A stretch of DNA of 64,000 nt from Pseudomonas sp. B21-048 (GTDB lineage: Bacteria; Pseudomonadota; Gammaproteobacteria; Pseudomonadales; Pseudomonadaceae), in NCBI RefSeq assembly GCF_024748615.1, contig NZ_CP087168.1, forward strand, positions 3,410,001 through 3,474,000. The letters are read 5' to 3'. The translations under genes were made by a program, and so were the position numbers. How positions within the stretch are numbered: the stretch's first letter is position 1; every line of letters begins with the position of its first letter. Below are positions 1 to 64,000 of this stretch, one piece after another. The notes under the pieces are model-generated. The model did no database searches and was not told where the DNA came from. It saw nothing but the letters and a program-made list of their open reading frames with translations.

Positions 1-244
1 GCACTTGTTTGCAGGTGCCGGCGATCTGCTGCAACACGTTTCGGCGCAGCAGCAGATCGCGGTCGCTGGCGGCTTCCACACCGATGCCATTGGCGCCGCC
101 CATGGCACGAAACAACAGCGCCAGCGGGCGTTGCTGACTGGCCAGTTCAACCCGTGCTTCAGGGAAGTCCGGGCTGGCACGCCGGGTGATGAAACGATGC
201 CAGACACTGCCTACCCACTCTTCCAGTTCGACGGTAAACGCCAT
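1..244 (-). CDS. norD: NorD, nitric oxide reductase activation protein (5' part only)
   Basis: Only the first 81 codons are present; the rest lies beyond the left edge. The translation begins MAFTVELEEWVGSVWHRF and continues with RRASPDFPEARVELA, which matches the N-terminus of NorD as I know it from Pseudomonas. NorD is a VWA-domain partner of the MoxR-type ATPase NirQ/NorQ and is needed for assembly or activation of the cytochrome bc nitric oxide reductase; the VWA domain is outside the window. The start ATG has a purine-rich GGAAGGG ribosome site about 9 bases upstream. The gene follows norB on the same strand after a 78-base gap that contains a terminator-like hairpin. Confidence 0.88.
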   Translation of the reverse strand, partial: MAFTVELEEWVGSVWHRFITRRASPDFPEARVELASQQRPLALLFRAMGGANGIGVEAASDRDLLLRRNVLQQIAGTCKQV

Positions 245-267
245 GATGCTTGCCCTTCCTGGAAACC

Positions 268-298
268 AAAAAAACGGCCCGCTGTATCAGCCGGGCCG
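268..298 (-). terminator. Intrinsic terminator or attenuator between norB and norD
   Basis: On the minus strand the stem CGGCCCG pairs with CGGGCCG across a 10-base loop and is followed directly by seven U residues. This is a textbook rho-independent terminator, placed after the norB stop and before the norD start. It probably ends most norCB transcripts and lets only a fraction read into norD. Confidence 0.75.
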
Positions 299-322
299 AC
301 CTTTTCTAGCCATTGCACTCGT

Positions 323-1753
<1,431 letters not shown>

Positions 1754-2194
1754 TTAGCCCTCCTTGTTTGGCGGCCAGCCATTAGTGTTGATGTTCGAGC
1801 TCCATTTGAGGAACTCGGCGATGTCATCCACCTCCTGCTCGCTCAACTTGAACTGCGGCATCGCTCGCCGGCCCGGTACGCCCAGGGGCTGCATTTTCAT
1901 CCAGGCATGTAGAAAGGGTTTGAAGCCCGCCTCCCCGCCGCGCCGCTGAAACACGTTGCCCAGCTCAGGCGCAAAGTAGGCGCCCTCGCCCAGCAGCGTG
2001 TGGCAGCCGATGCAGTTGTTTTGCTCCCAGACCGTCTTGCCGCGGATCACTGATTCGGTTAACTGCGCTTCATTACTGCGCACTGGGAAGGTCTGTTCCG
2101 TGTGATAGGTCAAGGCCAGGAATATCAGGAAGAAGAAAACGCTTCCCCCGAAGTAGATATTCCTGGCCATGCCTTTGGTGAAGGTCTCTGACAT
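1754..2194 (-). CDS. norC: Nitric oxide reductase subunit C (membrane-anchored cytochrome c)
   Basis: This 146-residue monoheme cytochrome c subunit of cNOR passes electrons from periplasmic donors to NorB. A single transmembrane anchor at about residues 12-30 is followed by a periplasmic domain with the heme site CIGCH (Cys61, Cys64, His65). A later Met in GRRAMPQF is a likely axial ligand. The start MSETFTKG was chosen because it gives the usual family length and follows an AGGAAGCGACC ribosome site. An in-frame start 14 codons further upstream would leave almost no 5' leader after the predicted transcription start. It is the first gene of norCB. Confidence 0.96.
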   Translation of the reverse strand: MSETFTKGMARNIYFGGSVFFFLIFLALTYHTEQTFPVRSNEAQLTESVIRGKTVWEQNNCIGCHTLLGEGAYFAPELGNVFQRRGGEAGFKPFLHAWMKMQPLGVPGRRAMPQFKLSEQEVDDIAEFLKWSSNINTNGWPPNKEG

Positions 2195-2222
2195 GGTCGC
2201 TTCCTCTTTGCTTGGCCTGCCC

Positions 2223-2264
2223 ATGATAGGAAGCAAGGCTTGAAAGCTGCTTGATGGCGATCAA
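2223..2264 (-). promoter_or_regulatory. FNR/ANR/DNR-dependent promoter of norCB
   Basis: A perfect FNR-family box, TTGATGGCGATCAA, lies at 2251-2264. On the minus strand a good -10 hexamer, TATCAT, lies at 2223-2228. This is exactly where it should be if the box is centred 41.5 bases upstream of a start near 2216 (class II FNR geometry). In Pseudomonas the NO-responsive regulator DNR, acting below ANR, normally uses such boxes for nor genes; which regulator binds here is inferred. Confidence 0.88.
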
Positions 2265-2310
2265 GAAAGGCAGATGGTTTGGGTCAGGTATTGGCATCAG
2301 GACCCCAGGT

Positions 2311-2473
2311 ACCAACCTGTGGCGAGGGAGCTTGCTCCCGCTGGGCCGGGCTGGCGCTCCAGCGCGCAGCGGCCCTAAAAACAGTCACCGCGAATATTCA
2401 GATAGAAAGCAGGCACAGGTTTTACGGCTGCTTCGCAACCGAGCGGGAGCAAGCTCCCTCGCCACAGGTTGGC
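2311..2473. repeat. REPIN: two inverted REP sequences between norC and norF
   Basis: The arm at 2311-2342 contains GTGGCGAGGGAGCTTGCTCC, and its reverse complement recurs at 2442-2473, so two REP palindromes face each other across about 100 bases. This is the REPIN layout common in intergenic regions of fluorescent pseudomonads. A related single REP is at 50015-50045. The element abuts the norF stop codon and separates norF from the norC promoter, so it may also end the nirQ-norE-norF message. Confidence 0.85.
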
Positions 2474-2730
2474 TAGCCGACCAACACCAGCGTCAGCCCC
2501 ACAACGACTGCCAACACCAACGCCCAGCTCACCATCAACCCGCGCCACAATCGCGGGGCATGGCGCATTTCCATGAAGCCATCGGCAATCAACCAGGCCT
2601 TGCCGACCGCCACCAGCAAAATGGCCACCGACAGCAGCCACGTCGCGCCCATCTGTGCCAGCAGCACCGTGCACACGCTTAACGTGGCCAGCGCTGCCCA
2701 GCAGACCAGCAAAAACCTGGAAGCCGACAT
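2473..2730 (-). CDS. norF: NorF-like small membrane protein (NOR accessory)
   Basis: This 85-residue hydrophobic protein has three likely transmembrane segments, separated by a short charged loop (FMEMRHAPRLWRG). Position, size and topology match NorF-like proteins, which resemble cytochrome oxidase subunit IV and sit next to norE in nor clusters. The exact function is not established; a role in full NOR activity or assembly is inferred from context. The start MSASRFLL was chosen because it lies 11 bases after the norE stop, with a GGAGGTTCTG ribosome site. The stop codon overlaps the adjoining REPIN. Confidence 0.72.
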   Translation of the reverse strand: MSASRFLLVCWAALATLSVCTVLLAQMGATWLLSVAILLVAVGKAWLIADGFMEMRHAPRLWRGLMVSWALVLAVVVGLTLVLVG

Positions 2731-2741
2731 CAGAACCTCCG

Positions 2742-3329
2742 TCAATTCAGAACGTAGACCAGCGGAAACAGCACGACCCAGATCAGATCGACCATGTGCC
2801 AATACAGCACACCCGATTCAAGCCCGCTTCGGTTGGCGGCGTTGTACAGGCCACGACGGCAACGCTCGGCCAGCCATCCGAGAATGACCATGCCGAGCAG
2901 TACATGGAGAAAATGAAAACCGGTGAGGATCCAGTAGAGGGTGAAAAACGTGTTGTGCTCCATGCCCAGCCCCGAGGCCAGCAAGTGTCGGTATTCCGTG
3001 ACCTTCAACACCACGTAGACACTGGCGGCAAGCAACGCTGCCAGCAGGTAGACAGCGCCGTGGCGAGACCGGGAGCGCTTGACTTGCTCCTGGGCCAATG
3101 CGGCGAACAGCCCGGCGGTGAGCAGGCTCAGGGTCATCGCCAGGCCGGTAGAGGTGTTGAGCAACATTCGGCTTTCGCCGAACAGCTGCGGCTTGAGTGC
3201 CTGGGTCACGGCGAACGCCAGAATCAGGATGGCGAACACCGACAGCTCGGCCAGAATGAAAAACCACATGGCCAGATCACCCGGCAAGTGACCCGGTGCA
3301 ACGCGTCTGGACTCAGCCGAAGTGGACAT
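2742..3329 (-). CDS. norE: NorE, cytochrome c oxidase subunit III-like protein
   Basis: This 195-residue polytopic membrane protein of the heme-copper oxidase subunit III family has five or six hydrophobic segments. The typical subunit III patterns are present: GDLAMWFFILAEL near the N-terminus and HFLHVLLGM with YWHMVDLIWVVLFPLVY at the C-terminus. NorE-type proteins accompany nirQ and norCB in denitrifiers and support NOR activity but are not catalytic. The gene begins within the last 17 bases of nirQ, so translation is probably coupled. ATG at 3329 is preferred over an adjacent in-frame TTG at 3332. Confidence 0.87.
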   Translation of the reverse strand: MSTSAESRRVAPGHLPGDLAMWFFILAELSVFAILILAFAVTQALKPQLFGESRMLLNTSTGLAMTLSLLTAGLFAALAQEQVKRSRSRHGAVYLLAALLAASVYVVLKVTEYRHLLASGLGMEHNTFFTLYWILTGFHFLHVLLGMVILGWLAERCRRGLYNAANRSGLESGVLYWHMVDLIWVVLFPLVYVLN

Positions 3330-4104
3330 CAACCACGCCCATCAGCGCCGCAACCGTCAACGGATCATCGCTCAGCGGCTCGGCCAGGCAGGCCATGCAC
3401 GCTTCACGCGGGCTCATACCGGAGCGGATCATTCGCGCGGTAAAAATCAGCAGCCGCGTCGAGGCGACTTCCTCAAGATCATGTTGATCCAGCCTTCGCA
3501 GGGCCTGCCCCAGCCTGACCACTTGCGCCGCCAGCGTGCTGTCCACCTGAGCTTCCCGGGCGACAATGCGCTCTTCATCGGCCGCCGGCGGATAACCGAA
3601 ACGCATCGCCACGAAGCGTTGGCGGGTGCTGGGTTTCATGCCTTTGAGCAGGTTCTGGTAGCCGGGGTTGTACGACACCACCAGCATGAATGATGGCGGC
3701 GCCTGCAGCACTTCGCCGGTGCGTTCCAGGAACAACTCGCGACGATCGTCGGCCAGTGGATGCAGTACGACCACGGTGTCCTGCCGCGCCTCGACCACTT
3801 CGTCCAGATAGCAAATACCACCTTCACGTACCGCGCGGGTCAATGGCCCATCCTGCCACCAGGTGCCCTGGGCACCGATCAGATGGCGGCCAATCAGGTC
3901 GGCGGCGCTCAGATCGTCATGGCAAGCCACGGTGTACAGCGGCAGTTTCAGCCGATGGGCCATGTGCTGGACAAAGCGGGTCTTGCCGCACCCCGTCGGG
4001 CCTTTGATCAGCACCGGCATGCCGTGTCGCCAGGCTTGCTCGAACAGTGCCTCCTCATTATTGAGCGGTTGATAGAAGGGTTCACAAGACTGGATTCGGT
4101 CCAT
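3313..4104 (-). CDS. nirQ: NirQ/NorQ, MoxR-family AAA+ ATPase
   Basis: This 263-residue AAA+ ATPase acts with the VWA protein NorD to activate NO reductase (and, in Pseudomonas, to balance nitrite and NO reduction). The Walker A motif is GPTGCGKTRF near residue 35, the Walker B is ICYLDEV near residue 95, and a sensor-like VVSYNPGYQN follows. The length is normal for NirQ/NorQ/CbbQ proteins. It is the first gene of nirQ-norE-norF and diverges from nirS across a 199-base interval with one FNR-type box that can serve both directions. Confidence 0.94.
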   Translation of the reverse strand: MDRIQSCEPFYQPLNNEEALFEQAWRHGMPVLIKGPTGCGKTRFVQHMAHRLKLPLYTVACHDDLSAADLIGRHLIGAQGTWWQDGPLTRAVREGGICYLDEVVEARQDTVVVLHPLADDRRELFLERTGEVLQAPPSFMLVVSYNPGYQNLLKGMKPSTRQRFVAMRFGYPPAADEERIVAREAQVDSTLAAQVVRLGQALRRLDQHDLEEVASTRLLIFTARMIRSGMSPREACMACLAEPLSDDPLTVAALMGVVDVHFG

Positions 4105-4185
4105 GGGCTGTCTGTTCCAAAAGCGGATTCAAGTCACACGCTACGGGCCCCTGCGACAACCTGGCAAGTGACATGGCCGGCAAAC

Positions 4186-4199
4186 TTGATCCCGGTCAA
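4186..4199. promoter_or_regulatory. FNR/ANR/DNR box shared by nirQ and nirS
   Basis: TTGATCCCGGTCAA fits the FNR-family consensus TTGAT-N4-RTCAA. It is the only such site between the divergent nirQ and nirS genes. Toward nirS, a possible -10 (CATAGC, 4221-4226) is placed as expected for a box near -41.5. I recall that P. aeruginosa uses one nearly identical box for both directions. Confidence 0.85.
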
Positions 4200-4225
4200 G
4201 CAAGCATTGGCCTGCTCGGGCATAG

Positions 4226-5986
<1,761 letters not shown>

Positions 5987-6010
5987 GCTCCATCAATGCA
6001 AGGAATCCCC

Positions 6011-6325
6011 ATGAAAAATATTCTGTTTTCACTGTTCGCCCTGACCGCTGCGCTGAGTGTGCAGCCGGCCATGGCCCAAGACGGCCAGGAGCTGTTCAAG
6101 AGCAAACCCTGCGCCGCCTGCCATTCCATCGACACCAAGCTGGTCGGCCCGGCGCTCAAGGATGTCGCGGCCAAGAACGCTGGCGTGGCCGGGGCCGTGG
6201 ATACCCTGGCCAGCCACATCAAGAACGGTACGCAAGGCAACTGGGGCCCGATGCCCATGCCGGCCAACCCGGTGACGGATGAAGAAGCGAAGACACTTGC
6301 AACCTGGGTCCTGAGTCTCAAATAG
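6011..6325 (+). CDS. nirM: Cytochrome c-551, electron donor to NirS
   Basis: This 104-residue periplasmic monoheme cytochrome c of the c-551 class is the classic electron donor to cytochrome cd1. A signal peptide (about residues 1-22, ending AMAQ) is followed by the heme site CAACH at residues 34-38. The axial-ligand loop GPMPMPAN lies near the C-terminus, and the mature length of about 82 residues is typical. The start MKNILFS was preferred over an in-frame ATG five codons earlier because AAGGAA is well spaced from it and the signal peptide then begins normally. It lies between nirS and nirC in one operon. Confidence 0.96.
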
Positions 6326-6341
6326 CCAACTGGAGGGCGTC

Positions 6342-6668
6342 ATGAAGGTTTATCGACACGCTGCGATTCTGGCGGCCCTCCTCCTCTTTTGCGCGACCTC
6401 GGTTGCGGCGCCTGACGCCAAGCGTCAGGCCCAACTTGAACACCTGCTGGCCCAGGACTGCGGCGCCTGCCATGGGCTGCACATGACCGGCGGGCTGGGT
6501 CCCGACCTGACCCGCGCAACGCTGGCGGGCAAATCCAGGGACAGCCTGATAGCCACCGTCACCCAAGGCCGGCCCGGCACCGCGATGCCCGGTTGGGCCC
6601 CGCTGCTCAGCCCGGACGACATCCGTTGGCTGGTCGATCTTCTTCTCCAGGGATATCCCGCACCATGA
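6342..6668 (+). CDS. nirC: Cytochrome c55X (NirC)
   Basis: This 108-residue small periplasmic cytochrome c has a signal peptide ending near VAAPDA, one heme site CGACH at residues 40-44 and a possible Met ligand in GTAMPGW. In Pseudomonas NirC is encoded within the nir operon and is thought to donate electrons to NirS or to act in the last steps of heme d1 maturation; the exact role is less certain than that of nirM. Its stop codon overlaps the nirF start (ATGA), so the two are translationally coupled. An upstream TGGAGGGCGTC ribosome site supports the start. Confidence 0.93.
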   Translation: MKVYRHAAILAALLLFCATSVAAPDAKRQAQLEHLLAQDCGACHGLHMTGGLGPDLTRATLAGKSRDSLIATVTQGRPGTAMPGWAPLLSPDDIRWLVDLLLQGYPAP

Positions 6669-7843
6669 TCCGTTCAACCCTGCTTTTAGCGGCGACCGGG
6701 CTGTTGTTGTCCGCGTGTGTTCAGCCACCGTTGCGTGGCACCGGCGATCTGGGGGTGGTGGTGGAGCGCGCCACCGGCAGCGTGCAAATCATTGAAAGCG
6801 ACACCCGCACGGCACTGGCCCGACTCGAGGGTTTGGGCGATCTGTCCCATGCCTCGGTGGTGTTTTCCCGCGACCAGCGTTATGCCTATGTATTCGGTCG
6901 CGACGGCGGGCTGAGCAAAATCGACCTGCTGACCCAACGCATCGATCAACGGGTGATACAGGGCGGTAACAGCATCGGCGGTGCGATCAGTCAGGACGGC
7001 AAGCTCATCGCCGTGTCCAACTACGTGCCCGGCGGGGTCAAGGTGTTCGATGCCGAAACCCTGCAGTTGGTGGCCGATATACCGGCCACGCCCCTGGCCG
7101 ATGGCAGCAAGCGCTCACGGGTGGTCGGCCTGGTCGATGCGCCCGGTCAACGTTTTGTGTTCAGCCTGTTCGATACCGGCGAGATCTGGACCGCCGATTT
7201 CAGTCAGGGCAACACACCGCAAATCAGCCGTTTCACCGACATCGGCCAGCAACCCTACGACGCGCTGATTACCCCGGACGGTCGCTATTACATGGCGGGA
7301 CTGTTCGGCGAAGACGGCATGGCGCAACTCGACCTCTGGCATCCGGAACGCGGGGTGCAGCGGGTGCTCGGTGATTACGGACGCGGCCAGGCGAAATTGC
7401 CTGTCTACAAAATGCCGCACCTTGAGGGTTGGGCCGTTGCCGACAATCAAGCCTTCGTGCCCGCCGTCGGCCGTCATCAGGTGCTGGTGATGGATTCGCG
7501 CACGTGGAAGCAGACCGCTGCCATCCCGGTGGCCGGCCAACCGGTGTTCGTCACGTCGCGCCCGGACGGTCGGCAGCTGTGGGTCAATTTCGCCTACCCG
7601 GACAACGATCGGGTTCAGGTCATCGACAGCGAAACCCATGCCGTGGTCGCCGATCTGCGGCCAGGGCCAGCGGTGCTGCACATGGAATTCACCGCGCGTG
7701 GCGACCAGTTGTGGTTGTCGTTACGCGATGGCGATCAGGTTCAGGTCTGGGACCCGTACAGCCTGAAGCCGTTGAGCACCCTTCCCGCCACCGCGCCGAG
7801 CGGCATCTTCTTCAGCAGTCGCGCGCAAAAAATGGGCTATTGA
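6665..7843 (+). CDS. nirF: NirF, heme d1 biosynthesis lipoprotein
   Basis: This 392-residue protein is needed for a late step of heme d1 synthesis on the periplasmic side. The N-terminus is a lipoprotein signal with lipobox LSAC (Cys18). The remainder is a beta-propeller resembling the d1 domain of NirS and NirN but without a cytochrome c domain. Recognisable blocks include HASVVFSRDQRYAYVFGRDG and MPHLEGWAVADNQAF. ATG overlaps the nirC stop, and nirD begins two bases after its own stop codon. Its reaction is still debated; heme d1 binding is well supported for the family. Confidence 0.95.
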   Translation: MIRSTLLLAATGLLLSACVQPPLRGTGDLGVVVERATGSVQIIESDTRTALARLEGLGDLSHASVVFSRDQRYAYVFGRDGGLSKIDLLTQRIDQRVIQGGNSIGGAISQDGKLIAVSNYVPGGVKVFDAETLQLVADIPATPLADGSKRSRVVGLVDAPGQRFVFSLFDTGEIWTADFSQGNTPQISRFTDIGQQPYDALITPDGRYYMAGLFGEDGMAQLDLWHPERGVQRVLGDYGRGQAKLPVYKMPHLEGWAVADNQAFVPAVGRHQVLVMDSRTWKQTAAIPVAGQPVFVTSRPDGRQLWVNFAYPDNDRVQVIDSETHAVVADLRPGPAVLHMEFTARGDQLWLSLRDGDQVQVWDPYSLKPLSTLPATAPSGIFFSSRAQKMGY

Positions 7844-7844
7844 A

Positions 7845-8303
7845 ATGAACCTCGACCTGCTCAGCCGCCAACTGATCGACCGCTTCCAGCACGGCATGCC
7901 GCTGTGCGCGGAACCTTATCAGGAGATGGCGCGGATTCTCGGTTGTCCCGTGGCCCAGGTAATGGCTTGCCTGGAAGAAATGGATCAGGCCGGCACCCTC
8001 TCACGGATCGGCCCGGTGTTCGAACACAGTCGCGCCGGGGCCAGCACCCTCGCCGCCCTCGCCGTGCCCGCCGAACGCTTGCAACAGGTTGCCGAGCGCG
8101 TCAGCCAATATCCCGAGGTCAACCATAACTATGCACGGGAGCATTTCTACAACCTGTGGTTTGTGCTGACCGGCCCTGATCGCCAACACATCGAAGGCGT
8201 TCTCGAAGAACTTGAGAAAGACACCGGCCTCATGCCGCTGGATCTGCCGATGTTGACTGCTTACCGCATCGACCTCGGGTTTGCGCTGGGAGAAAGCCTA
8301 TGA
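7845..8303 (+). CDS. nirD: NirD, siroheme decarboxylase subunit
   Basis: This 152-residue AsnC/Lrp-like protein belongs to the NirDLGH complex, which decarboxylates siroheme to 12,18-didecarboxysiroheme on the way to heme d1. The AsnC-like helix-turn-helix half (residues 1-60) is followed by a ligand-binding half containing EVNHNYAREHFYNLWFVL, the His-containing motif shared by the D and G subunits. The stop overlaps the nirL start by four bases, so stoichiometric coupled translation is likely. Despite the AsnC fold there is no reason to think it is a regulator. Confidence 0.93.
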   Translation: MNLDLLSRQLIDRFQHGMPLCAEPYQEMARILGCPVAQVMACLEEMDQAGTLSRIGPVFEHSRAGASTLAALAVPAERLQQVAERVSQYPEVNHNYAREHFYNLWFVLTGPDRQHIEGVLEELEKDTGLMPLDLPMLTAYRIDLGFALGESL

Positions 8304-8815
8304 CGCCGGGGTTGAATCCCAAACAGGCACTGGCGCTGCGTCGGCATCTGGAAGGCGGGTTGCCGCTGGTATTGCGCCCCTATCAGGCCCTCGCCGAACG
8401 GATAAATGCCGACGAAAGTCAGGTGCTCGCACAAATGCACCAATGGCATGAGCAAGGGCTGTTTCGCCGGGTCGGTCTGGTGCTCAACCATCGTGCGCTG
8501 GGTTTTACCGCCAACGCCATGCTGGTGCTGGATGTTCCGGACGCGCTGATCGACGAAGTCGGCCAGCGCCTGGGGCAAGCGCCCGGCATTACGCTCTGCT
8601 ATCAACGGCCGCGGCGCCTGCCGCAGTGGCGCTACAACCTGTTCTGCATGGTTCACGGACGTCAACGTGCGCAAGTCGAGGCGCAGATCCAGGCGTTGCT
8701 GGATGAGCATCTGCTGAGTGATCTGCCCTATCAACTGCTGTTCAGCACCCAGCTTTTCAAACAACGCGGTGGACGCTTTGCACCCTCACCAACAGGCGCC
8801 ACCCCCCATGGATGA
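8300..8815 (+). CDS. nirL: NirL, siroheme decarboxylase subunit
   Basis: This 171-residue AsnC/Lrp-like subunit of the siroheme decarboxylase carries CYQRPRRLPQWRYNLFCMVH, the pattern shared by the L and H subunits and distinct from the D/G pattern. It overlaps nirD by four bases at its start and nirG by eight bases at its end. It acts in the cytoplasm on siroheme made by NirE and the general siroheme pathway. Confidence 0.93.
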   Translation: MTPGLNPKQALALRRHLEGGLPLVLRPYQALAERINADESQVLAQMHQWHEQGLFRRVGLVLNHRALGFTANAMLVLDVPDALIDEVGQRLGQAPGITLCYQRPRRLPQWRYNLFCMVHGRQRAQVEAQIQALLDEHLLSDLPYQLLFSTQLFKQRGGRFAPSPTGATPHG

Positions 8816-9251
8816 CCTCGACCGTCGGCTGATCAACCGCCTGCAACTGGGCCTGCCGCTGGTGCGCCACCCGTGGCAGGCACTGGCCGCCGAACTGGAG
8901 AGCAGCAGCACCGAATTGCTCGATCGCCTCCATGATTTGCTGGAAGACGGCATGCTCACGCGCTTCGGCCCGATGTTCGATATCGAACGCCTCGGCGGCG
9001 CCTTCACCCTCGCGGCGCTGGCGGTACCGGAGGAGCGTTTCGATGAGGTCGCCGAGCAACTGCACGCCCTGCCTGAAGTGGCGCACAACTACCGACGCGA
9101 ACACGCCTGGAACATGTGGTTTGTGCTCGGCTGCCCGACCGAGCAAGGTATCGTCGAAACCCTGCAGCACATCGAAGCCCTGACCGGCCTGCCGCCGCTC
9201 AACTTGCCCAAAGAGGAGACGTACCATGTCGGTCTGTACTTCCCGGTCTGA
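8808..9251 (+). CDS. nirG: NirG, siroheme decarboxylase subunit
   Basis: This 147-residue AsnC/Lrp-like protein is similar to NirD and contains EVAHNYRREHAWNMWFVL. The start MDDLDRRLINRLQ was chosen because it aligns with the first helix of the sister subunits; a longer in-frame extension lies wholly inside nirL. It overlaps nirH by 26 bases, the longest overlap in this run, and shares its role in siroheme decarboxylation with NirD, NirL and NirH. Confidence 0.92.
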   Translation: MDDLDRRLINRLQLGLPLVRHPWQALAAELESSSTELLDRLHDLLEDGMLTRFGPMFDIERLGGAFTLAALAVPEERFDEVAEQLHALPEVAHNYRREHAWNMWFVLGCPTEQGIVETLQHIEALTGLPPLNLPKEETYHVGLYFPV

Positions 9252-9729
9252 AGACACCCTGGCTCAGCGTCTGATCGAGTTGACCCAGGCCGGCCTGCCA
9301 TTGCTGGACGACCCGTGGGCCTGGCTCGCCGAACAGCTGGAGCTGAGCATCGAATCCACCCTGGATTTGCTCAAGCGCTTGCAGGCCGAGGGCGCCATCC
9401 GGCGCATCGCCGCCGTCCCCAACCACTATCGCCTGGGCTATCGCTACAACGGCATGACGGTCTGGGATGTGCGCGACACCGACATGCCGCGCCTCGGGGC
9501 GCTAATCGGTGCGCAACCCTACGTCAGTCATTGCTACCGACGCCCGCGCCGAACCGCGTGGCGCTACAACCTGTTCGCCATGGTCCATGGCCGCAGCCGC
9601 GAGGAAATCGACAGCTACCGCGAACACCTGCGCTACTTGCTGGGCGACGCCTGCGCCGCCGACGAGATGCTGGTGAGCAGTCGCATCCTGAAGAAAACCG
9701 GTTTGCGGCTACCACCAGCGCCACGCTGA
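9226..9729 (+). CDS. nirH: NirH, siroheme decarboxylase subunit
   Basis: This 167-residue AsnC/Lrp-like protein is the L-type partner, with CYRRPRRTAWRYNLFAMVHG. The start MSVCTSRSED lies inside nirG and is preceded by the ribosome site AGAGGAGACGTACC, which decides the start. Together nirD-L-G-H form two D/L-type pairs in tandem, which suggests an ancient duplication of a two-gene unit. The product acts in heme d1 synthesis. Confidence 0.92.
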   Translation: MSVCTSRSEDTLAQRLIELTQAGLPLLDDPWAWLAEQLELSIESTLDLLKRLQAEGAIRRIAAVPNHYRLGYRYNGMTVWDVRDTDMPRLGALIGAQPYVSHCYRRPRRTAWRYNLFAMVHGRSREEIDSYREHLRYLLGDACAADEMLVSSRILKKTGLRLPPAPR

Positions 9730-9755
9730 ACACGCGCGTGTTCAAGGAGATTTGC

Positions 9756-10934
9756 ATGTTGAGGATCAGCCAATACCTGCGTGCCCTGACCGGCCAGACG
9801 CCTGCCCCCAGAACCAGCCCACCGGGCAGCAACCGGCCGCCAGTGGTGATCTGGAATTTGCTCAGGCGCTGCAACCTGACCTGCAAACACTGCTACGCCA
9901 CGTCCGCCGACAGTGTCTTTCGCGACGAACTGGATACGCCCGCCGCGCTGACCGTGATCGACGATCTGCACGATGCTGGCGTGAAGGTACTGATTCTTTC
10001 CGGCGGTGAACCGCTGTTGCGCGACGACCTGTTTGTGCTCAGCGCCTACGCCCGCGACAAGGGTTTCTTTGTCGCGTTGTCCACCAATGGCACGCTGATC
10101 AACGATCAGAACATCACGCAAATCCGCGCGGCGAATTTCGACTATGTAGGGATCAGCATCGATGGCCTGGAAGCCACCCACGATGCGTTCCGCCAACTCA
10201 AGGGCAGCTTCGCCAGTTCCATGCGAGCGATCCGGCTCTGTCGTGAACAAGGCATTCGCGTCGGCCTGCGCACCACCCTGACCCAAGAGAACCATCAACA
10301 ACTGCCCCAATTACTGGCGCTGATGCGCGAGTACGACGTGCAAAAATTTTATCTGTCGCACCTCAACTACAGCGGTCGCGGCAAACGCAGCCGCAAGCTC
10401 GACGCCCGGCAGCAGATGAGCCGCGAAGCGATGACGCTGATCTTCGAACGGGCCTGGGAAGACATCGAGCACGGCCGCGACAGCGATTTTGTCAGCGGCA
10501 ACAACGATGCCGACGCGATTCTCTTGCTGCAATGGGTGGGCCTGCGTCTACCCGAACATTACCCGCGTCTGGAACACATGCTCCGGGCCTGGGGCGGCAA
10601 CGCCTCGGGCAGCGGCATCGCCAACATCGACAACACCGGCGAAGTGCACCCCGACACCTATTGGTGGCAGCACTCGGTGGGCAATGTCCGGCACACGCCG
10701 TTTCGCACACTCTGGCTGGACCAGCCGGACGCTTTGTTGCAGCAGCTGCGTGTGCATCCGCGCGCCGTCGGTGGCCGTTGTGGCCAATGCCGCTGGTTGA
10801 ACATCTGCAACGGCAATACCCGCACCCGCGCCTGGGCCGAAGGCGACCTCTGGGGCCAGGACCCGGGTTGCCACCTCAGCGATGAAGAGATTGGTATGCC
10901 GCCTTTAATGACCATCCCTTGCGTCATGCACTGA
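9756..10934 (+). CDS. nirJ: NirJ, radical SAM heme d1 biosynthesis enzyme
   Basis: This 392-residue radical SAM protein is thought to remove propionate side chains from didecarboxysiroheme during heme d1 synthesis. The cluster motif CNLTCKHC gives CX3CX2C at Cys39, Cys43 and Cys46, and a GGEPLL SAM-binding motif follows. A SPASM-like C-terminal Cys cluster (CGQCRWLNICNGNTR, then CH) can hold a second iron-sulfur cluster. ATG follows TTCAAGGAGATTTGC, a clear ribosome site. A much longer in-frame extension lies inside nirH and is rejected. Confidence 0.95.
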   Translation: MLRISQYLRALTGQTPAPRTSPPGSNRPPVVIWNLLRRCNLTCKHCYATSADSVFRDELDTPAALTVIDDLHDAGVKVLILSGGEPLLRDDLFVLSAYARDKGFFVALSTNGTLINDQNITQIRAANFDYVGISIDGLEATHDAFRQLKGSFASSMRAIRLCREQGIRVGLRTTLTQENHQQLPQLLALMREYDVQKFYLSHLNYSGRGKRSRKLDARQQMSREAMTLIFERAWEDIEHGRDSDFVSGNNDADAILLLQWVGLRLPEHYPRLEHMLRAWGGNASGSGIANIDNTGEVHPDTYWWQHSVGNVRHTPFRTLWLDQPDALLQQLRVHPRAVGGRCGQCRWLNICNGNTRTRAWAEGDLWGQDPGCHLSDEEIGMPPLMTIPCVMH

Positions 10935-11003
10935 AGCACCCGCCTGGCGAGCCATCTGAAAAGGATGGGGCCGGCTCACCTGATGAAGAACCAAGGACGT
11001 CCC

Positions 11004-11843
11004 ATGCACCCATCGATTGTTTTACCGGCCGCACTTGCGTCCCCGTTCAGACCGGGCGAAGTGGCCCTGGTCGGCGCCGGCCCCGGTGATCCACGCCTGC
11101 TGACCCTGCGTGCCTGGAGCCTGTTGATGCAGGCCGACGCCGTGGTTTATGACCGCCTGATCAGTCCCGAGCTGCTGACGTTGATCCCTCTCACCTGCGC
11201 CCGGCATTACGTCGGCAAGGCCAGCGGCTGCCACAGCCTGCCCCAGGAACAAATTAACGAACTGCTCGCCGACCTCGCCGATCAGGGGCAGCGCGTGGTC
11301 CGGCTCAAGGGTGGCGATCCGTTCATCTTCGGCCGTGGCGCTGAGGAGCTGGAGTATCTGCTGCAACGCGACATTGACTGCCAGGTAGTCCCGGGCATTA
11401 CCGCCGCTTCCGGGTGCAGCGCTTATGCGGGCATTCCGCTGACCCACCGGGACCTGGTCAACTCCTGCCGCTTCATTACCGGGCATTTGCAGCGCGATGG
11501 TGAGTTGCAATTACCCTGGAGCAGCCTCGCCGACAGCAGCCAGACCTTGGTGTTTTACATGGGGTTATCGAACCTCGGAATGATCGCCCAGCGCTTGATC
11601 GAAGCCGGAATGGCCGCCGATACACCGGCGGCGCTGATCAGCAATGGCACGCGTCCCGACCAGCACGTCGCGCGAGGCAGGCTGCACCAGCTGCCGACCT
11701 TGGCGCTGGATTGTCCACCGGGCATTCCGACGCTGACGGTGATCGGCACAGTGGTCGATCTGTTCGCCACCCAACAGCAGGAATATCCAGCGCGCTTTTA
11801 CTCCGCTCCCCTGTTGCAACGCCCCAGTAAGGTGGCGATATGA
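11004..11843 (+). CDS. nirE: NirE, uroporphyrinogen-III C-methyltransferase
   Basis: This 279-residue SAM-dependent SUMT converts uroporphyrinogen III to precorrin-2, committing it to siroheme and heme d1. Family motifs are VGAGPGDPRLLTLRA near residue 20, VRLKGGDPFIFGRG, and the VVPGITAASGCSAYAGIPLTHR block. Start ATG at 11004 was chosen for its AAGGAC ribosome site and because it gives the length I recall for P. aeruginosa NirE; two in-frame ATGs upstream are less well supported. It overlaps nirN by four bases. Confidence 0.95.
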   Translation: MHPSIVLPAALASPFRPGEVALVGAGPGDPRLLTLRAWSLLMQADAVVYDRLISPELLTLIPLTCARHYVGKASGCHSLPQEQINELLADLADQGQRVVRLKGGDPFIFGRGAEELEYLLQRDIDCQVVPGITAASGCSAYAGIPLTHRDLVNSCRFITGHLQRDGELQLPWSSLADSSQTLVFYMGLSNLGMIAQRLIEAGMAADTPAALISNGTRPDQHVARGRLHQLPTLALDCPPGIPTLTVIGTVVDLFATQQQEYPARFYSAPLLQRPSKVAI

Positions 11844-13333
11844 GGCGCATGCTGCTTGTCCCCTTGTTATGGGTCGGCGCGGCCCAGGCCGGCGCAACGG
11901 TTCCATCCTCCGACGCGGCTGCCGACCTCTACCAACAACATTGCCACAGCTGCCATGGCGCCAACCGTTTCGGCGGTACCGGGCCGGCCTTGCTGCCGGA
12001 GAGTCTGAGCCGGATCAAACCCGATGAAATCCGCAGCGTCATTCAGAACGGCCGCCCCGCGAGTCAGATGGCCGGGTATGCCAGTGTGTTCAATCCCGCG
12101 CAGATCGACGCACTGGTGGACTACCTTCAGCACCCCCCCGCCACCCCGCCCACCTGGAGTAACGACGACATTCGCGGCAGTCATTCCATTCTCGCCGATA
12201 TCAGCAAACTGCCCGACACGCCCCAGCATGGCGCCAATCCGCTGAATCTGTTTGTGGTGGTGGAAGCCGGCGACCACCACATCAACATCCTCGACGGCGA
12301 TCGTTTCGACGTGCTGGCGCGGTTTGCTTCGCACTTTGCGGTGCATGGCGGGCCAAAGTTCTCACCGGATGGACGCTTCGTCTACGTCGCCTCACGCGAT
12401 GGCTGGGTCAGCCTGTACGACTTGCACAACCTGAAGCTGATCGCCGAGGTCCGCGCCGGGCTCAATACCCGCAACCTGGCGGTGAGCAAGGATGGCCGCT
12501 GGGTGCTGGTGGGCAACTATCTGCCGGGCAATCTGGTGGTGCTCGATGCCCGTGACCTGTCGCTGGTCAAAACCATCCCGGCCATCGGCAAGGACGGCAC
12601 CGCGTCACGGGTCAGCGCGGTCTACACCGCGCCGCCACGGGACAGTTTCATCGTGGCACTCAAGGATGTGAAGGAAGTCTGGGAGTTGTCGAGCGCCGGC
12701 ACACCGGACTTTGAACCACGACGGATCCAGGCCGAGGATAGGCTGGACGACTTTTCCTTTTCACCGGACTACAAGCAACTGCTGGCCACATCGCGCAAGG
12801 CCAAGGGCGGCCAGGTGATCGACCTCGACAGTGGCAAGGTGGTCACCAACATACCGCTGCCGGGCATGCCGCACCTGGGGTCCGGGACCTACTGGAAACG
12901 CAACGGTGAGTGGGTGTTCGCCACGCCGAACATCAGCAAGGGGCTGATCTCGGTCATCGACTTCAAGACCTGGACACTGATCAAGGAAATTCCGACCCTG
13001 GGGCCGGGCTTCTTTATGCGCAGTCATGTGAATTCGCGTTATGCCTGGACCGATGTGTTCTTCGGGCCTGATAACGATGCGATCCACCTGATTGACAAGC
13101 AGACTCTGGAAATAGCCCATACCTTGCGTCCGATGCCTGGCAAGACGGCTGCCCATGTTGAGTTCACTCGGGATGGTCGCTACTTGTTGCTGAGCGTCTG
13201 GGCCAGCGATGGCGCGTTGATTGTGTATGACAGTAATACGCTTAAGGAGATCAAGCGCCTGCCGATGAACAAGCCGTCGGGTAAGTACAACGTGGGGAAC
13301 AAGATTGAGTTTGTGGAGGGGACTTCGCATTAG
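11840..13333 (+). CDS. nirN: NirN, dihydro-heme d1 dehydrogenase-type cytochrome
   Basis: This 497-residue periplasmic paralogue of NirS completes heme d1 by introducing the acrylate double bond and may help deliver the cofactor. A signal peptide (ending AAQAGA) precedes a cytochrome c domain with CHSCH at about residues 35-39. A d1-type propeller follows, ending PSGKYNVGNKIEFVEG. The four-base overlap with nirE marks the last gene of the nir operon. The 807-base repeat region after it contains no further nir gene. Confidence 0.95.
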   Translation: MRRMLLVPLLWVGAAQAGATVPSSDAAADLYQQHCHSCHGANRFGGTGPALLPESLSRIKPDEIRSVIQNGRPASQMAGYASVFNPAQIDALVDYLQHPPATPPTWSNDDIRGSHSILADISKLPDTPQHGANPLNLFVVVEAGDHHINILDGDRFDVLARFASHFAVHGGPKFSPDGRFVYVASRDGWVSLYDLHNLKLIAEVRAGLNTRNLAVSKDGRWVLVGNYLPGNLVVLDARDLSLVKTIPAIGKDGTASRVSAVYTAPPRDSFIVALKDVKEVWELSSAGTPDFEPRRIQAEDRLDDFSFSPDYKQLLATSRKAKGGQVIDLDSGKVVTNIPLPGMPHLGSGTYWKRNGEWVFATPNISKGLISVIDFKTWTLIKEIPTLGPGFFMRSHVNSRYAWTDVFFGPDNDAIHLIDKQTLEIAHTLRPMPGKTAAHVEFTRDGRYLLLSVWASDGALIVYDSNTLKEIKRLPMNKPSGKYNVGNKIEFVEGTSH

Positions 13334-13665
13334 GGTTTGGGTTTGGGTGTATATCCGTTTCTGCGGTAACGGCTGCTATTGGTTCCGCTCTTACAGCGGG
13401 TTACTTGGAAAAGCGCCAAGTAACCAAGCGCTTTTGCCCCTTTCGTTCGGTGGCTCGCTAAGGCTCGCCATGCCCTCGCTCCGGTCCTGCTTCGTGGGCC
13501 CGCCGCCATCGGCCATCCATGGCCGGGGGCGGCTAACCCGGCATCCATGCCGGGTTGCCCACTGCGCAGAACCTCCTCTCGGCCTCTCGAGGGGGCGTGC
13601 ACCGCAAAAGCCGCGCGAGGCGGCCTACCGGCCGGCCTGCTTCCTCAACACCTGCGCGTACACCT

Positions 13666-13800
13666 GATCGTTCCCACGCTCCGCGTGGGAATGCATCCCG
13701 TGACGCTCCGCGTCACCAGTGCGCAGGACTCAAGTCTTGCGTCGGGAGCGGAACGCGGAGCGTCCCCGGCGGCATTCCCACGCGGAGTGTGGGAACGATC
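13666..13800. repeat. REPIN, first of three copies
   Basis: GATCGTTCCCACGCTCCGCG starts the left arm and its near-perfect reverse complement ends the element. Inner GACGCTCCGCGTC-type palindromes lie inside. Related copies with the same outer arms occur at 37296-37407 and 53959-54065. Confidence 0.85.
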
Positions 13801-13827
13801 AGTGTGGGAACGGCTCCTGTTGCTTTG

Positions 13828-13857
13828 CTTTGGCTTTGGCTTTGGCTTTGGCTTTTG
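13828..13857. repeat. Hexamer tandem repeat (TTTGGC)n
   Basis: About five near-perfect copies of the six-base unit TTTGGC lie between the REPIN and the right arm of the long inverted repeat. A shorter GGTTTG run occurs at 13333-13346 near the left arm. No function is apparent. Confidence 0.7.
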
Positions 13858-14140
13858 ATTTTGATCTTGACCTGCCCCGTCGGAAGGCCGAACGCAGGTT
13901 CTGCGCAGTGGGTACCGCGGCAAGGATGCCGCGGTAGCCGCCCCCGGCCATGGATGGCCGATGGCGGCGGGCCCACGGAGCAGGACCGGAGTGAGGGTAC
14001 CCTGAGCCTAGGCGAAGGGCCGTACGTCAGGGGCGAAAGCGTTTTGGTTACTTTGGCGCTTTTCCAAAGTGACCCGCCGTAAGGGCGGAACCCTAAGCAG
14101 CCGTTACCGCAGAAACGGATATGTACGCCGAGCTCACCCA

Positions 14141-14887
14141 TCACCCCAAGGTATAACCGTTATCAACCTTCCAATCCTGCCCATAGACACCCCGGGCGCC
14201 TTGGGACAGTTGAAAAATAATCACATTGGCCACCGCCGACGCATCAAGGAAATGACCAGGCAGCAGACGCTTGCCAAGGGTATCAGCGACGTCATCGAGT
14301 TCCCCATCGCTCAACCCCAGGTTGTCCCACATCGCGGTCGCGGTCGGCCCCGGGGAAACCAGATTGATGCGCACGTCATAACGCGCGAATTCCACCGCCA
14401 ATGTGCGCGCCTGCGCCGCCAGCGCGGCCTTGCTGGCGATGCAGGCAGCCAGACCGGGAAAGCTCGAACCGGTCAGGAAGCTACCGACAAACACCACCGA
14501 AGCTGGATTCGCCAACTCCCCGCGCAACACCGCCAAGGTATTCAGCGCCCCGGCACCGTTGACCGCCCATTGGCGCTGGAAGGCCGGCATGTCCAGGCTG
14601 TCGGCCATTTCGGCAATACCCGCGTTGGGCACCAGATAATCCACCCGCCCAAGTGCCGCCGCCCGCCGGGCCAGCCCTTGCAAGTCTTCCTCGCACGTGA
14701 CGTCCCCGGCACACCATTGCAGCCGTTCGCCGTAAATCTGTTGCAAGGTCGGCAAATCACCGACAGTACGTGACATCGCCAGCACCTTGACCCCGCGCGG
14801 CAACAGCGCGGCGCACAACGCCAGGCCAATCCCGGAGCTGGCACCGGTGATCACCGCCAGACGATCCTGAAACTCGGTTTGCATCAT
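14141..14887 (-). CDS. Short-chain dehydrogenase/reductase-like protein with Cys in place of the catalytic Tyr
   Basis: This protein of about 248 residues has an intact Rossmann nucleotide-binding motif TGASSGIG near residue 15 and a variant PNAG (usually NNAG). The catalytic Ser is present in VFVGSF, but the YxxxK motif reads CIASK, so the Tyr is replaced by Cys with Lys kept. The C-terminal ARGVYGQDWKVDNGYTLG end is typical of SDRs. The start has a good AGGAGAAC ribosome site (the adjacent ATG at 14884 is also possible). It lies alone between the nir and nos operons behind an FNR-like half-perfect box, so a denitrification link is inferred; substrate and reaction are unknown. Confidence 0.8.
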   Translation of the reverse strand: MMQTEFQDRLAVITGASSGIGLALCAALLPRGVKVLAMSRTVGDLPTLQQIYGERLQWCAGDVTCEEDLQGLARRAAALGRVDYLVPNAGIAEMADSLDMPAFQRQWAVNGAGALNTLAVLRGELANPASVVFVGSFLTGSSFPGLAACIASKAALAAQARTLAVEFARYDVRINLVSPGPTATAMWDNLGLSDGELDDVADTLGKRLLPGHFLDASAVANVIIFQLSQGARGVYGQDWKVDNGYTLG

Positions 14888-14965
14888 GTTCTCCTGGGCA
14901 TCGTTAATGCCAAGCACTGGGGACGTTGTGAGCCCCTATCTTTGAACAGACGCAAAAATACCGAC

Positions 14966-14979
14966 TTGACGGCGATCAC
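14966..14979 (-). promoter_or_regulatory. Imperfect FNR/DNR-like box upstream of the SDR gene
   Basis: TTGACGGCGATCAC matches TTGAC-N4-ATCA with the last base differing from the consensus. It lies about 80 bases upstream of the SDR start and 20 bases before the nosL stop region ends. Five near-consensus boxes elsewhere in the block make it a plausible weak member of the same regulon. Confidence 0.45.
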
Positions 14980-14999
14980 TTTTCTCGATGGCTCGCCGA

Positions 15000-15527
15000 T
15001 CAATGAGTCGAGTGCGACATCGCTGGCTGCTGCTGAAGTACCGCCTGATCGATCTCGCTGAACCGCAGCACACGACCACCCTGGTCGGCGGCCAGTTGTT
15101 CCGCAGCCTGCTGGCTGGAGAAGGACGCCAACACCACACCCATGGCGCCTTTGAGCTGGGTGCCGACCACGTAAAACGCATTTTTGGCTTCGATCAGATG
15201 AGAATCATTGGGTGCGTTCCACGGACTGCGGCCCATGTCGTGGACATACAACCGGGCCTCGCCATGATGATTTTCCGGTTGCAGCCACCAACCGATCATC
15301 TCCGCCGTGGAGCAGAATTTCTTGATGCCGCTGCGCTCGACCACTTCGCCCTTGGGCCCGGGAAAGCCGTCGATGATCATGCCGCAAACATGGCATTCAT
15401 CACTGGGGTGAAAGGCAGTGGGGGCGTCGCTGTAGGTGGCTTGCACCGGTTTGTCACAGGCCGCCAGCAGCAGACAGACCATCAGGCCCGCCACGGCGCG
15501 GACCGTCGTCGAATACAGATTACTCAT
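15000..15527 (-). CDS. nosL: NosL, copper chaperone lipoprotein for nitrous oxide reductase
   Basis: This protein of about 175 residues has a lipoprotein signal ending in the lipobox LLAAC. NosL delivers Cu(I) to NosZ with the NosDFY transporter. The conserved metal-binding block HPSDECHVCGMII supplies Cys and Met ligands, and the C-terminal half has the usual VVGTQLKGAMG pattern. The start MSNLY follows GGAGCATCTGACG; an earlier in-frame ATG lacks a ribosome site. It is the last gene of the nos operon, separated from nosY by 31 bases. Confidence 0.94.
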   Translation of the reverse strand: MSNLYSTTVRAVAGLMVCLLLAACDKPVQATYSDAPTAFHPSDECHVCGMIIDGFPGPKGEVVERSGIKKFCSTAEMIGWWLQPENHHGEARLYVHDMGRSPWNAPNDSHLIEAKNAFYVVGTQLKGAMGVVLASFSSQQAAEQLAADQGGRVLRFSEIDQAVLQQQPAMSHSTH

Positions 15528-15558
15528 CGTCAGATGCTCCAAAAACCAAGGTATGAAT

Positions 15559-16389
15559 TCATGTCGCCCGTCGACGGAACAGCAACCAGGCCACGCCCAA
15601 AGGCACAGCCACCCACAGCAACAGGCACAACCAGAGCATCGAGCCCGGCACAGGCAAATCGCTGCCCAGCGTCAGTACGCCAGCGCTGCCAGCGCCGGGC
15701 TCGAACCCGGAAAGATTGATCAGGCGATAGACGTCGGCGGGGTTGAGCAACAGCAACCAGGGCAGCACCTTCGGGTTGAACTGCCCTTCGCTCAGCACCA
15801 GCAGTGCCAACAGCGCCAGGTCGAACACCAGCACGAAAAAGAACCACACCCCCAGCGCCAGCCCGGCGGCGGTGGATTTCTCGGCAGACACACTGCTCAG
15901 CACATAGGCCAGCCCAAGAAAGCCCCAGCCCAGTAACGTCGACGACAGCATGAATCGTCCAAACGCCCAGAGCAGCAGGTTCAGTTCGACGTCCTCCACC
16001 AGCACCGCAATCGCGAGCATCGCGCAGCCGAAACCGATAAGGGTCGCCAGCGCCAGGATCAATCCGTGGCCGACGAACTTGCCGAGCAGGATGTGCCCAC
16101 GCCCCAGCGGATAGGTCAGCAACAGCAGCAACGTGCCGCTTTCGTCTTCGCCGACGATGGCGTCATAGGCCAGCAGCAAGGCAATCAGCGGCATCAGAAA
16201 TGTCGCCAGGCTGGCCAGGCTGGCGATGGTCGCGGGCACCGAGGTGAAGCCCAATTGCCCGGAAGCCGCCGCCCCCAACCAGGCGATGCCGGTCGCCAAC
16301 ACTGCGAACAGCAGGCTGATTGCCAACAACCAGCGGTTGCGCAAACCGTCATTGAATTCCTTGCGGGCCATGTTCCAGATCGGGTTCAT
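15559..16389 (-). CDS. nosY: NosY, ABC transporter permease for NosZ maturation
   Basis: This 276-residue ABC-2 type permease has about six transmembrane segments and begins [20 protein letters not shown], the common start of NosY proteins. It forms the membrane part of NosDFY, which uses ATP hydrolysis to support copper-site (CuZ) assembly in NosZ. The start overlaps the nosF stop by four bases and follows GGAGAG. Confidence 0.95.
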
Positions 16390-17309
16390 ACGGTCTCTCC
16401 ACTGGGGGTCGCGCCGGCCCGGCCCATGTAATAGCGGTAGATGTCCTCCAGGGACGGTGGATCGATTTCCACGTCGGCCGGCTCGTGTTCATTGAGCAAT
16501 TGGCGCAACAGGTCCAATTTGTTGCCATTGAGCGCCGCCACTTCAAGGCCCTCCACGCCCCAGCGCTGGGTGACGTGCCCGGCGTTGTTCCAGGATTGCT
16601 GCAAAGGCCCGGCGTGCTTGAGCCCGTTGGCGCGAATCAGCGTCGGCAACCCGGCGTCCTCGCGCAATCTGCGCAGACTGCCTAGGGCCAGCAGGCGCCC
16701 CTGGGTCAGAATCGCGGCACGGTTGATATGCGCTTCGACCCCCGGCAATACGTGGGAGCAGAGAATGATGCTGGTGCCCTGGCTGCGCAGCCGGTCGAGT
16801 AACCGATACAGGTCTTGAGTGGCGATCGGATCGAGGCCGACGGTCGGCTCGTCGAGCAGCAATAAACGCGGCTCGCCGAGCAAGGCTTGCGCCAGTCCCA
16901 AGCGTTGGCGCATGCCTTTGGAATAGGTCTTGACCCGTCGATGCGCCGCGCCCGCCAGGCCAACTTCCTCCAGCAGCACATCCACCTGCGCGGGCGCTGC
17001 GCCTTTGAGTCGGGCGAAATGACGCAAGGTCTCCTGGCCGCTCATCTGCGGATAGAAGGTCACGTTCTCCGGCAAATAACCCAGCAAACGCCGAACCTGC
17101 GGATCACTGGGCGTACGACCGAACACCCGGACCTGCCCTTCACTGGCTTGAAGCAGGCCGAGCACCAGTTTCATGCTAGTGGTCTTGCCCGCGCCGTTGT
17201 GCCCGAACAAGCCCAGCACTTCGCCTTCGCCCAGGCTCAGGTTCAATTGATGCAACACGGTGGTGTACCCATAGCGCTGGCTGACGCCTTCCATGTCGAT
17301 GACGTTCAT
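16386..17309 (-). CDS. nosF: NosF, ABC transporter ATPase for NosZ maturation
   Basis: This 307-residue ATP-binding subunit has Walker [11 protein letters not shown], signature [13 protein letters not shown] and Walker [16 protein letters not shown]-terminal extension of about 80 residues is typical of NosF. The start [15 protein letters not shown] lies four bases inside the end of nosD and is preceded by GGAGCCCACC. A longer in-frame extension runs inside nosD and is rejected. It partners with NosY and the periplasmic NosD. Confidence 0.95.
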
Positions 17310-18595
17310 GCGGTGGGCTCCTGGGTCAGGGGTCGTGTGGTGGGATTCATCAGCGGATGGCTGTCCAGGACGCCCGGCGATTTCATCACCGGAAACGCCC
17401 GTTGCACCCAGCGCAGCAATTCGATGCCGGGGCTGTTCATCAACAGCCGCACTTGCGGGTACAGCCACAGCAAGCGGTCGACGTTGTCGTTGGGTTCGTA
17501 GGCGATATCGCCCAGGCCATCGTTGTTGCGATCCCAGCCCAGGTAATCACTCCAGTAATTACCCCGGCCATCCGCCGACCATTCCTGCAAGCGGGTGGCG
17601 ACGTATTTGACCTGCCGTTGGTTGCCGACAAAGGCGTTGTCGGCGATGCGGTTGTCTTCAGAGCCGGCGGTGAGGTGAATGCCCACGGCGCTGTGCTCGA
17701 AGTGGTTGTGTTCGATGCTGTTGAACAGCGAGTTGTAAATGAACAACGCCTTGCCTTCGGCGCCGCTGATCATGCTGTCGCCAGTCGAGCCGTCGCGCAC
17801 GTCCGTGACGAAATTGTCGCGCAAGGTTGAATAGGTGATGTAGTTCATCAGGATGCCGTAGTTCTGATCCTGCTCGGAGCGGTTGCCGATCACCGTGAGC
17901 TTGCGGCTTTGCATCAAGGCATAGCCGGTGCGGGTGCGGCGGGTGGTGTTGCCGATCAGCCGGTTGTCGTTGGCGAACATGTAATGCACGCCGTAACGCA
18001 GGTCTTCCAGGGTATTGCCCTGCAGCAGGTTGCCGTTGGAGGTGTCGATGTAGATACCATCGCGGGTATCGCGCACCTGGTTGCCGATGACCTTGGCGCC
18101 ATGCACCGCATACAGATGAATACCGTTACCGCGATCCTGGGAGCGCAGCGATGGATCCCCCTGGATGCGGTTGTCGATCAGGCTCGCATCCTGCGTCCCG
18201 TCGACCCAGATACCGAAACCCTGGCCCTGCAGGCGATTGCCTTTGATCACTGCGCCACGGGCCTTGGGCTGGAGGAACACCGCGGCATTCATGGCGGTAA
18301 GGTCGTGCCCCCAATCCAGAAAGGTACAGCCCTCGATCCGGACATCGGGCGCGCTGACGATCACCCCATTCCCCTGCCCTTGCGCCTGAAACACCGCGCC
18401 GGGCTCGCAAACAATCTGCATCGGTTGATCGACGCTGAACGAGCCATGGTACTCGCCCGCCGGCAGGTGCCAGCGTTGGTCAGCGTCAACCCGCAACGGC
18501 AACGTGGTGATGGGTTGCACCGCCAGCGCGCTGCCGGACATCAGCAGGAGCGCAAACACGATTACCTTGATCGGATTGCGCTTGATATTGGTCAT
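17306..18595 (-). CDS. nosD: NosD, periplasmic copper-site assembly protein
   Basis: This 429-residue periplasmic protein has a signal peptide ending near GSALAVQ, followed by a right-handed beta-helix (CASH/NosD repeats). The repeats are visible as recurrent IxxNxI/VIGNRxx units such as [20 protein letters not shown]. NosD binds NosFY and mediates copper delivery to the CuZ site of NosZ. The start follows AGGAGCGGACCG. The gene lies 27 bases after nosZ and overlaps nosF. Confidence 0.96.
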
Positions 18596-18622
18596 CGGTC
18601 CGCTCCTGTCGAATGCCAACTG

Positions 18623-20542
18623 TCAGGCTCGCTCGACTTTCATGCGACCGACCATTTCCATGTGCAGCGCATGGCAAAACCAGCTGCAGTAGTACCAATG
18701 CAAGCCGGCCTTGTCGGCGGTAAAGGTGATGGACGAGGTTTGCTGCGGGCTGATCTCCATGCTGGCGCCATGATTGGTCATGACGAAACCATGGGTCACG
18801 TCTTCAATCTGGTCGATGTTGGTGATGATCACGGTGACCTCGTTGCCCTGCTTGACGGTGAACTCGGTCAGACCATAGGCCGGCGCCATGGAGGTCATGT
18901 AGACCCGCACATGATTGCCGTCGCGGATGACCTTGTTGTCGGTCTCCAGGTTGATCCCGTCTTTCTTGGCCAGCTCCACGGTGGCGGCGAAGAATGGGTC
19001 GTTGCGGTTCCAGATCTTTTGGGTCTTGATCTGATCCCGGCGCGCCAGGATGCAATCGTGAGGTTCGGCAAACGCAGGGCCGTCATGCACCAGCTTCATC
19101 TCTTCGCCGGAAATATCGATCAACTGGTCATTTTCCGGGTGCAGCGGCCCGGTCGGCAGGAAGCGGTCCTTGGAGAATTTGCACAACACCACCAGCCACT
19201 TGCCATCCGCTTCACTGGTTTCGGTCAGCGAGGCGTGGTTATGGCCAGGCTGGTACTGCACGTCGAGCTTTTGCTTGATGTAATTGACCTTCTCGCCCTT
19301 GTAGGCACGTATCGCTTCCTCCATGTTCCACTTCACCACCTGACTGTCGATAAACAGCGTGGTGTAAGCGTTGCCGCGACCGTCGAAGGTGGTGTGCAGA
19401 GGCCCCAGGCCCAGTTCCGGCTCGGCGACGATGACCTCGCGCGGGTCCTTGAATTTATCGGCGAACAAGTCGTCCAGCCGGTCGATGGCAATCATCGATA
19501 CCGTTGGCGACAGCTTGCCGTTGGCAATGAAGTACTTGCCATCGGATGAGGTGTTGAGGCCGTGGGGGTTCTTCGGCACCGGGATGTAGCGAGTGAACTC
19601 GGAGTCCTTGCCCTCGGTTTTACGACCGTCGACCACCGGCACTTTCGAGTCTTCCAGGGTAATGAACTTGCCGGCCTTGATCGCGGCCTCGATGCGCGGG
19701 ATGTTGAACACCACGACCCAGTCGCGCTCGTTGCGCATCATGCCGCCAAGGTCGTAAGCCTTCTCCGAGTTGTAGCAGGTGGACGCGGCGTACTTGCCGG
19801 TGTAATCGGCGTCGGAGTTGTCCAGGTTGCCGTCGACGATCACCTGGAAGGCCATCTCCATTTTCTCGGCATCGATGGCGTTGAACATGGTGAAGCTGTT
19901 CTTGTCTTGCAGATCGAACGTGCGGCCGTCATTGGGGTGCGGAATGACGAACTCAGCATTGGCGAACACGTACTTGGTGTAGGGCACTTTTTGCAGACGC
20001 AGGCCGTGAATGGCCTGCACGTTCGGCACGGTGAGGATCTTGTCGCATTTCATGATGTCCAGGCGGATGCGCGCGACCCGTGAGTTGGCCTTGTCGTTGA
20101 TGAACAGGTACTTGCCGTCGTACTTGCCGTCTTTCATGGAGATATGCGGGTGATGGCAATCGCCGTTCTGGAACTTTGCACTGTCGCCCAGAATCCGTTT
20201 GCTTTCGTTGGTCAGGCCCCAGCCGGTGGCCGAGTCGACGTTGAACACCGGAATACGCATCAGCTCACGCATCGACGGCACACCCAGCACCCGCACTTCG
20301 CCCTGATGACCACCGCTCCAGAAGCCGTAGTATTCGTCCAGCTCACCGGGGCCGACATGGATTTTCGCCTGCGCATCCTTGACCGCGGCCGCCCAGGACT
20401 CACGACTGAACACCGCACCGCCCAGTGTCGCGGCCCCCGCCAGTACCGCACCGGTGATGGCGCTGCTGCCCAGAAAACCGCGACGGCTGAGTCCGGTCTG
20501 TTCTTCTTCCGGCACCGGTTTTGTGGATTCTGTATCAGTCAT
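18623..20542 (-). CDS. nosZ: Nitrous oxide reductase (NosZ, clade I)
   Basis: This 639-residue periplasmic homodimeric enzyme reduces N2O to N2. A Tat signal with SRRGFLG (Arg20-Arg21) marks it as the clade I, Tat-exported form. A seven-bladed propeller carries the CuZ histidines. A C-terminal cupredoxin domain has the CuA ligands in CSWFCHALHMEM: Cys619, Cys623, His627 and Met630. The start follows AAGGAGTACGCAAT; an earlier in-frame start is not supported. It lies 55 bases after nosR. Confidence 0.98.
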   Translation of the reverse strand: MTDTESTKPVPEEEQTGLSRRGFLGSSAITGAVLAGAATLGGAVFSRESWAAAVKDAQAKIHVGPGELDEYYGFWSGGHQGEVRVLGVPSMRELMRIPVFNVDSATGWGLTNESKRILGDSAKFQNGDCHHPHISMKDGKYDGKYLFINDKANSRVARIRLDIMKCDKILTVPNVQAIHGLRLQKVPYTKYVFANAEFVIPHPNDGRTFDLQDKNSFTMFNAIDAEKMEMAFQVIVDGNLDNSDADYTGKYAASTCYNSEKAYDLGGMMRNERDWVVVFNIPRIEAAIKAGKFITLEDSKVPVVDGRKTEGKDSEFTRYIPVPKNPHGLNTSSDGKYFIANGKLSPTVSMIAIDRLDDLFADKFKDPREVIVAEPELGLGPLHTTFDGRGNAYTTLFIDSQVVKWNMEEAIRAYKGEKVNYIKQKLDVQYQPGHNHASLTETSEADGKWLVVLCKFSKDRFLPTGPLHPENDQLIDISGEEMKLVHDGPAFAEPHDCILARRDQIKTQKIWNRNDPFFAATVELAKKDGINLETDNKVIRDGNHVRVYMTSMAPAYGLTEFTVKQGNEVTVIITNIDQIEDVTHGFVMTNHGASMEISPQQTSSITFTADKAGLHWYYCSWFCHALHMEMVGRMKVERA

Positions 20543-20597
20543 ATTGCGTACTCCTTGAAGGGATAAAACGGTCACTGCGCACATGCGCTCGCAAGCT

Positions 20598-22778
20598 TCA
20601 TTCAGCCGCCGACACTTGCACGACAGGTATCAGTTGCACCGCCACGGGTGCCGATTTGCCGCGCTTCTTGCGCTTGTTGATCAGCGGCGGGCATTTGTCT
20701 TCGTTGTGGTAGGTCATCTGGCAATCGAGGCAGTAATGGCACTCGTTGGCATTGATCCGGCCATCGGGGTGAATCGCCTGGATCTCGCATTCCTTGGCGC
20801 ACAACTGGCAGGGGCTGCCGCATTCCTTGCGGCGCTTGAGCCAGTCGAACAGGCGCAATTTGCTCGGAATCGCCAGCGCCGCGCCCAAGGGGCAGATGTA
20901 GCGGCAATAGACTTTGCGCGTGAAAAGATTGATGACCAGCAGTCCCACCGCGTAGAGCACGAACCACCACTGGCGGTCGAACTTGAGGGTAATGGCGGTC
21001 TTGAACGGTTCTACTTCGGCGAACAGCTCGGCGGTGGACATCGATTCCAGGGAGATGCCGAAAAGCAGCAGCAAGATGATGTATTTGATCGCCCACAGCC
21101 GCTCATGCACCGCAAAGGGCAATTCGTATTGGGGAATTTTCAGCTTGCGCGCGGCTTCGTTGATCAGCTCTTGCAAGGCGCCAAACGGGCACAGCCAGCC
21201 GCAGAACACGCCACGGCCCCACAGCAAAATGCTCGCGGCGGTGAAGACCCAGAGCATGAAGATCAGCGGATCTGTGAGAAACAGCTCCCAGCGAAAGTGC
21301 TCGAACAGCGCATGCACGAAGGTCAGGACATTGACCACCGACAATTGCCCCAAGGCATACCAGCCCAGAAAGACCACGGTAAAGAGCAGGTAACCACGAC
21401 GCAGCCAGTGCAGAAAGCGTGGCCGGCGGGTGAGTTTGTCTTGCAGGAACAGGATGGCCGTCAGCAGCAACAACGCGCTCGCGAGCACGGCGATCTGGAA
21501 GTGTTTCTGGTACCAGATGGTCAGCCACATCGGCCGGTTGGCTTCCTCGATGGCCGCCCGTTCTTCGGCACTCGGCGCGGGGCGCTCAAGGTAGGGCTCG
21601 GGCAGTTGATAAGGCAGTTCGAAGCTGCTGAAGGTGCCGCTGACCGGTCCCGTCTGGCGCCGCACCAGCAACTCCAAAGACCAGGGCGATCCCGGATCGA
21701 ATCCGGCCGGTTTGCGCACAATGAAAATCGACATTTCATTGAACTCGGGCATGCCCTTGGCAAACACGTCGAAGAGCCGCTGATGGTCCATGTCGCGAAA
21801 GCTGATGACGTTGCCGAACTGGCGCAATTGCACCCGATCGAAAATCCCGCCGCGCACGTAACCCGAGCCTTTATAGGAAAACAACCCACGCCCCAGCATC
21901 AGGATGGCTTGTTCGCCGGGTTTGAGTTCCTGCATGAGGAAGCGATATTGATTGTCGCCCAGCAGTGCGCGGCCAATGGTCGGTGGGTTCAAATCGGCGG
22001 TGTACAGCTCGATAAAGGTGTCATCGACTTGATCCGGGCCGGCGTTATCGACGCCTTCGGCTTCGGTGCCCTTGAAGGCGGCATCGACTTGCCCACGGGT
22101 CAGGTTCAACCGGCGAATGGCGCCATTTCCGGTCAGTTGCTCCCAGGTGGCGGGCTCGTAAAAGTCCTGGCGCACGGTGGCGGGTTTGTTCATCACCCCA
22201 CCCTCGCCCTTGATCAGCTTCAGCGACACGGCCACCTCATGGGCGGCACGCATGATGACCTCATTGACCACCATGGCGGTGACGGTTGCGCCGGCAATGG
22301 CATCCACGGTAACCGCGCTCGGGTCGCTTGAATGGCCGACCACCACCCGCTGGCTGACCTTGATCCCTTTGTATCGGGCGCTGAAACCGTGGAGTTTTTC
22401 TTCGGGGATACCGATCAGCAGAATCGGTTCGTGGTGCTCCAGCACATAGGCGTCCTGAATCACGCCGGCGGTGTCGAGGATCACTTGAGTGTTGATCGGC
22501 TTGCCCGAGTAGGCCGGGATGTCCACCACATCCAGGCTCTGGAACACATACCCGATGACCTTGCCGGCCGCCGACAGCGTGCGCACCTTGAACGTGCCTT
22601 CGGCTGCGGACACCGAATCGGTTTGCGGGAAGACCTTCTGGATGCGCTGCTGCTCGATGTCGCCGTATGCCTTGGCCTGCACCGTCGCGAACGCTGCGAT
22701 CATCAGCAAGACCATCACCACCAGCCCGACGCTCCAGATGCGCGGATTGCCATGTGTCGTAGGCTGATGGATTGTCAT
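20598..22778 (-). CDS. nosR: NosR, membrane flavo-iron-sulfur protein of N2O respiration
   Basis: This 726-residue membrane protein donates electrons to NosZ and supports nos expression. After an N-terminal helix, the periplasmic domain has the flavin-attachment motif AGATVT. Several transmembrane segments follow, with the Cys motifs CGWLCPFG and CRYICPLG. The C-terminal domain has ferredoxin-like cysteines (CGSPCQLCAKEC, CHYCLDCQ). The start MTIHQPTTHG is preferred because the alternative ATG 11 codons upstream lies inside the predicted -10 element. It is the first gene of nosRZDFYL. Confidence 0.97.
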   Translation of the reverse strand: MTIHQPTTHGNPRIWSVGLVVMVLLMIAAFATVQAKAYGDIEQQRIQKVFPQTDSVSAAEGTFKVRTLSAAGKVIGYVFQSLDVVDIPAYSGKPINTQVILDTAGVIQDAYVLEHHEPILLIGIPEEKLHGFSARYKGIKVSQRVVVGHSSDPSAVTVDAIAGATVTAMVVNEVIMRAAHEVAVSLKLIKGEGGVMNKPATVRQDFYEPATWEQLTGNGAIRRLNLTRGQVDAAFKGTEAEGVDNAGPDQVDDTFIELYTADLNPPTIGRALLGDNQYRFLMQELKPGEQAILMLGRGLFSYKGSGYVRGGIFDRVQLRQFGNVISFRDMDHQRLFDVFAKGMPEFNEMSIFIVRKPAGFDPGSPWSLELLVRRQTGPVSGTFSSFELPYQLPEPYLERPAPSAEERAAIEEANRPMWLTIWYQKHFQIAVLASALLLLTAILFLQDKLTRRPRFLHWLRRGYLLFTVVFLGWYALGQLSVVNVLTFVHALFEHFRWELFLTDPLIFMLWVFTAASILLWGRGVFCGWLCPFGALQELINEAARKLKIPQYELPFAVHERLWAIKYIILLLLFGISLESMSTAELFAEVEPFKTAITLKFDRQWWFVLYAVGLLVINLFTRKVYCRYICPLGAALAIPSKLRLFDWLKRRKECGSPCQLCAKECEIQAIHPDGRINANECHYCLDCQMTYHNEDKCPPLINKRKKRGKSAPVAVQLIPVVQVSAAE

Positions 22779-22809
22779 GAACTCGCTGATTTCAAGGAGG
22801 CTTGCGGCC

Positions 22810-22851
22810 ATGTTAGGGAGCGTTGTGCACCCTGCCCTTGATTGAAATCAA
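22810..22851 (-). promoter_or_regulatory. FNR/ANR/DNR-dependent promoter of nosRZDFYL
   Basis: TTGATTGAAATCAA at 22838-22851 is a perfect FNR-family box. On the minus strand TAACAT at 22810-22815 sits exactly at the -10 position for a box centred at -41.5, which predicts a transcription start near 22803. This geometry decides the nosR start codon. Confidence 0.87.
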
Positions 22852-22889
22852 CTCAATATCATTCCTTGCGCCAGAGCGCTCCGTAACCC

Positions 22890-24278
22890 TCAAACGGTGC
22901 GGGAAAACTGGCCTTTTTGTTGTTCGCCCAGGTAGGCGTCAAACGCCATCGCGGCACTGCGCATCATCAAATGCCCTTGCGGCAACAGCACCAACTCATC
23001 GCTGTGAATCTGCAGCAGTCCGTCACGCACCTGCTCGCCCAGTTGCGCCAGCGCCTCGGCAAAATACTCGGTAAAGCAAATGCCATGACCCGCTTCGAAC
23101 TTGGCGAAATCGATTCTGCCGTGGCACATCAGGTCGTTGATCACTTCGCGACGCAGCAAGTCATCGGCGCTCAAACGATACCCACGATGCACCGGCAACA
23201 AGCCTTGATCGATACGCGCGTAGTACTGCGAAAGCTCCTTCACGCTCTGGCTGTAGCTGTCACCGACCTTGCCGATCGAAGACACCCCAAGGCCGATCAA
23301 ATCGCAGTCGGCATGGGTCGAGTAACCCTGAAAATTGCGTTGCAGGGTGCCCTGGGCGCGGGCCAGCGCCAGTTCGTCGTCTGGCAAGGCGAAATGATCC
23401 ATACCGATATAGACATAACCGGCTTCGGTCAGGCGGCGGATGGTCAGCTCCAGCAACTCCAGCTTGCGCTCCGGCGGCGGCATGTCCGCCGGGCGAATCA
23501 ACCGTTGCGCGCGCACCAACTCGGGTAAATGGGCGTAGCTGTACGCGGCAATCCGGTCCGGACGCAGGGCGATGATCTTGCTGAGGGTGATGTCGAAACT
23601 GTTCACCGTTTGCAGTGGCAGGCCGTAAATCAGATCGACGCTGATCGACTTGAATTGCGCCTCACGCGCCGCCGCGACCAGCGCATAAATCTGTTCTTCG
23701 CTCTGTTGCCGATTGACCGCGGCTTGTACGTGGGGATCGAAATCCTGCACGCCGAAGCTCAAGCGATTGAACCCCAATTGGCGCAGCGACTGAATCTGCT
23801 CGGTGCTGATGGTGCGTGGATCGACCTCGATGGAAAACTCATGGTCATCGCTGTCGTCCATGTCGAATGCCTGGTGCAAACAGTCCATCAGTTCCGCCAG
23901 CTGTTCACGGGTCAAATACGTCGGCGTGCCACCACCCAGGTGCAGTTGCGTGAGTTTGCGCGTGCTGTCGAACAAGGCGGCCTGCATCACGATTTCACGT
24001 TTGAGGTACGTCAGGTACTCGACGGCCCGATGGGTTTTCTGGGTGATGATTTTGTTGCAGGCGCAGTAATAGCAAAGGCTCTTGCAGAACGGAATGTGGA
24101 TATACACCGACAACGGCTTGGGCGCCGCCGCCAGGTTGCTGTCGCAGGCGGCACGCTGATAGTCGTCGACGGCAAACGCCTGATGAAACTGCGGCGCCGT
24201 GGGGTAAGAGGTGTAGCGCGGCCCGGGGCGGTCATACTTTTCGACCAGGGCTCGATCGAAATCGAATGCAGGTTTCAT
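22890..24278 (-). CDS. hemN: Oxygen-independent coproporphyrinogen III oxidase
   Basis: This 462-residue radical SAM enzyme converts coproporphyrinogen III to protoporphyrinogen IX without oxygen, for heme synthesis during anaerobic growth. Its motif CKSLCYYCAC has intact CX3CX2C spacing, and HLGGGTPTYL, FSIEVDPR and FNRLSFGVQDF match the HemN family. The N-terminus (KYDRPGPRYTSYPTAPQF) is the usual HemN trip-wire region. Start ATG 24278 is used; a TTG two codons earlier is possible. It follows the hemN paralogue with a 22-base gap, so the two form an operon. It can supply heme for NirS, NirM, NorC and NorB. Confidence 0.96.
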   Translation of the reverse strand: MKPAFDFDRALVEKYDRPGPRYTSYPTAPQFHQAFAVDDYQRAACDSNLAAAPKPLSVYIHIPFCKSLCYYCACNKIITQKTHRAVEYLTYLKREIVMQAALFDSTRKLTQLHLGGGTPTYLTREQLAELMDCLHQAFDMDDSDDHEFSIEVDPRTISTEQIQSLRQLGFNRLSFGVQDFDPHVQAAVNRQQSEEQIYALVAAAREAQFKSISVDLIYGLPLQTVNSFDITLSKIIALRPDRIAAYSYAHLPELVRAQRLIRPADMPPPERKLELLELTIRRLTEAGYVYIGMDHFALPDDELALARAQGTLQRNFQGYSTHADCDLIGLGVSSIGKVGDSYSQSVKELSQYYARIDQGLLPVHRGYRLSADDLLRREVINDLMCHGRIDFAKFEAGHGICFTEYFAEALAQLGEQVRDGLLQIHSDELVLLPQGHLMMRSAAMAFDAYLGEQQKGQFSRTV

Positions 24279-24300
24279 GATCAATCAACTCGCAGGAGGG

Positions 24301-25644
24301 TTAATGCGTTGCACTGCCCAAATCCTTTTCAAACAGGTTGCAGATGGCATCTGCTTCCGACCGGCCGGCGGGAAGAATGCTGATGAAACGGTCCGACAAT
24401 TCAATCAACCCCTCACGACTCAATTGCTCCAGCAATGGCCAGACAGAGGCAAAGTACTTGGAGAAAATCAGCCCATACCGTCGCTCGATGGCGCGGATAT
24501 CCAGCTCTTGATCACACGCCAGTCGCTCCATGACCATGTGCCTTATCTGATCCCCCGCCTCGAAACGCCAGCCACGACACGTCGGCATTTGGCCCCGGTC
24601 CAGCTGCTGCTGATAGCGCTCGATTACATCGGTGTTTTGCGTATACAAATCGTCGATCTGACTGATAGCCCCCAAACCGAACCCGATATGGTCGCAATAA
24701 CCGTGACGGGTAAAACCGTCACAGGTGCGACGCAACCGGCCCCGCTCCTGAGCGATCGCCAGATCATCGTCGGGCCGTACAAACTGCCCCATACCGATGT
24801 AGTGATAACCTGCGCCCATCAACTGTTCGAAGCCGATCTGGCGCATCGCGCCTTTATCGTCCTGGCTGCACAGTTTCCTGACCTTGTCGCCGAGCCTTGG
24901 CCGATAGCGGCGTGGTGGCCGGGCATAGTCGAACACCATCAGTCTGTCCGGTTCCAGCTCAATGATCGCCGCCAGCTTCAGCGCGAAGCTTTCCGGCGTT
25001 TGCCAGGCATGACCAAAACCCAGATCGACATTGATCGACCGATAACCAAAGGTACGGGCGGCATCGATCAGTGAATGAATGGGTGCCGGGTTCTGGTAGC
25101 AGGCCACGGAGATGTCACAGTCGGTGTCGATATCCGGAACGCCAATGCTGACATGATTGAACCCCTGGTCGCGCAACGCGCCCATGGTCGACCAAACGGT
25201 AGAGTGAAGGTCGACGTCGACACTGTAGTCGCCGCACTCATGTTCGAGAAAGTTGAACCGGCCACGCAGACGACTCATCAGCCGTTCCAGATGAGCGATG
25301 GAGGGTGTTCCGCCACTCAGATGAAATTGTTCGACCCGTTGCTCCGCACCCAGATGGCAACCGACGAGGTCGATCTCCTGTTCCAGACGCTGAAGGTACT
25401 GTTCGATGCCGCCGTGCTCGCAGGCGACATCGCGCGAGGAACAAAATGGATTGAGGCTGGAAGGCAGCTGCACGTTCAGGGCGATCGGGCGTCGTTTCTG
25501 GCGGCTGATGCGCAAGGCACGAAGCAAATCCAGAGAGCCGATGCCGTCATGAAACTTTTGTGTGTCGGCATGGCAGTTGGGGTCGAGTACGCCCTGATCG
25601 CACCGAGCGATCGGCTCGCCGGGGGCGTGAGAAAAATCGAGCAT
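24301..25644 (-). CDS. Degenerate HemN paralogue with altered radical-SAM motif
   Basis: This 447-residue protein is colinear with HemN: HLSGGTPSI for the GGGTP motif, GFNHVSIGVPDID for FNRLSFGVQDF, and MGAGYHYIGMGQFVRPDDDLA for the region AGYVYIGMDHFALPDDELA. The cluster motif reads CSSRDVAC: spacing is kept but the middle Cys is Asp. Further substitutions hit SAM-site positions: IEVDPR becomes VDVDLH, and FNRLSFGVQ becomes FNHVSIGVP. I expect no normal [4Fe-4S]-SAM chemistry. The gene is full length with no internal stop, sits first in an operon with true hemN and has its own FNR-type box, so it looks maintained. Its function is unknown. Confidence 0.85.
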   Translation of the reverse strand: MLDFSHAPGEPIARCDQGVLDPNCHADTQKFHDGIGSLDLLRALRISRQKRRPIALNVQLPSSLNPFCSSRDVACEHGGIEQYLQRLEQEIDLVGCHLGAEQRVEQFHLSGGTPSIAHLERLMSRLRGRFNFLEHECGDYSVDVDLHSTVWSTMGALRDQGFNHVSIGVPDIDTDCDISVACYQNPAPIHSLIDAARTFGYRSINVDLGFGHAWQTPESFALKLAAIIELEPDRLMVFDYARPPRRYRPRLGDKVRKLCSQDDKGAMRQIGFEQLMGAGYHYIGMGQFVRPDDDLAIAQERGRLRRTCDGFTRHGYCDHIGFGLGAISQIDDLYTQNTDVIERYQQQLDRGQMPTCRGWRFEAGDQIRHMVMERLACDQELDIRAIERRYGLIFSKYFASVWPLLEQLSREGLIELSDRFISILPAGRSEADAICNLFEKDLGSATH

Positions 25645-25703
25645 GACAGGTCTCCGAGACTGGCTGCGGATCCACAGTGTCCGGGATTGGCGATCAATGC
25701 TCC

Positions 25704-25717
25704 TTGACTTGTATCAA
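25704..25717 (-). promoter_or_regulatory. FNR/ANR/DNR box upstream of the hemN paralogue-hemN operon
   Basis: TTGACTTGTATCAA fits TTGAY-N4-ATCAA exactly and lies about 60 bases upstream of the ATG at 25644. No strong -10 hexamer is visible at the ideal position (GACACT), so the promoter may depend strongly on the activator. Confidence 0.78.
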
Positions 25718-25761
25718 GCGCAAGCCAAGTGCTTGCAGGACAGACCATCGGTCAGGAACGG

Positions 25762-26205
25762 TCACCACGTCAGGTAAAACATCCCCTTGGCCAACAGTAC
25801 GATGACGACCATATGGCAGAACACACTGCCATGGATGAAGTGCAGGTATCGAGCGTTCATTCGGCCGCTTTTGAACAGAAACATGGCGGCCAGAAAATGC
25901 AGCAGCACGCTCACGGCGACCACGATTTTCACCAGCAACAAAATGCTGAACGATGAGGCCATTGGCGTTGCAAGGACGGGCAAATAGCGCAACCAGACCA
26001 TGCCCAGCCCTGCGCCGAACAATACCAACAGCACCCACGGCATCAGGGTGCGGGCTCGGCGGCCAATACCCTCCTCGACCAGCAGCATCACTTTGGCGGG
26101 CAGCTGTTTGCGGATGTTCTCCAGGAACAGGACTTCGAAAAACACCGTGCCGATAAAGATCAGGGCGGCAAACAGATGAAAGGTTAGAAACAGCGGATAG
26201 AGCAT
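25762..26205 (-). CDS. Small four-helix membrane protein, putative denitrification accessory
   Basis: This 147-residue hydrophobic protein has four likely transmembrane helices and begins MLYPLFLTFHLFAALIFIG. Histidines lie in or near helices 1 (FHLFA), 3 (LHFLAAMF) and 4 (YLHFIHGSVFCHMVV), a pattern that could bind heme or copper. It resembles CopD- or cytochrome b-like small membrane proteins, but I do not recognise a specific family. It has its own FNR-type box about 66 bases upstream and is the outermost gene of the denitrification block. A role in electron transfer or NO/heme handling is only inferred. Confidence 0.7.
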   Translation of the reverse strand: MLYPLFLTFHLFAALIFIGTVFFEVLFLENIRKQLPAKVMLLVEEGIGRRARTLMPWVLLVLFGAGLGMVWLRYLPVLATPMASSFSILLLVKIVVAVSVLLHFLAAMFLFKSGRMNARYLHFIHGSVFCHMVVIVLLAKGMFYLTW

Positions 26206-26270
26206 GAATGTTCGCCCTCGATTCAGCTGTCGGTTTCTACGAAGAGTACAGAGCGGGTCGACTCATGCGG

Positions 26271-26284
26271 TTGACATCAATCAA
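26271..26284. promoter_or_regulatory. FNR/ANR/DNR box upstream of the small membrane protein
   Basis: TTGACATCAATCAA fits the consensus exactly. On the minus strand a TACTCT hexamer at 26243-26248 occupies the expected -10 position. The box also lies 99 bases upstream of the divergent SRAP gene, but its spacing fits the minus-strand gene better. Confidence 0.78.
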
Positions 26285-26382
26285 GAAACCCGCGAATCCC
26301 GGATAAGCCCTGGCCGCGGGTTGCGAACACGATCACCTTGAAACTATTGTCTAAGCTTAAGCTTCAGCATGAGGGCTCAGCC

Positions 26383-27075
26383 ATGTGCGGACGACTTTCG
26401 CAGTATCGAGGCATTCACGAGTTCGTGGCGGCGCTGAGTATGCCCAACGCCCTGGTCAACAATGCTGGCGATCAGCCGCTTGAGCTCTACAACGCCGCGC
26501 CGTCGACTCAGCTCGCCCTGTTCCACGAGGAAAGCGGCATGCTGCACGCCGACAGGGTTCGCTGGGGCTGGCGACCGCACTGGGCCAGGGATCACGCGAC
26601 ACCGATCAACGCCAGGGTTGAGAAAGTCGCCCACGACCCATTCTTCAAGGAGATATGGCCGCACCGGGCAATTATTGCCATCGACAACTGGTTTGAGTGG
26701 GTTTATGAGGGCGGTCCGAAGAAACAGCCCTACCTGATCCGTCGCAAGGATCGTGCGCCGATCCTGTGCGCCGCGATTGGTCAGTATCCAAGGTACGAAA
26801 ATGAACCGGACGAGCATGACGGCTTCGTGATCATCACCGCGGACAGTGAAGGCGGCATGGTGGATATTCACGACCGTCGGCCAGTGACGCTCAATCCCGA
26901 ACTCGCACGGGAATGGATTGATCCCTACACGCCCAAGGAGCGTGCCGAACAGATACTCCTGCAGCAACGCGAACCTTGCGATGCTTTCGAATGGTTCAAA
27001 GTGGACATGGCCGTGGGCAATGTGAGGAACCAGGGTTCTGAACTGATAGAGCCCGTCGATGACCTGCGTACTTGA
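26383..27075 (+). CDS. SRAP/HMCES family protein (YedK-like abasic-site crosslinker)
   Basis: This 230-residue SOS-response-associated peptidase (SRAP) protein is expected to form a stable covalent bond with abasic sites in single-stranded DNA through its N-terminal Cys. The start was set at MCGRLSQY because Cys2 must become the first residue; an upstream in-frame ATG would bury it. Conserved positions are visible: Asn in PINARVEK, Glu in NWFEWV and His in DIHDRRPV. The length is normal for the family. No LexA box was identified upstream. Confidence 0.92.
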   Translation: MCGRLSQYRGIHEFVAALSMPNALVNNAGDQPLELYNAAPSTQLALFHEESGMLHADRVRWGWRPHWARDHATPINARVEKVAHDPFFKEIWPHRAIIAIDNWFEWVYEGGPKKQPYLIRRKDRAPILCAAIGQYPRYENEPDEHDGFVIITADSEGGMVDIHDRRPVTLNPELAREWIDPYTPKERAEQILLQQREPCDAFEWFKVDMAVGNVRNQGSELIEPVDDLRT

Positions 27076-27229
27076 TGAACCTCTCCCCGGACTCGCCGCG
27101 CCTGAATCTCCTGTGACACCCCGCCACCATGACGAGCGGAGATAAAACAATCTGAACCCGCACGCCCCCTCCCAGTCGAAAAAATTGCAGCCTTGATTCA
27201 TTGCAACATCACTTTGAAGGAGTCTTTTC

Positions 27230-27646
27230 ATGAAGATTTCGGAAGTTATGACGAAAGACGTTTTAACAGCCAAGCCAAACCAGACGATCCAGGAGGCCGC
27301 GAACATGATGGCCAGGATCGATAGCGGCGCAATCATGGTTGAGGAGCAAGAGCGTCTGGTTGGCATGATCACGGACCGGGATATAGCCATTAGAGCCGTA
27401 GCCGAAGGACTCACCGGCAAAACCCCTATCAGCAAAATAATGACGGGCGGTATCCGTTATTGCTTTGAGGATGAAGACATAGAGCATGTGGCAAAAAACA
27501 TGGCGGACGTGCAACTGCGTCGCCTGCCCGTGCTCAACCGAGACAAGCGTCTGGTGGGCGTCGTATCGCTGGGAAACATCGCCAGCACTCGATCTCAATC
27601 CGCCGCTGCGACGGTTTTGCGCGGAGTGGCACAGGCTCATCATTAA
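27230..27646 (+). CDS. Two-CBS-domain protein
   Basis: This 138-residue protein is made almost only of a CBS pair: MKISEVMTKDVLTAKPNQTI opens CBS1, ERLVGMITDRDIAIRAVAEG closes it, and CBS2 ends KRLVGVVSLGNIAS. CBS pairs bind adenine nucleotides and act as energy or ion sensors. No output domain is present, so it may regulate a partner. The ribosome site AAGGAGTC precedes ATG. An imperfect FNR-like sequence upstream was considered and rejected. Confidence 0.88.
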   Translation: MKISEVMTKDVLTAKPNQTIQEAANMMARIDSGAIMVEEQERLVGMITDRDIAIRAVAEGLTGKTPISKIMTGGIRYCFEDEDIEHVAKNMADVQLRRLPVLNRDKRLVGVVSLGNIASTRSQSAAATVLRGVAQAHH

Positions 27647-27793
27647 CCGGGCCGATAAGCGTTCATCAGGATTAAAGCTCGCATGGATCTGGCACGCTCG
27701 CCTGGCCTGGAATCCCGTTCGAAACCCGGTCAGGGTCAGGCGAGTCCTTCTGCAAACATCCGTTGCAACCGTCTCGCCGAGATGCGCGACACA

Positions 27794-28048
27794 TCAGTCC
27801 GGCTCGATGAGCAGGTCTTTGTCATCCGGGCCGAGCGCCGGCTCTTGATCTTCCAATCTGCCGGTTTCACGCTTCTTTTTCAGCCGGTTTCGAGCTCGCT
27901 CGGTGTCATAGTTTTTTCCTTCAGCCAAGGTACCCAGGGTTGATGAAATCCGATAGAAACCACCACACGGTTCGCAATAGATGCGCAATCCGCCCCCGAA
28001 TGAAAGATCCTCCAGCGCACTGGTGTTTCCACACAGCGGACAGTTCAT
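27794..28048 (-). CDS. Small zinc-ribbon protein A
   Basis: This 84-residue hypothetical protein begins MNCPLCGN, with a second pair CEPCG at about residue 30, giving a likely zinc ribbon (CX2C-Xn-CX2C). It is followed by FYRISS and the helix YDTERARNRLKKK, then an acidic tail. ATG at 28048 follows GGGAGGTGACT. It shares its layout with the protein at 28331-28636. Function is unknown; no catalytic domain is visible. Confidence 0.7.
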   Translation of the reverse strand: MNCPLCGNTSALEDLSFGGGLRIYCEPCGGFYRISSTLGTLAEGKNYDTERARNRLKKKRETGRLEDQEPALGPDDKDLLIEPD

Positions 28049-28215
28049 AGTCACCTCCCGATCATTCAGTTAGCCGCTTTCAGCCCGCCATAAATGCTGA
28101 CAACCTGGGTAGGGTGTGATGACGAAAATAGCGGGGACATGTTGATATCGACAGGGGCTATCCATGGAGGTTGCTTGTTTTTTTGTCGATAGATCGAGCA
28201 ATACCTGCGTGAGCC

Positions 28216-28300
28216 CTGTAGGAGCTGCCGAAGGCTGCGATTTTTTGATCTTTCAGGAGCCGCTGAAGGTCAAAAAATCGCAGCCTTCGGCAGCTCCAGG
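28216..28300. repeat. REP/REPIN palindrome, GGAGCTGCCGAAGGCTGCGA type
   Basis: The left arm CTGTAGGAGCTGCCGAAGGC is matched by its reverse complement GCCTTCGGCAGCTCCAGG at the right end, with a second inner match (GCGATTTTTTGA/TCAAAAAATCGC). It lies between two related zinc-ribbon genes and may also act as a transcription end. A copy of the same family is at 61024-61113. Confidence 0.82.
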
Positions 28301-28330
28301 GGACGGTGTTTCAGCCAGGACAGGCGGATT

Positions 28331-28636
28331 CTAATCCGAAGTCAGCGGCTGCCTGGAGCGACTCGGCGCGATGACCGGCCTCTCCACGGTGTCGCGATGC
28401 AATAAGGAAACGTAGTAGTCATAGGTGGATATCAACGGCACCGGCTCATCGATGCGAGACATCTCAAGCCATCGTCTTGTGCGTTCGATGTCAAAGAATT
28501 CGTTCTTGCATTTCATTTTCGCCACAAGGTTCGCCGAGACCTTGTAGCGTCCACATCCGGCCGGGCATTTGACTTCTGACCAGTCTCCAGCCGCGTGAAC
28601 AGTATTAGAGGCCGCCTGACAGATTAGGCACTTCAT
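28331..28636 (-). CDS. Small zinc-ribbon protein B
   Basis: This 101-residue hypothetical protein begins MKCLICQA and has a second metal pair near CPAGCGRY, so it is a likely zinc ribbon. The following block, KVSANL then FFDIERTRRWL, parallels RISSTL and YDTERARNRL in the protein at 27794-28048, which points to a distant paralogue pair. The C-terminal 35 residues are basic and proline-rich without a known motif. The ribosome site GGAGATCGAAC supports the start. Confidence 0.68.
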   Translation of the reverse strand: MKCLICQAASNTVHAAGDWSEVKCPAGCGRYKVSANLVAKMKCKNEFFDIERTRRWLEMSRIDEPVPLISTYDYYVSLLHRDTVERPVIAPSRSRQPLTSD

Positions 28637-28719
28637 GTTCGATCTCCGTATCCATGAATTACCAACTGTAGACGATCCGCGACCAAGGAGCGTTCACTTG
28701 GCAGAAAGATAAGAACATC

Positions 28720-28753
28720 AAAAAGTGAAGAGCCCAGCGCAATGGCTGGGCTC
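28720..28753 (-). terminator. Intrinsic terminator downstream of the 64-residue gene
   Basis: On the minus strand GAGCCCAGC pairs with GCTGGGCTC across a six-base loop and is followed by the T-rich run TTCACTTTTT. It begins four bases after the stop codon of the gene at 28757-28951. Confidence 0.7.
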
Positions 28754-28756
28754 CGG

Positions 28757-28951
28757 TTATCTTCTGTTTTCCAGCATCTTGTCGGCGAGTGCTTTGGCCC
28801 TTTGGATTAACAGATTCTGCCTGTCTTCGTGGGTGGCTTCTCCAACCACCGGTGCCGTCAGATTGCTTTCGGCAATCAACGCAGCACAGAAGTATTGATC
28901 CCAAACAGCGCTTTGCTCCGACACCTGTCTGTTCATTTGATCGGCAATCAT
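28757..28951 (-). CDS. Hypothetical 64-residue protein
   Basis: The start MIADQMNRQVSEQ was chosen because AAAAGGAGGCGCGT just upstream is an excellent ribosome site; a longer in-frame extension has none. The protein is soluble and largely helical, ending with RQNLLIQRAKALADKMLENRR. It has one short Cys-containing segment (YFCAALIAES). No family was recognised. A terminator follows directly. Confidence 0.6.
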   Translation of the reverse strand: MIADQMNRQVSEQSAVWDQYFCAALIAESNLTAPVVGEATHEDRQNLLIQRAKALADKMLENRR

Positions 28952-29140
28952 ACGCGCCTCCTTTTGATGAGTTAGCGTTCTCAGTTTACGCCCTAATCGT
29001 GAACAACCCGCGTTGCGGAAGATGATCGGCATCTCATTGCACTGCCCATTGCTGGCGACAAATCGTTTCCTCAACTAGGATTTTTATCGCACAGGACTTC
29101 GCCCACTGTGTGGTCGGGCGACTCATCAAAGGAGAGATAG

Positions 29141-29335
29141 ATGACATCTACTCGTATTTCCGAGCAAACCTATCGTGGTTGGTCCAACCCTATCTTGCTT
29201 GAACTCAAGGAGAGAGAACATCAGCTGAGCCCTTCGGCACGCCAGGCCCTGCAAAATGTCCTGGTGGAGAGGAGGCTTGTTGACACTGGAAACCCATCCG
29301 GCAGCGATCGGCGTAAAGCTGATCCGGCTACATAG
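29141..29335 (+). CDS. Hypothetical 64-residue protein
   Basis: AAAGGAGAGATAG precedes the ATG, a strong ribosome site. The protein (starting MTSTRISEQTYRGWSNP) is charged and probably helical, with ELKEREHQLSPSARQALQNV in the middle. No membrane segment or known domain is visible. A bidirectional-looking terminator lies about 80 bases downstream. Confidence 0.6.
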   Translation: MTSTRISEQTYRGWSNPILLELKEREHQLSPSARQALQNVLVERRLVDTGNPSGSDRRKADPAT

Positions 29336-29410
29336 CGACAGGCATCAGTAACGTTTGTACATCCACGCCCATCACCGACGCTGCTGGCGCTCAGCCGGCA
29401 AATTCCAGAC

Positions 29411-29453
29411 AAAAAAAAGCCCAGGCAGCTGATGGACGCCTGGGCTTTAAAAA
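29411..29453 (+). terminator. Strong intrinsic terminator, possibly bidirectional
   Basis: AGCCCAGGC pairs with GCCTGGGCT. An A8 run precedes the stem and TTTAAAAA follows it, so it could stop transcription from either side. Confidence 0.78.
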
Positions 29454-29578
29454 TGCATAAACCGTGGTGGTGAACGCGGGACGATATTACCAAGTCGCGC
29501 GACTTGTAACAAGATATTCTGACTCACTATCCAGTTACTAAATCTCCTAACCTCTTAAATATCCACACTATTTTTAAG

Positions 29579-29809
29579 TCATCCACTCATTGTTTCGTTG
29601 CCGGCACCTTCGTTTCCAATGGAAAAAGCCCCCCGTGCATCGCGCACCAGCTCGCGCCATTCGGCGTTGTTGATGAGCCCGGCTCCTTCCAATTTATCCG
29701 CTGCCTTCAACAGTTTGTCGTAATGTTCTTCACAATCCACCCCGGGCTCCGGCTCTCTCAAGAATCGGTACCAGGCATCAAGGGCTGCCTTTTTGTGATC
29801 ATCAGTCAT
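29579..29809 (-). CDS. Hypothetical 76-residue acidic protein
   Basis: The start MTDDHKKAALDAWYRFL is preferred; an in-frame ATG six codons earlier lacks a clear ribosome site. The sequence is acidic and helical, with EEHYDKLLKAADKLEGAGLI and INNAEWRELVRDARGAF as the main segments. No known domain was recognised. It stands alone, with about 110 bases before the next minus-strand gene. Confidence 0.58.
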   Translation of the reverse strand: MTDDHKKAALDAWYRFLREPEPGVDCEEHYDKLLKAADKLEGAGLINNAEWRELVRDARGAFSIGNEGAGNETMSG

Positions 29810-29919
29810 AGCCAAACTCCCAAGCACTGTCAGCTGTTGGAAGTTGATTCAAGAATGACCGTTCCTCGGCTCCGACATACGGCCGGCACTTACAACTCGA
29901 AATTCGAACAAAGCGACCG

Positions 29920-30255
29920 CTACAAACAATCCCGGACGGCTTGGCGCAGCGCCCCTGACTTGGCCCATGGTGGCCCTTGGTAAAGCGATACCTGACTGCC
30001 ATCCTTCGATTTCACGATAACCAGAATTTCGTCAGCCGTAATGATGCTGGGGGCGGTGATCCGGTAGCCATTGGAAATCGCCGATTGTGTCGATCCCGCA
30101 ATGTCCTGACGCCACAACGGCAATACACACGCGGCATACTCCTTGGGCGCCTTATCGCTGTATTTGCTGACATTGGGCTCGCCGGGCACAACGGATGCGG
30201 GTAATGAACAGCCCGCCAACACAGCCACCGTTACTGCCGCTATCAACATGCGCAT
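29920..30255 (-). CDS. Putative lipoprotein, 111 residues
   Basis: The N-terminus MRMLIAAVTVAVLAGCSLP is a lipoprotein signal with lipobox LAGC, which sets the start at 30255 (or ATG 30249). The mature protein is about 95 residues with two Cys residues (YAACVLP and the C-terminal VRDCL) that may pair. The segment ILVIVKSKDGSQVSLYQG suggests a small beta-rich domain. It would be anchored in the outer or inner membrane facing the periplasm. No specific family was recognised. Confidence 0.7.
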   Translation of the reverse strand: MRMLIAAVTVAVLAGCSLPASVVPGEPNVSKYSDKAPKEYAACVLPLWRQDIAGSTQSAISNGYRITAPSIITADEILVIVKSKDGSQVSLYQGPPWAKSGALRQAVRDCL

Positions 30256-30330
30256 GACACTTTCCCATTCTGAAAAAACGGGAAATGTAGCCTGTACTTG
30301 CACAGACATCCAGCGGACAAACAACGATGT

Positions 30331-30567
30331 CTATAACGGGGCTTCGCCCTGCCCCGGTTCGGGCCCCGAGGCGGAATCGGGATACGACCTCGCATTCAGG
30401 TACGTCATCCATCGCTCGTACGCTTCATGCTGCCATTTCGTGACCCGCTCCCATTCCGGGCCGCTCAACTGATGGGCCGAGATCAGTTTCATCATTTCAG
30501 TGGTTGCCGCATCCAGGTCGACGATCAGCTCACGCGCGTGGTGTCTGAAATCATCGGTAGTCGTCAT
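30331..30567 (-). CDS. Hypothetical 78-residue protein
   Basis: The start MTTTDDFRHHARELIVD follows GGGAGGCCATCTCGA. The protein looks helical and soluble, with SGPEWERVTKWQHEAYERWM near the C-terminus and a short disordered tail. It may share a message with the lipoprotein 75 bases downstream. No known domain was identified. Confidence 0.62.
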   Translation of the reverse strand: MTTTDDFRHHARELIVDLDAATTEMMKLISAHQLSGPEWERVTKWQHEAYERWMTYLNARSYPDSASGPEPGQGEAPL

Positions 30568-30666
30568 TCGAGATGGCCTCCCTAGCGAATAAATCATTAC
30601 CTCAATACGACAGCAGAGCTGTTCATTCGCGTTAATGTTCCCGACCAGTGGAAGCACCTTCCATCT

Positions 30667-31893
30667 CTATCCCTTTACGCAGACCACCTGACGCAAGGTG
30701 TGCAGCACTTCCACCAGATCACGCTGCGCGTACATCACTTTGTCGATGTCCTTGTAGGCCATCGGAATCTCATCGATGACCGCTGCATCCTTGCGGCACT
30801 CCACGTGAGCGGTTGCGCGGATCTGGTCTGCGACGGTAAAGGTGTTTTTGGCTTGGGTGCGGCTCATGGTCCGACCGGCGCCGTGGCTGCAGGAACAGAA
30901 CGATTGCTCATTGCCGAGGCCGCGAACGATGAAGCTTTTGGCGCCCATGGAACCAGGAATGATCCCCAACTCGCCCTTCTTCGCCGACACGGCGCCTTTG
31001 CGGGTGACCAGGATGTCTTCACCAAAATGCCGCTCTTTCTGGACGTAATTGTGGTGGCAGTTGACAGCCTCCAGCGCGACCTCGAAGGGTTTGCGAATCA
31101 TTTGCCGCGCTGCCTGAATCACCGCCTGCATCATCAACGCGCGGTTCTGCCGGGCGAAGTCCTGAGCCCAGCCCACCGCTTCGACGTAGTCATCGAAATG
31201 CCGGCTGCCTTCCTTGAAATAGGCCAGATCGCGGTCCGGCAGATTGGCGATGTGCTGGCGCATGTCTGCTTGGGCCAGTTGAATGAACAGGGTCCCGATG
31301 GCATTGCCAACGCCGCGAGAACCGCTGTGCAACATGAACCAGACGCGGTTGGCCTCGTCCAGGCAGACCTCGATGAAGTGATTACCGGTACCGAGGGTGC
31401 CCAGGTGCTGACGATTGTTGGTGCTGGCAAGTTTCGGGTATTTGTCGGTGATTGCCTTGAACCGTGAGCTCAGCGCCGACCAGGCTTGATCGGCCTGCTG
31501 TGGGACATGGTTCCAGGCGCCTTCATCGCGGCGGCCACGGCTCAACGTGCGGCCATGGGGCACGGCCTTTTCGATGGCGCTGCGCAGGCCGTGCAGGTTG
31601 TCCGGCAAGTCGGCGGCGGTCAGCGAAGTGCGCGCGGCAATCATGCCGCAGCCGATGTCCACGCCCACGGCCGCCGGAATGATCGCGCCCACGGTGGGGA
31701 TCACGCTGCCGATGGTGGACCCTTTGCCCAGATGCACGTCCGGCATCACCGCCAGATGCCTGAAGATGAACGGCATTTTTGCGATATTGATCAATTGCTG
31801 CCGGGCTTCGCTTTCAACCGGAACACCTTCGGTCCAGAGTTTGATCGGCTTGCCATTGGCGACTTCCAGCAGTTGGTAGGCAGGTTGTTGCAT
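30667..31893 (-). CDS. rtcB: RtcB family RNA ligase
   Basis: This 408-residue RNA-splicing ligase joins 2',3'-cyclic phosphate or 3'-phosphate and 5'-OH ends using Mn2+ and GTP. Metal and catalytic motifs are present: MPDVHLGKGSTIGSVIP, GVDIGCGMIAART, TGNHFIEV, HSGSRGVGN, VNCHHNYV and SHGAGR, where the guanylylated His is expected. The start MQQPAYQLL gives the E. coli RtcB length. No rtcA or rtcR is adjacent, unlike the E. coli arrangement. An inverted repeat (31941-31957) lies in the divergent promoter region. Confidence 0.95.
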   Translation of the reverse strand: MQQPAYQLLEVANGKPIKLWTEGVPVESEARQQLINIAKMPFIFRHLAVMPDVHLGKGSTIGSVIPTVGAIIPAAVGVDIGCGMIAARTSLTAADLPDNLHGLRSAIEKAVPHGRTLSRGRRDEGAWNHVPQQADQAWSALSSRFKAITDKYPKLASTNNRQHLGTLGTGNHFIEVCLDEANRVWFMLHSGSRGVGNAIGTLFIQLAQADMRQHIANLPDRDLAYFKEGSRHFDDYVEAVGWAQDFARQNRALMMQAVIQAARQMIRKPFEVALEAVNCHHNYVQKERHFGEDILVTRKGAVSAKKGELGIIPGSMGAKSFIVRGLGNEQSFCSCSHGAGRTMSRTQAKNTFTVADQIRATAHVECRKDAAVIDEIPMAYKDIDKVMYAQRDLVEVLHTLRQVVCVKG

Positions 31894-31940
31894 GATTTCG
31901 ACTCTCTTGCGATCAGACGAACATAACGCTCCATGCCAGT

Positions 31941-31957
31941 AAATAGGACTACTATTT
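31941..31957. promoter_or_regulatory. Inverted repeat in the rtcB upstream region
   Basis: AAATAGGACTACTATTT has perfect six-base arms (AAATAG/CTATTT) and sits between rtcB and the divergent gene at 31985. It could be an operator, but no known regulator consensus was recognised. Confidence 0.4.
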
Positions 31958-31984
31958 CGTAGCGGGGAATTGCAGGAGGTCATC

Positions 31985-32224
31985 ATGTGGCTAAATGAAT
32001 ATGAACAGCAACTTCGACGCGACCTGCAAGGCGTGGCATCGGATTTGAGGTGGTCGGCGGTAGAGCTTTTGCGCATTGCCGAGCAGTTGCGCCTGGCCGG
32101 CAATGATGTAGACGCAGAGGCAACGCTAAGGCTGTGCGCGCTGCTCCAGGGCGATGAAGAGCGACTGGCGGGCTATGCTGAAGAAGTGAAAGCAAAATCC
32201 ATCAGTCGAACGAAAGCTCACTAG
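31985..32224 (+). CDS. Hypothetical 79-residue helical protein
   Basis: ATG at 31985 follows GCAGGAGGTCATC, a strong ribosome site. The protein (starting MWLNEYEQQLRRDLQG) is predicted to be all-helical with heptad-like Leu spacing (AVELLRIAEQLRL). It ends with a basic tail. The osmE-like gene begins 11 bases after its stop, so the two may form an operon. No family was recognised. Confidence 0.65.
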   Translation: MWLNEYEQQLRRDLQGVASDLRWSAVELLRIAEQLRLAGNDVDAEATLRLCALLQGDEERLAGYAEEVKAKSISRTKAH

Positions 32225-32235
32225 AGAGCGCTGCC

Positions 32236-32598
32236 ATGAACAAGCGTCTATGCGCGCTGATCGCCGTGCTGGCGGCATCAGGTGGCTGCAACACGGAATC
32301 ACACATTTATCGAGACCAACCGCTGGTCGCCAAGGTCGAGACCGGCATGAGCAAGGAACAGGTCCAGCAGATTGGCGGCCAGCCTTTATCGATAACGCAG
32401 CGCACAGTGGAACCTGGCACCTGCTTCGACTACAAGCTGACCCAGGCCGGCCATCAGCAGCCGTATAACGTCAGTTTCGATGGCACAGGCAAGGTCGACC
32501 ACAAAAGTTTCATGACCTGTGCGCAATGGAGTCGCGCCCAACAAAAAGCCAGAGAGTATTCCCCCTCCACTGGCTGGATGGGTGGCGGCGGTTACTGA
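32236..32598 (+). CDS. osmE: OsmE-like osmotically inducible lipoprotein (SmpA/OmlA fold)
   Basis: This 120-residue protein has a lipoprotein signal ending SGGC (Cys18). A BamE/SmpA-like domain follows, with the typical VAKVETGMSKEQVQQIGGQP helix and a beta region ending in DHKSFMTC. This matches OsmE proteins of Pseudomonas. The family responds to osmotic stress and is anchored to the outer membrane; the precise role is unknown. A partial REP follows the stop codon. Confidence 0.78.
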   Translation: MNKRLCALIAVLAASGGCNTESHIYRDQPLVAKVETGMSKEQVQQIGGQPLSITQRTVEPGTCFDYKLTQAGHQQPYNVSFDGTGKVDHKSFMTCAQWSRAQQKAREYSPSTGWMGGGGY

Positions 32599-32604
32599 CG
32601 CCTG

Positions 32605-32636
32605 TAGCAGCCTCGCAGGCTCGGCAGCGGCTACAA
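32605..32636. repeat. Short REP-like hairpin
   Basis: TGTAGC at the left pairs with GCTACA at the right, with GCAGCCTCGCAGGCTCGGCAGC between. It resembles one end of the dispersed REP families seen elsewhere in the window and may be the terminator of osmE. Confidence 0.5.
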
Positions 32637-32644
32637 ATGGGTAC

Positions 32645-32666
32645 AAGCCCCGGCGAACCGGGGCTT
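32645..32666. terminator. Hairpin between convergent osmE-like and DUF2188-like genes
   Basis: AAGCCCCGG pairs with CCGGGGCTT across a four-base loop. It lies nine bases past the end of the minus-strand gene at 32675. The flanking T-tract is weak, so termination is inferred from position. Confidence 0.55.
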
Positions 32667-32674
32667 CAAGTGCA

Positions 32675-32893
32675 CTATTTGTCTGATGTCTGGCTTTCTG
32701 ATTTGTGGCTACGTGACGATTTACCCGATCGGCCTCTGTAAGCGGGAAGCGAAGCCGCATAGGCCAATGCTTCTTCTCTGCTGCCAAAGGCTCCAAGCCG
32801 GTCACCTTTGGTGCACACCCACCAGGGGCCGTTGTTCACGCTGAGTACGTCATAGCCGTTCATATGCATTTTGGTCAGCATCGAAACGCTCAT
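32675..32893 (-). CDS. DUF2188-like small protein
   Basis: This 72-residue protein contains WWVCTKGDRLGAFGSREEALAYAASL, the pattern of small DUF2188-type proteins: a beta-hairpin with Trp, then a helix with EEAxxxA. The C-terminal tail is Ser/Lys/Arg rich. AGGAGGTGACCC precedes the ATG, a near-ideal ribosome site. Function is unknown; such proteins are often stress-induced. Confidence 0.65.
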   Translation of the reverse strand: MSVSMLTKMHMNGYDVLSVNNGPWWVCTKGDRLGAFGSREEALAYAASLPAYRGRSGKSSRSHKSESQTSDK

Positions 32894-33112
32894 GGGTCAC
32901 CTCCTTTTCAGCAGTAAGGTTCGGGATCGACGCAACTACCTTACACCCGACTTTCATTGAAGTGCCAACCAGACGTCGCGTCAGGATTCCGGCATTTCAT
33001 TGCACTTTCAACCGAACGTTCAACTCAAACCCTTTAGGCAGAGCTTTTGCGGGTTGCGGCCTGAATATTGCAGTTTTATGACTGTTTTATGACAAGCATC
33101 GTCGGATAACAC

Positions 33113-33475
33113 ATGAAAGTACGCGCTACCGTCATTTGCGAGCAGGATCGGCATATCCTCCTGGTGCGCAAGCCCAAGTCTCGCTGGACCTTGCCAGGCG
33201 GAAAAGTCGAGCCTGGCGAAACCATTGCGGGCGCGGCCACACGCGAGCTTTACGAAGAAACAGGGCTTGGTGTCGATGGCCTGCTGTACTTGATGGAATT
33301 GGAAACGGCCAGTACTCGGCACCATGTTTACGAGGCGTCGGTCGTAAACCTGGCGGAAGCCCGGCCACAGAATGAAATCTTCGACTGCATCTGGCACCCG
33401 CTGGACGCCGTCCACAACCTGAAAACAAGCGACGCCACGCTCAGAATCATCAAAGCGTTTGTGCGTCGTTTGTAA
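33113..33475 (+). CDS. NUDIX hydrolase
   Basis: This 120-residue single-domain NUDIX hydrolase carries the box GGKVEPGETIAGAATRELYE with ETGL directly following, which matches GX5EX7REUXEEXGU. It is expected to cleave a nucleoside diphosphate linked to another moiety with a divalent metal; the substrate cannot be told from sequence. It begins with WTLPGG just before the box as usual. The gene converges with benD and is not obviously part of the ben cluster. Confidence 0.9.
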   Translation: MKVRATVICEQDRHILLVRKPKSRWTLPGGKVEPGETIAGAATRELYEETGLGVDGLLYLMELETASTRHHVYEASVVNLAEARPQNEIFDCIWHPLDAVHNLKTSDATLRIIKAFVRRL

Positions 33476-33517
33476 ATCACCGTTAGCCAGGCTTTAAACG
33501 ACGCCACGGCGCGCCGA

Positions 33518-34291
33518 TCAACCCAAATCGCCGCCACCGACCGGCATGATCATGCCGGTGATGTAGGAGGCTTCGTCGCTGGCCAGAAACAGAATAGCGC
33601 TTGCCTGCTCATCCAGCGTGCCATAGCGCTTCATCAAACTGCTGTCGAGGGTCTGGTCGACGATCTGCTGATACCACAGCTTTTCCTCAGCACTTTGTTC
33701 CGCCCTGTTGCGCGGGATCAGCCGCGGCGGCGCTTCGGTGCCACCGGGGGCGGTCGCATTGACCCGCACGCCACGACCGGCCGTTTCGAATGCCAGGCAA
33801 GCAGTCAGCGCATTGACCCCACCCTTCGCCGCACCGTATGGCACGCGATTGACGCTACGGGTCGCAATGGAGGAAACGTTGACGATGGCGCCACTGCCTT
33901 GTTCGAGCATGAACGGCAGCGCGGCATGGCAACACCACAGTGTAGGGAACAACGAACGGCGAACTTCGGCTTCGATCTGCGCCTCTTCATAGTGCTCGAA
34001 AGGCTTGGCCCATATCGTGCCGCCGACATTGTTGACCAGCACATCGAGGCGATCAAAACGTTCGACAGCGGTGCGCATCACACGGCTGCATTCGCTGTAC
34101 TGCTCAAGGTCGGCGGTCATTGCGAGTACCTGGCTGGTTGCCGCCAACTGCTGCTGCACGTCGAACACCCGATCGGAGCGGTCGACCAGAATCAACCGCG
34201 CACCTTCAGCCGCCATGCGTTCAGCCACGCGCCGGCCGATGCCTTGGGCAGCACCGGTAATCAGCGCGACTTTTTCGTGGAATCTGTTCAT
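33518..34291 (-). CDS. benD: Benzoate diol dehydrogenase (BenD)
   Basis: This 257-residue SDR oxidises 1,6-dihydroxycyclohexa-2,4-diene-1-carboxylate (benzoate cis-diol) with NAD+, giving catechol and CO2. It has the Rossmann motif TGAAQGIG, NNVGG (NNAG variant), Ser in VNVSS, and an intact YGAAK (YxxxK) motif. The start MNRFHEKVALIT follows GGGAGAGAGAC. It is last in benABCD, 24 bases after benC. Confidence 0.95.
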   Translation of the reverse strand: MNRFHEKVALITGAAQGIGRRVAERMAAEGARLILVDRSDRVFDVQQQLAATSQVLAMTADLEQYSECSRVMRTAVERFDRLDVLVNNVGGTIWAKPFEHYEEAQIEAEVRRSLFPTLWCCHAALPFMLEQGSGAIVNVSSIATRSVNRVPYGAAKGGVNALTACLAFETAGRGVRVNATAPGGTEAPPRLIPRNRAEQSAEEKLWYQQIVDQTLDSSLMKRYGTLDEQASAILFLASDEASYITGMIMPVGGGDLG

Positions 34292-34315
34292 GTCTCTCTC
34301 CCACAACAGCGCGGC

Positions 34316-35329
34316 TCAGGCCGCGCTGGCGGCAAATTTCTCGTAGTAGAAGTTCACCGGCGCAATGCCTTGCTCGCGGATGAACTGGCTGACCGCTTCG
34401 ACCATCGGCGGCGGGCCGCACAGGTAGACGTCGACGTCGCCATCGTTCAAATGCCGTGGCTCGATGTGTTGGGTCACATAGCCCTTGAGCGGGTGCCGAC
34501 TGTCGGGATTGGCCACGCAGGCACTGAAGCTGAAGTTCGGAATGCGTGCGGCGAAGGCTTCGAGTCGATCGAGTTCCACCAAATCGAAGTCGTTGGTCAC
34601 GCCGTAGATCAAATGCAGTGGATGCTCGCTGCCCTGTTCGGCGATTCTTTCCAGCATCGCGGTGAACGGCGCCAGACCGGTGCCACCGGCCAGCAGCAAC
34701 AATGGCCGGTGGATGTCGCGCAGATAAAAGCTGCCCAACGGCCCGGCCAGGCTCATGCTATCGCCGGCCTTGGCCATGCCGGTCAGGAAACTGCTCATCA
34801 AGCCGCCGGGCACGTTGCGAATCAGAAAGCTGACTTCGCCGTCACGCTGCAATGAGCTGAACGAATAAGCGCGGGTCTGCTCGCTGCCGGGAACCCCGAG
34901 GTTCACATACTGCCCCGGCAGGAACGCCAGCTTGCTCAGGGCTTCGCCCTTGATCGACAGCGCGATGGTGCTGTCGGACAACTGACGCACGGCGCTGATG
35001 GTCGCGTCATAACTGGCCTGACGGGTACGGCAGACATCCGATGAAACCGGCACCCGCACCACACAATCGCTCTGCGCCCGCATCTGGCAGGTCAGGACGA
35101 AACCCTGTTGCGCTTCGTCGGCGCTGAGGGCGTCTTCGATGTAGTCCTCACCCAAGTCGTAGCGGCCAGCCTCGGCGAAACACTTGCAAGTGCCGCAAGC
35201 GCCGTCGCGGCAGTCCAGTGGAATATTGATGCCCTGGCGATACGCGGCATCGGCCACGGTTTCCCCGGCATTGGCGTCGATGAATCGGGTGACGCCGTCT
35301 TCGAAATTGAACGCAATGGAATGAGTCAT
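34316..35329 (-). CDS. benC: Benzoate 1,2-dioxygenase electron-transfer component (BenC)
   Basis: This 337-residue reductase passes electrons from NADH to BenAB. The N-terminal plant-type [2Fe-2S] ferredoxin has CRDGACGTC (Cys40, Cys45, Cys48) and a fourth Cys in VLTCQ. An FAD domain follows with RAYSFSS and an NAD domain with LAGGTGLAPF and a C-terminal YLCGPPPMVEA. The start MTHSIAFNFED is used; an in-frame ATG ten codons earlier would overlap the benB end region without need. It lies 10 bases after benB. Confidence 0.96.
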   Translation of the reverse strand: MTHSIAFNFEDGVTRFIDANAGETVADAAYRQGINIPLDCRDGACGTCKCFAEAGRYDLGEDYIEDALSADEAQQGFVLTCQMRAQSDCVVRVPVSSDVCRTRQASYDATISAVRQLSDSTIALSIKGEALSKLAFLPGQYVNLGVPGSEQTRAYSFSSLQRDGEVSFLIRNVPGGLMSSFLTGMAKAGDSMSLAGPLGSFYLRDIHRPLLLLAGGTGLAPFTAMLERIAEQGSEHPLHLIYGVTNDFDLVELDRLEAFAARIPNFSFSACVANPDSRHPLKGYVTQHIEPRHLNDGDVDVYLCGPPPMVEAVSQFIREQGIAPVNFYYEKFAASAA

Positions 35330-35339
35330 GACGGCCGCC

Positions 35340-35828
35340 TCAGAGGTGGTAAACATCAATGACCTGGCGAACGTAGTCGTTCTTCAGGATCACTTTCTTG
35401 GCTTTGATCAACGGGTTTTCACCGCGCACGTCCAGGGTGTAGAAACTGCTGCCGAAATAGCTGTCGACGGTCTTGTAGCGAAAGCTCAGGGTGTGCCAGT
35501 TGAAGCGCACCTTGCACAGCCCGTCGGCCTGTTCGATCAGCTCGATATTGCTCAGGTTGTGCGAGGTGCGGGTGTCCGGCACGCTGGCGCTGGAGCGTTC
35601 GGTCTTGATGCGGAAGATGCGGTCTTCCAGGCCCGTGCGGTTGCCGTACCAGATCAGCGAAATTTCCCGTTGTGGGTCTTCAGTCAGCGCGTCGTTGTCG
35701 TCCCAGGACGGCATCCAGAATGTTGCGTCGGGCGCGTACAACTCCAGCCAGTCATCCCATTGTTTGTCGTCGAGGTAGCGTGCTTCGCGGTACAGAAAAT
35801 CGCGCACCGCGTCATAGGTAATGGTCAT
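35340..35828 (-). CDS. benB: Benzoate 1,2-dioxygenase small subunit (BenB)
   Basis: This 162-residue beta subunit of the ring-hydroxylating dioxygenase has the SnoaL/NTF2-like fold of the family. Typical segments are the N-terminal [20 protein letters not shown] and the C-terminal [19 protein letters not shown]. It has no catalytic iron and stabilises the alpha3beta3 enzyme. Its start overlaps the benA stop by four bases. Confidence 0.96.
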
Positions 35829-37189
35829 TGCACGGCCTCCACTGCAATCAGTCCGGACTGTTCAGCGGCCAACGCCTTGAGCATCGTTTGCTGCCAATAC
35901 TTGTGTTGCAGCACGAACAGGCCTTCGTCTTCGGTGCGCACGCCGCTGAGCAGCGGATGCAAGTCGATCTCTTTGGCCGCGTCATCGGCGCCTTCCACCC
36001 AGTGCTCGGCGCCACGGGACATGTCGTTCCACGCGGTGACGCTGCCCTGGTAACCCGTCTGGCAGGAGCGAAACTCTTCCAGATCGTCCGGGGTGGCCAT
36101 GCCACTGACGTTGAAAAAATCCTCGTACTGGCGAATTCGGCTCGAACGGGCGTGGTCGCTTTCGCCTTTGGGGGCGATGCAGTAAATGGTGATTTCGGTG
36201 CGGTTGACCGAGATCGGCCGGGCGATGCGAATTTGCGAGCTGAACTGATCCATCAGGTACACGTTCGGGTACAGACACAGGTTGCGCGAGTTCTCGATCA
36301 TCCAGTTGGCGCGAGCCTGACCGAAGTCCCGGGCCAACTCGTCGCGACGCTCGTACAGCGGACGGTCCTCGGGGTTGGACCAACGGGTCCAGAGCAGCAT
36401 GTGGCCCTTGTCGAAGGAATAGAAACCACCGCCCTGCCTGGCCCAGGTGCCGGCACTCATGGTCGGATTGCAATCGCCGGCTTCGCGCTGTTTGCGCTGG
36501 TTCTGGGTCGCGGCGTAGTTCCAGTGCACCGAGCTGACGTGATAACCGTCGGCACCGTTTTCGGCGGTGAGTTTCCAGTTGCCTTCGTAGAGGTAGCTGG
36601 AGGAGCCGCGCAGCACTTCCAGGCCATCGGCGGACTGATCGACGATCATGTCGATGATCTTCGCCGACTCGCCCAGGTGCTCAACCAGCGGCACGACATC
36701 GGCCTTGAGGCTGCCGAACAGGAAGCCGCGATAGGATTCGAAACGCGCGACTTTGGTCAGGTCGTGGGAACCTTCGCAATTGAAGCTCGCCGGGTAGCCG
36801 GCCGCCGCCGGGTCCTTGACCTTGAGCAGCTTGCCGGAGTTGTTGAAGGTCCAGCCGTGGAAGGGGCAGGTATACGAACTCTTGTTGCCGGTCTTGTGCC
36901 GGCAGAGCATCGCGCCACGGTGGCTGCACGCATTGATGAAGGCGTTCAATTCACCGTCCTTGTTGCGCGCGATGAAGATCGACTGACGCCCCAGGGTGGT
37001 GGTGTAGAAATCGTTGTTGTTGGGGATCTGGCTTTCGTGCGCCAGGTACAGCCAGTTGCCTTCAAAGATGTGTTCCATCTCGAGGTCGAACAGCCGCGGG
37101 TCGGTGAACATCTCACGCTTGCAGCGATAGATGCCCTGCTCAGGGTCTTCTTCAAGCAGGGAGTGAAGGTATTCGGGTCGCAGGGTCAT
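35825..37189 (-). CDS. benA: Benzoate 1,2-dioxygenase large subunit (BenA)
   Basis: This 454-residue catalytic subunit converts benzoate to the cis-1,2-dihydrodiol. The Rieske motif CX1H-X17-CX2H is present (Cys88, His90, Cys108, His111). Mononuclear-iron ligands lie in [15 protein letters not shown] (Asp bridge plus two His). The start [10 protein letters not shown] was selected over an in-frame ATG five codons upstream because it is closest to other BenA N-termini. It is the first gene of benABCD behind a BenR-type promoter. Confidence 0.96.
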
Positions 37190-37225
37190 GGCCGCCGCCT
37201 CCATTGTTTTTGTTCAGGCAGGACC

Positions 37226-37288
37226 ATGCTAGGACGAGGGGATGGGGCGGACTATCCGCCGGGTGCAGACCTGTATCCGTTTTGTGCA
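37226..37288 (-). promoter_or_regulatory. BenR-activated benA promoter with two XylS/BenR-type sites
   Basis: Read on the minus strand, TGCACAAAACGGATA (37274-37288) and TGCACCCGGCGGATA (37253-37267) each match TGCA-N6-GGNTA, the XylS/BenR half-site I recall from the TOL Pm promoter. Their starts are 21 bp apart, two helical turns. The proximal site overlaps the expected -35, and TAGCAT (37226-37231) is a -10 hexamer 17 bp downstream. This fits an AraC-activated Pm-like promoter. Confidence 0.85.
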
Positions 37289-37295
37289 GAGTGAT

Positions 37296-37407
37296 GATCG
37301 TTCCCACGCTCCCGCGTGGGAATGCCTCAACGGACGCTCTGCGTTCGGCTCTGGAAGGGACGCGGAGCGTCCCGGGCTGCATTCCCACGCAGAGCGTGGG
37401 AACGATC
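37296..37407. repeat. REPIN, second of three copies, between benR and benA
   Basis: The outer arms GATCGTTCCCACGCT and AGCGTGGGAACGATC are perfect inverted repeats, with inner GGACGC-type palindromes. It is inserted eight bases upstream of the distal BenR site, and so limits the benA promoter to about 105 bases. Copies are at 13666-13800 and 53959-54065. Confidence 0.87.
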
Positions 37408-37431
37408 AAACGGTGGGTGGCGTTTGCGAGG

Positions 37432-38391
37432 TCAATGGCGGCGTTTGAGGGTGTCCGATGGCAATTCGCCGAACTGTTTGCGGTAGCTGTCGGAGAACCG
37501 GCCCAAGTGCAGAAAGCCGTAATCCATGGCCACTTCCGTGACGTTGCGCACGTTGCAGGTCGGGTCGCTCAGATTGGCGTGAATACGTTCGAGCTTTTTC
37601 TGCCGGATGTAGTTTTTCGGCGTGTCCCCCGCGTTGCGCTCGAATAGCCCATACAGCGAACGCAGGCTCATCCGCGCCTGGCGCGCCAGTTCTTCACTGT
37701 CGATGTCCTGCTTGAGGTTGCACGCGATGTAATCGACCAGCGCCTCGAACGTGGCCGAGGGCGAGCCGGGATCGGTGCGGACGACGTTGGTCTTCATCAG
37801 GCTGAGCATTTTGCTGACAATGATCTGCGCGTAGTGCTCCTGCACGCGGGGAATCCGCTCGGTGGCTTCCGCCTCCTGGCAAATCATCGCCAGCAGACCG
37901 ACAAAACCTTCCAACTCGTTGAGCTGATATCGGTTCTCCAGAAACCGCACGCCCTGCCCCGGATACCGCCAGCGCTGCTCTTCGCACACCGACTCCAGCA
38001 GCCGCGAGGGGACTTTCAGGATGAATTTTTCGCAATCACTGGAATAGGTCAGATCCACCGGATCGTCGGGGTTGATCAGCAACAACTCGCCGGGCGCGAA
38101 GCAGTGTTCCTGACCATGGCTACGCCACAGACAGTTGCCGCGCAGCAGCACTTGCAAGTGATAAATGCTGTCCAGCGCGCCGGACGTGACCCGCACGCTG
38201 GCGCCGTAACTGATGCGGCACAGGTCAAGGCTGGCGAACTTGCGATGATCGAGGCTGGCCAGCGGCCGGCCGGCCCTGGGCATCTGGAGGCAATGATTGC
38301 CGACATGCTGATTGACGTAGCCCGATACCGCGTAGGGGTCGGCGTGGTCGAAGATTCTGCTGCGATGACTCAACCATTGCGCTTGCATCAT
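37432..38391 (-). CDS. benR: BenR, AraC/XylS-family activator of benzoate genes
   Basis: This 319-residue regulator has an N-terminal effector domain and a C-terminal AraC DNA-binding domain with two helix-turn-helices. The latter contains ELARQARMSLRSLYGLFERN and the signature-like VTEVAMDYGFLHLGRFSDSYRKQFGELPSDT. It lies directly upstream of benA on the same strand, separated by a REPIN and two matching XylS/BenR operator sites, so activation of benABCD by benzoate is well supported by context. Two adjacent ATGs (38391, 38388) are possible starts. Confidence 0.92.
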   Translation of the reverse strand: MMQAQWLSHRSRIFDHADPYAVSGYVNQHVGNHCLQMPRAGRPLASLDHRKFASLDLCRISYGASVRVTSGALDSIYHLQVLLRGNCLWRSHGQEHCFAPGELLLINPDDPVDLTYSSDCEKFILKVPSRLLESVCEEQRWRYPGQGVRFLENRYQLNELEGFVGLLAMICQEAEATERIPRVQEHYAQIIVSKMLSLMKTNVVRTDPGSPSATFEALVDYIACNLKQDIDSEELARQARMSLRSLYGLFERNAGDTPKNYIRQKKLERIHANLSDPTCNVRNVTEVAMDYGFLHLGRFSDSYRKQFGELPSDTLKRRH

Positions 38392-38455
38392 CGGATGACT
38401 CTCATTGTTGTTATCGGTGGCGCCGCCATTCTAGTGTCTTGGCCGAAACGCAGAA

Positions 38456-38489
38456 GGCCACAAGATAAACGGTCGGTTATCTCGTGGCC
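38456..38489 (-). terminator. Probable terminator of the catBCA message
   Basis: GGCCACGAGATAA pairs with TTATCTTGTGGCC with one mismatch across an eight-base loop. The minus-strand tail (TTCTGCGTTTC) is only moderately T-rich. It lies 21 bases after the catA stop and before benR. Confidence 0.65.
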
Positions 38490-38510
38490 CGGTTCGGCTG
38501 GTCGAGGAAA

Positions 38511-39440
38511 TCAGTCCTCGAGCGCGCGAACCCGTTCGTGGCGTTGCTGCTCCTCAGGCTGGGCAGACGACTGCAGCGTGAAGTCAAAATCGATTTCGGC
38601 AAAACGACCGCTCACGCCATGGGCCGCCGCACGCTGCGGATCATCGCTGAAGGTGATTTTGGCAATCAGCTCATCACGGGTGGCATAGGCGAAATCGTCA
38701 TGCAGGTACTGATCGCCATCGAGGTTGATCTGGGTGGTCAGGTGACGATGATCCGCTGCCGAAATGAAGAAGTGGATATGCGCCGGACGCTGGCCATGAC
38801 GGCCCAGTTGATCGAGCAATTGCTGGGTTGGACCGTCCGGCGGGCAACCGTAGCCCGACGGCACGATGCTGCGAAAACGATAACGCCCCTCGGCATCGGT
38901 GACGATACGACGACGCAGGTTGAATTCCGATTGCGTGGTGTCGAAGTACGAATAGGTGCCGCCGGTATTCGCGTGCCAGACATCCACCACCGCGCCGGCC
39001 AGCGGTTCGCCAGCGGTATTGCGCACCTGGCCTTGCATGAACAACACGACACCCGGATCGACGCCATCGTCCAGCCGCGCTTCGCTCTCCGACAGCGGCG
39101 CACCGGCCACATACAGCGGCCCTTCGATGGTTCGCGGTGTGCCGCCGGATTTACCGGCCTGCTCGTCTTCGGCGTCCATCAGCAGGTCGAGGTAATGTTC
39201 CAGACCGAGCCCGGCCACCACCAACCCGGCCTCTTGACGCGCACCCAGCACGTTGAGGTAGTTGACGGCTTTCCAGAATTCTTCCGGGGTTACGGCCAGG
39301 TCTTCGATGATGTTCACCGAATCGCGCAGGATGCGGTAAATCAGCGCCTTGACCCGTGGATCGCCGGCTTCGTTATGCAGACCGCTGGCGTCTTCGAGAA
39401 ACTTCTGGGCACTGGCAGTGTGGGAAATCTTGACGTTCAT
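38511..39440 (-). CDS. catA: Catechol 1,2-dioxygenase (intradiol)
   Basis: This 309-residue Fe(III) enzyme cleaves catechol to cis,cis-muconate. The first iron Tyr lies in LYVAGAP, and the second Tyr (GYGCPPDGPTQQLL) and two His ligands (RPAHIHFF) in the C-terminal half. An N-terminal helical linker domain of about 100 residues is typical. It is the third gene after catB and catC, 55 bases after catC. Confidence 0.96.
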   Translation of the reverse strand: MNVKISHTASAQKFLEDASGLHNEAGDPRVKALIYRILRDSVNIIEDLAVTPEEFWKAVNYLNVLGARQEAGLVVAGLGLEHYLDLLMDAEDEQAGKSGGTPRTIEGPLYVAGAPLSESEARLDDGVDPGVVLFMQGQVRNTAGEPLAGAVVDVWHANTGGTYSYFDTTQSEFNLRRRIVTDAEGRYRFRSIVPSGYGCPPDGPTQQLLDQLGRHGQRPAHIHFFISAADHRHLTTQINLDGDQYLHDDFAYATRDELIAKITFSDDPQRAAAHGVSGRFAEIDFDFTLQSSAQPEEQQRHERVRALED

Positions 39441-39495
39441 TTTGGTGGGTTCCTCATCTTGTCATTATTAGCCTAGCGAACTGAACAGGCTGGGT

Positions 39496-39786
39496 TCAGC
39501 GGTCATCCTCGCGAATGGAAGAAGGATGCCGGCACATCGCGGTGACTTCGATCGCCATGTACGGGTACAGCGGCAATTGCATCAGCAGGTCGTGCAGTTC
39601 CTGAACGCTGTCGACATCGAACACGCTGTAATTGGCGTAGAGCCCGGCGATGCGCCACAGATGACGCCACTTGCCTTGCTCTTGCAGGCGCTGGGCCAGG
39701 GCTTTTTCGTCGGCCTTGAGCTGAGCGGCACGTTCCGGGTTCATGTCGACCGGTAAATTCACAGTCATTTTTACGTGAAACAGCAT
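39496..39786 (-). CDS. catC: Muconolactone delta-isomerase
   Basis: This 96-residue enzyme converts muconolactone to beta-ketoadipate enol-lactone. The start MLFHVKMTVNLPVDM and the segment LADEKALAQRLQEQGKWRHLW-like (here KADEKALAQRLQEQGKWRHL) are signatures of CatC. GGAGGGCATC precedes ATG. It follows catB by ten bases and precedes catA. Confidence 0.96.
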   Translation of the reverse strand: MLFHVKMTVNLPVDMNPERAAQLKADEKALAQRLQEQGKWRHLWRIAGLYANYSVFDVDSVQELHDLLMQLPLYPYMAIEVTAMCRHPSSIREDDR

Positions 39787-39796
39787 GATGCCCTCC

Positions 39797-40957
39797 TCAG
39801 GCTGGATGAACGGCAGTGGATAGGACGGTGGATACTTTGTCCCGACGGAAAAACGCCAGGCGCTCTTCATCCAGGCTTAAACCCAGCCCCGGTGTTTGCG
39901 GCACGTGCAGTTGGAAATCGCGGTAGACCAATGGCTCGCTGAGGATGTCTTCGGTGAGCAGCAGCGGGCCGAACAATTCGGTGTCCCAGCCCAGTGTGTT
40001 CAGCGTGACAAAAGCATGGGCCGAGGCCAGCGTGCCAATACCGCCTTCGAGCATGGTGCCGCCGTACAGGCCGATACCGGCCGCCTCGGCAATCGCGGCG
40101 GTTCGCAGCACGGCGCGTGGGCCGCCGTTCTTGGCGATTTTCAAAGCGAATACCGAAGCCGCGCCTTCGCGGGCCAGGTTGAAGGCATCTTCCACGCACT
40201 CGATGGATTCGTCGGCCATGATCGGCGCCGGGCTCACGGCATTCAGGCGCACCATGCCGGCGCGGTTATTGCGCGAGATCGGTTGTTCGATCAGGTCGAT
40301 GCCGTTGCTGCCGAGGATCCGGCAGGCCCGCAGGGCGACCGCTTCGTCCCAGGCCTGATTGACATCGACCCGCACGCTGGCGCGATCACCCAGCGCCTTT
40401 TTGATCGCAATGACGTGGGCCAGGTCGCGATTGACCTCGCCCGCGCCAATTTTCAGCTTGAAGATCCGGTGGCGGCGCAGGTCAAGCATTTGTTCCGCTT
40501 CGGCGATGTCCTTGGCGGTGTCGCCGCTGGCCAGCGTCCAGGCCACCGGCAGCGCATCGCGAACACGGCCACCCAGCAGTTCGCTGACCGGCAGACCCAG
40601 GCGCTTGCCTTGGGCGTCGAGCAAGGCGCTTTCAATACCCGATTTGGCGAAGGTGTTGCCGCGAATGCTGCGCTCCAGACGCAACATCGAAGCATTCACA
40701 TTGCCACTGTCCTGGCCAATCAACAGCGGCGCGAAGTGTTTGTCAATGTTGGTCTTGATGCTGTCCGGGCTTTCATTGCCATAAGCCAGACCGCCAATGG
40801 TGGTCGACTCGCCAACCCCTTCAATGCCGTCGGCACAGCGCACACGAATGATCACCAGGGTCTGGTTCTGCATGGTGTGCATCGCCAGCTTGTGCGGGCG
40901 AATGGTCGGCAGATCGACGATGATCGTTTCGATCGATTCAATGGCAGTTGCACGCAT
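39797..40957 (-). CDS. catB: Muconate cycloisomerase
   Basis: This 386-residue enolase-superfamily enzyme turns cis,cis-muconate into muconolactone with Mn2+. The catalytic KxK lies in FKLKIGA, metal ligands in RVDVNQAWDE, IDLIEQPI and IMADESIE, and the second Lys in ALKIAKNGG. It ends with a short tail (about 12 residues) beyond the usual C-terminus. The start MRATAIESIE was chosen because the reading frame upstream runs through the divergent promoter. Confidence 0.95.
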   Translation of the reverse strand: MRATAIESIETIIVDLPTIRPHKLAMHTMQNQTLVIIRVRCADGIEGVGESTTIGGLAYGNESPDSIKTNIDKHFAPLLIGQDSGNVNASMLRLERSIRGNTFAKSGIESALLDAQGKRLGLPVSELLGGRVRDALPVAWTLASGDTAKDIAEAEQMLDLRRHRIFKLKIGAGEVNRDLAHVIAIKKALGDRASVRVDVNQAWDEAVALRACRILGSNGIDLIEQPISRNNRAGMVRLNAVSPAPIMADESIECVEDAFNLAREGAASVFALKIAKNGGPRAVLRTAAIAEAAGIGLYGGTMLEGGIGTLASAHAFVTLNTLGWDTELFGPLLLTEDILSEPLVYRDFQLHVPQTPGLGLSLDEERLAFFRRDKVSTVLSTAVHPA

Positions 40958-41021
40958 GTCGATACCCGTCAGGTTCTTAAAGTTCTGGAACGGATTCTCG
41001 TACGGCTTTTTCCGGGCGGCC

Positions 41022-41058
41022 AATATAGAATTGGTCTGGCTCGATACCTTAAAGGTAT
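41022..41058 (-). promoter_or_regulatory. catB promoter with CatR-type operator
   Basis: ATACCTTAAAGGTAT (41044-41058) is a perfect 7-1-7 palindrome with the T-N11-A core of LysR-type operators, located between catB and the divergent catR. On the minus strand TATATT (41022-41027) is a good -10 for catB. CatR binding here, activated by cis,cis-muconate, is inferred from the family. Confidence 0.75.
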
Positions 41059-41084
41059 TTAACAGATCAACGTTCGGAGGCTCC

Positions 41085-41987
41085 ATGGAACTGCGTCATC
41101 TGCGGTATTTTCAGGTGCTGGCTCAAACCCTCAACTTCACTCGCGCCGCCGAACTGCTGCACATCGCCCAACCGCCGCTGAGCCGGCAGATTCAGCAGCT
41201 GGAAGACGAACTCGGGGTGCTTCTGCTGGAGCGCGGCCGACCGCTGAAGCTGACCGACGCCGGGCGTTTTTTCCATGAACATTCCACCGCCCTGCTCGAA
41301 CAATTGGGCAAGGTCTGTGACAACACACGGCGGATCGGTTTGGGCGAAAAAACCTGGCTGGGCATCGGCTTTGCGCCCTCGACACTCTATGGCGTGCTGC
41401 CGGAACTGATTCGCCGACTGCGCAGCGGCGAGCCGCTGGCGCTGGAATTGGGGCTCTCGGAAATGACCACGCTGCAACAGGTGCAAGCACTCAAGGCCGG
41501 GCGCATCGACATTGGTTTCGGGCGAATCCGCATCGACGACCCGGCAATCATCCAGACTGTTTTGACTGAAGACCGGCTGGTCGCCGCCCTGCCCGCCGGT
41601 CATCCATTACTGGCCGGGCCGATCAGCCTTCATGACCTGGCAAAAGAACCCTTCGTGCTCTACCCCGGCAACCCGCGGCCCAGCTACGCCGACCACGTGA
41701 TCGCGTTATTCGAATCCTATGGCGTGCACATCAAGGTGGCGCAATGGACCAACGAGCTGCAAACAGCAATCGGTTTGGTAGGTGCGGGAATCGGGGTGAC
41801 GTTGGTACCGGCGTCAGTACAATTGCTGCACCGCGACGACATCGGCTTCACCCCGGTGCGGGAAGACAACGCCACTTCGCCGATCATCCTCAGCCGGCGC
41901 GTGGGCGATGTATCGCCGGGGTTGAATCATTGTTTGCAGATGATCGATGAACTGCTGCCCAATCAATCGTCCGGCATCGTTCAGTGA
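41085..41987 (+). CDS. catR: CatR, LysR-family activator of cat genes
   Basis: This 300-residue LysR-type regulator has an N-terminal winged HTH (MELRHLRYFQVLAQTLNFTR, then AAELLHIAQPPLSRQIQQLE) and a PBP-like effector domain. The CatR subgroup responds to cis,cis-muconate. It is transcribed away from catB with a 127-base gap that holds the palindromic operator. CGGAGGCTCC precedes ATG. Its last seven bases overlap the convergent deacetylase gene. Confidence 0.95.
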   Translation: MELRHLRYFQVLAQTLNFTRAAELLHIAQPPLSRQIQQLEDELGVLLLERGRPLKLTDAGRFFHEHSTALLEQLGKVCDNTRRIGLGEKTWLGIGFAPSTLYGVLPELIRRLRSGEPLALELGLSEMTTLQQVQALKAGRIDIGFGRIRIDDPAIIQTVLTEDRLVAALPAGHPLLAGPISLHDLAKEPFVLYPGNPRPSYADHVIALFESYGVHIKVAQWTNELQTAIGLVGAGIGVTLVPASVQLLHRDDIGFTPVREDNATSPIILSRRVGDVSPGLNHCLQMIDELLPNQSSGIVQ

Positions 41988-42880
41988 GCATCCCCGTCCC
42001 ACAACCAGTTCCAGATCCCTGGCAACTCAACCGCCTCGGAACTGTCACGGACCGTACGCGCCATGGCCGCCCGCTGCAGCGCTGCCGTGTCGTCGTAAAA
42101 TGCTTTCTGCGCCGTGACCAGACCTGCGGCATTGGCACTGTCGAGGAGGATTTGCAGGTATTCGCGGGTATGCCGGGCGGTGTAACGATTCAGGTCGTGA
42201 AAGGTCACCACCACCGGAATCACCCCATCCACCACCGGCAACTCGCCAAGAGCGATGCGTTCGCGGACTTCGGACAGTTGCCGTAGCAAATTGGCCCTGC
42301 GACGAGGGCTGGCGTTGAAACCCCAGATCTTGCCGTCATTGGCGCTCAGGTCGGTCAGCAGCACGTGCATGCCATGTTGTTGATAGGCCGCGAAGGTGCG
42401 CTTGTCGTAATTCCAGAAGGGCGGACGCACCAGGGTCGGCGAGGCTTGGGTAATCGCGGCAATGTCTGCGCTGCCGTTGCTGAGCGACTGTTCCAGTTCT
42501 TCCGGGTCCAGCGAACGATGATTGGTGTGATGGGGCGTGGCGGTGTGGAAGCCCAACAGGTGACCTTCGGTATGCTCGCGACGCATGATCTGCCGGCCCA
42601 TGTCACTGCCACCGGCTGCGGATGCCCGGGTCTGCAGGAAAAACACCGCTTTAATGTCCGATTGCAGCGGATTACGCGCGAGGCTGTCGAGTACGGTGAC
42701 GGTCGGGTTGTAAAAGCCGGACGCGCTGGGCCCGTCATCAAAGGTCAGCAGAAAGCGGATAGGTGCTTGCGCGCGCAAACGTTGTTGTGTCTGCGGCGTC
42801 ATTTCAATGGGCGCGGCGATGCAGCCAAACAGGCCGACTGCAATGGCGAATGCGGAGAAAACCTTGACCAACTGCTTCAT
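41981..42880 (-). CDS. Polysaccharide deacetylase lipoprotein (NodB-like)
   Basis: This 299-residue protein has a lipoprotein signal with lipobox FGC (about Cys20) and a NodB-type carbohydrate esterase 4 domain. TFDDGPSASGF is motif 1 and HTEGHLLGFHTATPHHTNH motif 2 (metal His). RPPFWNYD is motif 3 and VVVTFHDLNRYTARH a later catalytic His region. It should deacetylate N-acetylated sugars in the envelope; the substrate is unknown. The start MKQLVKVFSA follows AAGGCAAAAC. It converges with catR and has no evident operon partner. Confidence 0.88.
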   Translation of the reverse strand: MKQLVKVFSAFAIAVGLFGCIAAPIEMTPQTQQRLRAQAPIRFLLTFDDGPSASGFYNPTVTVLDSLARNPLQSDIKAVFFLQTRASAAGGSDMGRQIMRREHTEGHLLGFHTATPHHTNHRSLDPEELEQSLSNGSADIAAITQASPTLVRPPFWNYDKRTFAAYQQHGMHVLLTDLSANDGKIWGFNASPRRRANLLRQLSEVRERIALGELPVVDGVIPVVVTFHDLNRYTARHTREYLQILLDSANAAGLVTAQKAFYDDTAALQRAAMARTVRDSSEAVELPGIWNWLWDGDAH

Positions 42881-43099
42881 GTTTTGCCTTGGACCAGACC
42901 TTGCGGTCATCATGTTTAATGGCAAAATTCCCTCGCCCATTCATCCTTCGACCGACCCGCAGATCGCTGCGAGCCGAGGTTGGATAAGGGTACACAGTGT
43001 TTGGTTCCAGCGCTCGCTTGTACAGGTGATGCATTTCAGGCAGTGGACACTAAAAAAAACCGCTATCCATGGCGGGGCTTTTGGGGATGTGCGACCCGA

Positions 43100-43258
43100 T
43101 CAGGGTTTCAGCGGGCGCTCCTGGTCGCGGTCCGACAGCTCTTTACCGTCATCAGGGTGCTTCCAGTCCGGCGTCGAACGCCTCTGCTGCTCGAGTTCTT
43201 CCTCCGTCGGTTCATCGATGTCCTCATCCGGGTCCGGACGCTTTGGTTCAGTGGCCAT
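43100..43258 (-). CDS. Small acidic 52-residue protein
   Basis: This short frame begins MATEPKRPDPDEDIDEPTEE and ends DRDQERPLKP. AAGGAGGTGTGGAC, a near-perfect ribosome site, precedes its ATG. It is rich in Asp, Glu, Pro and Arg and looks intrinsically disordered. The longer overlapping frames in this region have no ribosome site. Function is unknown; the strong translation signal and clean composition support it as a real gene. Confidence 0.68.
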   Translation of the reverse strand: MATEPKRPDPDEDIDEPTEEELEQQRRSTPDWKHPDDGKELSDRDQERPLKP

Positions 43259-43326
43259 GTCCACACCTCCTTCCTCAAAGGATTAGTCATCTGTTTTAAG
43301 CGTAGAACAGTTTCGGATGGGACGAC

Positions 43327-43641
43327 TCACAGCCACCACCGCAGGAAAAAGAAGAACCCCATGCTCAACAACATGCTGAGCAGGGTGTTGCGGGTGTAAA
43401 GCACCAGGCCCACGGCCACCAGCGAACTGATCAGGTACGGATTGTCCCACTGCAGATTCAACTGCTTGTCAGGCATGAACACGATGGGCCCGCAGATTGC
43501 TGTAAGCATGCCCGGCACCGCGAAACCGAGGAACTGCCGGGCATTGCTGCTCAAGCGCACCGGCAGCCGAGGCTCGAGGAACACGTAGCGGTTGAGGAAC
43601 ACCAGCAGGCCCATCCCGATAATCACAGCCCAGACCATCAT
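43327..43641 (-). CDS. azlD: AzlD-family branched-chain amino acid exporter subunit
   Basis: This 104-residue protein has four transmembrane segments and belongs to the AzlD family (small partner of AzlC). The segment FLGFAVPGMLTAICGPIVF is characteristic. The start MMVWAVIIGMG overlaps the azlC stop (43638-43641), so the pair is translationally coupled. The AzlCD pair exports branched-chain amino acids; the exact substrate here is inferred. Confidence 0.87.
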   Translation of the reverse strand: MMVWAVIIGMGLLVFLNRYVFLEPRLPVRLSSNARQFLGFAVPGMLTAICGPIVFMPDKQLNLQWDNPYLISSLVAVGLVLYTRNTLLSMLLSMGFFFFLRWWL

Positions 43642-44336
43642 GTGCGCCCCACATAGAGTTTGTTGCAGATAAAGCCTGCGGTCATGCCCGCCAACCCCGA
43701 CAACACCAGCGCCGAGCCCCATTGCCAATAGCTGAACAGCACCGAACAGAACAGCGAGACCGCCACGCAAACCACTGTCGGAACGTTACGCACCACCGGC
43801 GTGATCAAGGCGATAAAGGTCGCCGCGATGGAGAAATCCAGCCCCAGGTGTTCAAGGCCCGGAATGCTGCTGCCCAGCACAATGCCCGCCAGGGTGAAGA
43901 GGTTCCACGCGATATAAAACGTCAGGCCCACGCCCAAGGCGTACCAGCGGTTGAACTGCTGTTTGTCATGCTGACTGGTCAGAGCGAACAACTCGTCGGT
44001 GAGCAAAAAGCCCAGGCCCACACGCCAGCGGCCCGGCAACGGGGAAATCGCCGAACGCATACTCATCCCGTAAAGCAGATGCTGGGAGGTCAGCAACAGC
44101 GTGGTCAACAGAATCGAAAAGACCCCGGCGCCGCCCTTGAGCATGCCGATGGCGACCAATTGCGCCGCGCCGGCAAACACGATGCTCGACAGCCCTTGGC
44201 CTTGCAGCGGTGTGAGATTGGCCTCGATGGCCATGGAGCCGGCCAGCAACCCCCAAGGCGCGGTCGCCAGGGACAACGGCATGATGGCCGCGGCACCGCG
44301 AAGGAATGCACTGCGCGGCATGAGTGAGTTGGACAT
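43638..44336 (-). CDS. azlC: AzlC-family branched-chain amino acid exporter subunit
   Basis: This 232-residue protein has about seven hydrophobic segments and begins MSNSLMPRSAFLRGAAAIMP. The AzlC signature region SSIVFAGAAQLVAIGML and the following LLTSQHLLYGMSMR are present. It is the large subunit of the two-component AzlCD/YgaZH exporter. The downstream azlD overlaps its stop. Confidence 0.9.
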   Translation of the reverse strand: MSNSLMPRSAFLRGAAAIMPLSLATAPWGLLAGSMAIEANLTPLQGQGLSSIVFAGAAQLVAIGMLKGGAGVFSILLTTLLLTSQHLLYGMSMRSAISPLPGRWRVGLGFLLTDELFALTSQHDKQQFNRWYALGVGLTFYIAWNLFTLAGIVLGSSIPGLEHLGLDFSIAATFIALITPVVRNVPTVVCVAVSLFCSVLFSYWQWGSALVLSGLAGMTAGFICNKLYVGRT

Positions 44337-44729
44337 AACGCTCTACAAACAGGGAAAGACCCCAGACTGTGCCAGCAGTCGCGATGGATGGCTTGAACAA
44401 TCTTGCGCACTTGCCCGCAACCGCTGCTGATTTTCGAGATTGACAAACATCGCGCCGACTTTTAAAACTGAGCACCTCATTCAGGGTGTCAGCAAGCATG
44501 TCCGCAACCTTCAACCTCAACACTGTCGTCATTGGCTTGAATGCCAAGGCGCAAGGTTGCGTTGCGCACGCCCTTAAATCGAAGAAACAGTCGCTCATGT
44601 GACCGGGGCGCGCTGTCCCGTCAGATGAGCTGACAGGACATTGAGCGCGGCGGACACTCCCTCCTTCTTGCTGACTTCCTTCTACGCTGCTGACGGTGAC
44701 GACATCGGTCAACCATCAGGAGAAAGTGC
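44337..44729. other. Intergenic region between azlC and the DHDPS-family gene
   Basis: This 393-base divergent interval has no convincing gene: reading frames here lack ribosome sites and mirror each other on the two strands. It must hold the promoters of azlCD and of the plus-strand gene at 44730. No strong regulatory motif or repeat was recognised. Confidence 0.5.
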
Positions 44730-45605
44730 ATGTCATCGTTTCAAGGTATCTGGGTTCCCATCGTTACGCCGTTTCACCATGGCGCGATCGACTTCGCCGG
44801 GTTGCGTCGGCTGGTCAGTCATCTGCTGGAAAAAGGCGTCGATGGCATAGTGGTCTGCGGCACCACCGGGGAAGCCGCGGCGCTGGGCAAACAGGAGCAA
44901 CTGGCCGTGCTCGATGCGGTGCTGGAACAGGTTTCGCCAGAACGTGTGGTTATGGGCCTGGCCAGCAACAACCTTGCCGAGTTGCTGCAATTTCAAAGTG
45001 AAATCCTGAAACGTCCTCTGGCGGGTTTGCTGGTTCCACCGCCGTACTACATCCGCCCGTCCCAGGCCGGCCTTGAAGCCTTTTTCAAGACCGTCGCCGA
45101 TGCTTCCAGCGTCCCGGTCATTCTCTACGACATTCCCTATCGCACCGGCATAGCCTTTGAGCAGGCAACCTTGCTCCGGATCGTCGCCCACGAGCGGATC
45201 GTCGCGATCAAGGACTGCGGCGGCAATCCAGCCACCACGCTTGCGCTGCTCTCCAGCGGCAAAGTCGACGTGCTGTGCGGTGAAGACCACCAGATCTTCG
45301 GCGCTTTGTGTCTGGGTGCCAAAGGCGCGATTGCCGCCTCGGCCCATGTTCATCCCGAGCTGTTCGTGACGTTGTATCAACACATCCGCGACAACCAGTT
45401 AGCGGCCGGCCGAACGACCTTCTTCCAGTTGCTGCCGCTGATTCAAAGCCTGTTCATCGAGCCCAATCCCGCCCCGGTGAAAACCGCCCTGGCCCTTGAA
45501 GGGTTGATCCACGACGAGCTGCGCGCGCCGATGCAATGCAGCAGCGAAGCCACGACGGCGCGCTTGAAAGAAGTACTGGCAGTGCTCGAAAACAGCAATC
45601 GATAG
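44730..45605 (+). CDS. Dihydrodipicolinate synthase-family protein
   Basis: This 291-residue TIM-barrel class I aldolase is of the DapA/NanA type. GTTGEAAAL supplies the carboxylate-binding Thr pair, the catalytic Tyr lies in LYDIPYRTG and the Schiff-base Lys in IVAIKDCGG. GCNP-like substrate positions cannot decide between true dihydrodipicolinate synthase and a related lyase. It stands alone rather than with lysine genes. The ribosome site CAGGAGAAAGTGC precedes ATG. Confidence 0.85.
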   Translation: MSSFQGIWVPIVTPFHHGAIDFAGLRRLVSHLLEKGVDGIVVCGTTGEAAALGKQEQLAVLDAVLEQVSPERVVMGLASNNLAELLQFQSEILKRPLAGLLVPPPYYIRPSQAGLEAFFKTVADASSVPVILYDIPYRTGIAFEQATLLRIVAHERIVAIKDCGGNPATTLALLSSGKVDVLCGEDHQIFGALCLGAKGAIAASAHVHPELFVTLYQHIRDNQLAAGRTTFFQLLPLIQSLFIEPNPAPVKTALALEGLIHDELRAPMQCSSEATTARLKEVLAVLENSNR

Positions 45606-45665
45606 AGCACACGCGCCCAGCCCGAGTACCATGGAGCGATTCACATAACGCGTCAGGGAGTCGAC

Positions 45666-46052
45666 ATGCTTTACCGAATCGCCGCCGACGGGCTGGTGCT
45701 GTCTCACTTGCTGTTCATTCTGTTCGTGCTGTTCGGCGGGCTGCTGGTGCTCAAATGGCGCCACCTGGTCTGGTGGCACCTGCCCGCCGCCGCATGGGGC
45801 GTGATCGTGGAAGTTTTCCACCTGAGGTGCCCACTCACCGAATGGGAAAACCTCATGCGCCATGCGGCCGGGCAAACCGGTTACAGCGGCGGTTTTATTG
45901 AACGTTACGTGTGGCCGATGATTTATCCGGCCGGGCTGACACCCACGATCCAGCTGGCGCTGGGCAGCGTGGTGCTCGCGCTCAACGTGCTGATTTACCT
46001 GCGGCTGATTCGCTTATGGAAGCTGCGACACTCGACTCGTTCAGGGCAGTGA
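45666..46052 (+). CDS. DUF2784 membrane protein
   Basis: This 128-residue protein has about four transmembrane helices. It contains LADGLVLSHLLFILFVLFGGL-like features (here IAADGLVLSHLLFILFVLFG) and CPLTEWENLMRHAAG, typical of DUF2784 proteins. Function is unknown. It starts 60 bases after the DHDPS-family gene, with AGGGAGTCGAC upstream of ATG. It converges with the diguanylate cyclase gene, leaving only 15 bases between them. Confidence 0.85.
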   Translation: MLYRIAADGLVLSHLLFILFVLFGGLLVLKWRHLVWWHLPAAAWGVIVEVFHLRCPLTEWENLMRHAAGQTGYSGGFIERYVWPMIYPAGLTPTIQLALGSVVLALNVLIYLRLIRLWKLRHSTRSGQ

Positions 46053-46067
46053 CCAGTCGGGCTGAAC

Positions 46068-47645
46068 TCAGTTGGCAATGACGCTCATGTTCCGGCCACT
46101 GGCCTTGGCCACATACAGCGCCTTGTCTGCCGCGCCGATCAAGTCCTCGGGCTGGGTCTGCGCCATCTGGTTATAGGCGCAGACCCCCAGGCTGACCGTG
46201 ACCACGCCTTCGGGACTGCCACTGTGCTTGATGTCAATTTGCTGAACCGCGCGACGGATTTTTTCGGCGACTAGAAACGCTCCCACGTAATCGGTACCCG
46301 GCAGCACCACCGTGAACTCCTCGCCACCGAAGCGCGCAGCGAGATCGCCGGGGCGCTTGATGTTGTCGGTGATGATGGCGCTGATTTTGCGCAAACACTC
46401 ATCGCCCGCCAGATGACCATACCGATCATTGAAAACCTTGAAATGATCGACATCGATCATCAGCAACGCAAGGCTGGTGTGGGTACGCCTGGCGCGGCCC
46501 ATTTCCGCCAGGATGAACAAATCGAATTGACGCCGATTGGAAAGCCCGGTCAGCGCATCTTCCATCGCCAGCAACTTAAGGCTGTGGTTGACCTCGATAA
46601 GTTTTTCCTGAGCCTCCAGCAACTCGCTCTGAATATGATTCTGCTGCTTCATGACGCGGATCAGGCGATAGCCGAGAAAGCCCAGAAACCCCAGCAGCAA
46701 TGACACGATGCCTGCTCTGCGTATTGACTCCTGCTTCCAGCCGGCCAGGACTTCATTCTTGTCGAGCGCGGCAAAGACAATAAGCGGATAACCCTGGACC
46801 CGCCGAAACCCTGCCACCCGCTCCACCCCGTCCACGTAGGACTTGACCGTTGCCGTACCGGAATCACCCTTGGGCAACAGTTGGGTGAACAGCGGCCCCT
46901 TGGCGACGCTGGTGCCAATGTCGGCTTCGTTGAACGGGCGGCGAACGACGATGCTGGCGTCATCGGCGATTAGGTTGATCACCCCGTTGTTACCCATGTC
47001 GATGCTGTTGTACAGGTCCAGGAAATGATTGAGGTAGATCGAAGCCACTACCACCCCGGCAAACCGGCCATCGGCATGATTGATTCGGCGTGACACGGTC
47101 ATGATCCATTCGCCGGTGGAGCGACTTTTTATCGACGGACCGATATGAGGACCACGGTCGGGATGATCACGGTGGTAGATGAAATATTCACGGTCGGAAT
47201 TATTGGCATTGGGCGGCACAATGTTAATGGCATTGGCGAGCCAACGTCCTTCTTCGTCGAAAACGAACAACCCGTGGATTTGTGGCAGCTCACTGCGCTG
47301 GGCCTGGAGCAAACGTTGCAATCGGGGAAATTTCGCCGGTTCCATGCCATCGTTTTCGAGGCGATCCACCAAGGCAAACAGCAACGTGTCGGCCTGTTTG
47401 ATCGAGGCCTGCGTCTGTGAAGCCAGGGTTTGCGCCAGGTTGGACATCGCCACTTCGCTGCCGCGCAAATGATACTGACGCGCGTTCCAGCCCTCCCCGA
47501 TCACAATCGCCGTCATGGACAGACACACCGCAACGAGCAGAAAGACCGCGTATCGAACCTTGAGCGTTGATCCAACAGGCTCAGGCACCAAAGGCGGGGC
47601 GAGCCTGGCGCTTTCAATACGATCTTTGACGGACGGATGACCCAT
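46068..47645 (-). CDS. Diguanylate cyclase with dCache sensor and GGEEF domain
   Basis: This 525-residue membrane protein makes cyclic di-GMP. The N-terminal transmembrane helix (about residues 30-50) is followed by a periplasmic dCache domain (about 55-290; see FFIYHR-like DREYFIYHRDHPDRG and STGEWIMTVSRRI). A second helix (about 305-325), a short coiled linker and the GGDEF domain (about 355-520) follow. The active site reads RFGGEEF, and RPGD lies five residues before it, an intact RxxD inhibitory site. Both suggest an active, feedback-inhibited enzyme that reads a periplasmic ligand. Confidence 0.94.
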   Translation of the reverse strand: MGHPSVKDRIESARLAPPLVPEPVGSTLKVRYAVFLLVAVCLSMTAIVIGEGWNARQYHLRGSEVAMSNLAQTLASQTQASIKQADTLLFALVDRLENDGMEPAKFPRLQRLLQAQRSELPQIHGLFVFDEEGRWLANAINIVPPNANNSDREYFIYHRDHPDRGPHIGPSIKSRSTGEWIMTVSRRINHADGRFAGVVVASIYLNHFLDLYNSIDMGNNGVINLIADDASIVVRRPFNEADIGTSVAKGPLFTQLLPKGDSGTATVKSYVDGVERVAGFRRVQGYPLIVFAALDKNEVLAGWKQESIRRAGIVSLLLGFLGFLGYRLIRVMKQQNHIQSELLEAQEKLIEVNHSLKLLAMEDALTGLSNRRQFDLFILAEMGRARRTHTSLALLMIDVDHFKVFNDRYGHLAGDECLRKISAIITDNIKRPGDLAARFGGEEFTVVLPGTDYVGAFLVAEKIRRAVQQIDIKHSGSPEGVVTVSLGVCAYNQMAQTQPEDLIGAADKALYVAKASGRNMSVIAN

Positions 47646-47794
47646 GACGCTCCCTGAATCCCTTATGTCATGGCGAACTTTCCCGTTCGCCCTTTCAGCG
47701 CCAGCCTGCCGTGGCTGGCGCTCTGATCATTACAACCCGACAACGATACGATAGGTTATTTGCACGAAAACGCTCATCGTCAGCAATTGCAAGG

Positions 47795-48322
47795 TTATTG
47801 CGGCGTCTGTTTGATCGCCTCAAGCCAGGCCGGATTCAATTGCGTTTGCTCAGTCTCGATGCCCAGCGCTTGCATCCGTGCCTTGTGCTGGTCCATCTCA
47901 CGGGTCAACTGGCTATGGTCGCTGGAGTTGCCGTCCAACTGGTGCATCTGGCTCAGCCCCAGATGATAAAAACGCAGCAACTTCATGGCAATCGGATCGC
48001 CCTTCTCCACCGCCGCCGTCACCCGGTGCATGACGTTGGTAATGCTCATCAGATTGCGTTTGAGCTGCCAACCATAAACCGCTGGCGCCATCCATTCCTG
48101 GGTCCAGAACGTGCCGCGCAGCAGCGCCGCCATCAGCAACACCGCGGCAAACACGCCGCCCACGTTAAAACGCAGATTGTCGCCACCGGGCTCACCGAAC
48201 AGCGCCACCGCCGCCGTGGACAGCGCCATCGCCAGCGCCAGGAACATCAGGGCGATGATCACCGTGCTGCGCCGCGTCTGGCGTCGATAGGTTTGGGCAT
48301 TCATCGGCTGGATTTCGAACAT
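47795..48322 (-). CDS. DUF3087 membrane protein
   Basis: This 175-residue protein has two transmembrane segments near residues 18-60 and a soluble helical C-terminal half (KRNLMSITNVMHRVTAAVEKG). The pattern matches DUF3087 proteins of gamma-proteobacteria; function is unknown. The start MFEIQPMNAQTYRRQ follows GGAAGCCTGCCGCG. It stands alone, and an inverted repeat AGCGCCAGC/GCTGGCGCT at 47697-47722 may terminate it. Confidence 0.8.
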   Translation of the reverse strand: MFEIQPMNAQTYRRQTRRSTVIIALMFLALAMALSTAAVALFGEPGGDNLRFNVGGVFAAVLLMAALLRGTFWTQEWMAPAVYGWQLKRNLMSITNVMHRVTAAVEKGDPIAMKLLRFYHLGLSQMHQLDGNSSDHSQLTREMDQHKARMQALGIETEQTQLNPAWLEAIKQTPQ

Positions 48323-48535
48323 CGCGGCAGGCTTCCTTGGGGGTGTGAGCAAAAAGAGCGCAAGGCATTATCGCCTCCCCGAAAGATTTAGCTATGCTGG
48401 AGCGCCTTTACATCTTTTCATCGTCAAACGGGGAACATGGCGATACAGCGCAGTTCGTGCCATCTTCATCATGGATACACACTATTCGGATGCCATGCGC
48501 CTGCCGGCGGGTGACATCGTTTTAAGGATCATTGA

Positions 48536-49909
48536 ATGACCCAACGACATGTAATCAACGCCTCGGTCAGCCCTAAAGGCAGCCTGGAAACACTGTCCCA
48601 ACGTGAAGTACAGCAACTGAGCCAAGCCTCAACCGGAATCACCTACACGCTGTTTCGCCAGTGCGCCCTGGCCATCCTCAATACCGGCGCCCACGTCGAT
48701 AACGCCAAGACCATTCTGGAAGCCTACAAAGACTTCGAAATCCGTATTCACCAGCAAGACCGCGGCGTGCGCCTGGAACTGCTGAACGCCCCGGCCGATG
48801 CTTTCGTCGACGGCGAAATGATCGCCAGCACCCGCGAAATGCTCTTCAGCGCCCTGCGCGACATCGTCTACACCGAAAACGAACTCGACGCCTTGAGCAT
48901 CGACCTGAGCACCTCCCAAGGCATCAGCGACTACGTTTTCCACCTGCTACGCAACGCACGCACCCTGCGCCCCGGCGTCGAACCGAAAATCGTGGTGTGC
49001 TGGGGCGGCCACTCGATCAACACCGAAGAATACAAATACACCAAGAAAGTCGGCCACGAACTCGGCCTGCGCAGCTTGGACATCTGCACCGGTTGCGGCC
49101 CGGGCGTGATGAAAGGCCCGATGAAAGGCGCGACCATCGCCCACGCCAAGCAGCGCATCCACGGCGGCCGCTACCTCGGCTTGACCGAACCCGGGATCAT
49201 CGCCGCCGAAGCGCCGAACCCGATCGTCAACGAACTGGTGATCCTGCCGGACATCGAAAAACGTCTGGAAGCCTTCGTCCGCGTCGGCCACGGCATCATC
49301 ATTTTTCCGGGCGGCGCGGGCACGGCCGAAGAATTCCTGTACCTGCTCGGCATCCTGATGCACCCGGACAACGAAGGCCTGCCCTTCCCGGTGGTCCTCA
49401 CCGGGCCGAAAAGCGCCGCGCCATATCTGGAGCAATTGCACGCTTTCGTCGGCGCCACCCTCGGTGAAGCCGCGCAGCAGCACTACGAGATCATCATCGA
49501 CGACCCGATTGAAGTAGCGCGGCAAATGACTCAGGGCCTCAAAGAGGTCAAACAGTTCCGTCGCGAGCGCAACGACGCGTTCCATTTCAACTGGCTGCTG
49601 AAGATCGACGAAGGCTTCCAGCGCCCTTTCGACCCGACCCACGCCAACATGGCCAACCTGCAACTGAGCCGCAACCTGCCCTCGCACGAACTGGCCGCCA
49701 ACCTGCGCCGAGCGTTCTCCGGTATCGTCGCCGGCAACGTCAAGGACAAGGGCATTCGCCTGATCGAAGAACACGGGCCGTACCAGATCCGTGGCGATGC
49801 CGCCGTCATGCAACCGCTGGACAAGTTGCTCAAAGCCTTCGTCGCCCAGCACCGGATGAAACTGCCGGGCGGCGCGGAATATGTGCCGTGTTATCAGGTG
49901 GTGGCTTAG
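48536..49909 (+). CDS. ppnN: PpnN (YgdH), nucleotide 5'-monophosphate nucleosidase
   Basis: This 457-residue LOG-family nucleosidase cleaves ribose 5-phosphate from purine and pyrimidine nucleoside monophosphates. In E. coli it is regulated by ppGpp. The Rossmann-like core has CWGGHSIN, CTGCGPGVMKGPMKG and FPGGAGTAEE. The N- and C-terminal domains have the full PpnN length. AAGGATCATTG precedes ATG. A strong intrinsic terminator follows at 49960-49990. Confidence 0.93.
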   Translation: MTQRHVINASVSPKGSLETLSQREVQQLSQASTGITYTLFRQCALAILNTGAHVDNAKTILEAYKDFEIRIHQQDRGVRLELLNAPADAFVDGEMIASTREMLFSALRDIVYTENELDALSIDLSTSQGISDYVFHLLRNARTLRPGVEPKIVVCWGGHSINTEEYKYTKKVGHELGLRSLDICTGCGPGVMKGPMKGATIAHAKQRIHGGRYLGLTEPGIIAAEAPNPIVNELVILPDIEKRLEAFVRVGHGIIIFPGGAGTAEEFLYLLGILMHPDNEGLPFPVVLTGPKSAAPYLEQLHAFVGATLGEAAQQHYEIIIDDPIEVARQMTQGLKEVKQFRRERNDAFHFNWLLKIDEGFQRPFDPTHANMANLQLSRNLPSHELAANLRRAFSGIVAGNVKDKGIRLIEEHGPYQIRGDAAVMQPLDKLLKAFVAQHRMKLPGGAEYVPCYQVVA

Positions 49910-49959
49910 TAGCAAAACCCTGTGTGCGGGCTTGAGTTGCCGTTTAAACCACTGAAAAC

Positions 49960-49990
49960 AAGAACCCCGCGTAATGCGGGGTTCTTGCAT
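49960..49990 (+). terminator. Intrinsic terminator of ppnN
   Basis: AAGAACCCCGC pairs perfectly with GCGGGGTTCTT across the five-base loop GTAAT. It lies about 50 bases after the ppnN stop. A T-tract follows only weakly, but the stem is strong. Confidence 0.85.
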
Positions 49991-50014
49991 TTGGGGACTG
50001 GGTCTATGGAGCGC

Positions 50015-50045
50015 TCTGTGGCGAGGGGGCTTGCTCCCGTTGGGT
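50015..50045. repeat. Single REP element, GTGGCGAGGG type
   Basis: TGTGGCGAGGGGGCTTGCTC matches the arms of the REPIN at 2311-2473. It has no facing partner, so it is a solitary REP. Confidence 0.7.
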
Positions 50046-50105
50046 TGCGAAGCGGCCCAAATCCTGCAACCGCATTTATGCAGGCACACCGCATATTGAT
50101 CGTCG

Positions 50106-50465
50106 CTAGCCTCGCGGGTCGAGATTATCCAGCACCCGATTGACTGCCAACTCACCCAGCATGACCACCTGCTGAATCCCCAACATCATGTTGCGATGTG
50201 GCATGTCCATCAATCCGGCGAACTCACTGAGCATCATGCTCGCTGACGCCAGGGATTCGCAGGCGTTGACCAGCAGGGTTTCGTTATCGACCTTCGCACC
50301 CACATGGTAAATGGTGCTGGGTTTGCGCTTGGTGTCTTTGGGGATGGGCGGCTTGAGGTAGTGATCGAGGGCGCGGTCGGCGGCTTCGTTGAGCTTTTTT
50401 GAATCGAGGGAATCGTAGGGGGATGTTGGATCGGTTTCCGGTGGGTTGGGTGTCGGTTTGATCAT
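50106..50465 (-). CDS. DUF6124 family protein
   Basis: This 119-residue protein begins MIKPTPNPPETDPTSPYDSL with a Pro-rich N-terminus. A helical domain with LLVNACESLASASMMLSEFA and MMLGIQQVVMLGELAVNRVL follows. The pattern fits DUF6124 proteins typical of Pseudomonas. Function is unknown. The upstream minus-strand leader of about 170 bases is unusual in structure and is listed separately. ATG follows AGGAGCTTCATCG. Confidence 0.78.
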   Translation of the reverse strand: MIKPTPNPPETDPTSPYDSLDSKKLNEAADRALDHYLKPPIPKDTKRKPSTIYHVGAKVDNETLLVNACESLASASMMLSEFAGLMDMPHRNMMLGIQQVVMLGELAVNRVLDNLDPRG

Positions 50466-50640
50466 CGATGAAGCTCCTAGAGTCATGGAGCAGCCACTGT
50501 TCGCTGCGAGACGAAAAGAGGTGGCAGCTATACGCAGGTCGCAGACCGAGACTCTAGAACCGGCAGACCCGAAGGTCTCCCACGTACAGCCGCCATAACA
50601 TGAACGGACAGGCGTACCTGTTCACGAACGGAGGATGTTG
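50466..50640 (-). ncRNA. Candidate structured 5' leader of the DUF6124 gene
   Basis: Read on the minus strand, this stretch holds a hairpin AGACC-UUCG-GGUCU (50565-50578), which has a cUUCGg tetraloop. A second imperfect hairpin lies around 50602-50630 (GAACAGGT/ACGCCTGTCC). The region then runs directly into the gene. I recall similar leaders before DUF6124/DUF3077 genes of fluorescent pseudomonads, but this is from memory. It could be a regulatory leader or small RNA. Confidence 0.4.
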
Positions 50641-50841
50641 TGCGTCTAGAGATACACGGGCTGCGAGACCCGATCGCGGATTCGTCAGCGACCCGGAAAC
50701 GATAGAGCCCGGCCTCAAGGCGCACAAGCCGGCGGATTCTGGCGTAGTCGTAGGCAACGGCGCAAGGTTGTGTAGCCTGAGTGAGTATCTGGAAGTGTCG
50801 TTTAAACAGTGCTTGTTTATCAGTCTGACACCGAGCCTTGT

Positions 50842-50897
50842 GGTGGCTGTACTGGCCTCATCGCGGGCAAGCCCGCGAAGAGGCCAGTACAGCCACC
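50842..50897. repeat. 56-bp near-perfect palindrome (REP pair)
   Basis: The outer arms GGTGGCTGTACTGGCCTC and GAGGCCAGTACAGCCACC are perfect reverse complements. The inner hairpin TCGCGGGC-AA-GCCCGCGA is also perfect; only one A-A pair interrupts the full stem. The core matches the GCGGGCAAGCCCGC REP common in Pseudomonas. It lies 10 bases past the end of the FAD/NAD(P) gene and probably terminates it. Confidence 0.85.
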
Positions 50898-50906
50898 AAC
50901 TATCTG

Positions 50907-52328
50907 TCAATCCACCAATCGCGCCGCGAGAAACTTGGCCTGGCTCGCCACATCAGTCACCGCCGTGCTCTCCCACCACATCCCGCGCAACGGTGGGCCC
51001 ATGGCGAACAAACGGCTGGCGACCTGCCCATCGGCGCTTAGCACCGCGCCGTCATCCGCGGCGGCGATGCCCAACGCCAATGGCCCCGGCCGCACCAGCC
51101 CGCATGCCAACAGCTGCTGCGGCAATGGCCGCGCCACTCGTCGCCAGTCGTATTCGATGCCACTGGAGTTGATCAGCGCAGCGCCCTGCACCACGCAGGT
51201 TTCGGCCTCGCCACGCCGACGAATGCGAATGCTGACCTCCCCGTTCAACGAAGGCTCCAACCCTTTGAACGACGCAGCATGAATCCGCAACCGCCCTTCC
51301 CCGTGCAGCCGCGCCACCAACTCGGCACTCAACGGCGGCGAGCGGTGGTGATGGCTTTCCCACCACGGCCGCACATGCCGTACAAACTGCCGACGTTGCA
51401 TATCCGTCGCCTGACTCCACAACCGCCCAATGTGCGCCCGCACGGTGTCGAGTGGCGCTTGCCAATCGATGCCCTGGGCGATGGCGTCCCGACAGTGCCG
51501 ACGCAGTTCGCGCAGCAGCTGACGCGGTGTGCGAATGCTGTGATCCTCGGCCAGGAAATCCGCCCAGGCCGGCGGCTGTCGTCGCACATGCGGCAGCAGA
51601 CCATGCCGGGAAAACACTTCGATCTGCCCGCGATGCCCGGCCTGTTCCAGCGACACCACGGCATCGACCATCGTCAAGCCCGAGCCGATGATCAGCACCG
51701 TCGACTGCGGATCAAGCTGACGCATGGCGGTCACATCCCACGGATCGAACGCCGCGGCGTTCAAGCCACTGGGTTCGGTTTGCGGCGTGCGCGCGGCGGG
51801 GAACATGCCAGTGGCCAGCACCGTATAGGCGCCCTGCAAACATTGGCCATCGTTCAAAGTCAGGCGCACCGAATCGATATCGGTCTGCACCTCGACCACT
51901 TCCGCGCGCACGTGCTCCACCGTCGAGCCGTACCGCGCGCCCATCACCTGCGCCTCGTCCAGACGCTGCTGCACATAAACGCCAAACAGACCGCGCGGCG
52001 GAAATAATTCGCTGATCGGCACCTCTTGCTGATCCGACTCCGGCCAACCGCCGGCCGCAATGTACTCGGCCAGCCATTGGGTCAAATCATCAGCATTGTC
52101 GGGATCGACACTCATCCGCGCCGCATTGCCATTGAGCGTATGGCCCAACTCCACCGCGCTGTAGGCCTCGCCCCGACCCAGTTCAGCCCGGGGTTCGATC
52201 ACCAGCACCACACGCTTGCCCGGCAAACGCAACAACTGCGCCGCCAGCATCGTGCCGCTGAGGCCGCCGCCGATGATCAGGATGTCCGCGTGTCGGATGG
52301 TCGCCTGCCCGTTTGGGGTGTCAGTCAT
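50907..52328 (-). CDS. FAD/NAD(P)-binding protein
   Basis: This 473-residue protein has an FAD-binding GxGxxG motif near the N-terminus (DILIIGGGLSGTMLAAQLL) followed by an acidic-ended strand (LVIEPRAELGRGEAYS). A second dinucleotide site lies at VLIIGSGLTMVDAVVSLEQAG. The fold matches the NAD_binding_9/HcaD-like flavoprotein family. Two other blocks stand out: NGNAARMSVDPDN and a C-terminal AMGPPLRGMWWEST. A role in small-molecule oxidation or hydroxylation is likely, but the substrate is unknown. The gene is divergent from nothing and follows the XRE-cupin gene by 45 bases on the same strand. Confidence 0.84.
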   Translation of the reverse strand: MTDTPNGQATIRHADILIIGGGLSGTMLAAQLLRLPGKRVVLVIEPRAELGRGEAYSAVELGHTLNGNAARMSVDPDNADDLTQWLAEYIAAGGWPESDQQEVPISELFPPRGLFGVYVQQRLDEAQVMGARYGSTVEHVRAEVVEVQTDIDSVRLTLNDGQCLQGAYTVLATGMFPAARTPQTEPSGLNAAAFDPWDVTAMRQLDPQSTVLIIGSGLTMVDAVVSLEQAGHRGQIEVFSRHGLLPHVRRQPPAWADFLAEDHSIRTPRQLLRELRRHCRDAIAQGIDWQAPLDTVRAHIGRLWSQATDMQRRQFVRHVRPWWESHHHRSPPLSAELVARLHGEGRLRIHAASFKGLEPSLNGEVSIRIRRRGEAETCVVQGAALINSSGIEYDWRRVARPLPQQLLACGLVRPGPLALGIAAADDGAVLSADGQVASRLFAMGPPLRGMWWESTAVTDVASQAKFLAARLVD

Positions 52329-52373
52329 GGCGTTCTCATTGATCAGTGTTTACCTGCGTTGGCGAGCAAATTG

Positions 52374-52949
52374 TCAGATCACCACATTACGCACAAACCG
52401 CGCCACTACCGCCCCATCGTTGTGATAGGAATGCGGCTGATTACTGGCAAACATGAAGAACTCACCGGCTGCGATTTTCTGTGGCTGATCGCCGAGCATC
52501 AGGGTCAGGCAGCCTTCGAACACATAGAGCTGTTCGCTCCAGCCTTCCGCATCCGGTTCCGAGGGATAATGTTCGCCCGGTTCCAGGCGCCATTCCCACA
52601 GTTCAACTTCGCGGGTGGCGGTGGCTTTCGACAATAGCACCGCTTTACTGCCAGGAATGGTGCCAGCCCAGGCCAGTTCGTTGATGCGGCTCGGGTCGCG
52701 GGCATCCGGGGCCTGGATCAGGTCGCTGAAGGCTACATCCAGCGCTTCGGCCACGCGATCGAGGGTGGTCAGGCTGACATTCTTCTCGCCGGCCTCGATG
52801 GCTACCAGCATACGACGGCTGACCCCGGACTTTTCGGCCAGGGCGCTCTGGCTCATGTCAGCGGCGTGACGCAGACGTCGAACGTTCTGGCTGACGTGCT
52901 GGAGGACCGACGCCCGTTGGGTGGAATCTTTGTGCACTATATTGCTCAC
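52374..52949 (-). CDS. XRE-family regulator with cupin domain
   Basis: This 191-residue protein combines an N-terminal helix-turn-helix (VRRLRHAADMSQSALAEKSG then VSRRMLVAIEAGEKNVSLTT) with a C-terminal cupin_2 domain (PGEHYPSEPD, LYVFEGCLTLMLGDQ, AAGEFFMFASNQPHSYHN). It is divergent from the DMT transporter gene at 53022, and a perfect 12-bp palindrome in the gap could be its operator. It begins with GTG at 52949. It probably controls the transporter and perhaps the flavoprotein downstream on its own strand. Confidence 0.9.
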   Translation of the reverse strand: MSNIVHKDSTQRASVLQHVSQNVRRLRHAADMSQSALAEKSGVSRRMLVAIEAGEKNVSLTTLDRVAEALDVAFSDLIQAPDARDPSRINELAWAGTIPGSKAVLLSKATATREVELWEWRLEPGEHYPSEPDAEGWSEQLYVFEGCLTLMLGDQPQKIAAGEFFMFASNQPHSYHNDGAVVARFVRNVVI

Positions 52950-52962
52950 TTGATGGTATTGC

Positions 52963-52974
52963 GCAGTATACTGC
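52963..52974. promoter_or_regulatory. Perfect palindrome in the XRE-DMT intergenic region
   Basis: GCAGTATACTGC is a perfect 12-bp inverted repeat 14 bases upstream of the XRE start and 48 bases upstream of the transporter start. It is the best operator candidate for autoregulation and control of the transporter. Confidence 0.6.
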
Positions 52975-53021
52975 CCAACTTCCGGCGCATTGTGCGTCTC
53001 CCTCAGGTAGCGCGCAAGGTC

Positions 53022-53960
53022 ATGACGTCGGTGAACTCCTCCCCTGCTTCCTCCCGTTTCTCACGGTTCAGTAAAGCTGAATGCGTGTTGGTGCTGATCA
53101 CCATGATCTGGGGCGGGACCTTTCTGCTAGTGCAGCATGCGATGACCGTCAGCGGGCCGATGTTTTTCGTCGGCCTGCGTTTTGCGGCAGCGGCGAGTCT
53201 TGTGGCGCTGTTCTCCTGGCGTCATCTGCGCGAACTGACCTTGTTCGAACTCAAGGCTGGGGCGTTTATCGGCGTGGCGATCATGCTCGGTTATGGCTTG
53301 CAAACCGTGGGTTTGCAGAGCATCCCCAGCAGTCAGTCGGCGTTCATTACCGCGCTGTATGTGCCGTTCGTGCCGTTGCTGCAATGGCTGGTGCTGGGGC
53401 GGCGTCCGGGGTTGATGCCGAGCATCGGGATCATGCTGGCCTTTACCGGGTTGATGCTGCTGTCGGGACCTGCCGGTGCGGCTCTCAATTTCAGCCCCGG
53501 TGAAATCGCTACATTGATCAGCGCCGTGGCGATTGCGGCAGAGATCATTCTGATCAGCACGTATGCCGGCCAGGTCGATGTGCGCCGGGTGACGGTGGTG
53601 CAACTGGCGGTGACGTCGGTGCTGGCATTTTTGATGGTGGTGCCGACTCAGGAAGTGATTCCGGGGTTCTCCTGGTTGTTATTGTGCAGCGCGCTGGGGC
53701 TGGGCGCGGCGAGTGCGGCGATTCAGGTGGCGATGAACTGGGCGCAGAAAAGTGTGTCGCCGACGCGAGCGACGCTGATCTATGCCGGTGAACCGGTGTG
53801 GGCCGGGATTGCCGGGCGGATTGCCGGGGAGCGGTTGCCGGCGATTGCGTTGGTGGGGGCGGGATTGATTGTGGCGGCGGTGATTGTCAGTGAGTTGAAG
53901 ACCAAGGGTAAGGCGGTTCTTGAGGTTGAGGACGATCTGGATCGCGAAGCCGAGCACTGA
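53022..53960 (+). CDS. EamA/DMT-family transporter
   Basis: This 312-residue protein has about ten transmembrane helices in two EamA repeats: the first contains MIWGGTFLLVQHAMTVSGPM, the second MNWAQKSVSPTRATLIYAGE-like sequences. Family members export amino acids, metabolites or drugs; the substrate is unknown. ATG at 53022 was chosen because it follows GCGCAAGGTC and gives the normal N-terminus. An upstream extension lies in the divergent operator. A REPIN overlaps its stop codon. Confidence 0.88.
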   Translation: MTSVNSSPASSRFSRFSKAECVLVLITMIWGGTFLLVQHAMTVSGPMFFVGLRFAAAASLVALFSWRHLRELTLFELKAGAFIGVAIMLGYGLQTVGLQSIPSSQSAFITALYVPFVPLLQWLVLGRRPGLMPSIGIMLAFTGLMLLSGPAGAALNFSPGEIATLISAVAIAAEIILISTYAGQVDVRRVTVVQLAVTSVLAFLMVVPTQEVIPGFSWLLLCSALGLGAASAAIQVAMNWAQKSVSPTRATLIYAGEPVWAGIAGRIAGERLPAIALVGAGLIVAAVIVSELKTKGKAVLEVEDDLDREAEH

Positions 53961-54065
53961 TCGTTCCCATGCTCTGAGTGGGAATGCAGCCCGGGACGCT
54001 CCGCGTCCGAAGAGCGGACACAGAGCGTCCATTGAGGCATTCAACGCGGGAGCGTGGGAACGATC
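53959..54065. repeat. REPIN, third of three copies, overlapping a stop codon
   Basis: GATCGTTCCCATGCTCTGAG starts the left arm and GGGAGCGTGGGAACGATC ends the right arm, with inner GGACGCTC-type repeats. Its first two bases are the last two of the DMT transporter stop codon. It is the most diverged of the three copies. Confidence 0.82.
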
Positions 54066-54198
54066 GAACCGGACCGTTGAAACAATGTGAAGCAGGAGTT
54101 TTCTGTTTACCTCGTAGGATTTCTGCGACAGCTTGGCGTTTGGTGATCCGGGAGCTGGCACGTATGATGCTTAACAAACTTCCGCAGATTAGAAGCCT

Positions 54199-57129
54199 AT
54201 GTCCCTGATAGTTCTACTGCTTCTGCCTTTCATAGGCAGCTGTCTGGCAGCGGTGCTGCCGCACAACGCGCGTAATACCGAATCGCTGTTGGCTGGCGTG
54301 GTGGCCCTGATCGGCACCATCCAGGTCGCCCTCTTGTACCCGCAAATCGCCCATGGCGGCGTGATCCGCGAAGAGTTTTTCTGGCTACCGAGCCTTGGCC
54401 TGAACTTCGTTCTGCGCCTGGACGGTTTCGCCTGGCTGTTCTCGATGCTGGTGCTGGGCATTGGCACGCTGGTTTCTCTGTACGCCCGTTATTACATGTC
54501 ACCGGACGATCCGGTGCCGCGTTTCTTCGCGTTTTTCCTGGCGTTCATGGGCGCCATGCTGGGGTTGGTGATTTCCGGCAACCTGATCCAGATCGTGTTT
54601 TTCTGGGAACTGACCAGCCTCTTCTCATTCCTGTTGATCGGCTACTGGCACCACCGCGCCGATGCGCGACGTGGCGCCTATATGGCGTTGATGGTCACCG
54701 GTGCCGGCGGCTTGTGTTTGCTGGCGGGGGTCATGCTGCTCGGCCATGTGGTCGGCAGCTATGACCTGGACAAGGTCCTGGCCGCCGGCGATCTGATTCG
54801 CGCACATGCCCTCTACCCTATTCTGCTTCCCCTGATCCTGATCGGCGCCCTGAGTAAAAGTGCGCAATTCCCCTTCCACTTCTGGCTGCCCCACGCCATG
54901 GCGGCGCCGACACCGGTTTCTGCCTATCTGCACTCGGCGACCATGGTCAAGGCCGGGGTCTTCCTGCTCGCACGCCTGTGGCCGTCGCTCTCCGGCAGTG
55001 AAGAATGGTTCTACATCGTCAGCGGCGCCGGCGCCTGTACGCTGTTGCTCGGCGCTTACTGCGCGATGTTCCAGAACGACCTCAAAGGCCTGCTGGCCTA
55101 CTCGACCATCAGCCACCTGGGCCTGATCACTTTGCTGCTGGGGCTGAACAGTCCGCTGGCCGCCGTGGCCGCGGTGTTCCACATTCTCAACCACGCCACC
55201 TTCAAAGCTTCGCTGTTCATGGCTGCCGGGATCATCGACCACGAAAGCGGCACCCGGGACATTCGCAAACTCAGCGGCCTGATCAAACTGATCCCGTTCA
55301 CCGCCACCCTGGCCATGGTCGCCAGTGCCTCCATGGCCGGCGTGCCGCTGCTCAACGGTTTCCTGTCAAAAGAGATGTTCTTCGCCGAGACCGTGTTCAT
55401 CAACGCGACGGCCTGGATCGAGATGACCCTGCCAATCGTCGCGACCATCGCCGGGACGTTCAGCGTCGCCTACTCTCTGCGCTTCACCGTCGATGTGTTC
55501 TTCGGCCCGACCGCCACTGACCTGCCGCACACCCCGCACGAGCCGCCACGCTGGATGCGCGTGCCGGTGGAATTGCTGGTGTTCACCTGCCTGGTGGTGG
55601 GGATTTTCCCGGCGCAAGTGGTCGGCCCGTTGCTCGCGGCGGCGGCATTGCCGGTGGTGGGCGGCACGCTGCCTGAATACAGCCTGGCGATCTGGCACGG
55701 CTGGAACGCACCGATGATCATGAGCCTGATCGCCATGTCCTGCGGCGTCGTGCTTTATCTGCTGTTGCGTAATCAGCTCAAGCGCGGGCGCTTCGTCTAT
55801 CCGCCAATCATTGGCCGGTTCAATGGCAAGCGCCTGTTCGAGCGCAGCCTGGTGATCATGATGCGCCTGGCTCGACGTCTGGAGCGACTGATCAACACCC
55901 GGCGCCTGCAAACCCAGCTGTTTCTGGTGGTGCTCACCGCGGTGCTGGCCGGGTTGATCCCGATGCTGAACAGCGGCCTGAGCTGGGGCGACCGGCCGAA
56001 AATTCAGGGCTCGATCGTGTTCGTGATCCTCTGGCTGTTGGCGATTGCCTGTGCCCTTGGCGCGGCGTGGCAAGCCAAGTATCACCGGCTCGCGGCCCTG
56101 ACCATGGTCAGCGTCTGCGGCCTGATGACCTGCGTGACCTTCGTCTGGTTCTCGGCGCCGGATCTGGCGCTGACGCAACTGGCGGTGGAAGTGGTGACCA
56201 CGGTGTTGATCCTCCTCGGCCTGCGCTGGCTGCCGCGACGGATCGAAGAGGTCTCGCCGTTGCCGAGCAGCCTGCGCAAGGCACGGGTTCGAAGGGTTCG
56301 CGACCTGGCGCTGTCGATTGTGGTCGGTGGCGGCATGGCGCTGCTGTCCTACGCCATGCTGACCCGTCAGACGCCCAACGACATTTCATCGTTCTACCTC
56401 AGTCGCGCCCTGCCCGAAGGCGGCGGCAGCAACGTGGTCAACGTGATGCTGGTGGATTTCCGTGGCTTCGATACCCTCGGCGAAATCACCGTGCTGGTGG
56501 CGGTGGCCCTGGCCGTGTTCGCCCTGTTGCGACGCTTCCGCCCGCCGAAAGAAAGCCTGCAGCTGCCGGCCCAACAGCGCTTGCTGGCGCCCGACGTGGT
56601 CACCGACCTGGTCAACCCGCGTCACGCCAGCGACACCGCGCTCGGTTTCATGATGGTGCCAGCGGTGCTGGTCCGTCTGCTGCTGCCGATTGCGTTTGTG
56701 GTGTCGGTCTACCTGTTCATGCGCGGGCACAATCAACCCGGTGGCGGTTTCGTCGCAGGTCTGGTGATGTCGGTGGCATTCATCCTGCAATACATGGTCG
56801 CCGGCACCCAGTGGGTCGAGGCGCAAATGAGCCTGCGACCGCTGCGCTGGATGGGCACCGGGCTGCTGTTCGCCACGGTCACCGGGCTTGGGGCGATGAC
56901 GGCTGGGTATCCCTTCCTCACCACCCACACCTGGCATTTCGCATTGCCGCTGCTGGGCGATATTCACATCGCCAGCGCGCTGTTCTTCGACATCGGCGTG
57001 TACGCCGTGGTGGTCGGCTCGACGCTATTGATCCTCACCGCCCTCGCCCACCAATCGGTACGCGGTCATAAAACCAGCGCGCAACCCAAGCCCGTGGCCA
57101 AAGCCGTTGTCACTCAAGGAGCCATCTGA
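54199..57129 (+). CDS. mrpA: Mrp-type antiporter subunit A fused to subunit B (MrpAB/PhaAB)
   Basis: This 976-residue membrane protein belongs to a multisubunit Na+(K+)/H+ antiporter. The N-terminal 500 residues are a NuoL/ND5-like proton-translocating domain (VISGNLIQIVFFWELTSLFS, then LPHAMAAPTPVSAYLHSATM). A C-terminal MrpA extension follows (ALTQLAVEVVTTVLILLGLR). The last 150 or so residues carry an MrpB-type domain (MRGHNQPGGGFVAGLVMSVAFILQ), as in the PhaAB fusion of group 2 systems. It overlaps mrpC by one base. Roles in pH and salt homeostasis are expected. Confidence 0.94.
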   Translation: MSLIVLLLLPFIGSCLAAVLPHNARNTESLLAGVVALIGTIQVALLYPQIAHGGVIREEFFWLPSLGLNFVLRLDGFAWLFSMLVLGIGTLVSLYARYYMSPDDPVPRFFAFFLAFMGAMLGLVISGNLIQIVFFWELTSLFSFLLIGYWHHRADARRGAYMALMVTGAGGLCLLAGVMLLGHVVGSYDLDKVLAAGDLIRAHALYPILLPLILIGALSKSAQFPFHFWLPHAMAAPTPVSAYLHSATMVKAGVFLLARLWPSLSGSEEWFYIVSGAGACTLLLGAYCAMFQNDLKGLLAYSTISHLGLITLLLGLNSPLAAVAAVFHILNHATFKASLFMAAGIIDHESGTRDIRKLSGLIKLIPFTATLAMVASASMAGVPLLNGFLSKEMFFAETVFINATAWIEMTLPIVATIAGTFSVAYSLRFTVDVFFGPTATDLPHTPHEPPRWMRVPVELLVFTCLVVGIFPAQVVGPLLAAAALPVVGGTLPEYSLAIWHGWNAPMIMSLIAMSCGVVLYLLLRNQLKRGRFVYPPIIGRFNGKRLFERSLVIMMRLARRLERLINTRRLQTQLFLVVLTAVLAGLIPMLNSGLSWGDRPKIQGSIVFVILWLLAIACALGAAWQAKYHRLAALTMVSVCGLMTCVTFVWFSAPDLALTQLAVEVVTTVLILLGLRWLPRRIEEVSPLPSSLRKARVRRVRDLALSIVVGGGMALLSYAMLTRQTPNDISSFYLSRALPEGGGSNVVNVMLVDFRGFDTLGEITVLVAVALAVFALLRRFRPPKESLQLPAQQRLLAPDVVTDLVNPRHASDTALGFMMVPAVLVRLLLPIAFVVSVYLFMRGHNQPGGGFVAGLVMSVAFILQYMVAGTQWVEAQMSLRPLRWMGTGLLFATVTGLGAMTAGYPFLTTHTWHFALPLLGDIHIASALFFDIGVYAVVVGSTLLILTALAHQSVRGHKTSAQPKPVAKAVVTQGAI

Positions 57130-57473
57130 TGGAAGAAGTCATCGCAATCGCCATCGGTGTGCTGGCCGCCTCCGGCGTGTGGCTGGTACTGCGGCCACGG
57201 ACATTCCAGGTGGTCATGGGCCTGTGCCTTCTGTCTTACGGCGTCAACCTGTTCATCTTCAGCATGGGCAGCCTGTTCATCGGCAAGGAGCCGAACATCA
57301 AGGACGGCGTGCCTCAGGACTTGCTGCATTACACCGATCCATTGCCGCAGGCGCTGGTGCTAACCGCGATCGTCATCAGCTTCGCCATGACCGCGCTGTT
57401 CCTGGTGGTGCTGCTCGCCTCCCGGGGCCTGACCGGTACCGACCATGTGGATGGCCGGGAGCCTAAAGAATGA
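57129..57473 (+). CDS. mrpC: Mrp antiporter subunit C
   Basis: This 114-residue NuoK-like subunit has three transmembrane helices and contains FQVVMGLCLLSYGVNLFIFS and DPLPQALVLTAIVISFAMTA, signatures of MrpC/MnhC. Its start overlaps the mrpA stop (TGATGG) and its end overlaps mrpD by four bases. Confidence 0.94.
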   Translation: MEEVIAIAIGVLAASGVWLVLRPRTFQVVMGLCLLSYGVNLFIFSMGSLFIGKEPNIKDGVPQDLLHYTDPLPQALVLTAIVISFAMTALFLVVLLASRGLTGTDHVDGREPKE

Positions 57474-59155
57474 ATCCGATGGCGCACCTGATCGCAGCCC
57501 CCATTCTGCTGCCACTGCTGACCGCCGCGGTGATGCTGATGCTCGGCGAGAAACACCGTCCGTTAAAAGCCAAAATCAATCTGCTCTCCAGCCTGCTGGG
57601 GCTGGGCATTGCCGTGATGTTGCTGCAATGGACGCAAACCACCGGCGTACCCGGTTCCATAGGCGTGTACCTGCCGGGCAACTGGCCGGTGCCGTTCGGT
57701 ATTGTGCTGGTGGTCGATCGTCTGTCGGCGCTGATGCTGGTGCTGACCGGGATCATCGGCGTCAGCGCGTTGCTGTTCGCCATGGCCCGCTGGGACGGCG
57801 CCGGTTCGAGTTTTCACGCGCTGTTTCAGATTCAGTTGATGGGCCTGTACGGCGCCTTCCTGACGGCGGACCTGTTCAACCTGTTCGTGTTTTTCGAAGT
57901 GCTGCTGGCCGCTTCCTACGGGCTGATGCTGCACGGTTCGGGCCGGGCGCGGGTGTCGTCGGGGCTGCATTACATCTCGATCAACCTGCTGGCCTCGTCG
58001 CTGTTTCTGATTGGCGCGGCGTTGATCTACGGCGTTACTGGCACGCTGAACATGGCCGACCTGGCGCTGAAAATCCCGCTGGTGCCGGAAGCCGATCGCG
58101 GCTTGCTGCATGCCGGCGCGGCCATTCTGGCGGTGGCGTTCCTGGCCAAGGCCGGGATGTGGCCATTGAATTTCTGGCTGGTGCCGGCCTACTCCGCGGC
58201 CAGCGCGCCAGTGGCGGCGATGTTCGCGATCATGACCAAGGTCGGCGTCTACACCTTGCTACGCCTGTGGACGCTGCTGTTTTCCGGGCAGGCCGGGGCA
58301 TCCGCGTACTTCGGTGGCGACTGGCTGATCTACGGCGGCATGGCGACCATCGTCTGCGCCGCCGTGGCGATCCTCGCCGCGCAACGCCTCGAACGCATGG
58401 CCAGCCTGAGCATTCTGGTGTCGGCAGGCATTCTGTTGTCGGCCATCGGTTTCGCCCAGCCGAACCTGATCGGCGCGGCGTTGTTCTATCTGGTCAGCTC
58501 GACCCTGGCCTTGAGCGCACTGTTCTTGCTGGCTGAATTGATCGAGCGCTCGCGTTCGGCCAACGAAATGCCACTGTTCGATGACGGCGAGCTGCTGCCA
58601 CGACCCCTGGAAGCCTTGCAGCCACCCAAAGGCTTCAACCTCGATGACGACCGCAAAGCCGTGGTCGGCCAGGTGATTCCCTGGACCATGGCTTTCCTCG
58701 GTTTGAGCTTCATCGCCTGCGCCCTGCTGATCATCGGCATGCCGCCGCTTTCCGGGTTTATCGGCAAACTCAGTCTGCTCAGCGCCCTGCTCAATCCGCT
58801 GGGTCTGGGTAATGGCAGCGACGAACCGATATCGAATGGCGCGTGGGGTTTGCTCGTCCTGTTGATTCTGTCCGGGCTGGCCTCGCTGATCGCTTTTTCG
58901 CGTTTGGGCATCCAGCGTTTCTGGACCCCGCAAGAGCGCCCATCGCCCTTGCTGCGCCGCTTGGAATGCGTGCCGATCGTCATTCTGCTGGGGCTGAGCA
59001 TTGCGTTGACGTTCAAGGCTGAACCGCTGCTGCGCTACACCCAAGCGGCGGCCGATGCATTGAACAACCCGCAGCAATACGTGATGGCGGTGCTCGGCAC
59101 CCGTGTGATTCCAGGCCCGCAAGCCAAGACAGCGCTGCTGGAGGTGCAACCATGA
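57470..59155 (+). CDS. mrpD: Mrp antiporter subunit D
   Basis: This 561-residue NuoN/M-like antiporter subunit has about 14 transmembrane helices. It contains FNLFVFFEVLLAASYGLMLH and FLAKAGMWPLNFWLVPAYSA, where the transmembrane Lys and Glu used for proton transfer are found. A loop with DGELLPRPLEALQPPKGFNL is longer than in many MrpD proteins. It overlaps mrpC and mrpE by four bases each. Confidence 0.94.
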   Translation: MNPMAHLIAAPILLPLLTAAVMLMLGEKHRPLKAKINLLSSLLGLGIAVMLLQWTQTTGVPGSIGVYLPGNWPVPFGIVLVVDRLSALMLVLTGIIGVSALLFAMARWDGAGSSFHALFQIQLMGLYGAFLTADLFNLFVFFEVLLAASYGLMLHGSGRARVSSGLHYISINLLASSLFLIGAALIYGVTGTLNMADLALKIPLVPEADRGLLHAGAAILAVAFLAKAGMWPLNFWLVPAYSAASAPVAAMFAIMTKVGVYTLLRLWTLLFSGQAGASAYFGGDWLIYGGMATIVCAAVAILAAQRLERMASLSILVSAGILLSAIGFAQPNLIGAALFYLVSSTLALSALFLLAELIERSRSANEMPLFDDGELLPRPLEALQPPKGFNLDDDRKAVVGQVIPWTMAFLGLSFIACALLIIGMPPLSGFIGKLSLLSALLNPLGLGNGSDEPISNGAWGLLVLLILSGLASLIAFSRLGIQRFWTPQERPSPLLRRLECVPIVILLGLSIALTFKAEPLLRYTQAAADALNNPQQYVMAVLGTRVIPGPQAKTALLEVQP

Positions 59156-59640
59156 AGCGTCTGTTTCCTGCACCCTGGTTGTCGCTGGCATTGTGGTTGC
59201 TGTGGCTGGTGTTGAACCTGTCGATGAGCCCCGGCAATCTACTGCTGGGCGCCATGCTGGGGTTCTGCGCGCCGTTGATGATGCGTAAGCTACGGCCGCT
59301 GCCGATCCGCATTCGTCGACCCGGGGTGATCCTGCGCTTGTTCTTGCTGGTCGGGCGCGACGTGCTCGTGTCCAACCTCGCCGTGGCCTGGGGCGTACTC
59401 AACGCGGGCCGTCGTGCGCCCCGCTCGCGGTTCATCAAGGTGCCGCTGGATTTGCGCGATGCCAACGGCCTGGCCGCGCTGTCGATGATCTGCACGGTGG
59501 TCCCCGGCACGGTCTGGTCGGAGCTGGCGCTGGATCGCAGCATTCTGTTGCTGCACGTCTTCGATCTGGATGACGAAAGCCAATTCATCCAGCACTTCAA
59601 GACGACCTACGAACGCCCCTTGATGGAGATCTTCGAATGA
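59152..59640 (+). CDS. mrpE: Mrp antiporter subunit E
   Basis: This 162-residue membrane protein has two or three N-terminal hydrophobic segments and a soluble C-terminal half (LSMICTVVPGTVWSELALDR), the MrpE/PhaE pattern. It overlaps neighbouring genes by four bases and is needed for complex stability in studied systems. Confidence 0.92.
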   Translation: MKRLFPAPWLSLALWLLWLVLNLSMSPGNLLLGAMLGFCAPLMMRKLRPLPIRIRRPGVILRLFLLVGRDVLVSNLAVAWGVLNAGRRAPRSRFIKVPLDLRDANGLAALSMICTVVPGTVWSELALDRSILLLHVFDLDDESQFIQHFKTTYERPLMEIFE

Positions 59641-59915
59641 GCGCCTTGCTGTCGAATGCGATCCTGCTGAGCCTGTTCCTCTTTTCGATGGCGATGATTC
59701 TGACCCTGATCCGGCTATTCAAGGGCCCGTCGGCTCAGGATCGGGTTCTGGCCCTGGATTACCTGTACATCGTCGCCATGCTGATGATGCTCGCACTGGG
59801 CATTCGTTATGCCAGTGACACTTACTTCGAGGCGGCGCTGCTGATCGCCCTGTTCGGCTTCGTCGGCTCGTTTGCCCTGGCCAAATTCCTGCTGCGTGGC
59901 GAGGTGATCGAATGA
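59637..59915 (+). CDS. mrpF: Mrp antiporter subunit F
   Basis: This 92-residue subunit has three transmembrane helices and contains LIRLFKGPSAQDRVLALDYL, the conserved MrpF/PhaF loop. It is translationally coupled to both neighbours through four-base overlaps. Confidence 0.93.
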   Translation: MSALLSNAILLSLFLFSMAMILTLIRLFKGPSAQDRVLALDYLYIVAMLMMLALGIRYASDTYFEAALLIALFGFVGSFALAKFLLRGEVIE

Positions 59916-60274
59916 GGCCTGAACTGTCTCTGTGGGTGGAAATCGCGGTGGCGATTCTGTTGGTGCTCAGCAGCCTGTTTACGCTGATTGGTGCGGTTGG
60001 GCTGCTGCGGATGAAGAATTATTTCCAGCGCATGCACCCGCCGGCGCTGGCCTCGACCTTGGGCGCGTGGTGCGTGGCATTGGCTTCGGTCATTTACTTT
60101 TCGGCGCTCAACTCGACGCCGGTGCTGCATGCCTGGCTGATTCCGGTTCTGCTGGCGATCACCGTGCCGGTGACCACACTGCTGCTGGCCCGGGCGGCGC
60201 TGTTTCGCAAGCGCATGGCGGGGGATGATGTGCCGGCTGAGGTGAGTAGTCGGCGGACGGAAACGGGGAGTTAA
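59912..60274 (+). CDS. mrpG: Mrp antiporter subunit G
   Basis: This 120-residue subunit has three transmembrane helices and contains LIGAVGLLRMKNYFQRMHPP, the MrpG/PhaG signature, followed by a short charged C-terminal tail. It is the last gene of the six-gene Mrp operon. About 200 bases without a recognisable gene follow before the DUF3995 gene on the other strand. Confidence 0.93.
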   Translation: MRPELSLWVEIAVAILLVLSSLFTLIGAVGLLRMKNYFQRMHPPALASTLGAWCVALASVIYFSALNSTPVLHAWLIPVLLAITVPVTTLLLARAALFRKRMAGDDVPAEVSSRRTETGS

Positions 60275-60476
60275 ATCCGCGGGTTTGTGTTGAATGGCAG
60301 GGCCTCTTCACGCCCTGAGCCTTTCCGTCAACACGGTTTTGTTGTGTCCGGCTCGCTGGTCAAAGGCGAGCCGTGCCGGAGCAAGGCCTGTAAATAAGCC
60401 TTTTCGTCGTACACGGTGCAGGTCTTCCAGCACCGATAAACGATCCGGATCCACCGAAGGCGACAGTCGTGTCACC

Positions 60477-60914
60477 TTAAATCCAGGCCACTGCCAACAA
60501 TCCGGCCCCCAACACCACACACAACGGCGAATACGCCCACGTATCCAGCCGGGCAAACCTCGAGCCCTTCTCCTGCTTGAAGAACCCCACCAAATTCGAA
60601 TCGCCTATCGCCCGGGCGAACATCAGCATCGCGATCGCGCTGATCACCCATTGCAGCGACCAATGATGCACCGTGGGCAGATACAGCCCGACCCGCAGGC
60701 ACACCAGCATCGCGATCAGCAGTAAACCCACCGCCACCAGCAACGTGGCAAAGCCTGACGGCTTGAACGCGGGCCTTGATGCCTCACCGCCCTCCCCGGG
60801 CACGCGCGGCACCGCCGCCTCGCTCCCCCACTTGCCACCTGCCGCCCAGTACAGATGCACCAGGCTGATCAATAAGAAGATTGCAGCAATCCATTGCGCG
60901 ACCAAAAGGCTCAT
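60477..60914 (-). CDS. DUF3995 membrane protein
   Basis: This 145-residue protein has four transmembrane helices. MSLLVAQWIAAIFLLISLVH and YWAAGGKWG open it, and the C-terminal half has SNLVGFFKQEKGSRFARLDT with YSPLC, the DUF3995 pattern. A longer frame upstream extends through non-coding sequence and is rejected. Function is unknown. It stands between the Mrp operon and the binding-protein gene. Confidence 0.83.
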   Translation of the reverse strand: MSLLVAQWIAAIFLLISLVHLYWAAGGKWGSEAAVPRVPGEGGEASRPAFKPSGFATLLVAVGLLLIAMLVCLRVGLYLPTVHHWSLQWVISAIAMLMFARAIGDSNLVGFFKQEKGSRFARLDTWAYSPLCVVLGAGLLAVAWI

Positions 60915-61023
60915 ATTCAGAGATCCAGCGTGAAATGTCGCAGCAGGATGAACTTCCTTGCGCGTTTTTGTAAGGGTATTCGCTATAGACGGTAGCTCTG
61001 CTGCAAACGCGATTAAAAGCGCT

Positions 61024-61113
61024 CCCCCGTAAGAGCTGCCGCAGGCTGCGATCTTTTGATCTTTTTTTTCAAGCCAGGTCAAAAGATCACAGCCTGCGGC
61101 AGCTCCTACGGGG
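61024..61113. repeat. REP/REPIN palindrome next to the binding-protein gene
   Basis: CCCCCGTAAGAGCTGCCGCA at the left pairs with TGCGGCAGCTCCTACGGGG at the right. An inner match (GATCTTTTGATC) and a T-run lie between. It is the same family as 28216-28300. It lies just beyond the stop codon of the minus-strand gene at 61115 and may act as its terminator. Confidence 0.8.
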
Positions 61114-61114
61114 T

Positions 61115-62131
61115 TTATTTCAGGGCGGCAGAGACTTTGTCTGCCACATCCTTCGGCACCCAGGCCTGCCACACGTCCGGGTGCGCCTTCATGAAGGCCT
61201 GCGCCGCTTGACGTGGCGGGGTGTGTTTTTCACTCATGTCAGCCAGGGCCTTGTTCAACGCATCGATCGGTAAATCGACCTTGGTAAAGAACTCGGCAAT
61301 CTGCGGGTACTGTTTCTGGAATGGCGTGGACACGCCGATGGACAGCTTCGAGGGCAACGAACGTGTCGGTTTCGGATTGGGGTTGTCGGCGTCTGTCAGG
61401 GTTTTCCAGGCTTCGCCGTCAAACGGCGGCTCTTGCAGCTGAATCAGCTTGAAACGGCCGAGCAACGGCGTCGGTGACCAGTAATAGAACAGGACTGGCT
61501 TGCCGCGACGAATCGACGAACTGATCTCTGCGTCCAGCGCCGCCCCCGAACCACTGCGAAAGTTCACGTAGCTGTCGTCCAGCCCATACGCCTTGAGCTT
61601 CTGCTTGTTGACCACCTCCGACGTCCAGCCGATCGGGCTGTTGAGGAAGCGCCCCTTGCCCGGGGTTTCCGGGTCTTTGAACACGTCCTTGTAGCGCGGC
61701 AGATCGCTGACACTGCGCAGGTCCGGCGCCATCGCCTTGATGCCCTTGGCCGGATCGCCCTTGATCACGTACTCCGGCACCCACCAGCCTTCGGTGGCGC
61801 CCTTGACCGTATCGCCCAGGCTCGCGACTTTGCCCTCGGCTTCAGCCTTGACCCAGACCGGGCTGCGACCGGCCCATTCTTCGCCAATGACCTGAATGTC
61901 ATTGTTGGCCAGTGCGGTCTCCAGGGTAATGGTCGTCCCCGGCAAGGTGTCGGTCGGCAACCCATAGCCCTTCTCGACGATGATCCGCAGGATATCGGTG
62001 ATCAGGCTGCCGCTTTCCCAGTTCAGATCGGCGAAATGAATCGGTGCCTGGGCAGCGAATACCGGAACGGGTGAAGCCAATAAACCAAACGTGGCCAGGA
62101 CAGTGGCCAGCAACCGTCGAAATCCCTTCAT
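61115..62131 (-). CDS. Glycine betaine/choline-type ABC transporter substrate-binding protein
   Basis: This 338-residue periplasmic binding protein of the OpuAC/ProX type has a signal peptide ending near VFAAQAP. The OpuAC region includes FADLNWESGSLITDILRIIV, EEWAGRSPVWVKAEAEGKV and VLFYYWSPTPLLGRF, which supply aromatic residues for binding quaternary amines. No permease or ATPase gene is adjacent in the window, so it is an orphan receptor or depends on a distant transporter. The start MKGFRRLLATV was chosen over an earlier in-frame ATG for its signal peptide. Confidence 0.87.
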   Translation of the reverse strand: MKGFRRLLATVLATFGLLASPVPVFAAQAPIHFADLNWESGSLITDILRIIVEKGYGLPTDTLPGTTITLETALANNDIQVIGEEWAGRSPVWVKAEAEGKVASLGDTVKGATEGWWVPEYVIKGDPAKGIKAMAPDLRSVSDLPRYKDVFKDPETPGKGRFLNSPIGWTSEVVNKQKLKAYGLDDSYVNFRSGSGAALDAEISSSIRRGKPVLFYYWSPTPLLGRFKLIQLQEPPFDGEAWKTLTDADNPNPKPTRSLPSKLSIGVSTPFQKQYPQIAEFFTKVDLPIDALNKALADMSEKHTPPRQAAQAFMKAHPDVWQAWVPKDVADKVSAALK

Positions 62132-62250
62132 GCTTTTGCACCTCGTGCTGTTCACAGCAATAGCAGGATGGCCTGACAAAGAAGACCGCAAGCCTCTGAA
62201 TACTCAGTCATCTGACTGTAGTTGAGGTTCCTGCTTTCGAGGGGCGAGGA

Positions 62251-62454
62251 TTAACTTTCGGAAAGTTCCTGCAAGCGGGCAAGCTCTCTTCTGACCATGC
62301 CGGCGTACGCCGCCGGACGCAACAGGTAGATCTGTGACGCCACCCAACTCAGCCAGGCTCCCTGCAGAACGGCCTTTTGCGCCAACAAGCGCTGCGCCTC
62401 GGCGTGGGCACTGGCCTGGTTCTGTTCGTGGAAATCAGCGCGGGTCAGGGTCAT
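62251..62454 (-). CDS. Hypothetical 67-residue helical protein
   Basis: This small protein (starting MTLTRADFHEQNQASAHAEA) looks all-helical and contains LSWVASQIYLLRPAAYAGMV. Its start ATG overlaps the stop of the gene at 62454-62924 (TAATG), so the two are co-translated. No known domain was recognised. Confidence 0.6.
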   Translation of the reverse strand: MTLTRADFHEQNQASAHAEAQRLLAQKAVLQGAWLSWVASQIYLLRPAAYAGMVRRELARLQELSES

Positions 62455-62924
62455 TACTCGCTGGCCTTGAAGGTCACCAGTTCACCTTTACGCCACTTGG
62501 CGGCCTTGGCGGTCACGGCTTTCAGTGTTTTGGTCAGGCCTTCCTGCAATTGTTGATGGGCCGCGAACACCATCACCACGCTATGACCTTCCTTGAACAC
62601 AATGCCGTGACCGTCCGCGGTGGTCACGAACGCGTAATCCCCCAGCCCATACACCGTCAGCTTGATTTCGCGGAACTTGATGTCCAGTTTGCCGCCTTCG
62701 CGGCTGGGCAATACGGAGGCGCTGAAATGATCGCCGACCTTGAGTTTGAGCCCTGGTTTGTCATCCACCACCAGCGCTGATTCGGTGTCGAGCTCGGCAA
62801 TGTAAATGCCTTCGGCGTTCTGTTCGGTGATGTAGACGAAACGTGACTGAAACTGTTTAACCAGCTTTGCGCGCAAATCGCCCAGTACGAACAAAGCATG
62901 CATATCGAGATTACTTACTGCCAA
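62454..62924 (-). CDS. Hypothetical protein of about 156 residues
   Basis: The protein is beta-rich and soluble: FQSRFVYITEQNAEGIYIAE and the strands ESALVVDDKPGLKLKVGDHF and KLDIKFREIKLTVYGLGDYA suggest a small beta-barrel or sandwich. The C-terminal half has HGIVFKEGHSVVMVFAAHQQ and a Lys-rich tail. Start choice: TTG at 62924 has GGGGATGG seven bases upstream, so MAVSNLDMHALFVLGD is favoured; ATG at 62903 is an alternative. It shares a message with the gene at 62251. Function is unknown. Confidence 0.62.
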   Translation of the reverse strand: MAVSNLDMHALFVLGDLRAKLVKQFQSRFVYITEQNAEGIYIAELDTESALVVDDKPGLKLKVGDHFSASVLPSREGGKLDIKFREIKLTVYGLGDYAFVTTADGHGIVFKEGHSVVMVFAAHQQLQEGLTKTLKAVTAKAAKWRKGELVTFKASE

Positions 62925-63322
62925 GGAACCATCCCCACATCTGAAAATGACGTCGTACGCCGCAAAGGCGCACAACAGAAAAAAGCGGCAATGCCGAGGT
63001 ATAGCCAGATAATCCGGGAATGAGCAGAGGGCCCATTCATCGCGAGGTTGAGAAGGTTACTGGAACATGCCTCACGTCGTCTTGCCTGGCGGTCGTCAGA
63101 TACTGAAGGAAAAGTCCCTTCTGACGGCCAGAGAAAACCGGATTACTAACTTTAGGGAAAAATCTCTTTAAAAAAAGCACTTTTCCGACATATCGCCAGT
63201 AAAAAATTGCTTTAGATGGGCAGCAAACGCCAACCGTTAATGACGATTCTAGAGCAGCCATGCTCAACGAGACTACCCAAAACAACGTACACACGTCGGT
63301 AAAACCACGAAAAGGACTTCAT
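62925..63322. other. Intergenic region without recognisable genes
   Basis: About 400 bases, richer in A and T than the flanks, especially near 63160-63240 (AAAAATCTCTTTAAAAAAAGC). Reading frames on both strands lack ribosome sites. It must contain the divergent promoters for the genes at 62924 and 63323. A short inverted pair CTTCTGACGG near 63117-63126 is weak. Nothing more specific is seen. Confidence 0.5.
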
Positions 63323-63586
63323 ATGTGCACACTGACTCATTTCGTCCAGCCTTACACACGGCAGACAAACGGCTCATCTCCTCTGCATTCGATGGGGCTC
63401 CACAAGCAGGACTTCCTGCCTGAAGAGCCTCTACTCCCACGTTTTCAGGTGGTATTGGCCGGCACTGCCTTTTTCCACATCAGAGAAATATCCACCGGAT
63501 GTGTAAGAGGTTTCCGCGGCAACCATAACGAAGCCTGCGCCCTTGCCCGTTCACTCGAGGCACGTAGCTGGCCCTTCATTCCATAG
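63323..63586 (+). CDS. Hypothetical 87-residue protein
   Basis: ATG at 63323 follows GAAAAGGACTTCAT, a good ribosome site, and gives MCTLTHFVQPYTRQTNG. A longer in-frame extension begins 21 codons earlier without a ribosome site. The protein has a beta-rich middle (FQVVLAGTAFFHIREISTG) and ends with a helix-like ACALARSLEARSWPF. No known family was recognised. Confidence 0.55.
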   Translation: MCTLTHFVQPYTRQTNGSSPLHSMGLHKQDFLPEEPLLPRFQVVLAGTAFFHIREISTGCVRGFRGNHNEACALARSLEARSWPFIP

Positions 63587-63655
63587 ACGTTTCGTCACAC
63601 CGGCGACTTAACTCAGCCGCCGGCAGGCAACTACTGCCATACTGCCCGCCCCATG

Positions 63656-63680
63656 AAACCCGCCCCCCGGGGCGGCGTTT
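63656..63680. terminator. Hairpin between the last two small genes
   Basis: CGCCCC pairs with GGGGCG, flanked by AAAC on one side and GTTT on the other, so the stem can extend. It follows the gene at 63323-63586 and lies ahead of the GTG start at 63713, where it could act as terminator. It also argues against an ATG start at 63653. Confidence 0.5.
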
Positions 63681-63712
63681 CACCACAATTGTTTCCAAGG
63701 GAAGACTGCTAC

Positions 63713-63943
63713 GTGACGGAATTTGATATCGGTGAATTTTTTATCCGGGGCGAAGCCAGAGAAGTCGAAGGCGAATTCCAGGCAGTCATTATCATGCGTG
63801 CCAAACCGCCGTTGACCACTGTGACGTATCACCAGGTCGAAAAGGATCGCTGGTTCAAGACTGCGGATGTCGCGACCGTCGCTGCCCAGGAAGCCGCAAA
63901 AGCCCTGAAGCTTGCCGTCGATGAAGGGGCATTGAACGCCTGA
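63713..63943 (+). CDS. Hypothetical 76-residue protein
   Basis: GTG at 63713 is taken as the start because AAGGGAAGACTGCTAC is a good ribosome site and the alternative ATG at 63653 would place a hairpin in the coding region. The protein begins VTEFDIGEFFIRGEAREVEG. It has a beta-sheet-like first half and the helix VAAQEAAKALKLAVDEGALN at the end. Function is unknown. Confidence 0.58.
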   Translation: MTEFDIGEFFIRGEAREVEGEFQAVIIMRAKPPLTTVTYHQVEKDRWFKTADVATVAAQEAAKALKLAVDEGALNA

Positions 63944-64000
63944 GACGGGTGTGGACACACAGCCAGGTACAAACGGGGACAGCGCGATGTGCATGGCCGC

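Follow-up and report, generated by a model that had tools for sequence, protein, structure and literature searches.

A cluster-less HemN paralogue maintained in Pseudomonas, a likely non-catalytic helper of heme supply in nitric oxide and nitrate respiration

The window analyzed here, a stretch of 64,000 nucleotides from Pseudomonas sp. B21-048, encodes on its minus strand (24301..25644) a 447-residue paralogue of the oxygen-independent coproporphyrinogen III oxidase HemN that lacks the CX3CX2C motif of the cluster; the protein is likely to be a non-catalytic helper for heme supply in nitric oxide/nitrate respiration, and not the enzyme named in the databases. Judged by its sequence, it belongs to the radical SAM pseudoenzymes in the general sense: it descends from an active enzyme, it has lost the motif, and its gene has been maintained. 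Databases name it coproporphyrinogen III oxidase although the usual cluster motif is missing, so that reconstructions of the heme pathway probably count an enzyme that is none.

Regarding the gene, it starts with ATG and has an open frame with no internal stop, in agreement with the initial annotation of a full-length frame free of stops and frameshifts; the substitutions VDVDLH, FNHVSIGVP, and GHAWQT listed in that annotation are likewise present. The HemN profile TIGR00538 covers residues 30–441 with 278.6 bits, below its cut-off of 324.95, and HemN_C (PF06969) is matched with 29.8 bits against a gathering threshold of 24; the Pfam profile search gave no match to Radical_SAM. With the HemW profile TIGR00539 the protein does not reach the cut-off of 205.4, and a sequence search of the PDB at E 0.001 gave E. 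coli HemN (1OLT) as the sole relative. The true oxygen-independent HemN next to it (HemN2, 22890..24278, minus strand) carries CX3CX2C, scores 600.8 bits with TIGR00538 (cut-off 325), and matches both Radical_SAM and HemN_C; the 22 bases reported between the two genes are indeed the distance from the stop of the paralogue to the ATG of hemN2 (24278). Past HemN2 come nosR (20598..22811, minus strand; NF046105, 1234 bits), nosZ (18623..20536, minus strand; TIGR04244, 1042 bits), and then nosD, nosF, nosY, and nosL down to 15000, with NosD and NosL recognized by HMMs and nosF and nosY named from gene order only. A short-chain dehydrogenase gene (14141–14917) lies between nirN and nosL and has relatives in the fetched loci of genomes G375, G246, G278, and G017; between nirN and this gene, a GCTTTG hexamer is repeated in 5.8 copies (13822–13855).

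As for the cluster site, CSSRDVAC had been read as a CX3CX2C motif with Asp in place of the middle Cys. Cys at positions 1 and 8 and Asp at position 5 are there, but the alignment does not support this register: C68, the first Cys of CSSRDVAC, stands opposite the third cluster Cys of true HemN and comes seven residues after a conserved Pro; the true first Cys comes two after that Pro. The window paralogue has Ser where HemN has its first Cys and its fourth (that of CxC), and a gap where HemN has the second. Neither Cys is conserved among the 78 full-length homologues (C68 in 43, C75 in 37), 26 of which have no Cys in the loop and 21 three; D72 occurs in 19. The motif is found in none of these 78 sequences and in 76 of 76 true HemN1/HemN2 of the same alignment; it is also missing from the 144 database matches (P0001–P0144), a few of which, at least P0041 and P0090, are fragments without the loop. 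Overall, the old cluster loop has a majority-residue frequency of 0.28 with 27% gaps; the three main stretches beyond the loop reach 0.75–0.78, and their share of gaps rounds to 0. The protein is thus not a HemN that lost its middle Cys; its loop is degenerate family-wide. Within the cluster-less clade the intact motif occurs in no sequence, and most copies in relatives are unbroken, both outcomes that favour the initial annotation.

The AlphaFold model of the window paralogue, made with 58 sequences, has a pLDDT of 81.9, with values below 50 at residues 1–25, 66–77 (the old cluster loop), 173–182, 251–254, and 442–447; the stretch 173–182 ends at the position of the old SAM-contact Arg. The closest PDB fold is that of 1OLT (E 3.7e-35, TM 0.81/0.84), the next matches being above 1e-4, and the HemN fold is predicted to be kept. 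Outside the N-terminus and the cluster loop, 97/149 HemN invariants are retained as the majority residue; the corresponding values are 3/15 in the N-terminus and 2/15 in the loop. The residues that we take, from the 1OLT literature, to contact SAM or the cluster are Y56, the Cys, Q172, R184, I211, F310, the GG pair, D209, E145, and Q311. In the family, Y56, the Cys, and R184 are changed, together with Q172 (P in 96%), I211 (G in 99%), and F310 (C in 95%), and the first G of the GG pair and D209 are kept (99% each); E145 (59%) and Q311 (56%) remain the majority residues, and both are D in the window paralogue.

The view of the initial annotation that this is a maintained pseudoenzyme is well supported: besides the motif count of 0/78, the dN/dS ratio (NG86) of the paralogue is 0.03–0.19 in 16/16 close pairs, hence not neutral, and neutral decay is rejected on this value. 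In the same 16 pairs HemN2 has 0.03–0.09, and the membrane protein encoded upstream (see below) has 0.03–0.15 in 15 pairs; the paralogue protein evolves faster than HemN2 in most pairs. Conservation was assessed on the 78 of 88 copies with 415 amino acids or more, G017 being dropped: conservation reaches at least 97% in 106 columns, 52 of which are common to both true HemNs, and five are fixed on a residue unlike the HemN invariant (I217G, T231K, D294G, E302D, and Y319F in HemN2 numbering). Short or stop-containing copies occur in 7/87 carriers (G073, G302, G022, G371, G381, G305, and G401), and two further genomes, G017 and G322, hold relics; the G401 copy has an in-frame TAG and a start that was not parsed, and the G293 copy runs off its contig.

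With regard to its origin, the window paralogue is closer to the genome's own housekeeping HemN (HemN1, G000:C1:1886750; 45% identity) than to the HemN2 encoded next to it (31%). A tree with 77 rows unites 52/52 cluster-less sequences in a single clade (100/99) that arises within the HemN1 of Pseudomonadaceae and is sister to 12/16 HemN1 rows (97/87); the four Stutzerimonas rows fall outside and HemN2 is distant. This tree includes the loop columns, leaves out G278, and represents the norR-linked genomes by G308, G103, G201, and G260 only. Identities and tree agree in ruling out a duplicate of the neighbouring hemN, and descent from that gene is rejected. The earliest branch of the clade consists of G308, P0132, P0137, and P0138, in which LPFGGGIGYCCCDQ or close variants replace VPFCANICYYCACNK: Gly or another residue stands at the first two Cys positions, and the remainder of the loop is recognizable; P0107 retains the first cluster Cys only. 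By their sequence, these half-eroded loops look like stages of a stepwise erosion of the motif. The G308 copy (L062:9596-10957) scores 414.5 bits with TIGR00538, above the HemN equivalog cut-off, and 28.1 bits with TIGR04419; automatic naming can therefore miss the loss of the motif.

The genus was scanned in 398 sampled Pseudomonas genomes, with presence set at 408 bits or more and G278 (41% identity) added by inspection. The paralogue is present in 87 of them (86 by score plus G278), about one in five of the species scanned, compared with 62/398 for nosZ and 66/398 for nirS; it is carried by 58/62 nosZ genomes and 62/66 nirS genomes. When species are treated as independent and phylogeny is ignored, nosZ or nirS occurs in 71/87 carriers and 7/311 non-carriers. 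A restriction to genomes with nirS or nosZ is not borne out, since 16/87 carriers have neither and nine of these 16 have norB; norB was looked for in just 63 genomes, and was found in 9/16 of such carriers and in 2/47 non-carriers, both relic holders. Carriers with none of the three genes are G022, G032, G092, G299, G305, G358, and G381, the copies of G022, G305, and G381 being truncated; conversely, the nosZ or nirS genomes without a full paralogue are G013, G075, G268, G327, and G337, plus the relic holders G017 and G322. The suggested help with heme d1 has no special link to recommend it, as nirS is missing in 25/87 carriers. Beyond the genus, the best 80 loci from 84,980 species genomes comprise 75 with the motif and five cluster-less ones, all titled Pseudomonas, and the cluster-less matches listed in two protein searches bear names of Pseudomonas or Pseudomonadales; because the listed matches are partly true HemN, confinement to Pseudomonas holds among the matches listed and is no proof of absence elsewhere.

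The consensus FNR box announced at 25704–25717 is present on the coding strand (minus) as TTGATACAAGTCAA, 73 nt upstream of the paralogue ATG; this putative ANR/DNR/FNR-type box agrees with TTGAT-N4-ATCAA at 9/10 positions, with one mismatch. In homologous loci, a box with 9–10 of 10 positions occurs at most 150 nt upstream of the paralogue in 77/87 cases, a result reached on average by 0.16% of shuffles. Boxes of the same quality stand upstream of the membrane-protein gene in 70/82 loci and upstream of hemN2 in 0/67. That membrane-protein gene (25762..26205, minus strand) ends 117 bases upstream of the paralogue and has its own putative ANR/FNR-type box, TTGATTGATGTCAA (26271..26284, minus strand), also with one mismatch, 79 nt before its ATG. 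The description of the paralogue as the first gene of its operon consequently holds insofar as a transcript is predicted to start with it; just upstream, however, lies another gene in the same orientation with a box of its own.

This upstream gene encodes a protein of 147 amino acids, labelled 'CopD family' by NCBI, whose model (pLDDT 86.1) has four helices. H10, H103, H125, and H131 are invariant in 31 aligned sequences, and its suggested link to heme is drawn from these four His only. The protein had no Pfam match at E 10 and no sequence relative in the PDB, and Foldseek returned no significant PDB fold (best E 1.6); its identification as HemJ or another known fold was accordingly rejected. 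Its gene is directly upstream of the paralogue in 76/88 loci and at most 5.1 kb upstream in seven more, 83/88 in total, and was not found in the fetched stretches of the remaining five; at the module it looks broken in G010 and G246. Matches at E 1e-10, second paralogue included, occur in 115/398 genomes, so that the membrane protein exists without the HemN paralogue as well. It is found near nos, nir, nor, or nnrS genes, and a second copy in the same genome, about 40% identical, lies about 4.5 kb beyond norB (L223:7358-7786, outside the window). In L052, L058, and other loci, SCO1 and PCuAC genes are located upstream of it on the other strand; these copper-chaperone genes are nearby in 19/89 loci.

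A more specific proposal, which we put forward tentatively from the sequences, is that the paralogue may be a cluster-free chaperone of a tetrapyrrole (porphyrin or heme), working with the four-His membrane protein in heme supply under exposure to NO. Radical SAM catalysis would be absent because the cluster motif is gone and most SAM contacts are replaced; the barrel inherited from HemN would still hold a tetrapyrrole, and the cargo would be handed on, perhaps via the membrane protein, to NO-handling and denitrification enzymes. Compared with true HemN or HemW, it would gain from having no [4Fe-4S] cluster that NO could destroy. This possibility was chosen because it explains the conserved core, the concentration of losses in the cluster loop, the N-terminus, and the SAM contacts, and also the membrane partner. 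Several observations count against it: the family alignment points to no newly conserved residue as an axial ligand, the His of the HemW/HemN LYxHxPFC being Q in 62%; E145 and Q311 are retained in the family majority; seven carriers have none of nosZ, nirS, and norB; and the membrane protein also occurs without the paralogue. According to PMC10320005, heme binding by HemW needs no cluster and heme transfer by HemW does need it, the latter point counting against a chaperone without a cluster. If the paralogue does carry heme or porphyrin, this bears on heme delivery to NO reductase and denitrification enzymes under NO.

The main rival, doubtful in our judgment, is that the paralogue acts as a non-catalytic partner or regulator of active HemN2 or HemN1, forming a heteromer with it, stabilizing it, shielding it, or inhibiting it under NO. 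The gene order speaks for such a role: the paralogue is co-oriented and directly upstream of hemN2 in 66/88 loci, the two frames overlap in L048 and L092, and the box precedes the pair and not hemN2 itself. The descent of the paralogue among HemN1 points the same way. All carriers have one or more additional HemN-type matches, with HemN1-like rows in 35/35 genomes asked. Within these 35 genomes, however, seven have an unbroken paralogue with no HemN2 found (G004, G092, G186, G267, G292, G313, and G358) and three have HemN2 alone (G013, G337, and G399); this persistence without HemN2 speaks against a regulator specific for it, though HemN1 may be a partner. HemN is a monomer in 1OLT, which also counts against a heteromer.

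The 88 loci compared, from 86 carriers and two relics, were fetched as stretches of 3.6 to 20 kb, the window piece being 32 kb, and because of these unequal lengths a missing neighbour is weak evidence. Genes of the nos, nir, or nor groups lie within the fetched stretch in 57/88; a role in nos clusters only was rejected, as the paralogue is elsewhere beside nir, nor, or norR. In G022 (L106), whose paralogue is truncated, no nosR or nosZ was seen between hemN2 and nosD, and G246 (L088) has remnants of nosR, nosZ, and nirS, yet an unbroken paralogue and hemN2. The regulator gene norR is near in 10/89 loci and ytfE/RIC, for Fe-S repair, in 9/89; both occur in G103, G201, G208, G243, G245, G260, G278, G308, and G401. 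In the tree, G308 belongs to the branch that splits off first, and the clade holding the window paralogue has as its sister one that contains G103, G201, and G260; a beginning of the module next to norR is the simpler reading of these sequences. The fuller scenario is rather speculative: a HemN of Pseudomonas would have been gutted into a dedicated NO-proof heme chaperone, losing the cluster and the SAM site and keeping the porphyrin barrel, and with a new four-His membrane protein it would hand heme to NO-exposed respiratory enzymes. Its module would have arisen next to norR and genes for Fe-S repair, and would afterwards have been redistributed to clusters of nos, nir, and nor genes.

The proximity of norR, that of a Crp/Fnr-type regulator in 7/89 loci, and the conservation of the core despite the lost motif would also suit a sensor, whose pocket would read heme, porphyrin, or NO-damaged intermediates and signal to NO regulators or to the membrane protein; this is improbable, since profile searches matched HemN-type models only, with no signalling domain, and in the window the paralogue is placed among respiratory and heme genes. 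Equally hard to credit is a protein that has stayed catalytic, either through a different chemistry or through a cluster bound in a different way, for instance by lineage-specific Cys such as those of CSPLASxCRC. The three loop Cys of 21/78 homologues and the family-specific conserved W214 and K223 would be in keeping with it; against this stand the 26/78 without any loop Cys, the replacement of most SAM-contact residues, and a loop that is unconserved and modelled with low confidence. Finally, a functionless gene in slow decay is largely refuted and scarcely credible: the short or stop-containing copies, the two relics, and an evolution faster than that of hemN2 are outweighed by the dN/dS values, the 106 near-invariant columns, and the box in 77/87 loci.

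Turning back to the proposed cluster-free chaperone, several known proteins invite comparison. HemN itself (TIGR00538; 1OLT) shares with the paralogue the predicted fold, the length, HemN_C, 45% identity in the case of the genome's own HemN1, and an ANR/FNR-type box; the paralogue differs in having no CX3CX2C, few of the SAM contacts, and no N-terminal GPRYTSYPTA segment, and the window copy is under the cut-off. PsgB (TIGR04419, cut-off 300), by its NCBIfam name a HemN-related non-iron pseudo-SAM protein without a cluster, indicates that such relatives of HemN are already recognized; the window paralogue has no TIGR04419 match at 0.001, and by HMM its family is not PsgB. TIGR04347, which its name and a match to NirJ mark as a pseudo-SAM/SPASM relative of tetrapyrrole radical SAM enzymes, is on the SPASM/NirJ branch and not on that of HemN. 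HemW (TIGR00539) is a HemN paralogue that, according to PMC10320005, carries heme to the anaerobic respiratory enzyme NarI; unlike the window paralogue, which scores 66 bits against 205 and is in the HemN1 branch, HemW keeps its cluster. The same source describes CgdH2 of Campylobacter jejuni as a HemN-like protein, inactive as CPO, that accepts heme from ferrochelatase and binds it; CgdH2 differs in retaining LYxHxPFCxxxCxxC and in grouping with menaquinone methylases (PMC10320005). CgdH2 and HemW are precedents for HemN relatives that became heme binders. No description of the cluster-less paralogue was found in the literature searched, a scope outside which most subscription papers fall, and PMC6588701, where it deals with the core hemN, located close to anr, and with the Anr box of that gene, does not mention it.

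If the paralogue does act as a carrier, the series from active HemN through the half-eroded type of G308 to the cluster-less type would be a natural series on which to ask what a radical SAM fold is capable of once the cluster is gone. The half-eroded copies are, in addition, both a trap for mis-annotation and an evolutionary intermediate.
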